The notes under the pieces were generated by a model that was not told the origin of the DNA, did no database searches, and saw nothing but the letters and a program-made list of their open reading frames with translations. This document shows, one piece after another, positions 1 through 44,338 of a stretch of DNA of 44,338 nt (position 1 is the first letter of the stretch; each line of letters opens with the position of its first letter). Location of the stretch: positions 1 through 44,338 of IMG/VR virus record IMGVR_UViG_3300033997_000567; one strand, written 5' to 3'. The position numbers were made by a program, and so were the translations under genes. This DNA is from a virus.

Positions 1-975
1 ATGGCGTACTACGAGAAACGCGGCAACGCCTGGCGCGCCCAGATCCGCCGCAAAGGTCATCCCACCCTATCCGCCACCTTCGATACCAAGGCCGAGGCCC
101 AGCGCTGGGCTGCCGAGATCGAGGGGGACATTTCGCGCTCGCGGTTCGTCGACAACCGGGAAGCGCAGCGCACCACCCTGGATGAAGCACTGAAGCGCTA
201 CCAGCGCGAGGTGAGCGACAACAAGAAGGGCGCCGATCAGGAGGCGACGAGGATCAAGCGGTGGCGATCCCTACCGCTGGCCGGCAAGTCGCTGGCTGAG
301 GTCACCTCGTCTGACCTGGCCGACTACCGCGACGAGCGGCTAAAGGCCGGGGCATCGTCTGCAACTGTCCGCCTGGACCTGGCCATCATCAGCCACCTGT
401 TCACCGTTGCGGCAAAGGAGTGGCGCATGGAAGGCCTGGTGAACCCATGCCAGAACCTGCGGATGCCGAAGGGCAGCAAGCCGCGCGAGCGCCGGCCGAC
501 GACCGTTGAGCTGAAGAAGGTCTATGCCGCCGCGGCAGAGATGCACCCGGAACTGCCGGTGATCATCGAGCTTGCCGCTGATACTGCAATGCGCCGGTCT
601 GAGCTGCTGCTGCTCCGGCGTGAGCAGATCCGCGACAAGGTGGCTGTGTTGGAAGACACGAAGAACGGCGAGCGCCGCATGGTCCCGCTTTCCAGTCGAG
701 CCCGGGAACTGTTCAAGTCTCTGCCGGCCAGAATCGACGGCAAGGTATTCAGCATTGCGCCGAACACTGTCAGCAACTACTTCCCCAAGGCCTGCGCTGC
801 AGCCGGCGTTTCCGGCCTGACGTTCCACGACCTACGGCATGAGGCCACGTCCCGACTGTTCGAGCGCGGTTTTTCCATGATGGAAGTGGCTGCCATCACC
901 GGGCACAAGACCCTGGCTATGTTGAAGCGATACACCCACCTTTCCCCCACAGCCTTGGCAGACAAGCTCGGCTAG
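1..975 (+). CDS. int: phage tyrosine integrase
   Basis: Site-specific tyrosine recombinase of 324 aa that would integrate and excise the prophage. The N-terminal 60 residues look like an arm-binding domain (YYEKRGNAWRAQIRRKG), followed by a SAM-like core-binding domain. The catalytic domain shows the conserved set: Arg in AMRRSE, Lys in DTKNGERR, His and Arg in HDLRHEA, the GHK motif, and the nucleophilic Tyr in RYTHL near residue 312. It starts exactly at the window edge, so its ribosome binding site and the left attachment site are not visible. It reads away from the left end and converges with the excisionase-like gene, overlapping it by 4 bases. Together with the tRNA-Ser 3' fragment at 43312-43377, this fits an intact tRNA-Ser(CGA) just left of the window. 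Confidence 0.95.
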   Translation: MAYYEKRGNAWRAQIRRKGHPTLSATFDTKAEAQRWAAEIEGDISRSRFVDNREAQRTTLDEALKRYQREVSDNKKGADQEATRIKRWRSLPLAGKSLAEVTSSDLADYRDERLKAGASSATVRLDLAIISHLFTVAAKEWRMEGLVNPCQNLRMPKGSKPRERRPTTVELKKVYAAAAEMHPELPVIIELAADTAMRRSELLLLRREQIRDKVAVLEDTKNGERRMVPLSSRARELFKSLPARIDGKVFSIAPNTVSNYFPKACAAAGVSGLTFHDLRHEATSRLFERGFSMMEVAAITGHKTLAMLKRYTHLSPTALADKLG

Positions 976-1211
976 CCGACCAGGCGCGGCGGCTCTCGCC
1001 GTGGCCTGCCTACCTTCGGAGCCTTGTGCTCTCCCGCCTCATACTCGCGCAGGAAGTTGCGCACTGTCTCCAGCCTCCAGCAGACCCGAACCCCTTGTTT
1101 GAAGTAGGGCGGCAGCCAGTCCGGCCGAGCCTGTACCGCGCTGCGAATCGACGACTCTGTGCGGCCCAGCAGCTTTGCTAGCTCGGGCACATGCAAGATT
1201 TCTGGTTCCAT
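972..1211 (-). CDS. excisionase-like / AlpA-type helix-turn-helix protein
   Basis: 79-aa basic DNA-binding protein. The N-terminus (HVPELAKLLGRTESSIRSAV) reads as a MerR/excisionase-type winged helix-turn-helix, with a basic tail (GRPRREPPR). Its place beside and convergent with the integrase, at the far end of the leftward early operon, is where lambdoid phages keep xis, so a recombination directionality role is inferred. The start at 1211 is preceded by GAGGAATCAGC, a good ribosome binding site. It could instead be a small transcriptional regulator. Confidence 0.7.
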   Translation of the reverse strand: MEPEILHVPELAKLLGRTESSIRSAVQARPDWLPPYFKQGVRVCWRLETVRNFLREYEAGEHKAPKVGRPRREPPRLVG

Positions 1212-1280
1212 GCTGATTCCTCAGGGCAATGGCTGCCCGTCACCGCCGACAACGCCGGCAGCTGGTTGAGTGGGGTGGGG

Positions 1281-1475
1281 TTACTTCGCGGGGTGTATCT
1301 GGCGCAGTGCTTCTTCGATCTTGGCTGACAGTTCGCGCCACGATTCGACGTTGTGAGGTTGCTCCGATACTTTCACCTCTGAGCACTCATCGTCGAGGCA
1401 CGTCACCTTGGCGGCGAGAGTGCCCTCAAAGTCGTGTATCTCGACTTCTGTAATCTCGGATCGGTAGAGGGTCAT
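1281..1475 (-). CDS. hypothetical early phage protein (64 aa)
   Basis: Small acidic protein of 64 aa with no recognisable domain. Its ATG overlaps the TGA of the upstream gene (ATGA at 1472-1475), the hallmark of translational coupling in this operon, which supports its being real. About 70 bases separate it from the excisionase-like gene downstream. Confidence 0.6.
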   Translation of the reverse strand: MTLYRSEITEVEIHDFEGTLAAKVTCLDDECSEVKVSEQPHNVESWRELSAKIEEALRQIHPAK

Positions 1476-1948
1476 GGCTTCACATCCCAGGCTGCCAGGG
1501 CTTCGCCTGCAATCCTCACGATTGCCTCAATGCTTGTGACAGGCATATCTCGGTCATCCTCAACAAAGCAGTCTGCGCGGAAGTGGATTTTGCGCAACGC
1601 CTCCACCAACTTCCCGGCCTGCTGACGGTGCTGGGCACAGTGCGCGCACTCGTATGGCTCATACCAGCGGCGCTCCCCTGGTCGAAGCGCCTGATACTTT
1701 GACTCTGTGATGTAGCGAGTAAGACCCGCAACACCAGTGAAGCGCCACGCAAACTTCTCCCCCGCCTGCCCACCCATATCGGCGGCGTCGGTGGTAGTGG
1801 TGGCGAGTAGCTGGCGCAACTCACGCAAGCCTTCACGGATAGCCTCGGCGCCTCGCTCGCTTGTGGGCGCGCTGTGCTTGTCGTGAATGCGCCAGGTCAT
1901 TTCGATGGTCTCGGCAAGCTCGCGGCTGATCTTGATGGTGTCGGTCAT
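1472..1948 (-). CDS. hypothetical early phage protein (158 aa)
   Basis: Unknown 158-aa soluble protein. I start it at the ATG at 1948 (MTDTIKISRELAE), which has a strong ribosome binding site (GGAGGGGG), rather than at the in-frame TTG at 1963 that overlaps that site. The middle contains a CAHCAQH cluster that might bind metal, followed by a helical stretch (KLVEALRKIHF). It lies 2 bases downstream of the 51-aa gene and overlaps the next gene by 4 bases, so it belongs to the leftward early operon. Confidence 0.65.
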   Translation of the reverse strand: MTDTIKISRELAETIEMTWRIHDKHSAPTSERGAEAIREGLRELRQLLATTTTDAADMGGQAGEKFAWRFTGVAGLTRYITESKYQALRPGERRWYEPYECAHCAQHRQQAGKLVEALRKIHFRADCFVEDDRDMPVTSIEAIVRIAGEALAAWDVKP

Positions 1949-1950
1949 GG

Positions 1951-2106
1951 TCACCCCCTCCAAGTTAAGCGGACGCAGCTGCTGATCTTGCGTGCGCGCC
2001 GGATAGCCAGCACCGCAGACAGCAGGCTCTCACCTCTGTACGCGAACTCGTCCTGCCAACCGTCGTTTGTCTGCACCCACATGGTCACTTCGTATGTCCA
2101 GCCCAT
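1951..2106 (-). CDS. small hypothetical phage protein (51 aa)
   Basis: Short gene beginning MGWTYEVTMWVQTNDGWQDE and ending VRLTWRG. Its ATG at 2106 overlaps the TGA of the 119-aa gene (TGATG), and its stop lies 2 bases before the ATG of the 158-aa gene, so it exactly fills what would otherwise be a 150-base hole in a tightly packed operon. Alternating polar and aromatic residues suggest a small beta protein. No family recognised. Confidence 0.6.
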   Translation of the reverse strand: MGWTYEVTMWVQTNDGWQDEFAYRGESLLSAVLAIRRARKISSCVRLTWRG

Positions 2107-2465
2107 CACTCAGCACCCCCGCTCTGCTTGTCGTGGGCGGCAATGCAGTTCGTGCATCCATCGCCAGGACCGCAAGTGCATCTTTCATCGCCGGCAGTTG
2201 TAAGCTTTTGGTTTACAACTGCGCCTTCCGTGCCGGCCCATTGCTTTGCGCTCACCTCGGCGGCGAAAAGCTCCAGAACCGTAATGGAGCTGTTGTAACC
2301 GCGCTCCCAGTCCTTCGGCTTGCTGCGCCGTTCGGCTTTTAGTCGCTGGATGCACTCGATGATTGTCATCTCTGCAAGCTCACGGGCAGCTTTTCGGCGC
2401 TTCGCGTCGGCCGGCTTACTTTTCTGTGGCGGTAGATTTCGCAGGCACTCAGGGATGTAGTTCAT
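2106..2465 (-). CDS. hypothetical early phage protein with C-terminal Cys cluster
   Basis: 119-aa basic protein of unknown function. A helical basic first half (ADAKRRKAARELAEM) is followed by a compact cysteine cluster near the C-terminus (CTCGPGDGCTNC), which could bind zinc. The ATG at 2465 follows GGAGAAATAGC. It overlaps the upstream gene by 4 bases and the downstream 51-aa gene by 1 base. Confidence 0.65.
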   Translation of the reverse strand: MNYIPECLRNLPPQKSKPADAKRRKAARELAEMTIIECIQRLKAERRSKPKDWERGYNSSITVLELFAAEVSAKQWAGTEGAVVNQKLTTAGDERCTCGPGDGCTNCIAAHDKQSGGAE

Positions 2466-3268
2466 GCTATTTCTCCAGTATTGGCGGCGGCCCTGGCCTT
2501 CTCGGCCTGCTCAAAGAACTCCGAGCGATCAAGCGCGCCTGCGGCTTCAACCAGAGCGGCGCGAAGCCCAGCCACGTCCTGAGCTGGCGCTGGCTGGGGG
2601 GCGGTGTAGAGCGGTCGCAGATCGTCGCCATACTGCTGCCGAAGGGTTTCGGCTTGTATCGGGTCTGAGCACCAAATACGAATGTTCCCGTTTTCAGCAA
2701 ATACAGCGTATGCGACAGGCTGAACTGTCAAGCAATCCTTGACGGTTGGCTCCTGCCCCACCTGCTGCGCCTTGAGCGCGGAGAGTTCGGCTTCCTGATC
2801 CTCAATGATCACCTGCAGGCCGCCGATACTGGTTTGGGCGGCATCGCGCTGTGCGATTCTGACTTCAAGTTCTCCACGCAACCGCTCGCACTCCCGGCAC
2901 TCCACCTGCTGCCCTTGCGCTGGCGCGGCGGCGAGCAATTTCGCCAGCAGGTCGGGGGCGATCAGCTCGGCGCTCATTTCATGGAAGCCGCCCACGTTGC
3001 TCAGCGCCTCGGCCAGTTGCTCGACGGTTGGGATCGGTATGCACCCCTCCGGCACTACCGGCGCAGGCTGCGCGGCGCGAGCTTTCTGCCAGCACTCCCA
3101 AAGGAGATTCACCTGTGCGCAGGTCTGTAGCTGCCAGTAGCTGTTGCGCGATGGGATAAACTCGCTACCGCTCCATCCAAGCGATTTGGAGGCCGGGTAT
3201 TGCTCCATGAAAGCCTCCCGCTCCCCCGCAAACCGCTTGCACTCGTCAGCGGTGTGGTCGTTGCTCAT
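2462..3268 (-). CDS. Ea22-like modular early phage protein
   Basis: 268-aa protein of a modular type common in the early left operons of lambdoid and Pseudomonas phages. The N-terminal part has the recurrent layout FMEQYP ... SYWQLQTCAQVNLLWECWQKA. The middle (about residues 140-190) is a predicted coiled coil, and the C-terminal part carries the pattern QPVAYAVF ... PLYTAP seen in Ea22-type proteins. Function unknown. I chose the ATG at 3268 because it follows GGAG and overlaps the upstream stop (ATGA); the longer upstream reading frame is not credible. Confidence 0.7.
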   Translation of the reverse strand: MSNDHTADECKRFAGEREAFMEQYPASKSLGWSGSEFIPSRNSYWQLQTCAQVNLLWECWQKARAAQPAPVVPEGCIPIPTVEQLAEALSNVGGFHEMSAELIAPDLLAKLLAAAPAQGQQVECRECERLRGELEVRIAQRDAAQTSIGGLQVIIEDQEAELSALKAQQVGQEPTVKDCLTVQPVAYAVFAENGNIRIWCSDPIQAETLRQQYGDDLRPLYTAPQPAPAQDVAGLRAALVEAAGALDRSEFFEQAEKARAAANTGEIA

Positions 3269-3438
3269 GACATGCTCCAAATCAGAAGGCCAAGGGTAAG
3301 AAGCCCGGCTACAGCCATGACGGCGTAGATGGGGCCGGCGTAGCTCTCCATTCGCCGGTACTTGCCGCAGGTGCAGGGCATGCGGTTCTGGTTGCAGTTG
3401 CACTCAGAGCCCAGCTGGCGTTTCGGGTCGTGGCTCAT
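3265..3438 (-). CDS. small single-pass membrane protein with N-terminal Cys cluster
   Basis: 57-aa protein starting MSHDPKRQLG. It has a cysteine cluster (CNCNQNRMPCTC) at about residues 13-24 and one predicted membrane helix near the C-terminus (IYAVMAVAGLLTLGLLIW). GGAGG precedes the ATG at 3438, and both ends overlap neighbours by 4 bases. Role unknown; an inner-membrane location is inferred. Confidence 0.65.
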   Translation of the reverse strand: MSHDPKRQLGSECNCNQNRMPCTCGKYRRMESYAGPIYAVMAVAGLLTLGLLIWSMS

Positions 3439-3638
3439 GAAATCCGCCTCCACACGTTCGGGTTGTTCAGGTTCTCCCGGCTCTGGTAGGTGCTGCGCTC
3501 GTCCAGGCCTTTCAGCTCGCAGCTGCCGGCCACTTCAAGCTCCAGCACGTAGCGCTTGCCGGTGGGGATGTGCAGATAGCGCTCCTTGCAGAGCGCGTTG
3601 ATGCGTCGCACGGTGGGCGATTCGGCCATGGAGGTCAT
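3435..3638 (-). CDS. hypothetical phage protein (67 aa)
   Basis: 67-aa protein that looks like a compact beta fold (KRYVLELEVAGSCELKGLDE). Its ATG at 3638 overlaps the stop of the DUF4406 gene (ATGA), and its own stop overlaps the start of the small membrane protein. No family recognised with confidence. Confidence 0.6.
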   Translation of the reverse strand: MTSMAESPTVRRINALCKERYLHIPTGKRYVLELEVAGSCELKGLDERSTYQSRENLNNPNVWRRIS

Positions 3639-4018
3639 GCCTGCCGAGCCTCCGAGTAGTGCAGCCAGGCGATGAACTCGTTGGCGCCGGGGAGCAGGTC
3701 GAGCGAGCGATAGATCGGAATGCGCAGCTCATCGGCCCGGCGAATCTCGGCCTGGGCGCCCTCGCTGGTTTCCCAGCCCGGTACCAGCACCAGGGCATCG
3801 CAGCGGGTCATCAACTCCAGCGTCCCGCGCAGCCAGTAGTCGTCGCCAAGCTCCGGCGCGTAGTGGTCGAGGTGGCTGGTGTTGCTGTGCGGGATAACCG
3901 GGTACCAGCCGAGGCGGGCAGCGGCCAGGCCTACCTGGCGAGCAGCAGCAATGTTCTGGGCAATACCTGCCCGGTCCGGCGCGCGGTAGCGGCCAGCTAC
4001 ATAGAGAAGCGGGGTCAT
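3635..4018 (-). CDS. DUF4406 / nucleoside 2-deoxyribosyltransferase-like protein
   Basis: 127-aa Rossmann-like protein. The start MTPLLYVAGRYRA, then NIAAARQVGLAAARLGWYPVIPH, the later CDALVLVPGWETSEGAQAEI and ADELRIPIY are the signatures of DUF4406, a family related to nucleoside 2-deoxyribosyltransferases. The Glu in SEGAQAEI matches the position of a catalytic or substrate-contacting residue in that superfamily. Activity on nucleotides or NAD-like molecules is possible but unproven. GAGGAA lies 7 bases before the ATG. Confidence 0.8.
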   Translation of the reverse strand: MTPLLYVAGRYRAPDRAGIAQNIAAARQVGLAAARLGWYPVIPHSNTSHLDHYAPELGDDYWLRGTLELMTRCDALVLVPGWETSEGAQAEIRRADELRIPIYRSLDLLPGANEFIAWLHYSEARQA

Positions 4019-4045
4019 GGCTATTCCTCGCGCCGGGCGGCGCTG

Positions 4046-4123
4046 TCAGTTCGGATTGCAGCGTTTGCAGCCGCAGGGGTAGGGCAGGCGGGTGTCGCGG
4101 CAGATGGGTTGGAGCGGGGTCAT
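4046..4123 (-). CDS. possible tiny Cys-rich protein (25 aa)
   Basis: 25-codon frame starting MTPLQPICRD and ending CGCKRCNPN. Its ATG overlaps the stop of the upstream zinc-ribbon gene (ATGA at 4120-4123) and it fills the gap before the DUF4406 gene. The CxCxxC pattern suggests a metal-binding microprotein. Support is positional only, so it may be a chance frame. Confidence 0.4.
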   Translation of the reverse strand: MTPLQPICRDTRLPYPCGCKRCNPN

Positions 4124-4470
4124 GCGGCCTTAGCTCTGTTCAGCCACTGCTTGCGCATCAGGGCTCGGTGGCGCAGGCAACGGAATCGCCTGCCGTCTCC
4201 GACAGGTATCTCTGGCACAAGGTTTGCTAGGTCTTCGGGCAAGCGGCCAAAGTAATAAAGGTGCTCGCCATCGGATGCCCACTCGGGCTGGGCGGTCGCC
4301 CATTCCCTGGCTGCAAGGCAGACGGAGCAGGTCTTGAAGGAGTCCATTTGGCCATCCCAAGATCCAGAGCAGAGCTGATACTGCTGGCCTGGATTGATGT
4401 AGCCATTGCACTCGCAGCAGCGGTGAACCTTGCGGGCCGAACGGACGCAAGTGGTTTGGAAGTCGGGCAT
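4120..4470 (-). CDS. zinc-ribbon-like phage protein
   Basis: 116-aa protein whose first half holds paired cysteines (RCCEC near residue 19, then SFKTCSVC near 47) around a QYQLCSGSWDG segment, as in phage proteins with a zinc-binding fold. The C-terminal part is basic (RRFRCLRHRALMRKQW). The ATG at 4470 follows GAGGAG. Function unknown; nucleic-acid or protein binding is a guess. Confidence 0.65.
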   Translation of the reverse strand: MPDFQTTCVRSARKVHRCCECNGYINPGQQYQLCSGSWDGQMDSFKTCSVCLAAREWATAQPEWASDGEHLYYFGRLPEDLANLVPEIPVGDGRRFRCLRHRALMRKQWLNRAKAA

Positions 4471-4566
4471 GACTTCTCCTCGCCAGTTGGCGTGAATGTG
4501 GTCTAGGGTTTGGGTTCACCCGCCGACCGCGCATCGGGCAAGGATGGCGGTTGGGCAGGGGTGTGC

Positions 4567-5037
4567 TCAGGCGAACATGTCGGGGATGGACTGCATCACT
4601 GCTTTTCGTCCGTGAGGCAGCACCTGGTAGGCGCGGCGTAGGATGAAGATTTCGTCCTGCCCCAGGTTGTAGATGTTGAAGCCTGCCATTCCTGGCGTGT
4701 ACTTGTGGCCGAGCAGGCGCCCACCGACCAGCCGGTAGCCGTTGAAGTAACTGGTTGCGTTTCGGTCTGTCGTCTTGGCCTCGATGCTGATGGCATCCCA
4801 GGCTTCGTACACCCGCACTACGCGAAGTGGATGGCCGCTTGTGTTGTCGCGGATCGTATCGCCAGGCCTCGGCAGCGCGCTGATTGGCTGCTCGCCTTCA
4901 GGGCCGCGCACTTGCATGACGTAGGCCCACAGCTCTGGTTCTTCCAGCTTTAACCGGGCCTCGGTGTTGCGGTAGTGCTGGTCATAATCGAAGGCGTTCA
5001 GCAGTTCGTTGTTCTCACGAATGCTTGGGCGGCGCAT
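4567..5037 (-). CDS. hypothetical early phage protein (156 aa)
   Basis: 156-aa soluble protein with no recognised domain. It is rich in charged and aromatic residues (NAFDYDQHYRNTEARLKLEE) and seems to have a beta-rich middle (TIRDNTSGHPLRVVRVYE). The ATG at 5037 follows GAGGGCATAGCC, which itself overlaps the end of the preceding gene. About 95 bases without a convincing gene separate it from the next gene in the operon. Confidence 0.65.
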   Translation of the reverse strand: MRRPSIRENNELLNAFDYDQHYRNTEARLKLEEPELWAYVMQVRGPEGEQPISALPRPGDTIRDNTSGHPLRVVRVYEAWDAISIEAKTTDRNATSYFNGYRLVGGRLLGHKYTPGMAGFNIYNLGQDEIFILRRAYQVLPHGRKAVMQSIPDMFA

Positions 5038-5039
5038 GG

Positions 5040-5294
5040 CTATGCCCTCGACAGGCGCTTGAGGCGTTCTTCCCGATCGCTGCTGATCTGGGCAATCTCT
5101 CCGCCAACCTTGATGAAGCTCGGGAGAGCGGCTCCCTCGCTTGCGGCGTAGACGGCGGCCTCGGTTTTCATGATCTGGACTATCACGTCGGCTGCCTGCG
5201 TCATGGCCTTGGCCTTGTCGATGCTGACTGCCCCACTCTCGATGCCGTCCATGAGCCGGCCCATGCGGTCGATCAGATCAAGCTGGTTCTTCAT
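5040..5294 (-). CDS. hypothetical helical phage protein (84 aa)
   Basis: 84-aa, almost entirely helical protein starting MKNQLDLIDRMGRLMDGIES. The ATG at 5294 is preferred over an in-frame TTG at 5309 because TGAGGACAGCAGCA provides a plausible ribosome binding site. Its start lies inside the last codons of the HNH endonuclease gene (17-base overlap). Function unknown. Confidence 0.65.
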   Translation of the reverse strand: MKNQLDLIDRMGRLMDGIESGAVSIDKAKAMTQAADVIVQIMKTEAAVYAASEGAALPSFIKVGGEIAQISSDREERLKRLSRA

Positions 5295-6012
5295 TGCTGC
5301 TGTCCTCAATGGTGCGCTTGAGCTTGGCCAGGGTGCGGATGGCGTGCTTCAGCTCGGGCGGGTAGCGGTGGATTGAGTTGCGCCGGCAGTTTTCGGCGCG
5401 GCTGATGAGTTCCAGATTCTCGATCTGGAAGTTGCGCCGGTTTCCATCCTTGAACACCACCAGGTGGCCGGCTGGCCTCGGGCCGTGGTGCTCCTCCCAT
5501 ATGATTTCGTGCACTGACTGCCAGCGCTTGTGCAGCGGGCCGTCTGCGCGAATCTTGCGCTGGAGGATGCCGTCTTCGGTGATGCGCTCATGGCCTACAG
5601 GCTTTTCCAGCTGGGCTGCTCTGCCGTTGACAGTGCCCGCTTTGAAGCGTGTCTCGGCAGAGCGACCTCCCGCCTTCCAGCCCTTCAGGCCTGCGTTCCA
5701 GGAGGCATGACCTTTTTTGAACCTGTGCTCGGCGCCCACGTTGTCGCCTTTCCGAAGGCGGCAGGCGTGCTCGCTGGCGAGGTATTCGGCAGAGCGGGAC
5801 AGGCCGAGGGCCGCGGCCTTGCTGTAGATGGCGCGCTCCGCCCGACCGAAGCGCCTCACCAGTTCGGGCATGGGTGTGTCCGGGTAGAGCAGGGTGAGGA
5901 GCTGCTGCTCATCTTTGCTCCACTCGCGCCGCTTGCTGGTTGGTTTGGCAGTGGCCTGCTGCGCCATGGCCCGATCCAGCGCTGCCTGGGCAATGGGAGA
6001 CAGGTTTGTCAT
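5278..6012 (-). CDS. HNH homing-type endonuclease
   Basis: 244-aa protein with an N-terminal Myb/SANT-like helical region (REWSKDEQQLLTLLYPDTP ... IYSKAAALGLSRS, about residues 28-73), repeated KGHASWNAG and RFKAG loops typical of NUMOD-like DNA-binding segments, and a C-terminal HNH nuclease (SVHEIIWEEHHGPRPAGH ... DGNRRNFQIENLELISR, about residues 165-205). The tandem histidines and the N-x-x-N-L-E-L motif match the HNH family. It probably makes site-specific breaks or nicks as a homing or accessory endonuclease. The N-terminal end overlaps the upstream gene by 104 bases. Confidence 0.85.
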   Translation of the reverse strand: MTNLSPIAQAALDRAMAQQATAKPTSKRREWSKDEQQLLTLLYPDTPMPELVRRFGRAERAIYSKAAALGLSRSAEYLASEHACRLRKGDNVGAEHRFKKGHASWNAGLKGWKAGGRSAETRFKAGTVNGRAAQLEKPVGHERITEDGILQRKIRADGPLHKRWQSVHEIIWEEHHGPRPAGHLVVFKDGNRRNFQIENLELISRAENCRRNSIHRYPPELKHAIRTLAKLKRTIEDSSNEEPA

Positions 6013-6241
6013 GTTCTGCTGTCCCTATGTCGTTGAAGATGTCGAGCTGGGCGGCCTGGCACTCGGCTGGGCCGTGGGGCAGGAGCTTTGCTGTGAGGTA
6101 GTCCGCTAGTCGCTCACTATCCCAGTCCGTTACGTCAGTCCAGTCGGGGTGTAAGTGCGCCTTCTCGGTCGGGTGTAGCCACCGGCCTTCCTGCCTGTCT
6201 GGACTGATGCAGAAGCGGTGGCCTTGGTCGCGCAGGTTCAT
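5909..6241 (-). CDS. hypothetical phage protein overlapping the HNH gene
   Basis: 110-aa frame starting MNLRDQGHRFCISPDRQEG. The ATG at 6241 overlaps the stop of the upstream gene (ATGA), and without this gene 6013-6241 would be empty. The first 75 residues look natural (WTDVTDWDSERLADYLTAKL). The last 35 (GSAGSGHGAAGHCQ) are of poorer quality and lie over the start of the HNH gene, so the original reading frame may have ended earlier or suffered a frameshift. Function unknown. Confidence 0.55.
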   Translation of the reverse strand: MNLRDQGHRFCISPDRQEGRWLHPTEKAHLHPDWTDVTDWDSERLADYLTAKLLPHGPAECQAAQLDIFNDIGTAEHDKPVSHCPGSAGSGHGAAGHCQTNQQAARVEQR

Positions 6242-6678
6242 AGCCGCAGATCGTCCCAGGCTCGTCCGACGAGGTTTCGTAGGTATCCCAGGTCATTCAG
6301 TAGCCCCTGCAGCCTTGCCTCTGGGCTCGCCACCATCGACTGATTCATCAGTGCCTGCTTGGCGATGCGAAGAATTTCGTTGGTGCGCTCGCGGTTGTGC
6401 TCCATGCGGCGCAGCATGTCGTCTACCTGGCGCTTGGCGATCACTACCTTCTCCGCGAGGCTCAGCTTGTGTCTGATCAGCTCTTCGTCGTCGCCTTCGT
6501 CGTAGTCGTCGCCAAGCTGCTCAGCAGCGAGCGCCCTGATGTGTTGCTCTTCCGCCAGAAGGAGCAGGTACTCCTCGCGGTCGTTATCCGGCTGGATGGC
6601 GGTTCTGATTTCGCTGGGCGACAGCGTGCGGCAGATGACCGGAACGCCTTTGCGGCCGATCAGTGCGGATGAGTGCAT
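6238..6678 (-). CDS. hypothetical phage protein, helical (146 aa)
   Basis: 146-aa acidic, helix-rich protein. After a short N-terminal segment (GRKGVPVICRTLSPSEIRTA) comes a long helical stretch of about residues 35-110 with an acidic patch (DDYDEGDDEELIRHKLSLAEK). GGAGAAAGCC precedes the ATG. A small inverted repeat (GCCGTCC/GGACGGC, 6701-6718) lies just upstream in the 55-base gap. No family recognised. Confidence 0.6.
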   Translation of the reverse strand: MHSSALIGRKGVPVICRTLSPSEIRTAIQPDNDREEYLLLLAEEQHIRALAAEQLGDDYDEGDDEELIRHKLSLAEKVVIAKRQVDDMLRRMEHNRERTNEILRIAKQALMNQSMVASPEARLQGLLNDLGYLRNLVGRAWDDLRL

Positions 6679-6733
6679 GGCTTTCTCCAGATCGAGCGAT
6701 GCCGTCCCGCTGGACGGCTTGCTGTGTGTGGGG

Positions 6734-7195
6734 TTATGCGGCCGCTTGTTGGCGCCAGGCGCCGGCGGCTTCGAAGATGGCGGCGGCTTGTGGCTCGGTG
6801 AGGGATACCGCGTTGGGGATGGCTATCCAGCCGGAGCCGGCCAGGTGCTGCGGGTTGCAGGTGGCGAGCAGGGCCTTGTAGGTGGCTTCGATGACGTCAT
6901 CGAGGTGCGCGGCCTTGTAGATGCCCTGCGGTGCGATCTCCTGGCTCTTGTAGTAGTGCTGGCCGCCTTGGTCGATGCAGAAGCCGGACAGGTAAATGGT
7001 CCATTGGTGCGCGTAGTCGCACACGGCATCAGCGATGCGCTTGCTGGGTGGGATGCTCTTGAGGTTCTTCCAGTTGAGCATGCCCTGCCGGCCGCTTGGA
7101 TCGAGGTTGACCACGGCAACGTGGTTGCTGCGCAGGACCGCGCCGCAGGCTTTGGCCATACGGGCGTGCATGTTGTGCGGTTTGCGTTTGCTCAT
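6734..7195 (-). CDS. hypothetical conserved phage protein (153 aa)
   Basis: 153-aa soluble protein beginning MSKRKPHNMHARMAKACGAV. Two parts are visible: a segment with alternating hydrophobics (NHVAVVNLDPSGRQGMLNW) and a helical C-terminal half (LDDVIEATYKALLATC). Its general character is that of conserved proteins of Pseudomonas temperate phages, but I do not know a function. The ATG at 7195 follows ATAGGTAGGCAAC, 9 bases from the stop of the upstream gene. Confidence 0.6.
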   Translation of the reverse strand: MSKRKPHNMHARMAKACGAVLRSNHVAVVNLDPSGRQGMLNWKNLKSIPPSKRIADAVCDYAHQWTIYLSGFCIDQGGQHYYKSQEIAPQGIYKAAHLDDVIEATYKALLATCNPQHLAGSGWIAIPNAVSLTEPQAAAIFEAAGAWRQQAAA

Positions 7196-7204
7196 GTTGC
7201 CTAC

Positions 7205-7522
7205 CTATTGCTCGCTGGCGTCCAGCTGGGCGGCTGCCAGCGCCCCGGCACTGTGCAGGCGGCGCGCTACGCTGGCGCTGATGGTTATTTCGTGGCGCGG
7301 CACGGCGAGCAGTGGCGCCGATCCGTGCTGGCCAAGGGCGTGGGCGTTGAGGATGAGCAGGCTCATGGCTTCGGCCATGCTGCTGAGGCCGTGCCAGGCC
7401 ATGAGGTCGGCCAGCTGTTGGCGGGTGCCGGGCGGTGCCGGCAGGCGTAGATCCTCGATGCCCTTCTGGCGGCGGCGCTCGGCGGCTTCGGCCGAGCGTT
7501 GCTGGGTGCTTTTCGCGCTCAT
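7205..7522 (-). CDS. putative ribbon-helix-helix-like regulator
   Basis: 105-aa protein starting MSAKSTQQRSAEAAERRRQK. The segment LRLPAPPGTRQQLADLMAWHG followed by AEAMSLLILNAHALG has the strand-helix-helix spacing of ribbon-helix-helix (Arc/CopG-like) proteins, and PRHEITISASVARRL follows. DNA binding is an inference from that pattern. The ATG at 7522 overlaps the stop of the upstream gene (ATGA), so the longer frame to 7600 is rejected. Confidence 0.55.
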   Translation of the reverse strand: MSAKSTQQRSAEAAERRRQKGIEDLRLPAPPGTRQQLADLMAWHGLSSMAEAMSLLILNAHALGQHGSAPLLAVPRHEITISASVARRLHSAGALAAAQLDASEQ

Positions 7523-8178
7523 TGGCGTGGCTCCCTGGCTGGCCAGGTGATGCCGCCCCGCTGGCAGAGCGCCTTGAACATCCGCCCACCCAGCCCGCAC
7601 GTGCGCAGGGCGCTGCGTTCGCTCAGGCCGATTGCCTGCAGGCTACGCAGGCGCTCGATGTGGCGCTCACAGGTGGCGGCGCCCAGGTTGCTGAGGGTCA
7701 GGTTGATGACACCATCGTCGCGCCCGTCGCGGAAGCGGAAGCCTTCGACCTCGGCCAGGCGCTGGAGCACCTTGCGGCCAATGCCTATTTCGCGGGAGGC
7801 CTGGGTGACGTTCATGCGCTGGGCGAGGGCCTTGATGCTGGCAATCTCGGTCGGGGTGAAGCGCCGGGCGGCGATGCTGCGGAAGGTGAAGCCATGGTCG
7901 CGGGCAAAGTCGCGCAGGGTTTGCGCGGCAATGCCCTTCATCTCGCTAACCTCCTGGGCGCTGTGGTTGATGCCCAGCTCCCGCAGCTCGTCGCGCATGC
8001 TGAGCAGCTGCCGGTATTCGGGCAGGCCTCGGCTTCTGTTGCTCGGCGCCTTGGCTGCCGTGTAGCGCCTAGGTGGCAGCGGGGCGATGCCCTGGAAGCC
8101 GGGCAGTACCTGCACACGCCCGCCGGCGGCGAGGAAGTGTTCTACCTGCTGCTGCAGGCGCTGTTCGTGGGCACTCAT
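7519..8178 (-). CDS. putative DNA-binding phage protein with repeated HTH-like segments
   Basis: 219-aa basic protein starting MSAHEQRLQQQVEHFL. Two regions read as helix-turn-helix units: AQEVSEMKGIAAQTLRDFARDH (about residues 74-95) and FTPTEIASIKALAQRMNV ... ASREIGIGRKVLQRLAE (about 107-143). A third may lie near the end (LSERSALRTCGLGGRMFKAL). It is probably a DNA-binding regulator, but no family is certain. The ATG at 8178 follows AGGTG and overlaps the stop of the preceding gene. The frame stays open upstream to 8787, but there the composition is low-complexity. Confidence 0.6.
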   Translation of the reverse strand: MSAHEQRLQQQVEHFLAAGGRVQVLPGFQGIAPLPPRRYTAAKAPSNRSRGLPEYRQLLSMRDELRELGINHSAQEVSEMKGIAAQTLRDFARDHGFTFRSIAARRFTPTEIASIKALAQRMNVTQASREIGIGRKVLQRLAEVEGFRFRDGRDDGVINLTLSNLGAATCERHIERLRSLQAIGLSERSALRTCGLGGRMFKALCQRGGITWPAREPRQ

Positions 8179-8444
8179 GCCGACACCTGCGGGCGCTCGC
8201 CGCGCTCCAGTTGGTCGGCCAGCCAGCGGGCTTCGCGGTAGCTGCGGCGGAAGCCCAGCACGCGGCCGGTGCCCAGCTCGACCACGCGCACCATGCCGCG
8301 CCCGGTGTCGACCACCTGGGTGCGGTAGGGCTGTTGCGCAGGAGCGGCACGGCGCTCTTCGAAAGCAGCGCGGGCCTGGTGGGCCAGCTGCAGGGTTTGG
8401 GCGAGTTCCAGGATGCTTTCCCGGGCCATGGTGAGCATGTTCAT
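8175..8444 (-). CDS. hypothetical phage protein (89 aa)
   Basis: 89-aa protein starting MNMLTMARESILELAQTLQL. A helical N-terminus is followed by a small beta segment (GMVRVVELGTGRVLGFRRSY) and a helix (REARWLADQLERG). GAGGTGCCCC precedes the ATG. It overlaps the next gene by 4 bases. Function unknown; it is the first tightly coupled gene after a 370-base gap. Confidence 0.6.
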   Translation of the reverse strand: MNMLTMARESILELAQTLQLAHQARAAFEERRAAPAQQPYRTQVVDTGRGMVRVVELGTGRVLGFRRSYREARWLADQLERGERPQVSA

Positions 8445-8814
8445 GGGGCACCTCGTTTGGTTGCGTGCATAGGTCGCCGCCCTGGCCGGAAGCAGACACT
8501 TCCGCAAGGTCAGCCGGCAAAGGCGGCGGCGTATGGATGCTGATGGGAGGGTGTATCGGGGAGCGGCCTGGCCAGCGGCTGGACACCCATGCCGCACCGC
8601 CAGCCATGCCGTTCTCCGATCCACCCTCGCGGTTGGACGGCCTGCTTTTCGCCCCGGCGCAGGTACCGGTGTAGGAGGTGCTGGAAGACCTTGGCTGGAA
8701 GCGCTTGCTACCCAGGAAACCACTTGGGACCGCCTGGGATTGCTCTGTCGGCCAGCGTGCCGCGACCGCCTCCCGTTTGCCGGGCAACCGGCGACCCGCG
8801 AGAGGGCGGGTGAT
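8445..8814. other. 370-base stretch without a convincing gene
   Basis: Lies inside the leftward early operon between the 68-aa and 89-aa genes. On the minus strand two frames stay open across the whole stretch and run into the downstream genes. One carries peptide strings such as REGGSENGMAGGAAWVSS and HPPISIHTPPPLPADLAE that remind me of the Ash/Icd-like open frames annotated in other prophages. No ribosome binding site plus start stands out, and the composition is proline- and serine-heavy, so I do not call a gene. It may be a regulatory leader or an internal RNA element. Confidence 0.4.
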
Positions 8815-9021
8815 TCAGTCGAGCTGGATGTTGGCTTTGCCTGGTTCGCGGATGGCCTTGTGCAGCTCACGCTGCAGCTGGCCGATGGCCCAGGTAGTGG
8901 CGAGGATGGCCGCCTCGCGGCAGGTCGCGCCGTCGACCTCGAAGCCTTCGACGCGAATCTCACCCTTCGTGACGGTGATGGTTCCGGTGCGCCTGATGCG
9001 CATGGGGGCTACGTTGTTCAT
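8815..9021 (-). CDS. hypothetical early phage protein (68 aa)
   Basis: 68-aa protein starting MNNVAPMRIRRTGTITVTKG. It begins with a beta hairpin (TITVTKGEIRVEGFEVDG) and ends with a helix (EAAILATTWAIGQLQRELHKA). GGAGAGCGCA precedes the ATG at 9021; the longer frame to 9069 lacks a comparable site. It is the first securely called gene of the leftward operon. Function unknown. Confidence 0.6.
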   Translation of the reverse strand: MNNVAPMRIRRTGTITVTKGEIRVEGFEVDGATCREAAILATTWAIGQLQRELHKAIREPGKANIQLD

Positions 9022-9087
9022 TGCGCTCTCCAGTTGTGCATCCCAATGCGCCCTGTTTCCAAGGCGCATCAGTGATGCTGTCGCTCA

Positions 9088-9312
9088 TCAAGGCGCCATG
9101 TTGCCCGCTGCTGATTGCAGGGCATGGGCTTGCTTGTGTGGCTGCGGGGCTTCCTGTTCACGCCGCTCGATCAGCGTTGCGGCGTGGTCATCGGTCAATA
9201 CAACCTGCTGCGTACAGCCCCTGGCGCCGATTGATGTAGGCACACAGCAGGAGGTAAGGCGCTCCTCATAGCCGAGGCTCAGAGCACTATTCGATTCGGT
9301 TTTACTCGCCAC
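9088..9312 (-). CDS. possible first gene of the left operon (74 aa, GTG start)
   Basis: 74-aa frame beginning at a GTG (MASKTESNSALSLGYEERLT) and ending HALQSAAGNMAP. Codon choice looks natural and the frame sits correctly between the left promoter leader and the 68-aa gene, but the ribosome binding site is weak. It lacks the arginine-rich N-terminus of lambda N-type antiterminators, so I do not propose that role. Confidence 0.4.
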   Translation of the reverse strand: MASKTESNSALSLGYEERLTSCCVPTSIGARGCTQQVVLTDDHAATLIERREQEAPQPHKQAHALQSAAGNMAP

Positions 9313-9555
9313 ACCGTCCGGGTCATTCGCGCGGTTCGGTCAGCACCTCGCACTGTCCTGCAGCATCCTCAGTTCGCTTACGGATCAGTGCGCCGGTCGC
9401 CGTCAGGCGTGGCGTTTGTTGCTTCCCCTGGATTCATTTTGCCCGCCAGGAGACCGCTCGGGCTGCCTCGCCGGTTGCCCGGCTAGCTGTTCATGGCGCT
9501 GGTTGTTAAAGAGCGGTGGCCTGGTGGCGTGCCGGTGTTAAGCGGCGTGAAAAGA
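9313..9555. other. leader of the leftward early transcript
   Basis: About 240 bases between the inferred left promoter and the first possible gene. It contains the boxA/hairpin element at 9470-9515 and only very short open frames. The length and content fit an untranslated leader that carries antitermination signals. Confidence 0.5.
9470..9515 (-). promoter_or_regulatory. nut-like site: boxA plus hairpin
   Basis: On the minus strand, CGCTCTTTAACA (9515-9504) matches the ribosomal-RNA/lambda boxA consensus. About 20 bases downstream, GCCGG-GCAA-CCGGC (9483-9470) forms a 5-bp stem with a GNRA tetraloop, the architecture of boxB. The order boxA then boxB, within about 80 bases of the left promoter, is that of a lambda nut site. 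A transcription antitermination role is inferred; the cognate N-type protein is not identified. Confidence 0.6.
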
Positions 9556-9584
9556 ACATTAACCGCCGGTTTCTTTGTGGTCAA
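9556..9584 (-). promoter_or_regulatory. left early promoter PL
   Basis: On the minus strand TTGACC (9584-9579), a 17-base spacer, and TAATGT (9561-9556) form a near-consensus sigma-70 promoter reading left. One operator (9559-9573) covers the -10 box and the other (9586-9597) abuts the -35 box, so repressor binding would shut it off. Confidence 0.75.
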
Positions 9585-9597
9585 TACCGGCGGTTAA
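9559..9597. promoter_or_regulatory. left operator region OL (two repressor sites)
   Basis: Two copies of the operator found beside cI: TTAACCGCCGGTTTC (centre 9566) and, on the other strand, TTAACCGCCGGTATT (centre 9590). Their centres are 24 bp apart, as in the lambda operators, and they flank or cover the left promoter elements. Binding by CI and the Cro-like protein is inferred from sequence identity with the right operator. Confidence 0.8.
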
Positions 9598-9646
9598 TTA
9601 AATTTGCTCAGATTGCCCTTGATGAGGCTTGGCCTAAATTGGAATA

Positions 9647-9662
9647 CTGTATATGCGTACAG
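9647..9662 (+). promoter_or_regulatory. LexA (SOS) box upstream of the DUF1654 gene
   Basis: CTGTATATGCGTACAG fits the CTGT-N8-ACAG LexA box of gammaproteobacteria. It ends 14 bases before the start codon and lies just after possible promoter elements TTGATG (9619-9624) and AATACT (9643-9648), 18 bases apart. LexA would therefore block this promoter until DNA damage. Confidence 0.7.
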
Positions 9663-9676
9663 CAAAAGGAGGGCGT

Positions 9677-9985
9677 ATGGCCAAGCAGAAAGCGCAGCAG
9701 CAACCCCGTGAACTGACCGCCCTGGAGAAGCTGGGGCTACGGGTGAGCGCGATGATCAACTCGCCGAAGGCGCAGTTGGACAGGCAGGTGACGATTCACC
9801 GGATGGACACTGATCCGGACGAGGCCTGGCAGGCGGTGCTGGATTTGCTGATGGAGGAGGATGCGCTGGAGGTGACGCTGAACGACGACGGTTCGGTGAC
9901 GCTGAGGTGGGCGTTGGTCGGGGAGGGTGACCAGGTGGTGGAGGAGGGAGAGCTGGTGGCGGTGGAGGGGGAGGCGCCGTTCTGA
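9677..9985 (+). CDS. DUF1654 family protein, SOS-regulated
   Basis: 102-aa acidic protein. The core LTALEKLGLRVSAMINSP, then VTIHRMDTDPDEAW and a final LEVTLNDDGSVTLRW are the hallmarks of DUF1654, a small family of Pseudomonas and its phages with no established function. The ATG at 9677 follows AGGAGGG. The gene stands alone on the plus strand between the left promoter and the convergent membrane-protein gene, behind a LexA box, so expression on DNA damage is expected independently of CI. Confidence 0.8.
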   Translation: MAKQKAQQQPRELTALEKLGLRVSAMINSPKAQLDRQVTIHRMDTDPDEAWQAVLDLLMEEDALEVTLNDDGSVTLRWALVGEGDQVVEEGELVAVEGEAPF

Positions 9986-9996
9986 CGCTTCTTTGC

Positions 9997-10452
9997 TCAG
10001 TCAGCTGTTAAAGCTGCTCGAGTTCTACGGAGGTTTTCCGAGAATGCGGTGAAGGTTTCGGTGAATTTCCTGATCAAGGGATCGTTAGCTGGACGGCCGG
10101 GGCGACCTTGCTGTTGAAAATCAGCCCCGGTCATTTCCATTTTCAGATCGAGCGCATGGCGCCAAGCGTCTGCCCAAAGGAGATCGCGATTCCTGTCGCA
10201 CTCACCTGACAGGGTCTTCAGGTGATGAAGTAGCATAAGCCCCTCCTTGGCTGCTGTTCCCTCTGGGAACAGCCAGTATGCAGCCGCTGTTGTCCTGATT
10301 TCGCCCAGCGCAGCTTCAATTGCATCAAGGCGAGCAATCTTATGTGCCAGTTGCTCTCTCTTTTGCGCTGCGTTATCGGTTCGAGACTGCTTGTAAAGCG
10401 TCCAGCCGGAAACGATCAGCGCAATCCAGGCAGGAATGTCTCCAAAATCCAT
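9997..10452 (-). CDS. small membrane-anchored protein of the cI operon
   Basis: 151-aa protein with one predicted N-terminal membrane helix (IPAWIALIVSGWTLY, about residues 6-20), followed by a charged coiled-coil-like region (KREQLAHKIARLDAIEAALG) and a soluble helical tail. It starts 4 bases after the stop of the DUF4325 gene and lacks its own clear ribosome binding site (the region reads CCTCC, the opposite of one), suggesting translational coupling. An in-frame TTG at 10500 is an alternative start. It is the last gene of the presumed lysogenic operon and converges on the DUF1654 gene. By position it resembles lambda rexB; any effector role is inference. Confidence 0.7.
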   Translation of the reverse strand: MDFGDIPAWIALIVSGWTLYKQSRTDNAAQKREQLAHKIARLDAIEAALGEIRTTAAAYWLFPEGTAAKEGLMLLHHLKTLSGECDRNRDLLWADAWRHALDLKMEMTGADFQQQGRPGRPANDPLIRKFTETFTAFSENLRRTRAALTAD

Positions 10453-10456
10453 AAAT

Positions 10457-10780
10457 TTAGGAGGCCCGAGCACGATCGATGTGAAGCCAAATCTCGTCAA
10501 TCAAGCTCGGTTCCTCATTCGAGATGAAACGCAGCTTTTGGTGCAACTGCTGAGAGGAAAAGCGACGATTTCTGACCAAGCCACCGAAGGCCTCTTCCAA
10601 GAATGAGGATCCATAACCCATTGCCCCATCCAGATCTATCTCAACCAGGTCATGCTGCTGCAATAGCGGAATCAAAAGGTCTTCTCGGAAGACCTCGCCG
10701 GAAAAGTTGCCGTCAGCACGGTACCTACCCGCTGGGTATTCGCTGAACCGTTCAGTGACTACTAGGCGTGCCACGCTCAT
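10457..10780 (-). CDS. STAS-like DUF4325 protein
   Basis: 107-aa protein. The segment LVEIDLDGAMGYGSSFLEEAFGGLVR (shown only in part: DLDGAMGYGSSFLEEAFGG, about residues 49-67) is the core motif of DUF4325, a STAS-like fold that is typically encoded beside or fused to GHKL ATPases. It overlaps the ATPase gene by 29 bases, with AGGT ahead of its ATG, so the two are translationally coupled. By analogy with partner-switching systems it may bind the ATPase and pass on a signal. The partners and output are unknown. Confidence 0.8.
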   Translation of the reverse strand: MSVARLVVTERFSEYPAGRYRADGNFSGEVFREDLLIPLLQQHDLVEIDLDGAMGYGSSFLEEAFGGLVRNRRFSSQQLHQKLRFISNEEPSLIDEIWLHIDRARAS

Positions 10781-11846
10781 TTTCTGCTACCTGCGAAACG
10801 GAAAGGGGTATAGACCATTGCACGACGGTGCCCATTATAGAGCGTTTATAGCTCAGTTCGCGGGCATCAGTACTATCCTCCCGATAGTCGAAACGAATGC
10901 CACCGGCGTTGCTGTGCACCGTTAACAAACCGCCCAGATCCATCGCTGCGGCGGCAATATTTCTGAGACCCTTGCCTCGATGGTCCTGTTCAGTTCTTGT
11001 TCTTCCGATTTCGAAAGCCCTACGAACCATACGCATGTCTTTCTTGCCCTTGGAGACAGCAAGGGTAACTAGGTCACCAGCTTCCTCAGACCAGCTACGC
11101 GGCAGGCTCCTAGGGATGCCTATACCGAGGTCACAGAAGTTGACATGCAACCAATCGTCCAGGACCTCGGCAAACATCCACCACCTCCTGGCATCAGCTT
11201 CGGCGATGCCGCTAAGACGGTCCCCTCGGGCTTCGATGTAGGCGTGGTGGATCGAGTTGTCCATCGCCTCTTCAACGCCTACAACAATTTTTCTGAACGA
11301 GCTCGGGATCTGCTTCTTAATGCCCTTCAATATTGGGTCAGCTTGGATCGGATCAACCTCTATCCCTGTAGCAAATCGCCAGTGGTAGACATCTCGGTCA
11401 GCCTCCGTTACCTCCAGGCGGTGATCCTTTTGGAGAAGCCGCAGTAGGCCAATCTGCTGAAATACCTTCTCAACGTTCTCATCCTTTGGATAGGTGCACG
11501 TCAGGTCACATCGCCCATGCAGGCTTCTCACAAGACGATCAACCTCAGCTACCAGGAGCAGGGTTCCGCAGCTATGGACTTTTTTGGTCCGCTTGAAGTT
11601 GATGATTAGCTTCTTGTTTCGAAGGGCTTCCTTCCGGAGGTTCCTCAGAAAGCGTGCCATCTCTAGGTGACACTGTGGACTCAGCAGGGCCAGCTTTTCA
11701 GGAGCAAACAGTTCCAAGGGCCTAGGCTTTTTCGTGTTACTTGAGGTGACCCTTTTCTTGACTGGCCGATGGCGCAGGCGTTCGTTCAGTCGGTTGCGTG
11801 ATGTGCGGATGAGCCTTAGTCGTCCCTTTTCGCTCAATCGCTTCAT
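10752..11846 (-). CDS. GHKL ATPase with N-terminal STAS-like region
   Basis: 364-aa protein. A basic N-terminus is followed by a STAS-like region (about residues 45-140; KLIINFKRTKKVHSCGTLLL). The C-terminal half is a histidine-kinase-like ATPase: N box EEAMDNSIHHAY (Glu192, Asn197), G1 box DLGIGIP (Asp239), and a GKGL lid motif (291-294). There is no phospho-acceptor histidine domain, so it resembles anti-sigma kinases and similar ATPases rather than a sensor kinase. I start it at the ATG at 11846 behind AAGGAG, 47 bases after the cI stop. It would be co-transcribed with cI in the lysogen. By eye this region is more AT-rich than its neighbours, which suggests later acquisition. Confidence 0.8.
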   Translation of the reverse strand: MKRLSEKGRLRLIRTSRNRLNERLRHRPVKKRVTSSNTKKPRPLELFAPEKLALLSPQCHLEMARFLRNLRKEALRNKKLIINFKRTKKVHSCGTLLLVAEVDRLVRSLHGRCDLTCTYPKDENVEKVFQQIGLLRLLQKDHRLEVTEADRDVYHWRFATGIEVDPIQADPILKGIKKQIPSSFRKIVVGVEEAMDNSIHHAYIEARGDRLSGIAEADARRWWMFAEVLDDWLHVNFCDLGIGIPRSLPRSWSEEAGDLVTLAVSKGKKDMRMVRRAFEIGRTRTEQDHRGKGLRNIAAAAMDLGGLLTVHSNAGGIRFDYREDSTDARELSYKRSIMGTVVQWSIPLSVSQVAENERGTPSSH

Positions 11847-11893
11847 ACGAGCCTCTCCTTGAAGGCCTTGGATGCATGACCCACCACTCAGCT

Positions 11894-12787
11894 CTATAGC
11901 TTCTGGGCGTTCCACACCAGCAAGACCCTGGCATGAATGGCGACCTCGTCGGTATTGACGACGCGGTCCTTGTGTTTGGGGTTGTCGGAGATCAGCTCCA
12001 GCTTGCCGTCGCCGGCGCTCTGCAGGCGCTTGATGTAGAGCATGCCGTCCCAGGTGATGACGTAGACGCCGTCGCCGATAAAGTCGGTGACGCCGCGGTC
12101 GACGATGACCGGGTCTTTGTCCTGGATGGTGGGCGCCATGGACTGACCCCAGCCGCTGATGATCGCCAGGTTGGCTGGCGAGGTGTAGTCCAGGCCCAGC
12201 TTCTCCAGCTGCGGCGCGCTGACCACCACGTTGCGCATGAAGTCGGTGTAGTCGGCCGGCACCTGGCCGTGGCCCATTGAGCCGCGCACGTCGTACTGGG
12301 GGATCAGGATCTCGTCCGGCTTGAGGCGCGAACCGGAGAAGTCGGCGGCGATGACGTTGCCGGTTTTCGACTCTGCCAAACTGTCCGTAACGGCTTGAAG
12401 CAAACGCTCTTGCGCCTGTCCGGTAAGGGCCTTTCCATGCTTCTGCAGCATCATCATTACCTGAGCAGCCGCTGACTCCTTTGCAGTGCTCTGGCCGTAC
12501 TGCTTTTCCTGAATAACAGCCCCCGAGATCGTCTCAATCTCCTGCGCGAGACGAGGGCTGAATTTACCTACAGGCTCCCCGATCAGCCGAGAAAGGACGG
12601 CTGCGAACTTTGCATTTAGAGGATTCACGCCGTTCAGATACATGGCGACGCCGGCCGGAGACATCTCTGCGGCCTCTGCCAGCTTTGCCTGGGTGAGCCC
12701 TAATGCATTCTTCCGAGCGATGAAGAGGGCCTTGGCCGCGTCGCACTCGGCTTTCAGCTCGGGTGAAAGTTCTTTCTTCTTGGTCAT
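11894..12787 (-). CDS. cI: CI-type prophage repressor (S24 autoprotease)
   Basis: 297-aa repressor. The N-terminal helix-turn-helix (LTQAKLAEAAEMSPAGVAMY, about residues 31-50) would bind the operators at 9559-9597 and 12801-12861. The C-terminal LexA/CI-type peptidase has the catalytic Ser in GWGQSMAPTI and the Lys in YIKRL. Autocleavage stimulated by RecA, and so SOS induction, is expected for this family. No ribosome binding site precedes the ATG at 12787; the -10-like TACATT lies only 8 bases upstream, so the transcript may be leaderless, as lambda cI is from PRM. The in-frame TTG at 12796 is rejected. Confidence 0.93.
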   Translation of the reverse strand: MTKKKELSPELKAECDAAKALFIARKNALGLTQAKLAEAAEMSPAGVAMYLNGVNPLNAKFAAVLSRLIGEPVGKFSPRLAQEIETISGAVIQEKQYGQSTAKESAAAQVMMMLQKHGKALTGQAQERLLQAVTDSLAESKTGNVIAADFSGSRLKPDEILIPQYDVRGSMGHGQVPADYTDFMRNVVVSAPQLEKLGLDYTSPANLAIISGWGQSMAPTIQDKDPVIVDRGVTDFIGDGVYVITWDGMLYIKRLQSAGDGKLELISDNPKHKDRVVNTDEVAIHARVLLVWNAQKL

Positions 12788-12827
12788 GGGTGCCAATGTA
12801 AACCGACGGTTAATGGATGTGCGTCAA
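12787..12827 (-). promoter_or_regulatory. candidate repressor-maintenance promoter PRM
   Basis: On the minus strand TACATT (12800-12795) could be a -10 box placing the start of transcription at or next to the cI ATG. The -35 side is poor (TTGACG is present but 21 bases away), as expected for a promoter needing activation by CI bound at the middle operator. The operator centred at 12806 overlaps it and would give autorepression. Confidence 0.45.
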
Positions 12828-12861
12828 CCGCCGGTGTTGTTGTTTGGGTAACCGCCGGTTA
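12801..12861. promoter_or_regulatory. right operator region OR (three repressor sites)
   Basis: Three related palindromes lie between cI and cro: AACCGACGGTT (centre 12806), AACCGCCGGTG (centre 12831) and TAACCGCCGGTTA (centre 12855, a perfect 13-mer). Centre spacing is 25 and 24 bp. The third covers the spacer and -10 box of the right promoter, the first overlaps the cI promoter. This is the lambda three-operator design; which protein prefers which site cannot be told from sequence. Confidence 0.82.
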
Positions 12862-12865
12862 ATAT
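12837..12865 (+). promoter_or_regulatory. right early promoter PR
   Basis: TTGTTG (12837-12842), a 17-base spacer and TAATAT (12860-12865) form a strong sigma-70 promoter reading toward cro. The operator centred at 12855 sits inside it. The transcript would start near 12872 with a leader of about 26 bases. Confidence 0.75.
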
Positions 12866-12897
12866 CTTCGGCATGGATTCACCATTGAGGCCATGAG

Positions 12898-13104
12898 ATG
12901 AAGAAGACCCCCTTGTCCGAGCTAGTTGATGCGCGCGGCCAAGCTGCAGTGGCAAAGGCTCTCGGAGTGAGCCCTCCAGCCATTGCAAAAGCTCTCCTCG
13001 CAGAGCGCGCCATCAACGTCACTGAACACGACGACGGCACCCTCACTGCGGAGGAAGTTCGGCCGTTCCCATCGCAACCAGCCAAGCAACCCAGCGCCGC
13101 ATAA
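12898..13104 (+). CDS. Cro-like repressor (YdaS-type)
   Basis: 68-aa protein with one helix-turn-helix (GQAAVAKALGVSPPAIAKAL, about residues 14-33) and a short tail. Position and orientation opposite cI, directly after PR, make it the Cro counterpart; the fold type is that of YdaS-family proteins. It would bind the same operators and favour lytic growth. GAGG lies 7 bases before the ATG. Confidence 0.85.
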   Translation: MKKTPLSELVDARGQAAVAKALGVSPPAIAKALLAERAINVTEHDDGTLTAEEVRPFPSQPAKQPSAA

Positions 13105-13108
13105 CCCC

Positions 13109-13142
13109 GCGCCACGTTTTGGCGCGAGCTGAAACGTGGCGC
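13109..13142. repeat. 11-bp inverted repeat downstream of cro
   Basis: GCGCCACGTTT (13109-13119) and AAACGTGGCGC (13132-13142) form a perfect 11-bp stem with a 12-base loop, immediately after the cro-like gene. There is no T-run, so it is not a simple intrinsic terminator. It may be an RNA element equivalent to tR1, or a protein-binding site. Confidence 0.6.
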
Positions 13143-13280
13143 GCAACCAGAGGGACAAGCCGAGGCGGCGGGGTTCCGACCTTTACAGCCGGGCGCGCGG
13201 GCCAGTTGCCGGCGCGGCGGTAGAGCAAGAAGAAGGGGGCGGGTGTGTCCATGCCTCCACGATAACGACAGGAGCAGAGC

Positions 13281-13898
13281 ATGAAACCGTCCAACCTTCG
13301 ACACCCCTCCATGACCCGCGACCAGGTGCTGGTGGCGCATGCCGCCGAGATGATCGCGCGTACCTCGTTCAGCACGCCGCGTTTTGCGGAGGCGCTGGCC
13401 GGCCAGCTGCAGGCCCTGGCGCCGATGCGGGCTGCCGATGCGGGCGTGCCGGACTTTGCCGCGCTGGCGGCCGCCGGCGATTCCACGCCTTTCCTGAGAG
13501 CCTCCGCCGCTTGGCTGAAGCGGGTGCAGCGCTGGCTGGATGGAGAGGTGGATTTGCCGAGCTGGCTGGAGGAGGCCTGGGTGCAGGCGCTGGAGCCGGA
13601 GTACAGGGAGCGCTGCCTTGCTGAGCTGGCGCAGCGGCACGGGTTGCTGGCGGTGCGGCCGCAGGATGGCGCAGGGGTGACTGCGTCCAAGGTGTTCGGC
13701 CAACTGATCGCCCGACTTGGGCATGCGGTGGAGCAGGGCAGCGAGGTGCTGGCTGACGGGCAGATTGATCTGCAGGACCTGCCGCTGCTGCCGGCGCTGA
13801 TCGAGCAGCTGTTGGCAGTGGAGAGCCGGGCCTGCGAGCTGCGCCGGTTTGCCGAGAACGTGCGCGATGGAGGGCCGCTGCGTGTGGTGGCTGGCTGA
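13281..13898 (+). CDS. putative YdaT-like (CII-analogous) regulator
   Basis: 205-aa helical protein starting MKPSNLRHPSMTRDQVL behind AGGAG. The segment LRASAAWLKRVQRWLDGEVD, then LPSWLEEAWVQALEPEYRERC resembles the RW-containing helical region of YdaT, the partner of YdaS in the Rac prophage. The order YdaS-like then YdaT-like at the start of a right operon supports this. A CII-like or toxin-like regulatory function is inferred; similarity is weak by eye, so other early functions remain possible. Confidence 0.45.
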   Translation: MKPSNLRHPSMTRDQVLVAHAAEMIARTSFSTPRFAEALAGQLQALAPMRAADAGVPDFAALAAAGDSTPFLRASAAWLKRVQRWLDGEVDLPSWLEEAWVQALEPEYRERCLAELAQRHGLLAVRPQDGAGVTASKVFGQLIARLGHAVEQGSEVLADGQIDLQDLPLLPALIEQLLAVESRACELRRFAENVRDGGPLRVVAG

Positions 13899-13913
13899 TT
13901 CGCAGGCACAAAA

Positions 13914-13939
13914 AAGCCCGGTGGCAGCCGGGCTTCTTC
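13914..13939 (+). terminator. intrinsic terminator after the YdaT-like gene
   Basis: AAGCCCGG (13914-13921) and CCGGGCTT (13928-13935) form an 8-bp stem with a 6-base loop, followed by CTTC and preceded by a run of A, so it could also act on the opposite strand. It would limit rightward transcription unless antitermination occurs. Confidence 0.65.
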
Positions 13940-13970
13940 AACAGCATTACCTATACGAGGTGCGCTGAGT

Positions 13971-14657
13971 ATGAACCAACTGATGATGACCAACAAGGCG
14001 CTCACCATGACCAGTGAGCAGCTGGCCGAGCTGCTGCAAATCGAGCACAACGAGTTCCGCAAGAAGGCCAATGCGCTGGCCGGGCGCGGGCTGTTGGAGT
14101 TTCGGGAGGAATCTTCCCATAACCCCCTCGGCGGCCGGCCGCGGCTGGTGATGCACTTCGACAAGCGCAACAGCATGGTGATTGCGGCCAAGCTGAACGA
14201 CCAGTTGCTGGCTGCAGTGGTAGACCGCTGGATTGAGCTGGAGAGCGCCGGGCCCGAGATACCCCGCACTCTGCCGGAGGCCCTGCGCCTGGCGGCCGAC
14301 TTGGCGGAGCAGAACAACCAGCTGCGGCTGGTGGTGAACGAGCAAGCGCCGAAGGTGGAGGCGCTGGAGCGCATTGCCGATGCCAGTGGCTCGATGTGCC
14401 TGACCGATGCGGCCAAGCACCTTGGCGTGCAGCGCAGCCGGCTGATCGAGTGGATGCGCCTGAATCGCTGGATATACCGGCGTGAAGGCTGCGCCCGCTG
14501 GCTGGCTTACCAGCCGCGCCAGGCGGCCGGCCTGCTGGATCACAAGGTGACGCTGATCGGCCTGGATGAGGGCGGTGAGCAGCGCTTGGCCAGCCAGGTG
14601 CGCGTGACGCCTAAGGGCCTGGCGGTGCTGGCGCAGCGCATTGGAGGTGCCCTGTGA
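13971..14657 (+). CDS. phage antirepressor (Rha-like N-terminus, KilAC C-terminus)
   Basis: 228-aa protein. The N-terminal part (MTSEQLAELLQIEHNEFRKK ... MHFDKRNSMVIAAKLN) looks like the Rha/antirepressor domain. The C-terminal half (about residues 110-228) is the KilAC/ANT domain: ALERIADASGSMCLTDAAKH, LGVQRSRLIEWMRLNRWIYRR, WLAYQ and VRVTPKGLAVL. Such proteins counteract repressors or act as early regulators. The gene overlaps the replication gene downstream by 4 bases. Confidence 0.85.
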   Translation: MNQLMMTNKALTMTSEQLAELLQIEHNEFRKKANALAGRGLLEFREESSHNPLGGRPRLVMHFDKRNSMVIAAKLNDQLLAAVVDRWIELESAGPEIPRTLPEALRLAADLAEQNNQLRLVVNEQAPKVEALERIADASGSMCLTDAAKHLGVQRSRLIEWMRLNRWIYRREGCARWLAYQPRQAAGLLDHKVTLIGLDEGGEQRLASQVRVTPKGLAVLAQRIGGAL

Positions 14658-15481
14658 AGCGGCCATCCTTCCAATTCTACCCCGCTGACTGGCGCAACAA
14701 CGCGAAGCTGCGGCGCTGCTCTTGGGGGGCACGCGGCGTGTGGATTGAGCTGATGGGGCTGATGCATGACAGCGACGAATATGGTGTTTTGCGCTGGCCT
14801 TTGAAGCAAATTGCCCAGGCTTTGGGCTGCCCTTTGAAGCTGCTGAATGAGCTTGTTGAGTGCGGCGTTTTGTATGGCGCGGAAAAGGGCGAGTGCGAGC
14901 CGTTTGTGTACACCCCGCGTAGTGGTCGCCGCGATGGTGCTCCGGTGGTGCTGGTGCCCGCGCAGCAAGGCCCGGTGTGGTTTAGCCCGCGCATGGCGCG
15001 TGATGAATATGTGCGCACCGTGCGTGGCGAAAACACCCGCTTTAGTGAGGACCAGAACCCGAAAAAACCTTCACCAAAGGTGGGGTTAGGTGCTGGCAAA
15101 GGTGAAGCACCAATCCAGCGGCAAGGTGACGGCTCTACATCTTCTTCTTCATCTTCATCTTCTACTACGGTAGCTAACGCTACCTCCGTAGACGCCCGGA
15201 AGCGGTTCGAGATGTTCGCGCAGTGGCAGCCGGACGAGGTGAACCTGAGCGCCCAGCTGCGCATGCAGGGGGTGGCCTCTGAGGGGCTGACCGCCGAGCT
15301 GGTGAGCGAGTTCGTGTCGTTCTGGATGACCAAGGATCTGGCAGACAACCAGGGCGGCTGGTGCCACAGGCTGGTGAAGTGGGTGAAGGCTTGCGGTGTG
15401 CGAGCTGAAGCCGCTCAGGCCGCCGGCAAGCCTCTCGATCAGCAGACCGATGACTGGGCAGGCCAGGGGGTGATGCTGTGA
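14654..15481 (+). CDS. replication initiation protein with DnaT-like C-terminal domain
   Basis: 275-aa protein in the position of lambda O. The N-terminal half (FQFYPADWRNNAKLRRCSWG ... ELMGLMHDSDEYGVL) is a DUF1376-like replication module. A serine-rich linker (about residues 160-172) follows, and the C-terminal domain (FAQWQPDEVNLSAQLRMQG ... FVSFWMTKDL ... GGWCHRLVKWVKA) matches the DnaT single-strand-DNA-binding fold. It probably recognises the origin and helps load helicase with the P-like protein encoded next, whose start overlaps by 4 bases. GAGG lies 9 bases before the ATG. Confidence 0.82.
   Translation: MKRPSFQFYPADWRNNAKLRRCSWGARGVWIELMGLMHDSDEYGVLRWPLKQIAQALGCPLKLLNELVECGVLYGAEKGECEPFVYTPRSGRRDGAPVVLVPAQQGPVWFSPRMARDEYVRTVRGENTRFSEDQNPKKPSPKVGLGAGKGEAPIQRQGDGSTSSSSSSSSTTVANATSVDARKRFEMFAQWQPDEVNLSAQLRMQGVASEGLTAELVSEFVSFWMTKDLADNQGGWCHRLVKWVKACGVRAEAAQAAGKPLDQQTDDWAGQGVML
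15074..15184. other. candidate phage origin inside the initiator gene
   Basis: Within the linker-coding part of the DnaT-like gene are four AGGTG repeats (starting 15078, 15088, 15100, 15124; steps of 10, 12 and 24 bases), a pyrimidine-rich tract of about 25 bases (15138-15162), and an inverted repeat GGTAGC-TAAC-GCTACC (15169-15184). Lambda places its origin in the same part of gene O. That this is the origin is an inference; low-complexity coding of serine could explain the tract. Confidence 0.35.
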
Positions 15482-16167
15482 GCGACGAGCGCAAGCCGCC
15501 GAAGGACGCCGCCGATGTGGCGAAGGGCATCAACCCCGACAACCTGCCGAGCATTCAGCGCCCCGCACCGCAGGTGGTGCAGGTGGACGACCAGACCCGC
15601 TCGGTGGTCGATGAGATTTTCGAACGACTCAAGGCTCACTTCCCGGCTTGGAAGCAGGCTTGGCCGACCCAGGCCGAGCTGAACACGGCGAAGCGTGAGT
15701 GGTTGGCCGAATTCATGCGGGCCGGCATCCGCTCGCTGGACCAGATCCAAGCTGGGTTGCGGCAGGCGGCCCGCGACCGCAGTGCTTTCGTGCCGGCTCC
15801 TGGCGTGTTTGTGGACTGGTGCTTTTCGCCGGAGGCCTTCGGCCTGCCTGACGTGGAGAAGGCCTATCGAGTTGCTATGCGCAACACCCACCCCGCCCAA
15901 GCCGGCTGCGCCCGCTGGCTGCATGCCGCGATCTATCACGCTGCCGTTGCCGCAGGGTATCTGAACCTGCAGCGCCTGGAGCGGAAGGCAGGCATGGAGC
16001 TTTTCCGCCGCAAGTACCTGGAGCAGTGCCGCCGTCTTGGGCGCGGCGAGGAGCTGCCGCCAGCGCCGATCGCTGCCTTGCCTGCGCCGCTGCGTAAGGG
16101 GTCGCCTGCAGTTGCCAGCCAGGCCCTTGCCGGCATACGCGAAAAACTGGGGGTGAGGCGTGGTTGA
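15478..16167 (+). CDS. replication protein P-like helicase loader
   Basis: 229-aa protein of the lambda replication protein P type. Recognisable parts are VVDEIFERLKAHFPAWKQAW near residue 45, AKREWLAEFMRAGIRSLDQI, and SAFVPAPGVFVDWCFSPEAFGLPDVEKAY at about 102-130 (quoted in part). P-type proteins bind host DnaB and deliver it to the origin. It overlaps the initiator gene by 4 bases, consistent with the O-P pairing. Confidence 0.85.
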   Translation: MSDERKPPKDAADVAKGINPDNLPSIQRPAPQVVQVDDQTRSVVDEIFERLKAHFPAWKQAWPTQAELNTAKREWLAEFMRAGIRSLDQIQAGLRQAARDRSAFVPAPGVFVDWCFSPEAFGLPDVEKAYRVAMRNTHPAQAGCARWLHAAIYHAAVAAGYLNLQRLERKAGMELFRRKYLEQCRRLGRGEELPPAPIAALPAPLRKGSPAVASQALAGIREKLGVRRG

Positions 16168-16426
16168 GCGCTGCGACTGCCTGAATGACTGCGGCGATGA
16201 CCGCCGTGTTGCTCAGTATCTGGTTGAGCCGTGCGAGTACCGGATGGAACGCGCGCTAAGGCAGAAGGCTGAGCTTGAGGCCGAGGTCGGTATGAGGTTG
16301 GACGCAGCTCGCTGGCGCGCCTTTCGGGAGGCGGGATTGCCGAACGGCCTTGGTGTGTATGGGGCTGAGTTGGATGCTGCTGTGGATGAGTTGATCCGTG
16401 ACGAGCTGGAGGTGGTGCGTGGTTAG
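16160..16426 (+). CDS. small phage protein with N-terminal Cys motif (88 aa)
   Basis: 88-aa protein read from a GTG that overlaps the stop of the P-like gene. The N-terminus VERCDCLNDCGDD has three closely spaced cysteines and an acidic tail that may bind metal; a helical region (RMERALRQKAELEAEVGMRL) follows. The start is supported by GGGGGTGAGG and by the reading of the Cys motif. Function unknown. Confidence 0.55.
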   Translation: MVERCDCLNDCGDDRRVAQYLVEPCEYRMERALRQKAELEAEVGMRLDAARWRAFREAGLPNGLGVYGAELDAAVDELIRDELEVVRG

Positions 16427-16784
16427 GTCGGGGTTCGATTTGCAGTACGGGCAGCGGGTGGCTTTGCTCGGCAATGGCGAGCTGGAGCAGATGGCCGCCA
16501 AGGCGCTTGGGCTGGTGGTGGCCTGGCGCGAGGACCTGCAGCAGTTCGAGGTGGTGAGCGGCCGCTGGCCGCGCGCGGTGTTCGGCCCGCTGGACAGCGA
16601 TGCGGACGCCTTCCTGCTGCCGTGCAGGCTGCCGGACATGCCGGTGGGGCTGATCCTGCGGCGTGCGCATGCGGCGTTCAACCAGGTGGAGCTGATCCCG
16701 GCCTACGTGCGCCGCAACCTGGTGCTGGCAGCGGCTGAGCGTTCGCTGGCGACCGAGGCGGAGCGGGTTGCGTATGGCTGGTGA
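16419..16784 (+). CDS. hypothetical early phage protein (121 aa)
   Basis: 121-aa protein read from a GTG at 16419 that overlaps the preceding TAG, the same junction design as the gene before it; GGAGGTG precedes it. It shows beta-rich segments (YGQRVALLGNGELEQMAAKA) and a helical C-terminus (RRNLVLAAAERSLATEAERV). No family recognised. Confidence 0.55.
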   Translation: MVRSGFDLQYGQRVALLGNGELEQMAAKALGLVVAWREDLQQFEVVSGRWPRAVFGPLDSDADAFLLPCRLPDMPVGLILRRAHAAFNQVELIPAYVRRNLVLAAAERSLATEAERVAYGW

Positions 16785-17769
16785 GCGCCGGCAGGGCGCC
16801 CAGGTGCTGCGCACTGTGGGGCAGGTGGTGGGTTGGTGGTGTGAGCGGTTGGAGGTGAACCGCTCGGTGAGTGCGAGCTACAAGGCGACGATGCAGAGCC
16901 TGGCACGCCGGCAGGTGGCGCCGCGGCTGGGCAAGGTGACGCTGAAGCAGCTGGACCGCGCGACGGTGGACGACCAGCTGGTGTGGCCGATGCAGGCCGA
17001 GGGGCTTTCCCCGCACACCGCGCACAAGGCCCTGCAGGTGCTGCTGGCGGCGCTGGAGCTGGCGGCCAGGCAGAAGCGCATCGAGCGCAACCCGCTGGCG
17101 GGGGTGAGCTTCAAGGACTTCTGGTCCGGCAAGCTGCAGCCGAAGCCGGCCGGGCTTTTGCCGGTGGCGGTGTCGACGCTGTTGCCGAAGCTGTGCGAGG
17201 CCTTCGACCGGCAGCCGGTGGTGGTGATGCTGGTGTTGACGATGCTGGCGCAGGGCAACCGCATCGGCGAGACATGCCTGGCGCGCCGGCAGCACATCAG
17301 CCTGATCGACAGGCTCTGGATCTTCCCTGCGCAGAACACGAAGACCGGCGAGGAGCTGGTGGTGCCGCTCACCGAGCAGATGTGTGCGCTGCTGACGCGG
17401 TACTGGCAGGCGCTGCCGGCGGCGCGGCAGGGCAGCCCGTGGGTGTTCCCGGGGGTGAACGGCAAGCCGTTGAGCGCGAAGCAGGCGAGCGCCCTGATCA
17501 AGGAGCTGAGCGGCGGGGAGTGGACGAGCCACGATCTGCGCAAGCTGGCGCGCACGGTGTGGGCCGAGATCGGCATCGACTACCTGGTGGGGGAGATGCT
17601 GCTGAACCACTCGATGGGCACGCTGGCGAAGACCTACATCCGCACGACCGCTGACCAGCTCCGCCGGCAGGCGCTGGAGCAGTGGCATGCCTGGCTGGAT
17701 GCGCGCGGGTTCGCCGCTGCGCATGGCCTGAAAAACGAACAAAGCGGAATTTCCTCGGATGCGGCCTAG
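16774..17769 (+). CDS. second tyrosine recombinase, in the replication region
   Basis: 331-aa tyrosine recombinase distinct from the integrase. It has an N-terminal core-binding region (SVSASYKATMQSLARRQVAP ... QLDRATVDDQLVW) and a catalytic domain with Arg in GNRIGET, Lys in NTKTGEEL, His and Arg in HDLRKLART, NHS in place of GH, and the nucleophile in KTYIRTT. It sits among early right genes, far from the attachment site, so a role other than integration (dimer or concatemer resolution, DNA inversion) is plausible. The ATG at 16774 follows GGAGCGG and overlaps the previous gene by 11 bases. Confidence 0.85.
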   Translation: MAGERRQGAQVLRTVGQVVGWWCERLEVNRSVSASYKATMQSLARRQVAPRLGKVTLKQLDRATVDDQLVWPMQAEGLSPHTAHKALQVLLAALELAARQKRIERNPLAGVSFKDFWSGKLQPKPAGLLPVAVSTLLPKLCEAFDRQPVVVMLVLTMLAQGNRIGETCLARRQHISLIDRLWIFPAQNTKTGEELVVPLTEQMCALLTRYWQALPAARQGSPWVFPGVNGKPLSAKQASALIKELSGGEWTSHDLRKLARTVWAEIGIDYLVGEMLLNHSMGTLAKTYIRTTADQLRRQALEQWHAWLDARGFAAAHGLKNEQSGISSDAA

Positions 17770-17850
17770 CCCAATAGCGGCAGGGCTTGTGGGCGTTTCG
17801 GGGATTTCTACCAGAGGAAGATCAGGAAAAGGCGGGGGAGGGTTGAGGCG

Positions 17851-18387
17851 ATGATCTATCCGAGTGTTCTGAGTGCAGTGGTGGCGGCGTTGGCGGCCGA
17901 GGCGATGGGCACGGCCACCACGGTGACCTGGCTGGGCAGTGGTGGGCAGAGCAGCCAGCGGGGCATGACTCGGCAGCAGGCCGATTGCTGGGTGCATGCC
18001 CGCCTGCACAGCCAGCTGAAGCCGCGGCACTGGCATGCGCTGGTGGCCCGGTACAGCACGCATCGCGGAAAGAAGGTGCAGGCGATCAGCGCCCTGGTGC
18101 CGATCGTGGCCACGCCTGCGCCGCACCTGTTCCTGTCGAAGGCGGTAACGGCCTGGGCCATTCCGAAGCTGAAGGGGAAGCAGGGCAAGCGCTCGACCGA
18201 CCTGATCGTGCTGCCGGACGAGTTCTACAACATGAACCTCTGGGACAACCAGGGCCTGAACCGCAGCACCTACTGGCGCTGGAAGGCCGGCATCGAGGAG
18301 GCGTTGGACGAGTGCGTGAAGGTTGGGCTGCGGGAGGCTGAGGTGATCCTGCGGGCCGAGGGTGTGCTGTTTGAAGATGCCGCTTGA
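17851..18387 (+). CDS. candidate late-gene regulator (antiterminator Q position)
   Basis: 178-aa protein starting MIYPSVLSAVVAALAAEAMG. It has a middle part with RQQADCWVHARLHSQLKPRH-type character (Trp/His-rich helices) and a C-terminal helical part (YWRWKAGIEEALDECVKVGL). It is the last gene of the early right operon, just before a terminator and the lysis and head genes, where lambdoid phages keep gene Q. Two histidine/cysteine-containing segments could support DNA or RNA binding. The assignment is from position and general shape only. Confidence 0.5.
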   Translation: MIYPSVLSAVVAALAAEAMGTATTVTWLGSGGQSSQRGMTRQQADCWVHARLHSQLKPRHWHALVARYSTHRGKKVQAISALVPIVATPAPHLFLSKAVTAWAIPKLKGKQGKRSTDLIVLPDEFYNMNLWDNQGLNRSTYWRWKAGIEEALDECVKVGLREAEVILRAEGVLFEDAA

Positions 18388-18460
18388 CTTGCCTGCAACA
18401 ACGCAACATGATCTTCCCATCCTGTTGATCTTGCGCCTGCAGGATTGACTACCAGACAGA

Positions 18461-18486
18461 AGCCCAGCCATCGAGCTGGGCTTTTT
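18461..18486 (+). terminator. intrinsic terminator between early and late genes
   Basis: AGCCCAGC (18461-18468) and GCTGGGCT (18475-18482) form an 8-bp stem with a 6-base loop followed by TTTT. It separates the early right operon from the late genes, as a Q-dependent late terminator would. Confidence 0.8.
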
Positions 18487-18566
18487 CGTTTCTGCTCCGC
18501 GCAGCTCTCCCCAGACTGCGCCCTCTGCCGGTGACCCTGCCGGCGTTTTATTCGAGAGAGAACCCG

Positions 18567-18875
18567 ATGGAACCGACATCGACCGCGATTGGCGCATTCC
18601 TCGCCAAGTACGGCGCAGTGTTCTTCGGCTTTGTTGGGTCGATTCTGTCTCTGTCGTTCCTGAAGGATCTGACCCGCAAGCAGGCGGCTATTGCTGTGCT
18701 CACCGGGTTTATTGCATCCCAGGCTACCGGCCCATTGGCTGTTGCGTACTTCGAGCTGCCCGCTGACGTTGAGTCAGGCTATGGGGTGGCGTTCCTGATC
18801 GGCCTGCTGGCCATGAACCTGATCCCTGCAGTGAAGGCTGCCGCCATCCGCCTGCTGGGCATGTGGGGGGCTTGA
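18567..18875 (+). CDS. putative holin
   Basis: 102-aa membrane protein starting MEPTSTAIGAFLAKYG behind GAGAGAG. Three hydrophobic stretches are visible (AVFFGFVGSILSLSFL, AIAVLTGFIASQATGPLAVA, VAFLIGLLAMNLIPAV), fitting a class I holin that forms holes in the inner membrane for lysis timing. It lies far from the lysozyme-like gene and spanins at the right end, so the lysis genes are split across the genome. Confidence 0.65.
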   Translation: MEPTSTAIGAFLAKYGAVFFGFVGSILSLSFLKDLTRKQAAIAVLTGFIASQATGPLAVAYFELPADVESGYGVAFLIGLLAMNLIPAVKAAAIRLLGMWGA

Positions 18876-18876
18876 T

Positions 18877-19176
18877 ATGTCTTCCGTACTTGCTGGCATG
18901 GATGCAGCTCTCTGTGCGCTGATCTTGCTGGCTGCGATGGACTATCTGCGCGCCACATACATACTGCGTCACCCGGTTGCCTGCATCGCAGTCTACATGG
19001 TCGCTATCGGGGCCTTCGGCATTCTGTTGGGCTTAGTAGATGGCAGAGTCCCATCCCCTTGGGCTGTCCTGCTGCACTTGGGCATCGTGGTGCACGCTGC
19101 CACGCACTACCAGGACATGATCGAGCGCGACTGGCAGTGGAGTGGGCGCGAGCGCCGCGGCCAGCCGAAGACATGA
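18877..19176 (+). CDS. second holin-like membrane protein
   Basis: 99-aa protein with three predicted membrane helices (ALCALILLAAMDYL, CIAVYMVAIGAFGILLGLV, WAVLLHLGIVVHAATH) and a charged C-terminus (RDWQWSGRERRGQPK). Pairing with the holin candidate one base upstream suggests an antiholin or second holin. Its TGA overlaps the ATG of the next gene. Confidence 0.6.
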   Translation: MSSVLAGMDAALCALILLAAMDYLRATYILRHPVACIAVYMVAIGAFGILLGLVDGRVPSPWAVLLHLGIVVHAATHYQDMIERDWQWSGRERRGQPKT

Positions 19177-19961
19177 TCAGCGTGACGTTCAGCGGACTGC
19201 GGGAGCGCCTGCAGACCCTGGATCGCCTGGAGCGTGAGCAGCTGCCGTTCGCCGCCGCCCTCGCGCTGACCCGCACTGCACAGGTGGTCGCAGGTGATCT
19301 GCGCATGCAGATGCAGGTGGTGTTCGACAGGCCTACACCGGCCACCCTCGACAGTCTGTTCATCCAGCCTGCCACCAAGCAGAAGATGGAGGCCCGTGTC
19401 TGGATCAAGGATGGGCTCAGCTCAGGAGCTGGTGGCCAGTTGGTGGGCAGGCAGGGTGCATGGGGCAAAGGCAGGGCAGCTATCAAGTGGCTGACACCAG
19501 AGGTGTTCGGTGGCCCGCGAGACGACAAGGGTATTGAGGCGCTGCTCAGGCGGCGTGGTGTGCTGGGCCAAGGTCAATACGTGATGCCGGGCGACAAGCT
19601 GCCGCTCGACCAGTACGGCAACGTGAGCCGAGGCCAGCTGAACAAGATCCTCTCGGGCGCCAAGCTGTTCACCCAGGAGGGCTACAGCGCCAACGCCACG
19701 GGAAGCAGGCGCAGCCGAGCCAAGGGCAATGGCAATCGCTACTTCGTCATGTACGACAGGAACCGCAAGCCGTTCGCTGTGGCTGAGAGAACAAGCACAG
19801 GGCGGGCTGGACTGCGCGTCGTGCTGGCCTTCACTGGTCGACCCTCATACCGCAAGGCACTGGACTGGTTCGCCATCGCAGAGCGATCGGCAGAGGCCGC
19901 GCTAGCTATCGAGTTCGAGAAAGCCATGGCTCAGGCGCTGGCTACGAGGCGTGGTCGATAG
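19173..19961 (+). CDS. phage structural-type protein upstream of terminase
   Basis: 262-aa basic protein starting MISVTFSGLRERLQTLDRLE. The opening resembles phage minor tail Z / virion-assembly proteins (helical LPFAAALALTRTAQVVAGDL, then VVFDRPTPATLDSLF and ARVWIKDG), a pattern I associate with conserved phage proteins that act on DNA-end or tail completion. The assignment is not secure. The ATG at 19173 overlaps the preceding stop (ATGA), so the longer frame from 19059 is rejected. Confidence 0.5.
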   Translation: MISVTFSGLRERLQTLDRLEREQLPFAAALALTRTAQVVAGDLRMQMQVVFDRPTPATLDSLFIQPATKQKMEARVWIKDGLSSGAGGQLVGRQGAWGKGRAAIKWLTPEVFGGPRDDKGIEALLRRRGVLGQGQYVMPGDKLPLDQYGNVSRGQLNKILSGAKLFTQEGYSANATGSRRSRAKGNGNRYFVMYDRNRKPFAVAERTSTGRAGLRVVLAFTGRPSYRKALDWFAIAERSAEAALAIEFEKAMAQALATRRGR

Positions 19962-19965
19962 GCTT

Positions 19966-20005
19966 GGCCTATGGCTTTGGGTCCTCCCCGGTGGGGTGGC
20001 CTATG
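19966..20005. other. candidate cos / terminase recognition region
   Basis: In the 110-base gap before the small terminase gene, the octamer GGCCTATG occurs twice (19966-19973 and 19998-20005) around a GC-rich imperfect palindrome (CCTCCCCGGTGGGGTGG). Lambda-type terminases are normally encoded directly after cos, so this is the likely place for the packaging site. The exact cut position cannot be read from sequence. Confidence 0.35.
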
Positions 20006-20072
20006 AGGGTAATTCGAGCCTCGCCTTTCCACTATGTATGAGGTTTTTCCGGAGGTTGGTTGTTGTTTAGTC

Positions 20073-20618
20073 ATGGCCAAGAACGAAACAACCAGGCAGC
20101 CGGGATGGTTAAACAAATCCGAGATGGCCAAAAGTCTCGGTATTTCCCCGCAAGCCTTTGAGAAATGGGGCGTCGAACCGATTACCCGCATCGGTCGAGA
20201 GGCGTTCTACCGAGTGCAGGACGTACTGCAAAACCGCGTCGAACATGCTCTGCGGAAGCAACAACCTGACGACCCCGATGGTGAAGGTTCTGATCGCCAG
20301 ATCGAGAAGGAGCTGCTGAAGGAGCGCCTGAGACTGACAACAGCTCAGGCAGATGCTCAGGAACAGAAGAACCGGGTCAACGAGAAGGTCCTCGTGCCGG
20401 TGACGTTTGCCACCTATGCGCTGGCCAAGATCGCCGCCCAGATCGGCTCGAAACTGGAGACCGTGGGGAAGACCGTGAGCCGTCGGCACCCGGAGATCGA
20501 TCCGCTGCTGCTGGAAACCATGGAGCGGGAGATCGCCCTGGCGCGGAACATCGCCGCGCAGTTCGGCGACTACCTCCCGGAATACCTCGATGAGTATCTC
20601 GCAACCCTGGATCCGTGA
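20073..20618 (+). CDS. terminase small subunit (Nu1-like)
   Basis: 181-aa protein of the lambda Nu1 / DUF1441 type. It begins with a winged helix-turn-helix (GWLNKSEMAKSLGISPQAFE, KWGVEPITRIGREAFYRVQD) that would bind the packaging site. A long helical middle (RQIEKELLKERLRLTTAQAD) follows, and a C-terminal part contacts the large subunit. I use the ATG at 20073; GGAGG lies unusually far upstream (17 bases), and an in-frame ATG at 20034 remains possible. It overlaps the large subunit gene by 29 bases. Confidence 0.85.
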   Translation: MAKNETTRQPGWLNKSEMAKSLGISPQAFEKWGVEPITRIGREAFYRVQDVLQNRVEHALRKQQPDDPDGEGSDRQIEKELLKERLRLTTAQADAQEQKNRVNEKVLVPVTFATYALAKIAAQIGSKLETVGKTVSRRHPEIDPLLLETMEREIALARNIAAQFGDYLPEYLDEYLATLDP

Positions 20619-22539
20619 CCTCGGCAAGGCGGTCAGTCTTGGGCTGCAGTCGCTCTACAAAGAGCCCCCGCTGACGGCGGTAGAGTGGGCGGACAAGCAT
20701 TTCTACATGTCGTCGGAGTCCTCGTATAACGAGGGCAAGTGGACGACTGACCCGTTCCAGATCGCCATCCTCAACGCGATGGGCAACGACCTGATCGCGG
20801 TCGTGAATTTCGTGAAGTCGGCGCGGATCGGCTACACCAAGTTGCTGCTGGCCAACATCGGCTACAAGGTCCAGCACAAGCGCCGCAACGTCATGATGTG
20901 GTCGCCGACCGACCCGGACGCCGAGGACATCAGCAAAAGCCACGTCAACGGACTGATTCGGGACGTGCCGGTGGTGCGCGAGCTGGCCCCCTGGTTCGGC
21001 CGCAAGCACAGCGACAACACCCTCGACCAGAAGGTGTTCGCCAACCGCAAAACGCTGTGGGTGCGCGGCGGCAAGGCCTCGCGCAACTATCGCGAGAAGT
21101 CGGCCGATGAGGTCATCTACGACGAGCTGTCGAACTTCGACGCCGACGTGGAAGGCGAGGGCGATCCGGTCACCCTCGGCGACAAGCGCCTGGATGGCGC
21201 CGTATACCCGAAGTCGATTCGCGGCTCGACGCCGAAAAAGGCCGGCACCTGCCAGGTCAGTAAGGCGGCCAGTGAGTCACCGATCCGCCTTCGCTTTCAC
21301 ATCGAGTGCCCGCATTGCCGCGGCGAGCAGACGCTCAAGTTCGGCGGCAAGGATTGCGACTACGGGCTCAAGTGGGAGAAGGACGCGCTCGGCGAGCCGG
21401 TTAAAGCCTGGTATCTCTGCGAGCACTGCAAGGCCTGCTTCTTCCATCCTGACATGGTGGAGGCTTCGCGCGCCGGCCGCTGGATCTGCGAGGTGACCGG
21501 CATCTGGACGCGCGACTCGATGGACTGGTTCGACGCTGAAGGCGAACCGATCCGCACGCCACGCTCGATCGCTTTCTACTGCTGGGCCATCTACAGCACC
21601 TGGTCCACCTGGCTGAAGATCGCCACCGAGTTCCTGAAGATCAAAGGCGACCGGGAAAAGCTGATCACCTTCACCAACACCACGCTCGGCGAGGTGTGGG
21701 AAGAGACGCAGGACAAGGTCGAATGGGATGCCCTGTATGGCCGCCGCGAGGTATGGGCCGCGCAGGTTCCGCAGCGCGCAGTACTGCTGACGGGTGGCAT
21801 CGATACCCAGGACGACCGCTACGAAGGACGGGTATGGGCCTGGGGGCCGGGCGAGGAGGTCTGGCTGGTCCATCGCTTCATCCTGATGGGCGACCCCGCC
21901 AGCGAGGAGCTACGGCGCAAAGTTGGCATAGAGCTGCAACGCCAGTTCGCCAGGGCTGATGGCCTGCTGATGAAGGTAGACCGCTGGGCCTGGGACTCCG
22001 GCGGCCATTACACCGACGAGGTGTATGGAGAGAGCCGTAAACACGGCGTGCTTTGGGTGATCCCAACCAAGGGCGCGAACGTGTACGGCAAGCCCATCGC
22101 CAGCATGCCGCGCACCAAGAACGCCAAGAGCAAGGTCTATCTGACCGAGATCGGTACGGATAACGCGAAGGAGCTGATCTACAGCCGGCTGAAGCTGGCC
22201 CTGGACACGGCTAAGTCGCAGGCAGGCGAGGCGCAGCCTGGTGTGATCCACCTGCCAGCCAACGACGACGTATGCGATGAGAGCGAAGTCCGCCAGCTGA
22301 CTGCAGAGGTCAAGGTGCCCAAGGTCACCGGCGGCAAGCGCGTGCTGCGCTGGGACAACCAGGGCCGCCGCAACGAGGCGCTCGACTGCTTCGTGGGTGC
22401 GCTGGCCGCACTGAGGATCAGCCAGCAACGGTTCGGGCTCGACCTGGACCTGCTTGCCGCACAACCGCAACCCGGCGGCGACTCTGCTGCCGACACCGAA
22501 GACCGCCCACGGGCGAAGTCGAAATACTGGAAACGCTGA
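20590..22539 (+). CDS. terminase large subunit (lambda gpA family)
   Basis: 649-aa packaging motor and nuclease, closely parallel to lambda gpA (about 641 aa) along its full length. The ATPase part has the variant Walker A segment KSARIGYTKLLL and Walker B with catalytic acid in DEVIYDELSNF. Between the two enzymatic parts are CPHCRGEQ and CEHCKACFF zinc-finger-like pairs. The C-terminal nuclease part includes GIDTQDDRYEGRVWAWGPGE, WDSGGHYTDEVY and NEALDCFVGALAALR. It cuts at cos and translocates DNA into the prohead. Confidence 0.97.
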   Translation: MSISQPWIRDLGKAVSLGLQSLYKEPPLTAVEWADKHFYMSSESSYNEGKWTTDPFQIAILNAMGNDLIAVVNFVKSARIGYTKLLLANIGYKVQHKRRNVMMWSPTDPDAEDISKSHVNGLIRDVPVVRELAPWFGRKHSDNTLDQKVFANRKTLWVRGGKASRNYREKSADEVIYDELSNFDADVEGEGDPVTLGDKRLDGAVYPKSIRGSTPKKAGTCQVSKAASESPIRLRFHIECPHCRGEQTLKFGGKDCDYGLKWEKDALGEPVKAWYLCEHCKACFFHPDMVEASRAGRWICEVTGIWTRDSMDWFDAEGEPIRTPRSIAFYCWAIYSTWSTWLKIATEFLKIKGDREKLITFTNTTLGEVWEETQDKVEWDALYGRREVWAAQVPQRAVLLTGGIDTQDDRYEGRVWAWGPGEEVWLVHRFILMGDPASEELRRKVGIELQRQFARADGLLMKVDRWAWDSGGHYTDEVYGESRKHGVLWVIPTKGANVYGKPIASMPRTKNAKSKVYLTEIGTDNAKELIYSRLKLALDTAKSQAGEAQPGVIHLPANDDVCDESEVRQLTAEVKVPKVTGGKRVLRWDNQGRRNEALDCFVGALAALRISQQRFGLDLDLLAAQPQPGGDSAADTEDRPRAKSKYWKR

Positions 22540-22748
22540 TGGCCTACACCCAGGAACAGTACGACACGCTGAAAGCAGCCATTGCTGGCGGTGAGCTGTC
22601 CGTGCGCTATGCCGACCGCAGCGTTACCTACCGCAGCATCGACGAGATGATCCGCATCCTGAAGCTGATGGAAGCCGAGCTGCTGCCAGACACCGCACCT
22701 GCTGGCCAGTCTGGCCGGCGCTACGCCTCATTCTCCAAGGGCTACTGA
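22539..22748 (+). CDS. head-tail joining protein (gpW-like)
   Basis: 69-aa protein (AYTQEQYDTLKAAIAGGELS ... YRSIDEMIRILKLMEAEL) of the lambda gpW type, which seals the filled head at the portal and prepares tail attachment. Length and position between terminase and portal match lambda (68 aa). Its start overlaps the terminase stop by one base. Confidence 0.9.
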   Translation: MAYTQEQYDTLKAAIAGGELSVRYADRSVTYRSIDEMIRILKLMEAELLPDTAPAGQSGRRYASFSKGY

Positions 22749-22749
22749 T

Positions 22750-24291
22750 ATGGGTTGGTTCGATTCACTGTTTCCCGGCTACTCCGCGAAACGGTCGGAA
22801 GCCCGTGTCCGCAAGCTGCGCGCCGATATGGTGGCTGCAGCTATGAGCCGCCGCTTCGAAGGCGCCGCCGGCGGGCGCCGCAATGACGGCTGGCAGGCCC
22901 ATGGCAGCGATGCCAACGCCGAGATTGGCCCGGCCCTGAGCCGCCTGCGCAACCGCGCTCGCGACCTGCGCCGCAACAACCCCTATGCGGATCGCGGCAT
23001 TTCAGGCATCGCGGATAACGTGGTCGGCGCCGGCATCGTCCCGCGCCCCATGGCTGCCAGTAATCGTGCCAACAAGAAGCTGGCCGCCAGCTGGAAGGCC
23101 TGGGGCGAAACCATGGCCTGCGATGCGGATGGCCTGGAGAACTTCTACGGCCTGCAGCACAAGATCATGGAAACCGTAGCCGAGGCTGGCGAGTGCCTGG
23201 TGCGCCGCCGCTGGCGCAAGGCGGGTGATGGCTTGCCAGTGCCCATGCAGCTGCAGGTGCTGGAGCCGGACTTTCTCGACGAGGGCAAGAACGGCCCCAG
23301 CGGCAACAACCTGATCATTCAGGGCGTTGAGTTCGACGCCATTGGGCGGCGTGTCGCCTACTGGCTGTTCGATGAACACCCCGGCGCATCCACCGGCCTC
23401 GTGTCTTCGCAGTCTCGCCGTATTCCAGCTGAGGACGTGGCGCACATCTTCCTAGGTCGCCGCCCAGGCCAGGCCCGCGGCTACACCTGGTTGGCGCCGG
23501 CCATGCAGCGCCTGCGCAACTTCGACGAGATGGAAGATGCTGTGATGGAGCAGGCGAAGATTGCCGCCTGCTTCTCTGCCTTCGTTACTGCTGGCGACGG
23601 TAGCAACTCCAAGCGCCCGGCGCTGATCGAGCGCATGGAGCCCGGCATCATTCAGGAGCTGGGCATCGGCGAAGACGTCAAGTTCGCCGCGCCGCCCACG
23701 TTCAACGGCTACACCACCTATTCCTGGCAGGCCCTGCACGCCATTGCGGTTGGACTGGGCGTGCCCTACGAGTTGCTGACAGGCGACCTCAAAGGCGTGA
23801 ACTTCTCCAGCGGCCGCATGGGCTGGCTGCACTTCGCCCGCCGGGTGGACGTGTGGCAGTGGCGCATGTTGATTCCGCAGCTGTGCGAGCGCGTGTGGGG
23901 CTGGTTCATCGAGGCCCAAGCCCTCACGCAGGGCGGAGTGCTGGAGTCTGCCGGCGCGGAGTGGGTGCCCCCACGCCGCGAAATGGTCGATCCGAAAACC
24001 GAGACAGAGAACGTCAAGGAGCGGCTGCGCCAGGGGCTGCTGACCTGGCCCAACGCGCTGCGTGAACTCGGCATCACCGATCCGCTCGAGCACGCCAACG
24101 AAATCGCCAAGGCCAACAAGCTGTTTGATGAACTGGGCCTGGTGCTCGACTGCGACCCGCGCAAAGTCTCCAACGCTGGCCTGACCCAGGCCCGGCCGCG
24201 CGACACCGTAATCCCATCGACGGACGTCGACCCGGCGCCCACTACCGAAGAGAGCCAGACCAATGACAGCAATGCAGACGCAGAAGCTTGA
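22750..24291 (+). CDS. portal protein (lambda gpB family)
   Basis: 513-aa portal. Conserved parts include ARDLRRNNPYADRGISGIAD near residue 75, VVGAGIVPRP, AEAGECLVRRRW, and in the C-terminal half VGLGVPYELLTGDLKGVNFSS and FARRVDVWQWRMLIPQLCER. Portals form the dodecameric DNA channel of the head. The gene ends within the first codons of the protease-capsid gene. Confidence 0.95.
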   Translation: MGWFDSLFPGYSAKRSEARVRKLRADMVAAAMSRRFEGAAGGRRNDGWQAHGSDANAEIGPALSRLRNRARDLRRNNPYADRGISGIADNVVGAGIVPRPMAASNRANKKLAASWKAWGETMACDADGLENFYGLQHKIMETVAEAGECLVRRRWRKAGDGLPVPMQLQVLEPDFLDEGKNGPSGNNLIIQGVEFDAIGRRVAYWLFDEHPGASTGLVSSQSRRIPAEDVAHIFLGRRPGQARGYTWLAPAMQRLRNFDEMEDAVMEQAKIAACFSAFVTAGDGSNSKRPALIERMEPGIIQELGIGEDVKFAAPPTFNGYTTYSWQALHAIAVGLGVPYELLTGDLKGVNFSSGRMGWLHFARRVDVWQWRMLIPQLCERVWGWFIEAQALTQGGVLESAGAEWVPPRREMVDPKTETENVKERLRQGLLTWPNALRELGITDPLEHANEIAKANKLFDELGLVLDCDPRKVSNAGLTQARPRDTVIPSTDVDPAPTTEESQTNDSNADAEA

Positions 24292-26242
24292 GACACCAAT
24301 GCTCAGCCTGCGCGCCGCCGTGCGCCCGGGCACCGTGGATATCGAGCAGCGCACCGTAGAAATCACCTGGACAACCGGCTCTCGCGGTAAGCGCTGGAGC
24401 TGGTCGATTGGCGAGTACCAAGAGGAGCTGGAAGTCAGCCCTGCCGCCATCCGCATGGAGCGCCTGAACAATGGCGCGCCTTTCCTCAACGCCCACGGCC
24501 AGTGGGACCTCGACGACGTTATCGGTGTGGTCGAGCGCGCCTGGCTTGAAGGCACCGAGGGGCGGGCCATTGTTCGCTTCAGCTCCCGCGAAGACGTCGA
24601 TCCGATCTTCCGCGACGTGAAGGACGGCATCCTGCGCAACATCAGCGTCGGCTACATCGTGCACCGCTATGTGCTGGTGGAAGACGGCGAAGACATGGTG
24701 CCCGTCTACCGCGCCGAGGATTGGGAGCCAACCGAGCTTTCCCTGGTGCCAATCGGTTTCGACGACGGCGCCAAGGTGCGCAGCGCGAAAACCCCGGCCG
24801 ACTATCAAGGCCAACGATTCCCCACCCTTTTCGAAACACGGGAGGCTGAACAGCCTGCCGAACAGCCGGCCGCCGTGGCCACCACCCAAGAGGAAATAGT
24901 GATGACCGACGAAGAAATCCGCGCGGCCGAGGACAAGATCCGCTCCGAAGCCACCGCCGCCGAGCGCACCCGCGCAACCACCATCCGCCAGATGGCGGCC
25001 AAGGTGGGCCTGCAGGATGCCGCCGACGACATGATCGCCCGCGGCCTGACCGCCGAACAGGCCAGCGTCGAGCTGCTGGAAAAGCTGGCCGAGAACAACG
25101 GCAACAGCCGTAGCGCACAGCCCACCGTGGTGACCGGCGCCGTTGACATGGCTGTGATCACCGCCAAGCGCGGCGCCATGCTCAATGCCCTGTTGCACCG
25201 CTGCGATCCGAGCGTGAAGCTCGAAGAAGCGGGCCGCGAGTTCCGTGGCATGCGCCTGATCGACATGGCCCGCGAAAGCGTGGAACTGGTCGGCGGCAAC
25301 GTGCGCGGCATGACCCCGCAGGAAGTGGCCCGCGCCGCCCTGGGCTGTGACCGCCAGGCGTTCCGCGCGGCCGGCATGCACACCACCAGTGACTTCCCGC
25401 TGCTGCTGGGCAGCACCGTCAACCGCACCCTGCGCGCTGGCTATGAGCTGGCCCCGCAAACCTGGCGCCCGCTGGGCCGTCAGACCACCGTGCCCGACTT
25501 CCGCGAAGTGACCCGCGTTGCCCTGGGCGACATCTCTGCGCTGGAGAAGGTTAACGAGCACGGCGAGTACAAGTACGGCTCCCTGGGTGAAGAGGGCGCA
25601 CCGATCAAGGTCGCCAAGTTCGGCAAGATCATCGCCATCACCTGGGAATCGATCGTCAACGACGATCTGTCCGCCCTGACCCGTGTCCCGCAGGCGCTCG
25701 GTGCCGCTGCGGCGCAAACCGAATCTGACCTGGTGTGGGATCTGCTGCTGAGCAACCCGAACTTCGTGGATGGCACTGCGGTATTCCACGCCAACCACGG
25801 CAACCTGGCCGGCAGCGCAGGCGCAATCAACACCACCACCCTGGCCGCCGCCCGCGCCGCTATGCGCAAGCAGAAGTCCAAGGCAGGCCACTACCTCAAC
25901 ATCGGCCCGCAGTTCCTGGTCGTCGGCCCGGATAAAGAGCTGGAAGCCTTCCAGTTCACCAGCTCCCAGTACGTCCCGGCCAAGAACGCTGACATCAACG
26001 ACGCCCGCAACACCTCGCTGACCGTGATCGTCGACGCCCGTATCACTGGCAACCAGTGGTACCTCTACGCCGCTCCTGGCCTGGTCGATACCTTCGAGTA
26101 CGCCTACCTGGAAGGCGAGCAGGGCGTGTTCACCGAGACCCGCGAGGGCTTCGAGGTGGATGGCATGGAGATCAAGGCCCGCCTGGTGTTCGGTGCCGGC
26201 TGGATTGATTACCGCGGCGCCTACAAGAACGCAGGCGCTTAA
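24263..26242 (+). CDS. prohead protease-major capsid protein fusion
   Basis: 659-aa fusion. Residues 1-190 are a prohead protease of the HK97-like serine class, with a His in PFLNAHGQWDLDD and a Ser in ILRNISVGYIV followed by PTELSLVPIG. Residues of about 214-320 form a scaffold-like helical delta region, and from about 330 to the end runs the HK97-fold major capsid protein (SDFPLLLGSTVNRTLRAGY ... WESIVNDDLSALTRVPQALG ... AAPGLVDTFEYAYLEGEQGV). An in-frame ATG at 24902 behind GAGGAAATAGTG could give a separate 446-aa capsid-only product. The gene starts 29 bases before the portal stop. Confidence 0.93.
   Translation: MTAMQTQKLETPMLSLRAAVRPGTVDIEQRTVEITWTTGSRGKRWSWSIGEYQEELEVSPAAIRMERLNNGAPFLNAHGQWDLDDVIGVVERAWLEGTEGRAIVRFSSREDVDPIFRDVKDGILRNISVGYIVHRYVLVEDGEDMVPVYRAEDWEPTELSLVPIGFDDGAKVRSAKTPADYQGQRFPTLFETREAEQPAEQPAAVATTQEEIVMTDEEIRAAEDKIRSEATAAERTRATTIRQMAAKVGLQDAADDMIARGLTAEQASVELLEKLAENNGNSRSAQPTVVTGAVDMAVITAKRGAMLNALLHRCDPSVKLEEAGREFRGMRLIDMARESVELVGGNVRGMTPQEVARAALGCDRQAFRAAGMHTTSDFPLLLGSTVNRTLRAGYELAPQTWRPLGRQTTVPDFREVTRVALGDISALEKVNEHGEYKYGSLGEEGAPIKVAKFGKIIAITWESIVNDDLSALTRVPQALGAAAAQTESDLVWDLLLSNPNFVDGTAVFHANHGNLAGSAGAINTTTLAAARAAMRKQKSKAGHYLNIGPQFLVVGPDKELEAFQFTSSQYVPAKNADINDARNTSLTVIVDARITGNQWYLYAAPGLVDTFEYAYLEGEQGVFTETREGFEVDGMEIKARLVFGAGWIDYRGAYKNAGA
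24891..24904 (+). promoter_or_regulatory. internal ribosome binding site inside the protease-capsid fusion
   Basis: GAGGAAATAGTG directly precedes an in-frame ATG (codon 214 of the fusion; next residues TDEEIRAAEDK). It falls exactly at the boundary between the protease and the capsid delta region, so it may yield extra capsid subunits without protease, or may be a relic of separate genes. Confidence 0.55.
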
Positions 26243-26261
26243 CCCGTACCGCACCGACTCT

Positions 26262-26283
26262 GAGGGCGCCTGATGGCGCCCTC
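26262..26283 (+). terminator. strong hairpin after the capsid gene
   Basis: GAGGGCGCC (26262-26270) and GGCGCCCTC (26275-26283) form a perfect 9-bp stem with a TGAT loop, 20 bases after the capsid stop. Only a weak T-rich tail (GGTGTTT) follows, so partial termination or mRNA 3'-end stabilisation to boost capsid expression is more likely than full termination. Confidence 0.55.
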
Positions 26284-26317
26284 GGTGTTTCTGCACTCCC
26301 TATTCGAGGAACGCACC

Positions 26318-26668
26318 ATGAAGAACTTCGTACAGCACGGCGACATGATCACCGTCATCGCTGCCGCCGCCATCACCAGCGGCCAACTGGTACGCGTCAA
26401 CAGCCTGATCGGCGTGGCAGCCACTGACGCCGCCATTGGCGAAGAGGTGGAAATCAAAACCACCGGCGTGTTCGACCTGCCGAAAACCAGCGCCCAGGCC
26501 TGGACGGCCGGCAACCCCATCTACGCCATCGCCGCCAGCGGCCTGCTCACCAACGTGCCAGGCACCGGCAACTACCTAGTGGGCGTGGCCACGGCGGATG
26601 CAGCCAACCCGTCCGGCACCGGCCGCGTGCGCCTCAACGGCTCGCTGGGCCACGCGGTAACTGCCTAA
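26318..26668 (+). CDS. capsid cement/decoration protein (DUF2190)
   Basis: 116-aa beta-rich protein starting MKNFVQHGDMITVIAAAAIT. The segments GQLVRVNSLIGVAATDAAIG and VEIKTTGVFDLPKTSAQAW are typical of DUF2190 head-decoration proteins, which bind capsomers after expansion. GAGGAACGCACC precedes the ATG at 26318, so the longer frame from 26273 is not used. Confidence 0.85.
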   Translation: MKNFVQHGDMITVIAAAAITSGQLVRVNSLIGVAATDAAIGEEVEIKTTGVFDLPKTSAQAWTAGNPIYAIAASGLLTNVPGTGNYLVGVATADAANPSGTGRVRLNGSLGHAVTA

Positions 26669-26671
26669 GCC

Positions 26672-26989
26672 ATGGCCTGGGCAGCAATGCGTGACCGCAT
26701 GCATGAGCGTGTGGTCGCGCACCTGAACGACGGCTGCGCGGATTACCAGGGCCAGAATGGCACGCTGGTGTTTCAGGGGCTCACGGTGATCATCGACCGC
26801 AACCTGATGCAGGCTGGCCCTGATGGCATGTTTCCCTCTGACTCGGTGGGTGTGAGCTGGCGCAAATGCCAACTCGCTGCCGCTGAGCGGGGAGGTGTCT
26901 TCACCTTCTCCGGTGAGCGCTTGGTCGTTGAGCAGATCATCGCCGACGACGGCCACATGGTCACCGCAGCCTGCATGGTGCAGCCATGA
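26672..26989 (+). CDS. head-tail joining protein (gpFII-like)
   Basis: 105-aa protein (VTAACMVQP at its end; GLTVIIDRNLMQAGPDGMFP in the middle) placed after the decoration gene and before the tail terminator, where lambda has gpFII. The beta-rich pattern fits a head-tail connector. It overlaps the next gene by 4 bases. Confidence 0.7.
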   Translation: MAWAAMRDRMHERVVAHLNDGCADYQGQNGTLVFQGLTVIIDRNLMQAGPDGMFPSDSVGVSWRKCQLAAAERGGVFTFSGERLVVEQIIADDGHMVTAACMVQP

Positions 26990-27456
26990 GCAACGTCATC
27001 ACAGAAGTGCGCCAGGCGCTGATTGCCCGGCTGGAGACCATCCGTACCAGCAGCGGCTACCGAACGGATATCGGCGGCCTGGTGAGGGCCGGCTGGTTCA
27101 GTGAGATCACCAAGGCCGATGCCGTGCCGGCCACCGGAATGGTGGTTGTGCAGCGCGCCAAGGGCAAGGAGCCCAAGGGCGGCGGCAATGCGTTGCGGAT
27201 GCTGACCGGCTTCACCGTCATCGGTGCCGTCACGGCGGGGCTGGATGGCTATGAAGAGGCGATCGAGGACATCGAGCTGGATTTGCTCCAGTGCCTGACG
27301 CCGACCGAGGGCGTGCCTCCAGAGTGGCTGCCGAAGATGGCGCCGAACCTCACCGTTGGGGCACCCGAACCTGTACCGCCCGGCGAGGGCCTTCCGGCCG
27401 CAACCGTGCTGATCCCCATCCACATCATCACCTTCGTCGACTCCATCGACTACTGA
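26986..27456 (+). CDS. tail terminator-like protein (gpU-like)
   Basis: 156-aa protein: helix at the start (VITEVRQALIARLETIRTSS) then a beta core (TGMVVVQRAKGKE, FTVIGAVTAGLDGYEEAIED). Gene order between head-tail connector and tail tube matches lambda gpU, which caps the tail tube. Family assignment is by position and fold impression. Confidence 0.7.
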   Translation: MSNVITEVRQALIARLETIRTSSGYRTDIGGLVRAGWFSEITKADAVPATGMVVVQRAKGKEPKGGGNALRMLTGFTVIGAVTAGLDGYEEAIEDIELDLLQCLTPTEGVPPEWLPKMAPNLTVGAPEPVPPGEGLPAATVLIPIHIITFVDSIDY

Positions 27457-27466
27457 GGGCACTACC

Positions 27467-28504
27467 ATGCCGAAAGTCAAAGAAACCGCCCTGATCGGCG
27501 GCCGCTTCAAACTGGGTAAGGCCGGTGGCCGCGCGCCGACCGACTTCATCGGACTGGTCTCTACTGCCCAAGAGCAGATCGAGCAGACCGAGATTCGCCT
27601 GCAAGACACCACCACTCCGCAGGGTGGTACCTATGACACCTTCGCCCGGGTGGACCGCTTCTTCCTCACCATGGCGCTGCGCGAGATCAACTCCCGCAAC
27701 CTGGCCAATGCCCTGTATGCCGACATCGCCGAAGTGCCAAGCACTGCGGTAACCGGCGAGGAGGTCGTGCTCGGCGTTGGCCAGACCACCGCCCTGGCCC
27801 TGATGCCGCTGGAAATCACCAAGGTGGCCATCGGTGGCACTGAGTACGACGAGGACATCGACTGGCGCATCACCGGCGCCGGTATCGAGGTCATCGAGGA
27901 CAGTGACCTGGCCGACTTCATCACCACCCAGCTGAGCAGCAAAACCGCCAGCAGCGCGCCGAAGGCCGGCGGCAACACCGGTAATGGCACCATGGGCGCC
28001 GTCACCGTGACTTCTGCTGCCGTCGGTGCCTACACCGTCAGCTTTACCAGCAGCACGGCCTTCAATGTCACCGGCCCAGGTGGCGCGGTTGGCACTGGTA
28101 CTGCCGGCACTCCGTTCAGCACTGGCGGCCTGAGCTTCACCATTACCGCTGGCGCGACGCCTTTTGCTGCCGGTGATGGCTTCTCGATCACCGTGGTGCA
28201 GGCAACCGAGGTTGTGGCCGAGGTGGATTACACCAGCGCCACCTTCGACGAGATCGAGCTGCTGACCAACTCCGGCCAGGAGTGGTACTTGCTGTTCGAA
28301 GGTGCCAACGCCGTGGGTGAGAAGGGCAAGTTCAACGCCCACTACTGGCGTGTGAAGTTCAGCCCGACCGAGAGCCGCGATGTGCTCGGCAACGAGGACT
28401 TCATGACCATGACCGTGCGCGCCGAGGTGCTCCGCGAGGACTCCCGCGCCACCGGCGATGCCAAGTCCGCCTACGGCAAGCTGCAGAAACAGCGGATCGC
28501 GTGA
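27467..28504 (+). CDS. major tail tube protein with an inserted beta domain
   Basis: 345-aa protein. The outer parts (RLQDTTTPQGGTYDTFARVD; then WYLLFEGANAVGEKGKFNAH ... KFSPTESRDVLGNEDFMTM) are the tube-forming beta sandwich. Residues of about 165-245 form a Gly/Thr-rich insert (GNGTMGAVTVTSAAVGAYTV ... FTITAGATPFAAGDGFSITV) like the decoration modules found on various phage capsid and tail proteins. The insert would project from the tail surface. GAGGG precedes the ATG. Confidence 0.85.
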   Translation: MPKVKETALIGGRFKLGKAGGRAPTDFIGLVSTAQEQIEQTEIRLQDTTTPQGGTYDTFARVDRFFLTMALREINSRNLANALYADIAEVPSTAVTGEEVVLGVGQTTALALMPLEITKVAIGGTEYDEDIDWRITGAGIEVIEDSDLADFITTQLSSKTASSAPKAGGNTGNGTMGAVTVTSAAVGAYTVSFTSSTAFNVTGPGGAVGTGTAGTPFSTGGLSFTITAGATPFAAGDGFSITVVQATEVVAEVDYTSATFDEIELLTNSGQEWYLLFEGANAVGEKGKFNAHYWRVKFSPTESRDVLGNEDFMTMTVRAEVLREDSRATGDAKSAYGKLQKQRIA

Positions 28505-28516
28505 TGCTGAATGAAG

Positions 28517-28539
28517 AAGCCCGCCGGTTGGCGGGTTTC
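28517..28539 (+). terminator. hairpin after the tail tube gene
   Basis: AAGCCCGCC and GGCGGGTTT surround a GTT loop (28517-28538), directly after the tail tube stop. It would reduce read-through of the late transcript into the moron gene. Confidence 0.65.
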
Positions 28540-28551
28540 TGACCGTGCCTT

Positions 28552-28572
28552 AACCCAGCCATGCTGGGCTTT
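28552..28572 (+). terminator. second hairpin before the moron gene
   Basis: CCCAGC (28554-28559) and GCTGGG (28563-28568) with a 3-base loop and CTTT tail follow the first hairpin by a few bases. Tandem hairpins here insulate the moron from the head/tail operon. Confidence 0.5.
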
Positions 28573-28619
28573 GGTGCTGGCTGTTGCTAGAGTCCTTCCA
28601 ACTGATGGGAGGAAGTCCA

Positions 28620-29111
28620 ATGCGGCTATTGTTTCTTTTGCTTGTGGCGACGCCTTTGTGGGCTGATGCCGCAAGTGTCTTCAAGTGCACTGACGCACAG
28701 GGAAAAACGGTTTTCTCCGGGCACCCATGTGCCGCAGATGCGCAGGCTGTTGAGGTTAAGGAAAGTAGCCCAGGCTCCAGTCAGGCTCAGACAGAGGTCT
28801 GGAAGGCGCAGCGTGAGTTGGATGAAGCGAAACGGGCTCAATCGGACACTAAGCGCCGCTACGCAGAGGCCAATGCTCGCTTAGCCAATGCACCGTGCCG
28901 TGAATTCAACTCAACCGAGTTGAGGACCATGATCATCCGAAATCAGGTTGTCCAAGGCATGGCATTCGGTGACGCGATAAAAGCGTGGGGCAAGCCAACC
29001 AATGGAGGCGGATGGCAGAACGCATACCACTGGGAGAACGGCGCATCCTCTTACTTCTACATCAGGAATGGATGTGTTGAGAGTGTGCAGGGAACCTTCA
29101 AAGGTCGCTGA
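28620..29111 (+). CDS. secreted DUF4124-type moron protein
   Basis: 163-aa protein with a cleavable signal peptide (RLLFLLLVATPLWADAAS), then VFKCTDAQGKTVFSGHPC, the hallmark of DUF4124, a coiled-coil stretch (TEVWKAQRELDEAKRAQSDT), and a small C-terminal domain (GMAFGDAIKAWGKPTN ... YFYIRNGCVESVQGTF). Periplasmic location is expected. It lies between terminators and interrupts the tail genes without a tail role, the classic layout of a moron expressed in the lysogen. GGGAGGAAG precedes the ATG. Function unknown; superinfection exclusion or envelope modification is possible. Confidence 0.8.
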   Translation: MRLLFLLLVATPLWADAASVFKCTDAQGKTVFSGHPCAADAQAVEVKESSPGSSQAQTEVWKAQRELDEAKRAQSDTKRRYAEANARLANAPCREFNSTELRTMIIRNQVVQGMAFGDAIKAWGKPTNGGGWQNAYHWENGASSYFYIRNGCVESVQGTFKGR

Positions 29112-29130
29112 CCGGCTATATCCATTCAAC

Positions 29131-29154
29131 AGACCCGCTTCGGCGGGTTTTTTA
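29131..29154 (+). terminator. terminator after the moron gene
   Basis: ACCCGC (29133-29138), a TTCG tetraloop, and GCGGGT (29143-29148), followed by a run of T to 29153. A textbook intrinsic terminator closing the moron transcript. Confidence 0.85.
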
Positions 29155-29170
29155 TTGCCCGGAGATCGGC

Positions 29171-29473
29171 ATGAGCGACATAGGCAAGGTGGTGAACAAG
29201 CGCATTGGCGAGCTGGAGGTGGTTTGCCGTGAGCTGACGGTGGGCCGCCTGCGGAGCCTGCTTTCAACCGTTGTGGAGGTGGACGTTGTTGATGGCTGCC
29301 TGTTCGAGGACATGCGCCTGGTCGACCTGCCCATGCTCACCAACCTGACGAAAGAGCAGGTCGATGGGCTACCTCCCAGTGCGCTGCGCACCGTGATCGA
29401 AGGTTGCCGTGAGGCGAACCCTGATTTTTTCGAGATGCTGGCCAGGCTGAAACGCCAACAGGCTATTTCCTGA
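29171..29473 (+). CDS. tail assembly chaperone (gpG-like)
   Basis: 100-aa chaperone read without frameshift, starting MSDIGKVVNKRIGELEVVCR. Helical character and position directly before the tape measure match lambda gpG, which holds the tape measure during tail assembly. Its 3' end contains the slippery heptamer used to make the longer GT product. Confidence 0.82.
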   Translation: MSDIGKVVNKRIGELEVVCRELTVGRLRSLLSTVVEVDVVDGCLFEDMRLVDLPMLTNLTKEQVDGLPPSALRTVIEGCREANPDFFEMLARLKRQQAIS

Positions 29474-29571
29474 GCCAGCTCGACCAAGCCGTTGTGAGCC
29501 TGATTCGCCTCGGCCATCACCAGGCACTCGACTATCCATGGACGCTGTTCCAGCGCGCACTGAAAGGCTGA
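29171..29571 (+). CDS. tail assembly chaperone G-T frameshift product
   Basis: A -1 shift at the heptamer T TTT TTC (29425-29431) would leave the G frame after Phe87 and read 46 more codons (RDAGQAETPTGYFLSQLDQA ... YPWTLFQRALKG), ending with the TGA at 29569-29571, for about 133 aa. The downstream frame has no start codon of its own in a sensible place and ends 4 bases before the tape measure gene. This is the conserved G/GT arrangement of siphoviral tails. Confidence 0.8.
29425..29431 (+). other. slippery heptamer for programmed -1 frameshift
   Basis: T TTT TTC in the X XXY YYZ pattern, in phase with the G gene (GAT TTT TTC). Forty bases remain before the G stop codon, and the -1 frame continues into a T-type tail. 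Downstream stimulatory structure was not evaluated. Confidence 0.8.
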
Positions 29572-29575
29572 AGTC

Positions 29576-32236
29576 ATGGCAGAAGTAGAACTGCGGGTCT
29601 CGGCTGACCTGGACCAGGCGACCAGAGAGGTTGCGGGCTTCCGCAAGGAGTACGCAGACCTCGTTCGCCAGGTGGAAAAACCTCTGCGGCAGGTCAATGC
29701 TACCCGTGAGTTGGAAGCCTCCCTGGAGGCCACTGGCAAGCGAGTGCAGCAGGCGAAGCAACGGCTCAGCGAGCTGCAGGCCGAGTTGATTCGCACCGAT
29801 AGCCCGACCGAGCGGCTAAAGCAGTCGTTCAAGGAGGCTGCCGCCGAGCTGCAGAAGCTGCAGCGCACTGAGGCGATGCAGACCAACCAACTCAGCCGGA
29901 TGCGCGCCGAGCTGGCCGGTGCCGGTGTGGATACCTCGCGGCTTGCAGCTGAACAGCGGCGCCTGAATGCCGAGATGAGTAAAGCGCTCGGCACCGGCCG
30001 GGCGGATGCTGCCGCGCGCGGCATTCGGGAGCGTGCTGCCGCTTTGCAGCAGCAAGCCATCGCGCAGCGGCAGGCCAACGCGGAGGCGGCCAGGGATAAC
30101 CTGGGCGTCAACCGCTACCGCGCTTTGCAGGCTGAGATCACCAAGGCTCGCCAGCAATATGATTTGCTGCGCACCAGCGGCAAGCTCAGTACTCAGGAGC
30201 TGGCCGTTGCTCAGCAGCAGCTCACCCAGCGCATCCGCGAGAGCAAGAACGAGCTGAAGGCGTTGTCTGGCGCGCAGGGTGGTATTGGCGGGCTGGAGGG
30301 GCTGACCACTGGACGCCTGGCCGGTGCCGTGGGTGGCATTGCAGGGGCCGCTGCCCTGGCAGCTCAGTACGCTGCAGCTGTTGATCCGATCAAGAACATG
30401 CGCGCCCAACTGGATTTGGCCACTGATAGCCAGCAACAGCTGAACCAGGCGCTGGCAGATTCGGCCCGTATAGCGGATGCGGCAGGTGCGCCGCTGACGG
30501 ATACCGCTGAGCTTTATTCCAAGCTGATCCCGCCCGTCCGTGAGCTTGGTGGTAGCCAGCAGGATGCGGCCAACACGACTGAGGCCTTTGCGCTTGGCCT
30601 GCGCATCAGCGGTGCGACCGCCCAGCAGTCTGCCGGTGCCATGCAACAGTACGTGCAGGCTCTGAACCGGGGTGTTTTCCAGGCTGAAGAGTTCAACTCG
30701 GTTTCTGACGGCAACATCAGGCTGATCCGTGCTTTCGCGGATGAGCTTGGCGTAACCGTTGGTGAGTTCAGGAACATGGTGCTGGAGGGCGAGATCACCA
30801 GCGATATGTTGCTGGAGCTGTCGAACAAGGTTCTACCGAAGCTGCGTGCCGAGGCTGAGCTGATGCCTGAGACTTGGGCTTCTGCTACCACGAAGCTGAA
30901 CAACTCCTGGCAGCAGCTTCTCGGCCAATTTGACCAGGCGACCGGCGCTTCACAGGCGCTGATCAACAGGATTGATGCGTTGACAGCATCACTCAAGCTG
31001 CTCGGAGCTGGGGATACTGACAAGGTGGCCACAGGTGTTGCCAACATGGCGTCAGAGTTCGGGCGCCTTGTGCCGCTGATCAATCTTGCTGCAATCGGCG
31101 CTGAAAAACTCGGCGATCTCGCTGGTATCCAGACCTTCTCCCAGAACGCGAAAGAGGCCGTGAAGCAGGAAGGTGAGGTACTTCAGGAGCGAAAAACTCA
31201 GTTCGATATGCACGCCGCTGAAATGAAAGCGCTTCAACAGAGCGCAGCCAAGGAAGGCGCGGCGATGCTGGAGCAGCAGGTGAAGGATACCGAGGCTGCA
31301 CTGAAGAAGCAGGTCGACGCCGAACGCAAGGCCGCCAGCGAGCTGGCCAAGGCCAAGCAGGACCAGCTGGAGACCCAGCAGCGATACAAGGAGGCGCTGG
31401 CCAGTTTGAGTGCAGGCCCGGCGCAGGAGGCATCCTACGGGCAGGCCAGTGCGCTGAAGGTGGGGGCCCGCAATGCCCTGCAGGCAGGCGATGTCGATGA
31501 GGCCAAGCGCCAGGCTCAGGCGGCACTCGCTGTGCTGCAGGAGTTGGCTGCTGCTGGTGAGAACACCTACGGCTTTGCTGGCTTCATCAAGGAGTTGCAG
31601 GCGATCGAGGAGGGGGCTGACCAGAAGGGAATCGACGATGCACAGAAAAAGCTCGATGCCGCCAAGGATGCTGCCTTGCAAACGAAGGCTGCGCTCGAGA
31701 AGCTGAAGGATATCAAGGTCGCTCCGACCCTGGACGAAGAGGCTCAGCAGAAACTGCTGAATGATCTCGCAGCTTTAGCCAAGCAGGCGGGTGTGATTCT
31801 CACTATCCCGGCTACAGTGACCGCGCAGGCGCCTCAGGGTGGCACGGTCGATCCTTCCATCCCAGCGGCCGCAACGGGCGGCATCCTGCGTGGGCCTGGC
31901 ACGGGCACCAGCGATAGCATTCTGGCCAGGTTGAGCAACGGCGAGGGTGTGCTGAATGCTCGTGCGGTGCAGCACTATGGCGCGGGTATGGTGCACCAGC
32001 TCAACAGGCTGCAGCTGCCGAAGTTCGCCACCGGCGGGGTAGTGGGCACGGGGCTTTCGTTGCCGCCCATTCCGCAGCCGAGCCCTGAGCTGCTAGCTGG
32101 CGGGGGTAATGCGTATCTGGGCGATACCACCCTGGTCTTCCCGGGCGGTGAATCGCTCACGGTGAGCGTGCCTGCCAGCCAGTCGGAAAACCTGCAGCTG
32201 CTTCGCCTCAAATTTGGCGGCACTCGACGCCGCTGA
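29576..32236 (+). CDS. tape measure protein
   Basis: 886-aa protein setting tail length. Residues 1-230 are coiled coil (EVAGFRKEYADLVRQVEKPL and following). At about 235-460 is the tape measure N-terminal domain (GGIAGAAALAAQYAAAVDPI, FALGLRISGATAQQSAGAMQ, GVFQAEEFNSVSDGNIRLIR, GITSDMLLELSNK-type end). Another helical part follows, and the C-terminus has glycine-rich turns (ATGGILRGPGTGTSDSILAR, RLSNGEGVLNARAV, FATGGVVGTG) usual in this family. It starts 4 bases after the T frame. Confidence 0.93.
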   Translation: MAEVELRVSADLDQATREVAGFRKEYADLVRQVEKPLRQVNATRELEASLEATGKRVQQAKQRLSELQAELIRTDSPTERLKQSFKEAAAELQKLQRTEAMQTNQLSRMRAELAGAGVDTSRLAAEQRRLNAEMSKALGTGRADAAARGIRERAAALQQQAIAQRQANAEAARDNLGVNRYRALQAEITKARQQYDLLRTSGKLSTQELAVAQQQLTQRIRESKNELKALSGAQGGIGGLEGLTTGRLAGAVGGIAGAAALAAQYAAAVDPIKNMRAQLDLATDSQQQLNQALADSARIADAAGAPLTDTAELYSKLIPPVRELGGSQQDAANTTEAFALGLRISGATAQQSAGAMQQYVQALNRGVFQAEEFNSVSDGNIRLIRAFADELGVTVGEFRNMVLEGEITSDMLLELSNKVLPKLRAEAELMPETWASATTKLNNSWQQLLGQFDQATGASQALINRIDALTASLKLLGAGDTDKVATGVANMASEFGRLVPLINLAAIGAEKLGDLAGIQTFSQNAKEAVKQEGEVLQERKTQFDMHAAEMKALQQSAAKEGAAMLEQQVKDTEAALKKQVDAERKAASELAKAKQDQLETQQRYKEALASLSAGPAQEASYGQASALKVGARNALQAGDVDEAKRQAQAALAVLQELAAAGENTYGFAGFIKELQAIEEGADQKGIDDAQKKLDAAKDAALQTKAALEKLKDIKVAPTLDEEAQQKLLNDLAALAKQAGVILTIPATVTAQAPQGGTVDPSIPAAATGGILRGPGTGTSDSILARLSNGEGVLNARAVQHYGAGMVHQLNRLQLPKFATGGVVGTGLSLPPIPQPSPELLAGGGNAYLGDTTLVFPGGESLTVSVPASQSENLQLLRLKFGGTRRR

Positions 32237-32278
32237 CCTGCCGGCGCCTATCGCTGGCGCTATTGCTCTGGAGTACCC

Positions 32279-32791
32279 ATGACTTTCCCTCACCTCATGC
32301 TGGGCGGCGTGCCCATCGTGCTGCACGCCGGTGCGCCTGAGTTTTCCGCCGAGGGTGTGGAGGGCGCAAGCACGGTGCGAATGAGCCTGGGCGCCCTGGT
32401 GAAGATGACGCACTGGACTGGCAAGGCGCGAGGCAGTATCACCGGGAACGGTTGGATGCCGCCGGGGCTTGATGGCCTGGACTACAGCCTGCCACTGGAG
32501 CTGCGGAGCACCCAGCCGGAGACCATCACGACCCCGGCCTTGTCTGCAGCACTTTCCAGCGAGCCGCGTCCGGACTATGCCCCTTGGGCCTTGGCGCTGG
32601 TGGGTAAGGAGTGGATCAAAACGGCATGTACCTATGCGGCCGGAGTTACCACGGCAGCGCCGGTCGCCGGGGCCACGCTTTATGCCTTCTACTGGTTGCC
32701 GGTGTATCAGGTGTTTGCCACCAAGCCCACGAAGAGCCTGAACAGCGGCGCAGCCGCGCATGGCTGGTCGCTGAGCTGGGAGCAGGCCTGA
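32279..32791 (+). CDS. tail protein downstream of the tape measure
   Basis: 170-aa beta-rich protein (MTFPHLMLGGVPIVLHAGAP ... GWMPPGLDGLDYSLPLELRS). The position between tape measure and hub fits a distal-tail component. No family is certain. GGAG precedes the ATG, and the stop overlaps the next start (TGATG). Confidence 0.65.
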   Translation: MTFPHLMLGGVPIVLHAGAPEFSAEGVEGASTVRMSLGALVKMTHWTGKARGSITGNGWMPPGLDGLDYSLPLELRSTQPETITTPALSAALSSEPRPDYAPWALALVGKEWIKTACTYAAGVTTAAPVAGATLYAFYWLPVYQVFATKPTKSLNSGAAAHGWSLSWEQA

Positions 32792-34500
32792 TGTTCGGTG
32801 GCGCCCCGATCGGGGCTACCCCGCTGGGCGGTTCGTTCGGCGGTGCCGCAGAGCCTGTGCCGGTGAGCGGGTCCAACGCCATCCGTTGGGTGGCGCGGCT
32901 GCTGGTGGATGGCGTGGATTGGTCTTCGCGCCTGGTCGGTGAGCCACAGGTCGACAGAGAGGAAGGCGCGGCCGGCATCTGCTCCTTCGAGTTGTGCCTG
33001 CCTGCTGGGCCGGTGACGCCGACTGACTGGAAAGGTCGCAGCGTGGCCCTGGACTACATCGGCACCATGGCGGGCGTGACCACGGAGCAGCGCCTGTTTA
33101 CCGGCCGCGTGGCCGACCCTTCGTGGAATCGCACCACCAGGACGCTGTCCTGCACCTGCAGCGATCAGCTGCAGCAGCGGGTGGAAGCGATGGAGATCAG
33201 CGCCATCGACGCGCTGGTGGGCGGCTACTGGTCCGAGGATGTATTCGAGCCTGTTGCTGGCCGCAGCCGCTGGGATTACGCCCTGGAGCGGCTCGGCACC
33301 CGAGCTGCCTCTATGGACTGCGATGCCTATGGCTCTGTGCGGGTGACCAGCTGGTATACGGCTGCCCAGCCTGACTTCACGTTTGGTGCAGGTAGCACTG
33401 TGTATGACAGCCTGGACGTGCAGCTCAGCGACCTGAGTGTGCAGATCAATACCGTCGAGATCGAAGGCGATTACCGGTTCTCTCGCCTCTGGCAGCGCAA
33501 CCTGACGTACTACTGGGCGCACCCGGAAATGGCGGGCACCAGTGGCATGACGGGATTCTGCCTGTGGATACAGCACACCACCGAGCTGCCGACCATCGAG
33601 ATGATCGAGAGCGCGGTGAGCGGGGGCGGGCAGACGGTTATTGCCCGCGCCTACCAGGTGCTGCCACCGAGCGGCGCCTATTGCGACCCTCCCATCGGCT
33701 ATGCCGCGCCGCGCAACCACAAGGAGCTGGTGCTTTCCGCCACAGTGGTGGGCGCCCGGCGCTGGAACCAGGCCGTGACCGAGAGCTACAAGCTCCGCGT
33801 TGTGGCCGACGCCAGCGTGGCGGCGGTGGGCGAGGTGATCGAGCGGCAGGGCGCTGCCGTGGAGGTCGAGTCCGATCTGGCGGAGGCCTGGGAGTCTGAC
33901 GAAATCACGGGTGGCACGAGCGGGCATCAGGACGTGCGAGATGAGCCGCGCCGCCAAGCGCAGCTGCTCACCCTGCTAAACCAGGCCGGCGCCACCATCG
34001 TGGCCGCCCATCGTGGCACCCAGCTCAGCTGGGATGTTCCCGCCAGCTGGGTGACGGGCCTGGACCTGCGCCATACCGTGCACCTCGATGACCAGGGCGC
34101 GCGGGCCAAGGGCAAGGTGGCCCGCCTGCAGCACCGGCTGAGCTTGGAAACCGGCGTGGCGTTGACCACTGTGACCATTGCGGTCATGCGTGGTGGTGGC
34201 GCCGTCAGTGACCCGCTTGTGCCGCCGCCATTCAGCGTGCTCCCGCCCGAGGAGGAGGAGGGGCCAAGCCCTATCGAGGACTCCATGCCTACGCAGCTGG
34301 CGGACGGCATCGATGATCTGCCCTACGACGAGACGCTGGACGGCTTCTCCGGCAACTACAGCCAGACCTCTGGCGATTACCCGCGGCGCTTTCAGGCGAC
34401 GGCGGATGAGGTGCTGGAGACCCTGCGCGACGAGAACGTGGTGGAGATCCCTGCGGTGTACCGGATCGCCATTCCGAACGACCTTCTGGAGTTGTACTGA
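32791..34500 (+). CDS. tail tip / baseplate hub-like protein
   Basis: 569-aa protein. An opening Gly-rich stretch leads into beta domains (IRWVARLLVDGVDWSSRLVG, SFELCLPAGPVTPTDWKGRS, RLFTGRVADPSWNRTTRTLS) that resemble hub proteins of the gpD/gp27 type. The C-terminal part (TVHLDDQGARAKGKVARLQH ... PPPFSVLPPEEEEGP) ends acidic and Pro-rich. Function as a central tail tip component is inferred from size and order. Its own ATG overlaps the preceding stop, so the longer frame from 32611 is rejected. Confidence 0.65.
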   Translation: MFGGAPIGATPLGGSFGGAAEPVPVSGSNAIRWVARLLVDGVDWSSRLVGEPQVDREEGAAGICSFELCLPAGPVTPTDWKGRSVALDYIGTMAGVTTEQRLFTGRVADPSWNRTTRTLSCTCSDQLQQRVEAMEISAIDALVGGYWSEDVFEPVAGRSRWDYALERLGTRAASMDCDAYGSVRVTSWYTAAQPDFTFGAGSTVYDSLDVQLSDLSVQINTVEIEGDYRFSRLWQRNLTYYWAHPEMAGTSGMTGFCLWIQHTTELPTIEMIESAVSGGGQTVIARAYQVLPPSGAYCDPPIGYAAPRNHKELVLSATVVGARRWNQAVTESYKLRVVADASVAAVGEVIERQGAAVEVESDLAEAWESDEITGGTSGHQDVRDEPRRQAQLLTLLNQAGATIVAAHRGTQLSWDVPASWVTGLDLRHTVHLDDQGARAKGKVARLQHRLSLETGVALTTVTIAVMRGGGAVSDPLVPPPFSVLPPEEEEGPSPIEDSMPTQLADGIDDLPYDETLDGFSGNYSQTSGDYPRRFQATADEVLETLRDENVVEIPAVYRIAIPNDLLELY

Positions 34501-34925
34501 TGAGCAGCCTTGAGCAACAGCGCCGCGCTGGCGGTGCAGCTATGACGGCTTCGCGCGGGACCGGCGCGGGAATGGCTGCCCGCCGGCGTGGGAAGGCCAC
34601 TGTTGACGATATCAACAGCCTGGTAAAGCTGCCCACCACCAAGCCCAAGCTGGCACCTATCGAGCCGCGCGGTGGGCTTGCCGCCAAGCAGGGGCGGGGC
34701 GACTACCAGGAGCCAGAAGCCAGCACCGGCGGCGGTATCGCCAGCCCCATCACCGAAATCAAATACTCCGACCGCACGTATTGGGACGACATAACTATTA
34801 CCAGTTCGGACGGGCTCCTGAGCTTCCGGGTCAAGCCCATCAAGCAGATCGAGCAGGTGGATGCCAATGCCGACGAAGTGGTGCAGATCTTCGCCAATCC
34901 AAAGCCGCCGGCGCCCACCCCATGA
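34500..34925 (+). CDS. small tail-region protein (141 aa)
   Basis: 141-aa protein with a low-complexity basic N-terminus (MTASRGTGAGMAARRRGKAT) and a beta C-terminal part (YWDDITITSSDGLLSFRVKP). Overlaps both neighbours by 1-4 bases within the tail operon. No recognised family. Confidence 0.6.
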   Translation: MSSLEQQRRAGGAAMTASRGTGAGMAARRRGKATVDDINSLVKLPTTKPKLAPIEPRGGLAAKQGRGDYQEPEASTGGGIASPITEIKYSDRTYWDDITITSSDGLLSFRVKPIKQIEQVDANADEVVQIFANPKPPAPTP

Positions 34926-36652
34926 TCGACAGCCACCTTCACCCGCTGGATGAGGTGCGCATGTTCGGGCACACCATCCACGGTCTGATCCGCGGGAACA
35001 TCAGCAACCGATCGGTCGAAGTGGACGGTGTGCGCTTTGCACTGCCGGCAAGCTATGACGTTGGTTTTGCCGGGGACTCGGGCGTGCTTCAGGTGGTGCG
35101 CCATCCTGCTGCTGGTCCTGTTGACCTGACACCCGAGGAGCTGGCCTCAGAGCGAACCCTGGGCCGGGTGTGGCAGAACTTCGCCATGGTTCAGCGCAGC
35201 GGCAGCCTGTTCGGTCGAAACGTGGGCGGCTGGCTGTATATCCACGGCAATGGCACGCCCTGGCTGATTCGCCCGGTTATTTCAACGGCACCGGCGGCCG
35301 GCGCTCCATTCACTATGGGGCTGAATTGCCGCCCGTTTGGGCGCATCGGCGAAGCGCCGGTTGAGCCGATTGTGCTGACTATCACCTGCGCCGACATTCA
35401 GCAGTCCTCCACCGGGTCGCGCTTCTACTCACTGGAGACGATAAACAACACGGGCTCGCTCGCTCTTTTACGCCTCGCGCTGCCCACGGCGCCGGATCTG
35501 CCATCCGGCTTCCTGGCCATAAACATGACGGACGATGGGGATCTGCCCGCTGCCAACCTGAGCGTATACAAGAGTCAGGCGCAGGTGCGTGGCACCTGGT
35601 CGACTACGCATCCAAGTATCGCCAGTCTGAGCACCCTGTTTGCCTATCGGTCACTTCTACCGCGTGCCGAGCTACAGGGGGCGGTGTATCCAGATGGCCC
35701 TGCCGTGCCCAAGTACCCGGTGGGCGGTGGCACCGTAACGGCGACGTTGGTGGCGCTGGAGGAAACCGACAGCGAGAGAACGAACGGCTTTGCCAGCTAT
35801 GCCACCTTCCGGCGTGGTGATGTCGAGGCGACCTCTGGCCGCACCGGGCGAATCATCCGCCTGCAGTTCGATGGCGATGGCGTGCTGCATGAGTTTGCCT
35901 ACAACACCACCTACCACTACGAGGGCAGCATGCCCGCGTGGGTGGGCGCAGCTGCTGGGCAGCTGACAGCCAGCGGAGATGGGGTGGCAATCATGCCGCC
36001 AGATTGGACGGAGACAACGCCCGTAGTTGTGAGCGTCAGCCGAACCATACACGAGCTGATCTCCCAGACCATTGAGCTGACGCAGAACGGAACGCCGATA
36101 GCCAGTATTCACAACCAGAAGGCGTACAGCGTCAACCACACCGCCACACTGCCGCCCCTCTCGGCAGGGGAGCACTGGGCGTATGCCTGGGTCGGCGGTA
36201 CCCAGAACGTGCATGGGTTTGGACCTGCTCGATCCAACACCACGCTGACGCTGCCGGCGCTTGTTGACGGTGGGGCGTCTGTTGAGCCCTCCGGCGCCAC
36301 TGCCGAAAAGGGCGGGCCATGGCCGTCCACCCAGGCTGCCGCCCCGGCCACTACATCCGGGGTGGGCACTCCGCAGTACGCCTCGGAAATGCCTGTTGGC
36401 ACAACGCAGCGTGACGCCGACAGCATCGGTGCCACCTTTCAGGGCATTGGCTGGTCATGCTCGGTTGCCCCAGCCGCCGCCGTGGTCATGGAGGAAGTGG
36501 CAGCCCAGCGCCGCGAAATCATCCTCGCATGGCCACATGCACAGCTTCATCTCCGCGATCTGGAAAGGCCGAACGCCGTTTACCACCCGGTAGAGCACGC
36601 GATAGCGACCGACACCAATGAAACCGACGGCATCGCCGTGATGTTCGTTTGA
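34922..36652 (+). CDS. large tail protein (576 aa)
   Basis: 576-aa beta-rich protein starting MIDSHLHPLDEVRMFGHTIH. Segments such as GIIPLQFDGDGVLHEF-type strands (here GRIIRLQFDGDGVLHEFAYN) and the C-terminal RREIILAWPHAQLHLRDLER are seen. Likely part of the tail tip or side-fibre base by gene order; no family recognised. The ATGA overlap at 34922-34925 fixes the start; the longer frame from 34781 is a shadow of the preceding gene. Confidence 0.65.
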   Translation: MIDSHLHPLDEVRMFGHTIHGLIRGNISNRSVEVDGVRFALPASYDVGFAGDSGVLQVVRHPAAGPVDLTPEELASERTLGRVWQNFAMVQRSGSLFGRNVGGWLYIHGNGTPWLIRPVISTAPAAGAPFTMGLNCRPFGRIGEAPVEPIVLTITCADIQQSSTGSRFYSLETINNTGSLALLRLALPTAPDLPSGFLAINMTDDGDLPAANLSVYKSQAQVRGTWSTTHPSIASLSTLFAYRSLLPRAELQGAVYPDGPAVPKYPVGGGTVTATLVALEETDSERTNGFASYATFRRGDVEATSGRTGRIIRLQFDGDGVLHEFAYNTTYHYEGSMPAWVGAAAGQLTASGDGVAIMPPDWTETTPVVVSVSRTIHELISQTIELTQNGTPIASIHNQKAYSVNHTATLPPLSAGEHWAYAWVGGTQNVHGFGPARSNTTLTLPALVDGGASVEPSGATAEKGGPWPSTQAAAPATTSGVGTPQYASEMPVGTTQRDADSIGATFQGIGWSCSVAPAAAVVMEEVAAQRREIILAWPHAQLHLRDLERPNAVYHPVEHAIATDTNETDGIAVMFV

Positions 36653-36661
36653 GGGCTCGAC

Positions 36662-37378
36662 ATGAACTTCATCAACAACTGGCAGCAGGCGATTGAGCTT
36701 GCTGCTGATGCCACCTCTATTGCGCTGGCACTGCCTGACGGCGACTACGTGCTGATGATCAGCAACGCGCTGGGGGCCCAGGCCTCGCTGTGGGAGGTGG
36801 TAGCGGCCAGCGTGGCTGATGGCACTGCAACCCTGGTGCGCGGCCAGGAGGCGACCGTGGTGCGGGCCTGGCCGGCCGGCAGCGTTATCTACTGCCCTCT
36901 GACTGCCGGGCAGCTGTCGTCGATGTTCGCGCAGCTGGAGGCGCAAGCGTCCAGCCTGGTCGACCTGCAGGCGCGCGTATACGCCCTGGAAAACCCCGTG
37001 CCGGCCGGTTCGCTGCGCGTTGGCGTGCATGTTGGCGCAACCGCCGCTGGCTACTACATGCAGAACGATGAGCCTGTGGGCACCGTTACACCGGTTGCCA
37101 TCGAGGTTCCCACCGTGGGGCCTTGCCCTGTGCGCGTGCTGTACCAGTACGCCAGCGGCGGCAACCTGCAGTTCACGCTGGTGCTGGATGGCGACTTTGC
37201 ACACAGCGTTATCGAGAGCCTGGATGTGGAAGGCATAGGCGTACTTGCCGTGGCGGATGCCACCACCTTCGACGATGTCATCAGCGGTACGCCGGTTGTT
37301 GGCTACCAGTGGGCAATCTCCAGCAGTGATTGGGCAGACGGCGGCGACCGCCTCGTGGCCTTTAACTTCCCGGCCTGA
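36662..37378 (+). CDS. tail protein (238 aa)
   Basis: 238-aa protein starting MNFINNWQQAIELAADATSI. Early part SIALALPDGDYVLMISN ... WEVVAASVADGTATLVRGQE has the pattern of short phage tail/fibre-linked domains, with a coiled-coil segment (MFAQLEAQASSLVDLQARVY) in the middle. GAGGG precedes the ATG. Function by position only. Confidence 0.65.
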   Translation: MNFINNWQQAIELAADATSIALALPDGDYVLMISNALGAQASLWEVVAASVADGTATLVRGQEATVVRAWPAGSVIYCPLTAGQLSSMFAQLEAQASSLVDLQARVYALENPVPAGSLRVGVHVGATAAGYYMQNDEPVGTVTPVAIEVPTVGPCPVRVLYQYASGGNLQFTLVLDGDFAHSVIESLDVEGIGVLAVADATTFDDVISGTPVVGYQWAISSSDWADGGDRLVAFNFPA

Positions 37379-37392
37379 CCAAGGAGCGCGGC

Positions 37393-37968
37393 ATGCTACC
37401 TGTGAAACAGGATCTCGCCATTGTCCCCGGCGACACCTACCGCGACACCGTGCGGCTCATGCAGCCGACCCTGGTTTATCACCCCATCCAGAGCATTGGC
37501 GGTGCGCCCGCCGTGCTGAAAGTGCCAGGCCACGGCCTGGCGCTGGACTGGCCGGTGTGGGTTCGCGGGGTTTCAGGCTTTGCAGCCATCAACCGTGAGC
37601 CTGGCCGCGAGCTGCCTTGGCTTGCCGAGCGGCTGAGTGCCGACAGTCTGCGCATCAACCCGCTGTCTGCCGCTGGTGGTGCGCCGTCGGGAGGCCAGCT
37701 GGTTTATCGGCAGCCAATCGACCTGACCGGATGCTCGGCCTGGATGGGCTTCACCGACGCAGCCGGAAATGCATTGTTCGGCCTCGAGGATGGTGATGGC
37801 CTAGAGCTGGATGCCTTCGGGCTTGTGACCCGCGAGATCACGCCGGCCCAGACCGAACGGCTCACCGGCAATTGGCGCTACAGCTTCGGCATCACCTTCA
37901 GCGATGGCGCAGTGACTACCTACCTCACGGGCGGCCCTGCTGCCGGCGGTTGCTGCAATGGGTGCTGA
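37393..37968 (+). CDS. tail-region protein with C-terminal Cys motif
   Basis: 191-aa beta-rich protein starting MLPVKQDLAIVPGDTYRDTV behind AAGGAG. The opening (gradients of PGDTYR and a Gly-rich middle) is common among phage tail-fibre-associated proteins. The extreme C-terminus GGPAAGGCCNGC is an unusual triple-cysteine tag that could form disulphides or bind metal. Overlaps the next gene by 11 bases. Confidence 0.55.
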   Translation: MLPVKQDLAIVPGDTYRDTVRLMQPTLVYHPIQSIGGAPAVLKVPGHGLALDWPVWVRGVSGFAAINREPGRELPWLAERLSADSLRINPLSAAGGAPSGGQLVYRQPIDLTGCSAWMGFTDAAGNALFGLEDGDGLELDAFGLVTREITPAQTERLTGNWRYSFGITFSDGAVTTYLTGGPAAGGCCNGC

Positions 37969-38419
37969 ACTGATCGTACTCACCCAGCCCGGCGGATCAG
38001 CCGAGTTGCAGCAGCAGGTGGCTGTGCTGGTTGAGGTTGCTTCGGTTGCTGTGGTGGCAGTAGGTGCGCAGGGGCCTGCTGGGCGGCCTGGACAGTCCGG
38101 CAGTGCGTTACCCGCGGTGAGCTTCGCCTACGGCGATGCATCGCCACTGCTGGTTCACACCTTCGACGGGCCTGCGCTGCTGGCTGATCTGCAGTTGGTG
38201 ATCCAGCAGCCGTTCGATGGCTCCGGAGCCCAGCTTGTGCTGCGAGACCAGGATGGCCAGGTGCTGATGGCTGCTGACCAGAACGCCCCCGCGATGGAAG
38301 CCACCTTTGAAACAACCCCAGCCGCGCAGATGGCGGCCGGCTCTGCGATTTACCTTGAAATCACCCCTGGTGCGGGCGCCACAACCGGCGCCGGCCAGAT
38401 TCTGCTCAACCTGCACTGA
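37958..38419 (+). CDS. tail-region protein with short collagen-like stretch
   Basis: 153-aa protein with hydrophobic N-terminal strands (VAVLVEVASVAVVAVGAQ) then GPAGRPGQSG, a short collagen-like segment as seen in trimeric fibres, and a beta C-terminal domain (SFAYGDASPLLVHTFDGPAL). Probably part of the fibre complex. Confidence 0.6.
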   Translation: MGAELIVLTQPGGSAELQQQVAVLVEVASVAVVAVGAQGPAGRPGQSGSALPAVSFAYGDASPLLVHTFDGPALLADLQLVIQQPFDGSGAQLVLRDQDGQVLMAADQNAPAMEATFETTPAAQMAAGSAIYLEITPGAGATTGAGQILLNLH

Positions 38420-38429
38420 GGGATAACTC

Positions 38430-39113
38430 ATGCGCTTTCTCGATCTGCTCGGCACCCTGGGTGCGAAGTTCCAACTGGGTATCAATGGCCTGCTGCTGAA
38501 GTCTACCGGCGGGAAGATCCGTGCCCGCAACGCGGCCGATAGTGCCGATGCACCGTTGGTGGGTAGCACCATCGAGGCATCTGGCGACAGTCTGACCCTG
38601 AACGAAGATGCTGCCGGCAGCGGCGCGGACTGGAAGCTGACGCTCAGCCGGCCCGGCGCGGGCATGACGCAAGACCTCGACTTCAAGCTGCCGGCCAACT
38701 ACGGCACGGCCAACTTCGTGCTGCAGACCGATGGCGCTGGCAATCTCTCCTGGGCGGCGTCCGCCTCTGCCACCAACATGCAGGCCACGGACACCACCGA
38801 CCTGGTGTTCGGCTCCAGCAGCCCGGTGACGATGTTCACCCTCCCGGCAAATGCTGTGGTGGAGCGCGTGCAGGTCATCATCGATGAGTCGTTCGACGGA
38901 ACGCCTTCGCTGTCGATCGGCATTACCGGCACCCTCTCGAAGTACCTGGGCAGCACACAGGTTGACCTTAAGGCATCGGCCGGCACCATCTTCGAGGTGA
39001 GCCCTGGCCTGGAGGCCAACAGCATCGCCGAGGATCTGATTGCAACCTACTCGGCAGGCGGTGCTGCCGCTGGCGCCGCGCGCCTGCTGGTCACCTACGT
39101 CATCCCGAGCTGA
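38430..39113 (+). CDS. tail fibre-like protein, first of a related pair
   Basis: 227-aa protein starting MRFLDLLGTLGAKFQLGING. The N-terminus resembles that of the next gene (MRFFSDLAGTLRAAFRVGLG), suggesting duplication of an attachment domain. The rest is beta-rich with fibre-type turns (SADAPLVGSTIEASGDSLTL, DFKLPANYGTANFVLQTDGA). GAGGG precedes the ATG. Confidence 0.7.
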   Translation: MRFLDLLGTLGAKFQLGINGLLLKSTGGKIRARNAADSADAPLVGSTIEASGDSLTLNEDAAGSGADWKLTLSRPGAGMTQDLDFKLPANYGTANFVLQTDGAGNLSWAASASATNMQATDTTDLVFGSSSPVTMFTLPANAVVERVQVIIDESFDGTPSLSIGITGTLSKYLGSTQVDLKASAGTIFEVSPGLEANSIAEDLIATYSAGGAAAGAARLLVTYVIPS

Positions 39114-39123
39114 GGCCTGGCCA

Positions 39124-40035
39124 ATGCGCTTTTTCTCTGACCTGGCCGGCACGCTGCGCGCGGCATTCCGCGTTGGGCTCGGCATGCTGGATGCTAGCGG
39201 CCTGACCGCGGCGCGCACGCATGCGCTGCCGAACAAGTCGGGCACCATCGCACTGCTCGATGATGTGTCAGGCGGCGAGGCCTCGTTCGACATCGTGCCA
39301 CTGACTGCCACCAGCGATGGCCAGACCACGTTCGCGGTAACCGGCGGCTACACCCTGGGCGGCATTATCGTGATTCTCGGTGGCTCTACGTTGGCGCCTA
39401 CGCACTACACGGCCACGGACGGCGCCAACGTGGTGCTGGGCAGCGGCGATGGCGTGGTTGTTGGGTCGGAGCTGGTGGTGCTGCGCTTCTCGACCTTCGA
39501 GGTGGCGGACGCGGTGACGCCTGCCACCCTGGCCGCGGCTGTCGCCGACCTCGAGGGGCAGATCGACGGGAAGATGGCCAACCCCATGACCACGGCGGGG
39601 GATCTGATTGTCGGCGGGACTGCTGGTGCCCCGACCCGGCTAGGGGGCGGGAGCGAAGGGCAAGTTCTGACGCGCGTCGGCGGCACCCCTGCGTGGGCTA
39701 ATTCTGCCGCGCCTAACCCAAAGCAGCTATGCACTGCCTGGGTGAACTTCAACGGCACCGGCACCGTGGCCATCCGCGACAGTTACAACGTGTCCAGCGT
39801 TACCGATAACGGCACGTCTGACTATACGGTCAATTTCACCGAGGCGATGAGCAATTCCAACTTTTCCGCTGTAGGTACTACCGCGCCGGCAATTATCAAC
39901 GTTAACGGTGGGCTTATTTGCGTTGAACAATCCAGGTCAACATCGGGCGTTCGATTTAACACGGTTGCCTACGATGGCTCAAAGATAGCAGACGTTAACG
40001 GGCTGAACGTCCAGGTTTTCGGGGGTAAGGCATGA
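39124..40035 (+). CDS. tail fibre protein, second of a related pair
   Basis: 303-aa protein; the ATG at 39124 follows GAGG and the N-terminus parallels the preceding gene. Fibre-type segments follow: PNKSGTIALLDDVSGG, a coiled-coil link (TLAAAVADLEGQIDGKM), MTTAGDLIVGGTAGAPTRLG, and a C-terminal domain (CTAWVNFNGTGTVAIRDSYN) of the kind seen at fibre tips. Likely reaches the receptor. Confidence 0.78.
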   Translation: MRFFSDLAGTLRAAFRVGLGMLDASGLTAARTHALPNKSGTIALLDDVSGGEASFDIVPLTATSDGQTTFAVTGGYTLGGIIVILGGSTLAPTHYTATDGANVVLGSGDGVVVGSELVVLRFSTFEVADAVTPATLAAAVADLEGQIDGKMANPMTTAGDLIVGGTAGAPTRLGGGSEGQVLTRVGGTPAWANSAAPNPKQLCTAWVNFNGTGTVAIRDSYNVSSVTDNGTSDYTVNFTEAMSNSNFSAVGTTAPAIINVNGGLICVEQSRSTSGVRFNTVAYDGSKIADVNGLNVQVFGGKA

Positions 40036-40295
40036 GTCGGTACATTATTTTCCAACCGGACGGCGAACCCATGGCGTACACGTGTATCCATGAAGGCGCG
40101 GAGTTTGCCGCGGCTGCTGCTCAGGCGGTCCCTTCCGGCGTGCCGTATTGGGAGGTAGACAAGAGCCTACTCGACCACATGTTTGCAAACTACGGCCAAT
40201 TCCGTGGGTCATGGAAATTGGAACCAGCTAAGTTGGGTCAACCTACCGGCATGGGGGGCGGAAATGATCAGTATCTCGCTAGCGTCGGCGCGTGA
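40032..40295 (+). CDS. small protein after the tail fibre gene (87 aa)
   Basis: 87-aa protein starting MSRYIIFQPDGEPMAYTCIH. Overlaps the fibre gene by 4 bases and the next gene by 32. The pattern (EFAAAAAQAVPSGVPYWEVD) is common in small fibre-associated proteins; assembly role possible. No firm family. Confidence 0.6.
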   Translation: MSRYIIFQPDGEPMAYTCIHEGAEFAAAAAQAVPSGVPYWEVDKSLLDHMFANYGQFRGSWKLEPAKLGQPTGMGGGNDQYLASVGA

Positions 40296-40635
40296 CTTAG
40301 TACTCTCGCGCGTGAACTCTGCCTACCAAGTAGAGTTTTCAGCGCTTGAGCAACAGTACCCGCGGGCCGAGCGCGAGGGCTGGACGCTCCAACTGCGGGA
40401 GGCCGACGCCTACGAGGCTGGCTCCGGGCCTACCCCCTGCCTCTCTGCGATGCTGGCGCAGCGCAACGAAGGGGCCGAGGTGCCGGAAACGATGCCCGAA
40501 CTGATCGGCAAGATTCGCGGCAAGTCGGACGCCTACGCGACCCTGTACGGCGCACTCACCGGCAAACGCCATCGCCTGGAGCGCGCCGCCCTGGCCGCTG
40601 AAACGCCGGAACAACTTGCACTGGTGGTGTGGTGA
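40264..40635 (+). CDS. putative tail fibre assembly protein (DUF4376-like)
   Basis: 123-aa protein starting MISISLASARDLVLSRVNSA. A helical part (FSALEQQYPRAEREGWTLQL) precedes the pattern ADAYEAGSGPTPCLSAMLAQ and IRGKSDAYATLYGALTGKRH, typical of DUF4376-type domains in fibre assembly proteins. GGGGGGCGGAA precedes the ATG at 40264. It would help the preceding fibre to fold or trimerise. Confidence 0.6.
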   Translation: MISISLASARDLVLSRVNSAYQVEFSALEQQYPRAEREGWTLQLREADAYEAGSGPTPCLSAMLAQRNEGAEVPETMPELIGKIRGKSDAYATLYGALTGKRHRLERAALAAETPEQLALVVW

Positions 40636-41570
40636 TGAACTCCAGAACCCTCGCGAAACTCACACCCCTAGCCGCGCTGCTCGGGCTGCCGACCGATACC
40701 AGCAAGCAGTACGCCTACCAGCCTGGTACCGGTTGGGTAGAGGTGCAGGCGACCGGTGAGGTGCTGCAGGGGCTGATCGACGGCCGCTGGAGAAACACCA
40801 CTACCCAACAGGACCTGTCGGCGTTTTCGCTGTCGGTGTTCTGCCCTTCTCCTGTGGCCGCTGCCATCACTACAGCGTTCTCTGGGTCGTTGGCGGAAGG
40901 GGCTGGCTGGATTGGCGCTACTAGCGGCACAGCTGGTGCTGGGATAACCCGCCCGACCGCTAACACCGACATGCTGCAACTAAACACTGGGACGATATCG
41001 AGCGGCCAGGCGAGCATTCGCTACGGGGTGGCGGAGCTGGTTTGGCCCGACGACAATGTTTTCACCCCGGCGACGGTCGAGCGGGCCCAACTCTCAGGTT
41101 TCGCCGCTCGGGTTGCCCTGTACTTGCCGGCTCTGAGCACATCTGCACAGGAATTTGTGGCTATGGCGGACTTCGGGCCGCAGGCGCACGCCTCCGTGTC
41201 TGCCCCGTCTAATATCGGCGCGATGACGTTGCTCTACCAGCGCACTGGCAGCGTCAACTGGCGCGTGCGTTATTGCGACACTAGCGGTGCCGTGAAGTAC
41301 CACGATACAGGGGTGGAGGTTAGCGCCGGCTCGGTGGTGAGAGCTTCTGTGAAGGCTACTAAGCAGCCCGACGGCTCATTTGTGGTCGACGTCGATGTAA
41401 ACGGTACAACGTCGAGCTTCAGCGACAGCTACCTCAACACCAGCACTTGGCAGAACGGTGCGGATATTTCCCGCCCCCTCTACCAGCCTTCGATCCGGCT
41501 CGAAAAAACTGTAGGGACTACGTCTGCAGCTCTGCAGGTGCGGCTGTTCGCCTTCGCGTTCAGCTACTAG
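40635..41570 (+). CDS. putative receptor-binding / fibre-associated protein
   Basis: 311-aa protein; the ATG at 40635 overlaps the preceding TGA. After a short N-terminal part (QYAYQPGTGWVEVQATGEVL) the body is beta-rich with a lectin-like feel (ASIRYGVAELVWPDDNVFTP, FVAMADFGPQAHASVSAPSN, GSFVVDVDVNGTTSSFSDSY), ending at RLFAFAFSY. Its position at the end of the tail module suggests host recognition. No family recognised. It meets the CsrA-like gene tail to tail with a 4-base overlap. Confidence 0.55.
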   Translation: MNSRTLAKLTPLAALLGLPTDTSKQYAYQPGTGWVEVQATGEVLQGLIDGRWRNTTTQQDLSAFSLSVFCPSPVAAAITTAFSGSLAEGAGWIGATSGTAGAGITRPTANTDMLQLNTGTISSGQASIRYGVAELVWPDDNVFTPATVERAQLSGFAARVALYLPALSTSAQEFVAMADFGPQAHASVSAPSNIGAMTLLYQRTGSVNWRVRYCDTSGAVKYHDTGVEVSAGSVVRASVKATKQPDGSFVVDVDVNGTTSSFSDSYLNTSTWQNGADISRPLYQPSIRLEKTVGTTSAALQVRLFAFAFSY

Positions 41571-41827
41571 CGCTCGCGCGGCTGGCCGTGCCACAGGCTG
41601 TAGTCCAGCCCAGGTTCCGCTTCTGGCTCATCCAGCCTAGTTGGAGGCCTGTTGATGCTCAGGCTTTTCGGCGCATCAATCCGAAGTCGGGCGCCGCCCC
41701 TGCTGTGCTCGATCAGGGTGATGGTGATGCCCTGCTGCAGCTCCTCGATGAGATCCGCCGGCTCTGTGCCTGGTCTGACCTCAATGCGAATCTGCTCTCC
41801 GGGTAGCCGTTTTACTGTGAGCCCCAT
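41567..41827 (-). CDS. CsrA/RsmA-like translational regulator
   Basis: 86-aa protein. The first 65 residues match the CsrA pattern: MGLTVKRLPGEQIRI, GITITLIEHSRGGARLRIDA, then PKSLSINR, corresponding to the APK-x-x-x-x-x-R signature. A 20-residue tail (LDEPEAEPGLDYSLWHGQ) exceeds the usual 61-65 aa. CsrA proteins bind GGA motifs in mRNA leaders. It is the only minus-strand gene among late genes, with GGAGG 8 bases before its ATG, so it probably has its own promoter and may act on host or phage messages. Confidence 0.75.
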   Translation of the reverse strand: MGLTVKRLPGEQIRIEVRPGTEPADLIEELQQGITITLIEHSRGGARLRIDAPKSLSINRPPTRLDEPEAEPGLDYSLWHGQPRER

Positions 41828-41976
41828 GGGTTACGCCTCCGTGCGTGAGTGGTGGCCAGAGCATAGACGCTCAGACTGAGCTACAACACCCCGCCACCCG
41901 CCTGGAGCTTGTTGCCCATAACCACCTCTCAACTTATGCCGGCGGATTGACCCCCGCCTGCCGCGCCAATTCAACC
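41828..41976. other. short intergenic region upstream of the csrA-like gene
   Basis: About 150 bases between divergent-transcribed csrA-like and lysozyme-like genes. On the minus strand TTGTAG and TATGCT with a 15-base spacer are weak promoter candidates for the CsrA-like gene. I see no gene here. Confidence 0.35.
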
Positions 41977-41999
41977 GCCCGCCTTGTGCGGGCTTTTTT
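41977..41999 (+). terminator. terminator between tail and lysis genes
   Basis: GCCCGC (41977-41982) and GCGGGC (41988-41993) with a 5-base loop, followed by TTTTTT. It ends rightward transcription or acts ahead of the lysis genes. Confidence 0.85.
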
Positions 42000-42014
42000 G
42001 TGCCTGGAGGATTC

Positions 42015-42530
42015 ATGACCCCAAGAGAAGCTCGCAACGGCCCGGTGGCCGAGGCGCTGTTGCTACTGCCCGCGAAGATGACCAGCCCGCAGGCCGAGCT
42101 GATGTTGCTGGCGATCGGTTTGCAGGAGTCCGAACTCAAGTACCGCCGTCAGCATGGCAATGGCCCGGCTCGCTCACTGTGGCAGGGGGAGCAGAGCGGC
42201 GGCATGGTCGCCGGCTTGCTCGGCTTCCATAACCAGGACGTGCAGGATCTGGCGCGCGGGCTGTGCGCCGTGCGTGGCGTACCGGCCCAGCCGCGTGCCG
42301 TCTGGAAAGCGATCGAGCACGACGACGTGCTGGCGGCCGGCCTCGCTCGACTGCTGCTGTACACCGACCCGGCCAGGCTGCCGGGGCTGGGTGACGAGGA
42401 GGGCGCCTGGCAGCTGTACCTGCGCACCTGGCGCCCCGGAGCCTTCACCCGCGGTACCGCCCCGAAGCGCGCCGAGCTGCGGCAGAAGTGGGCGAGGAAC
42501 TACGCCATGGCGCTGGAGGTGGTGCGGTGA
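42015..42530 (+). CDS. putative lysozyme-like lytic protein (endolysin candidate)
   Basis: 171-aa protein starting MTPREARNGPVAEALLLLPA behind GGAGG. The segment MLLAIGLQESELKYRRQHGN with a Glu in the position of the transglycosylase acid, then GPARSLWQGEQSGGM, resembles lysozyme-like phage proteins. It lies directly before the spanin pair, where endolysins sit. The fold is inferred from the Glu-containing helix and gene order. No signal peptide is visible, so release through holins is expected. Confidence 0.6.
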   Translation: MTPREARNGPVAEALLLLPAKMTSPQAELMLLAIGLQESELKYRRQHGNGPARSLWQGEQSGGMVAGLLGFHNQDVQDLARGLCAVRGVPAQPRAVWKAIEHDDVLAAGLARLLLYTDPARLPGLGDEEGAWQLYLRTWRPGAFTRGTAPKRAELRQKWARNYAMALEVVR

Positions 42531-42928
42531 GTGCCTTGTTGAAGTTCATGCCCGCGTGGGTTTGGGCCGCCCTTGCTGGCTTGCTGCTTGCCGCTGTTGT
42601 GGGTGGCGCGCAGGAGATTCGCGTCAGCCTTCTGCACGAGCAGTTGCAGGCCGAGCAGAGTGGCCGGTTGGAAGAGGCTGGCAAGCTCGGCGCCTGCCGC
42701 GAAACGCGCAGCACGCTTCTGGTGCAGGTGAGCGAGCAGAACCAGGCGCTGGCCGATTTGCGGCAGGCGGAAAGCGACCGCGCCGCCCTAGCCAGGCAGG
42801 CGCAGCAGGACGGCAAGGCCCAGGCCGAGCTGGACTACCAGGCTGCCAATCGGTTGCAGCAGGAGCGCATAGGCGGGGATGCTTGCCAGGCGGCGGTTGA
42901 GGTAATCGACAAGGAGCTTGGGTTATGA
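42527..42928 (+). CDS. i-spanin (Rz-like)
   Basis: 133-aa inner-membrane spanin starting at a GTG that overlaps the preceding TGA. It has one N-terminal membrane helix (MPAWVWAALAGLLLAAVVGG) and then a long periplasmic coiled coil (LHEQLQAEQSGRLEEAGKLG ... QNQALADLRQAESDRAALAR). With the lipoprotein encoded next it would disrupt the outer membrane at lysis. Confidence 0.85.
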   Translation: MSALLKFMPAWVWAALAGLLLAAVVGGAQEIRVSLLHEQLQAEQSGRLEEAGKLGACRETRSTLLVQVSEQNQALADLRQAESDRAALARQAQQDGKAQAELDYQAANRLQQERIGGDACQAAVEVIDKELGL

Positions 42929-43188
42929 AGTGGCTTCTGCTGGGGCTGGTGATTGCGCTGGCGGGGTGCGCCGGCCAGGTCAATGAGCCTGAGCCGCGCA
43001 TTGTGCGCGTAGAGGTGCCGGTGGCCGTGCCGTGTCGGACTGATCCGGTGGCTGTGCCGGCCTGGTCGGCGAGCGGGCTGCGCAAGGAAGACAGCCTGGA
43101 GGTGAAGGTGCGGGCGCTGCTGGCAGAGCGCCGGCAGCGAAAGGGGTACGAGCGGGAATTGCTGGCGGCGAATGAGGCGTGCCGGTAG
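42925..43188 (+). CDS. o-spanin lipoprotein (Rz1-like)
   Basis: 87-aa lipoprotein with signal peptide and lipobox LAGC at about residues 12-15 (KWLLLGLVIALAGCAGQ), then a proline-containing segment (VEVPVAVPCRTDPVAVPAW) and a helical C-terminus. It overlaps the Rz-like gene by 4 bases at its start rather than lying fully inside it, so this is an overlapped spanin pair. Confidence 0.88.
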   Translation: MKWLLLGLVIALAGCAGQVNEPEPRIVRVEVPVAVPCRTDPVAVPAWSASGLRKEDSLEVKVRALLAERRQRKGYERELLAANEACR

Positions 43189-43311
43189 CCGCTGGGGGAA
43201 TTTTGGGGGAATGAGGCCCCCAAAGTATGCGTCAGCAAGCATCATCATGCATTGCCGTAATGCAGTTATTACGGGCCTATCAGGCCGGTGGTGCGCTTTT
43301 TTAAAGCGCCG
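43189..43311. other. right-end prophage intergenic region with inverted repeats
   Basis: No gene seen. Three hairpins lie in a row: CCGTAAT/ATTACGG (about 43257-43275), GGCCT/AGGCC (43274-43286) and GCGCTTT/AAAGCGC (43292-43310). They sit immediately inside the attachment site, where phage arm-type integrase or excisionase sites are expected; this use is an inference. Confidence 0.45.
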
Positions 43312-43377
43312 AAAACGGATTCGAAATCCGTTGTGTCAGCAATGGCACCTAGGGTTCAAATCCCTATCTTCCCGCCA
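43312..43377 (+). tRNA. truncated tRNA-Ser(CGA) 3' part: right attachment site attR
   Basis: The sequence reads as the 3' two-thirds of a serine tRNA: anticodon stem ACGGA/TCCGT with loop TTCGAAA (anticodon CGA), a long variable arm (GTGTC/GGCAC), T arm TAGGG-TTCAAAT-CCCTA, acceptor strand TCTTCCC, discriminator G and CCA. The matching acceptor 5' strand and D arm are absent upstream, so it is not a full gene. This is the duplicate of the tRNA 3' end left by phage integration; the intact gene should lie just left of the integrase. Confidence 0.85.
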
Positions 43378-43390
43378 TATCCAAAGCCTA

Positions 43391-43424
43391 AACCCCTGAA
43401 ATTCCTAGAGTTTCGGGGTTTTTT
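43391..43424 (+). terminator. terminator downstream of the tRNA-Ser end
   Basis: AACCCC-T-GAAA pairs with TTTC-GGGGTT (43391-43420), followed by T to 43424. It would have been the terminator of the host tRNA gene before integration. Confidence 0.75.
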
Positions 43425-43475
43425 GCTTTCTGGGGTAAGCTAAGTGTCGATCAAGTGTCGAAAGGGAAGACGACA

Positions 43476-43931
43476 ATGTTCTTATCCGGGAAAACAACGG
43501 TCAGCTTCATATCTGATCTGATGCCTCTCTACACCTTCGATGAAATCGAGGGAATCCATTGCGCCAGGTCACTCAGCGATGGAACCGTGATCCTCCCCAT
43601 GCAGTGCGAAGAGCCTGGCGAAGAGGGAGAGGATGAATGGGTAACAATTTGGTGGCAGGGCGATAAGCACAGGAAAAGCGAAGTGCTTGCCGGGCTGATT
43701 GCCTCTAGGTTGATCGCAGAATTCGTACAGCTCCAAAGCATTGGAAAGTCTGCAAGCTTCCCAGGACGACTCCTGACGCACCTGGCGAGCCACTACGAGC
43801 GCAAAACCGGCCAGCACACCTTCTTTTATCCCGATGACGAGAACGCCATTTTCAAAGCGCTTGAGAAGGCAAAAAGCCTCGGAGCTGACGCCGCGATTGG
43901 CTACCTTACAAGCTTCATCCCTCGCCTTTAG
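43476..43931 (+). CDS. hypothetical protein in the right flank (151 aa)
   Basis: 151-aa protein starting MFLSGKTTVSFISDLMPLYT behind GGGAAG. It has a mixed alpha/beta appearance (LSDGTVILPMQCEEPGEEGE; SHYERKTGQHTFFYPDDENA; ALEKAKSLGADAAIGYLTSF). No family recognised. The frame extends back to a GTG at 43455. It lies outside the prophage attachment site, so it belongs to the host or to a second integrated element, and it runs tail to tail into the integrase remnant. By eye it is less GC-rich than the prophage structural genes. Confidence 0.5.
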   Translation: MFLSGKTTVSFISDLMPLYTFDEIEGIHCARSLSDGTVILPMQCEEPGEEGEDEWVTIWWQGDKHRKSEVLAGLIASRLIAEFVQLQSIGKSASFPGRLLTHLASHYERKTGQHTFFYPDDENAIFKALEKAKSLGADAAIGYLTSFIPRL

Positions 43932-44110
43932 CTCTGCCCGTACCAAGAAGACTGCGAACGTCTATTGAGGGGCCAAGCTTCACAGCATCCTGCAGGTGGT
44001 CGGGCGCCAGATGTGCATAGCGCATGGTCATCGCCAGTGAGGTATGCCCCAGGATTTTTTGCAGGGTAGGGCCTTGGCCAGTTCATCCAGAAGGCGACGG
44101 CGTGCTTCTG
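43915..44110 (-). pseudogene. C-terminal remnant of another tyrosine integrase
   Basis: On the minus strand TLQKILGHTSLAMTMRYAHL, then APDHLQDAVKLGPS, is the last part of a tyrosine recombinase, with GH and the nucleophilic Tyr. The region upstream (KHAVAFWMN in another frame) looks like the preceding HTFASHFMMN-type segment, with a frameshift of net 2 bases near 44070-44085. The rest of the gene is cut off at about 44110 by an insertion sequence. It is not related by sequence to the integrase at 1-975. Remnant of an element that occupied the neighbouring site. Confidence 0.65.
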
Positions 44111-44338
44111 TAGTGGTCTACTGATCCCGGACACCCATTTAGGGCGAGAATGCTCGCCATAGAGAGGTGTCTGATGACCAAGCAACGTCGTTCCTTTACG
44201 CCCGAGTTCAAACGAGAGACCGCCTGCCTGGTACTCGACCAAGGCTACAGCCATATCGAAGCCGCCCGTTCGCTTGGGCTGGTTGAGTCGGCCCTGCGCC
44301 GATGGGTAAACCAGCTCCAGAGGAGCGCCTGGGCGTGA
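44108..44338 (+). mobile_element. left end of an IS3-family insertion sequence (partial)
   Basis: The boundary with the integrase remnant is near 44108-44113, where TGTAGTGGTCTACTGATCC begins; IS3-family ends start with TG. The OrfA reading frame follows about 65 bases inside. The right end is outside the window, so length, target duplication and exact end cannot be determined. Confidence 0.6.
44174..44338 (+). CDS. IS3-family transposase OrfA, frameshifted, partial
   Basis: Begins MTKQRRSFTPEFKRETACLV and continues with DQGYSHIEAARSLGLVESAL and RRWVNQLQ, the helix-turn-helix and leucine-zipper start of IS3-type OrfA. At about 44316 the sequence CAGAGGAGCGCCTGGGCGTGA gives an early stop in this frame, but read one base offset it resumes the usual QSERLGV pattern, indicating a one-base deletion. 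The 54-aa frame ends at the window edge. Either the copy is inactive or there is a sequencing error. Confidence 0.7.
   Translation: MTKQRRSFTPEFKRETACLVLDQGYSHIEAARSLGLVESALRRWVNQLQRSAWA

Follow-up and report, generated by a model that had tools for sequence, protein, structure and literature searches.

Proteins of the CsrA/Rsm family cover GGA sites near the Shine-Dalgarno (SD) sequence and thereby lower translation, and they are titrated by the RsmX, RsmY, and RsmZ RNAs (PMC7366521). Self-repression by RsmA and RsmE, and repression of rsmF by RsmA, have been reported in Pseudomonas (PMC6715622). The conserved features named for RsmN are a helix insert, a Gly-Ile pair, Arg62, and an Arg8-Glu64 salt bridge, although this bridge also occurs in RsmA and is thus not specific to the subtype (PMC3791407).

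Several members of this family are carried by mobile elements. RsmM and other csrA alleles of Pseudomonas phages have been described together with proposed actions on the host (Sobrero and Valverde 2020, PMC7366521; Rey Campa 2021, PMC8450108), and the csrA entries of P. aeruginosa phages share 55 to 63% identity with Escherichia coli CsrA in alignments that cover 90% or more of the query. RsmQ of plasmid pQBR103, described as an rsmA/csrA homolog, has been shown to bind specific RNAs and to switch host behavior, and it demonstrates that an Rsm protein from a mobile element can rewire a Pseudomonas (PMC9928087). The CsrA protein of the Bcep22-like phage JC1 is a phage moron of 64 amino acids, encoded among the head genes on their strand, and one peptide gives tentative evidence of its presence in virions (PMC9144972). 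Furthermore, CRISPR-Cas in Serratia is repressed by RsmA, and a phage-encoded RsmA has been proposed as a possible anti-CRISPR (PMC8450108). In P. protegens, phage is restricted by activation of Gac/Rsm (PMC11888443). Both the occurrence of csrA genes in phages and the proposal that these act on host functions, CRISPR among them, are already published.

Here we describe a gene of this family in a virus record of 44,338 nucleotides (IMGVR_UViG_3300033997_000567), which was analyzed over its whole length and is called the window. Like the RsmM-type alleles, its product is a CsrA-family protein of a probable Pseudomonas phage, but it scores far below the cut-off for a csrA equivalog. Like RsmQ, it is an Rsm homolog on a mobile element, although it is prophage-borne rather than plasmid-borne. 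Like the JC1 gene, it is a moron, but it lies beside lysis genes on the opposite strand and encodes 86 amino acids.

In the 2020 survey, the alleles found in P. aeruginosa phages were classified as RsmM, and a single chromosomal rsmN gene was pointed out that lies close to an integrase and may belong to a genomic island (PMC7366521). The 2021 IMG/VR search was seeded with a Pfam model (PMC8450108) and may well have included sequences such as those reported here without distinguishing them. The literature searched, in which subscription journals were thinly covered, contained no report of RsmN-type phage proteins, and a phage family of this type with a conserved self-site appears to be unreported.

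A leftward gene between tail and lysis genes

Among the genes of the 44.3-kb record are those for an integrase, replication, a holin, a terminase, a portal, and a tape measure. The terminase shares up to 73% identity with terminases of P. aeruginosa phages, and an IS222/IS3-type transposase end lies at the right border of the record (44109-44338). Because of these two likenesses, the host of the prophage is very probably Pseudomonas.

The gene of interest (41567-41827, minus strand) is an intact ORF of 86 amino acids from ATG to stop, and both its position and the residues quoted for it in a first-pass annotation were borne out exactly by the translation. It has a ribosome binding site of its own, as that annotation had also stated, with a strong SD sequence (GGAGG) that ends 8 nt before the ATG. 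Its codon-position GC content (0.68/0.47/0.72) is that of coding DNA. By the same measure, the remaining leftward ORFs in the late region look like shadows of rightward genes, and therefore this is indeed the only coding-like leftward gene there. However, its earlier description as antisense to the late genes had to be rejected. The gene converges on a 313-aa gene of the tail region (40629-41570, plus strand; no family match), with which it shares a 4-bp overlap of stop codons, and the rest of its length fills the intergenic gap.

On its other side lies a divergent phrog_3108 gene (42036-42530, plus strand), annotated as lysozyme or endolysin in some records. An intrinsic-terminator-like hairpin with a T-run (41977-41999, plus strand) directly precedes the SD sequence of this lysis gene and is mostly kept in relatives, which points to antitermination during late transcription or to a leader that controls lysis.

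Relationship to RsmN/RsmF

The Pfam CsrA model (PF02599) matches all eight homologs identified in this study and finds the window protein with an E value of 9.4e-6 and 25.9 bits, 1.1 bits under the curated 27-bit cut-off. The NCBI csrA equivalog models reach the C-terminal half only, far under cut-off; with TIGR00202, the score is 16.6 bits against a cut-off of 70.1, over residues 32-60 only. Full-length similarity without an insertion, as expected of a canonical CsrA, was therefore not found. Among CsrA-family chains in the PDB, the best matches of the window protein are RsmF and RsmN. A family profile built from the eight homologs, window protein included, matches these two across the whole core (E values of 1.4e-7 and 1.7e-7), whereas it reaches other CsrA-family chains only from about strand 3 onward. 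The window protein is about 31% identical to RsmN/RsmF, and its alignment score with RsmN lies 7.7 standard deviations above shuffled sequences.

Structure prediction agrees with this placement. Our second AF2 model, a monomer of moderate confidence (pLDDT of 65.5) from a method whose training set includes RsmN structures, has the element order E2-7, E14-17, H23-31, E35-42, E45-51, and E56-59, which is that of RsmN. A Foldseek search with this model ranked four RsmN/RsmF entries first to fourth (probability 1.00; TM to target 0.78 to 0.82), and the next entry, at a probability of 0.16, is not credible. The top four were unchanged with a first model made from two sequences. The RsmN/RsmF subtype is marked by about 16 helical residues inserted between strands 2 and 3, and alignment and prediction both place an inserted helix at this point in the window protein. 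The codons of the predicted helical residues 23-31 lie at 41735-41761 (minus strand) and are followed by those of Gly33-Ile34, a pair that is invariant in all eight homologs.

The window protein thus shares with P. aeruginosa RsmN/RsmF (PDB 4kji, 4k59, and 4krw; PMC3791407) the inserted helix, the Gly-Ile pair, the equivalents of Arg62 and Arg8, the GGA-contact residues, and the predicted fold. It differs in being prophage-borne, in being one residue shorter after the helix, and in lacking the salt bridge: Arg7 is kept, but the position of Glu64 is Pro62. Proline occurs here in the window protein and its closest relative (L002), and glutamate in the six other homologs. These six also have a C terminus shorter than that of RsmA, as RsmN does, whereas the window protein and L002 carry a tail (26 residues after Arg60 in the window protein; residues 61-86 plus stop, 41567-41647, minus strand) for which no helix is predicted. 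The tail is under purifying selection in the comparison with L002 (pN 0.07, pS 0.39). The C-terminal extension noted in the first-pass annotation is thus real but local to these two proteins, and we rejected it as a family trait. Because these C termini are not truncated, we use the label "RsmN-type" rather than RsmN ortholog. The same annotation had called the product a CsrA homolog. Family membership is supported by Pfam, the family profile, and the shuffled alignments, but as judged from sequence and modeled structure, the protein is of the RsmN/RsmF subtype and not a canonical CsrA/RsmA.

The contacts of RsmN with the GG motif include Leu4, Leu6, Ala54, Val58, Ile60, and Arg62 (Morris et al. 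2013, PMC3791407), and the corresponding residues of the window protein are Leu3, Val5, Ala52, Leu56, Ile58, and Arg60. Aligned positions that are invariant across the family and RsmN (L3, R7, G10, L26, L30, G33, I34, A46, R47, P53, I58, and R60) account for most contacts in the RsmN-RsmZ complex (PMC3791407). Arg60 (codon at 41648-41650, minus strand), at the end of strand 5, aligns with Arg62 of RsmN, whose role is known from that work, and with Arg44 of RsmA and CsrA; it is present in all eight homologs. In contrast, the Leu59/Val61/Leu65 patch of RsmN is not kept (Ser57/Asn59/Thr63). Since the GG-contact equivalents are retained and Glu64 and the patch are changed, the essential RNA pocket appears to be preserved while peripheral features differ. 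The first-pass annotation had named missing key RNA-contact residues, together with a lack of RNA binding, as grounds against its reading, and nearly all residues that contact bases are in fact kept. The residues are compatible with a dimer that binds GGA in RNA hairpins, and a pocket resembling that of RsmN makes an active binder more likely than an inert mimic.

Distribution of homologs and moron status

Seven further homologs, 41 to 83% identical to the window protein, were found on eight contigs of related IMG/VR prophages. All eight genes are leftward and occupy a slot beside lysis genes. The closest relative, L002, is 83% identical with the same neighbors, and its 7, 6, and 27 differences from the window gene at first, second, and third codon positions fall mostly at the third. 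Together with the Pfam, profile, and shuffling results above, this excludes a chance resemblance. Regulator pairs that are at least 66% identical have dN/dS values of 0.14 to 0.35.

When the lysis gene was used as bait, nine contigs with a 90 to 96% identical lysis protein were recovered. Seven of these nine (lysis gene at least 90% identical) carry a leftward homolog at the same place; the two without it have unrelated genes at the slot (L014) or none (L021). An eighth contig, L030, has the regulator beside a different lysis gene. Regulators are 35 to 96% identical to one another, and between lineages they are only 35 to 55% identical while the lysis gene is nearly constant. At the slot of L014, a leftward 299-aa ORF (1965-2861) resembles its rightward 308-aa neighbor (716-1639), such that related genes face each other. 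The gene at L030:1-594 also lies beside phage lysis genes. We take it to be TrpG-like, which would place this prophage next to trpG. The trpG neighborhood is also used by pyocin clusters.

A codirectional 67-aa gene (MGNKLVRQ...) precedes the regulator in five contigs of the lysis set and in L030, and a 12-codon remnant of it (MGNKLQAGGGVL and a stop codon) persists in the window (41881-41919, minus strand). The encoded alanine-rich protein (L033-L039, and L030:2978-3187), usually upstream of the regulator, has no Pfam match. In L020, a HicB-like ORF without an evident HicA takes its place upstream of the regulator (between 2366 and 3001, minus strand). Locus L035 carries the 67-aa gene but lacks the regulator, and the stop codon of the 67-aa gene is directly followed there by the sequence that in L019 comes after the csrA stop codon. 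From this comparison, L035 is a natural clean empty site. Related phages therefore differ in whether they have the gene at this one site, where it runs against the strand of its neighbors. Because close relatives lack it, one of them with a clean empty site, we consider the regulator to be a moron.

Searches beyond these prophages gave little. A tblastn search with the window protein gave no match among 50,697 phage records or among 72,556 plasmid records, weak plasmid matches of the L002 homolog proved unrelated, and a single match in a bacterial genome (Herpetosiphon) was a chance match within a 901-aa protease-like ORF. With RsmN as the query, no match in viral sequences was confirmed; of the weak phage matches, some were already annotated as CsrA, one was a CsrA with another kind of insertion, and the rest were unrelated. 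Pseudomonas phage vsMR, an unannotated record, has a CsrA-family ORF (L005:2306-2635) with a mid-protein insertion unlike the RsmN helix.

A candidate Rsm site in the leader

The leader of the window gene contains CACGGAGG, a candidate Csr/Rsm site of the form CANGGANG that overlaps the SD sequence of the gene itself (41836-41843, minus strand). Pairing of CGC with GCG could enclose the site in a short hairpin (41834-41845). The motif CANGGANG lies within 45 nt of the ATG in all eight leaders, a count that is inflated by shared ancestry, and it occurs before 1 of the 162 other SD-preceded starts of the same DNA. In six leaders it covers the SD sequence as CGCANGGAGGCG, with variation at N alone (C, T, or A). 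In L019 and L022 it lies in a separate hairpin, GCCACGGAAGGTGGC, upstream of a weaker SD sequence, and this relocation into another hairpin, seen in the lineage that has diverged most, argues for selection on the motif. Among the six SD-overlapping leaders, those of L017 and L020 include the short GGA hairpin in their minimum-energy folds, and the other four, with that of the window among them, do not.

A -10-like element, TATGCT (41860-41865, minus strand), precedes the ATG by 32 nt and is conserved in all leaders (TACGCT in L019 and L022). The longer string CTATGCT/CTACGCT is kept while its flanks differ, consistent with a candidate promoter part; a consensus promoter scan found no promoter, and no clear -35 element was recognized. 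Rfam gave no RNA family match over the window and the seven other loci, and therefore no RsmX/Y/Z-like RNA was recognized in them.

Proposed function and alternatives

We propose that the moron encodes an RsmN/RsmF-type posttranscriptional repressor that is expressed in the lysogen, limits its own level, and joins the host Rsm pool, a reading to which we assign a probability of about 0.6. We infer its action on host RNAs from knowledge of the Rsm family, from RsmQ, and from the reports on Gac/Rsm-dependent defense and CRISPR. In the lysogen, while the late genes are silent, a promoter of its own would drive leftward transcription of the gene. The RsmN-like dimer would bind ANGGA hairpins, including the site in its own leader, and the resulting repression of its own translation would cap its level. 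It would also compete within the host Rsm pool for RsmY/Z-type RNAs and host mRNAs, which would bias the lysogen to an Rsm-repressed state with low Gac-activated secretion, biofilm, and phage-defense functions. Once the prophage is induced, rightward transcription of the late genes would cross the gene in the antisense direction and turn it down. By analogy with Rsm biology, the host Gac/Rsm network may thus be rewired.

The leader site might instead be read mainly by host RsmA or RsmE, such that the prophage gene senses Gac status, being off when RsmA is free and released when Gac activity is high. The presence of CANGGANG in every leader would suit such a sensor, as would the repression of rsmF translation by RsmA in P. 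aeruginosa (Marden 2013, as cited in PMC6715622). However, RsmA/E proteins also repress themselves, and the data here fit self-reading and host-reading equally. We hold this idea tentatively, at somewhat less than even odds, and it is compatible with the repressor moron proposed above.

A specific counter to host immunity, in which the protein represses Rsm-controlled defense genes (cas operons, BstA, and PARIS), seems unlikely as the dedicated role. It draws on the repression of Serratia CRISPR-Cas by RsmA and the suggested anti-CRISPR role of a phage RsmA (PMC8450108), as well as on the Gac/Rsm-driven phage defense of P. protegens (PMC11888443), but it is a special case of the proposed repressor.

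It is improbable that phage mRNAs are the main targets, with the timing of lysis or tail synthesis under control. The regulator does lie between tail and lysis genes, and CANGGANG occurs at 29537-29544, 32 to 39 nt before the tape-measure ORF as listed. The first-pass annotation had recommended a search for GGA-loop motifs in phage leaders, but we had to reject enrichment across the phage (26 occurrences of CANGGANG in the window versus 30.3 expected), and the notable motif is the one in the gene's own leader. Only the one other SD-preceded start has the motif, and close relatives show that the gene is optional.

Likewise, we give little credence to a decoy that leaves mRNA unrepressed and heterodimerizes with or displaces host Rsm proteins through mimicry or a dominant-negative effect: the divergent surface, altered C terminus, and missing Glu64 equivalent could suit it, but a protein-only decoy would not need an RNA pocket that is invariant across the family. 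Finally, the convergent orientation with overlapping stops and the remnant of the upstream gene could point to a transcript whose sole role is that of an antisense RNA against the tail-region gene, or to a gene in decay, but purifying selection on the protein core and tail and the conserved SD sequence make this highly improbable.

Implications for a possible prophage role in Gac/Rsm control

Earlier phage csrA genes have been known mainly as near-copies of host CsrA, whereas here an RsmN-fold family occupies a fixed moron slot and keeps an Rsm site in its leaders. A more ambitious version of the proposal, which we consider rather doubtful as a whole, is that Pseudomonas prophages keep a dedicated set of RsmN-fold riboregulators that diverges quickly while occupying one constant cargo site, and that each member is wired to its host by the leader GGA site. 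The prophage would then both read and push Gac/Rsm, lower Gac-dependent phage defense, and alter lysogen behavior, and the RsmN fold may have a history on mobile elements. The natural empty-site allele and a single arginine whose loss should abolish RNA binding provide clean controls. The locus thus offers a concrete, testable circuit for a prophage part in Gac/Rsm control, a network that controls secretion, the sessile way of life, and, according to recent work, phage defense in Pseudomonas.
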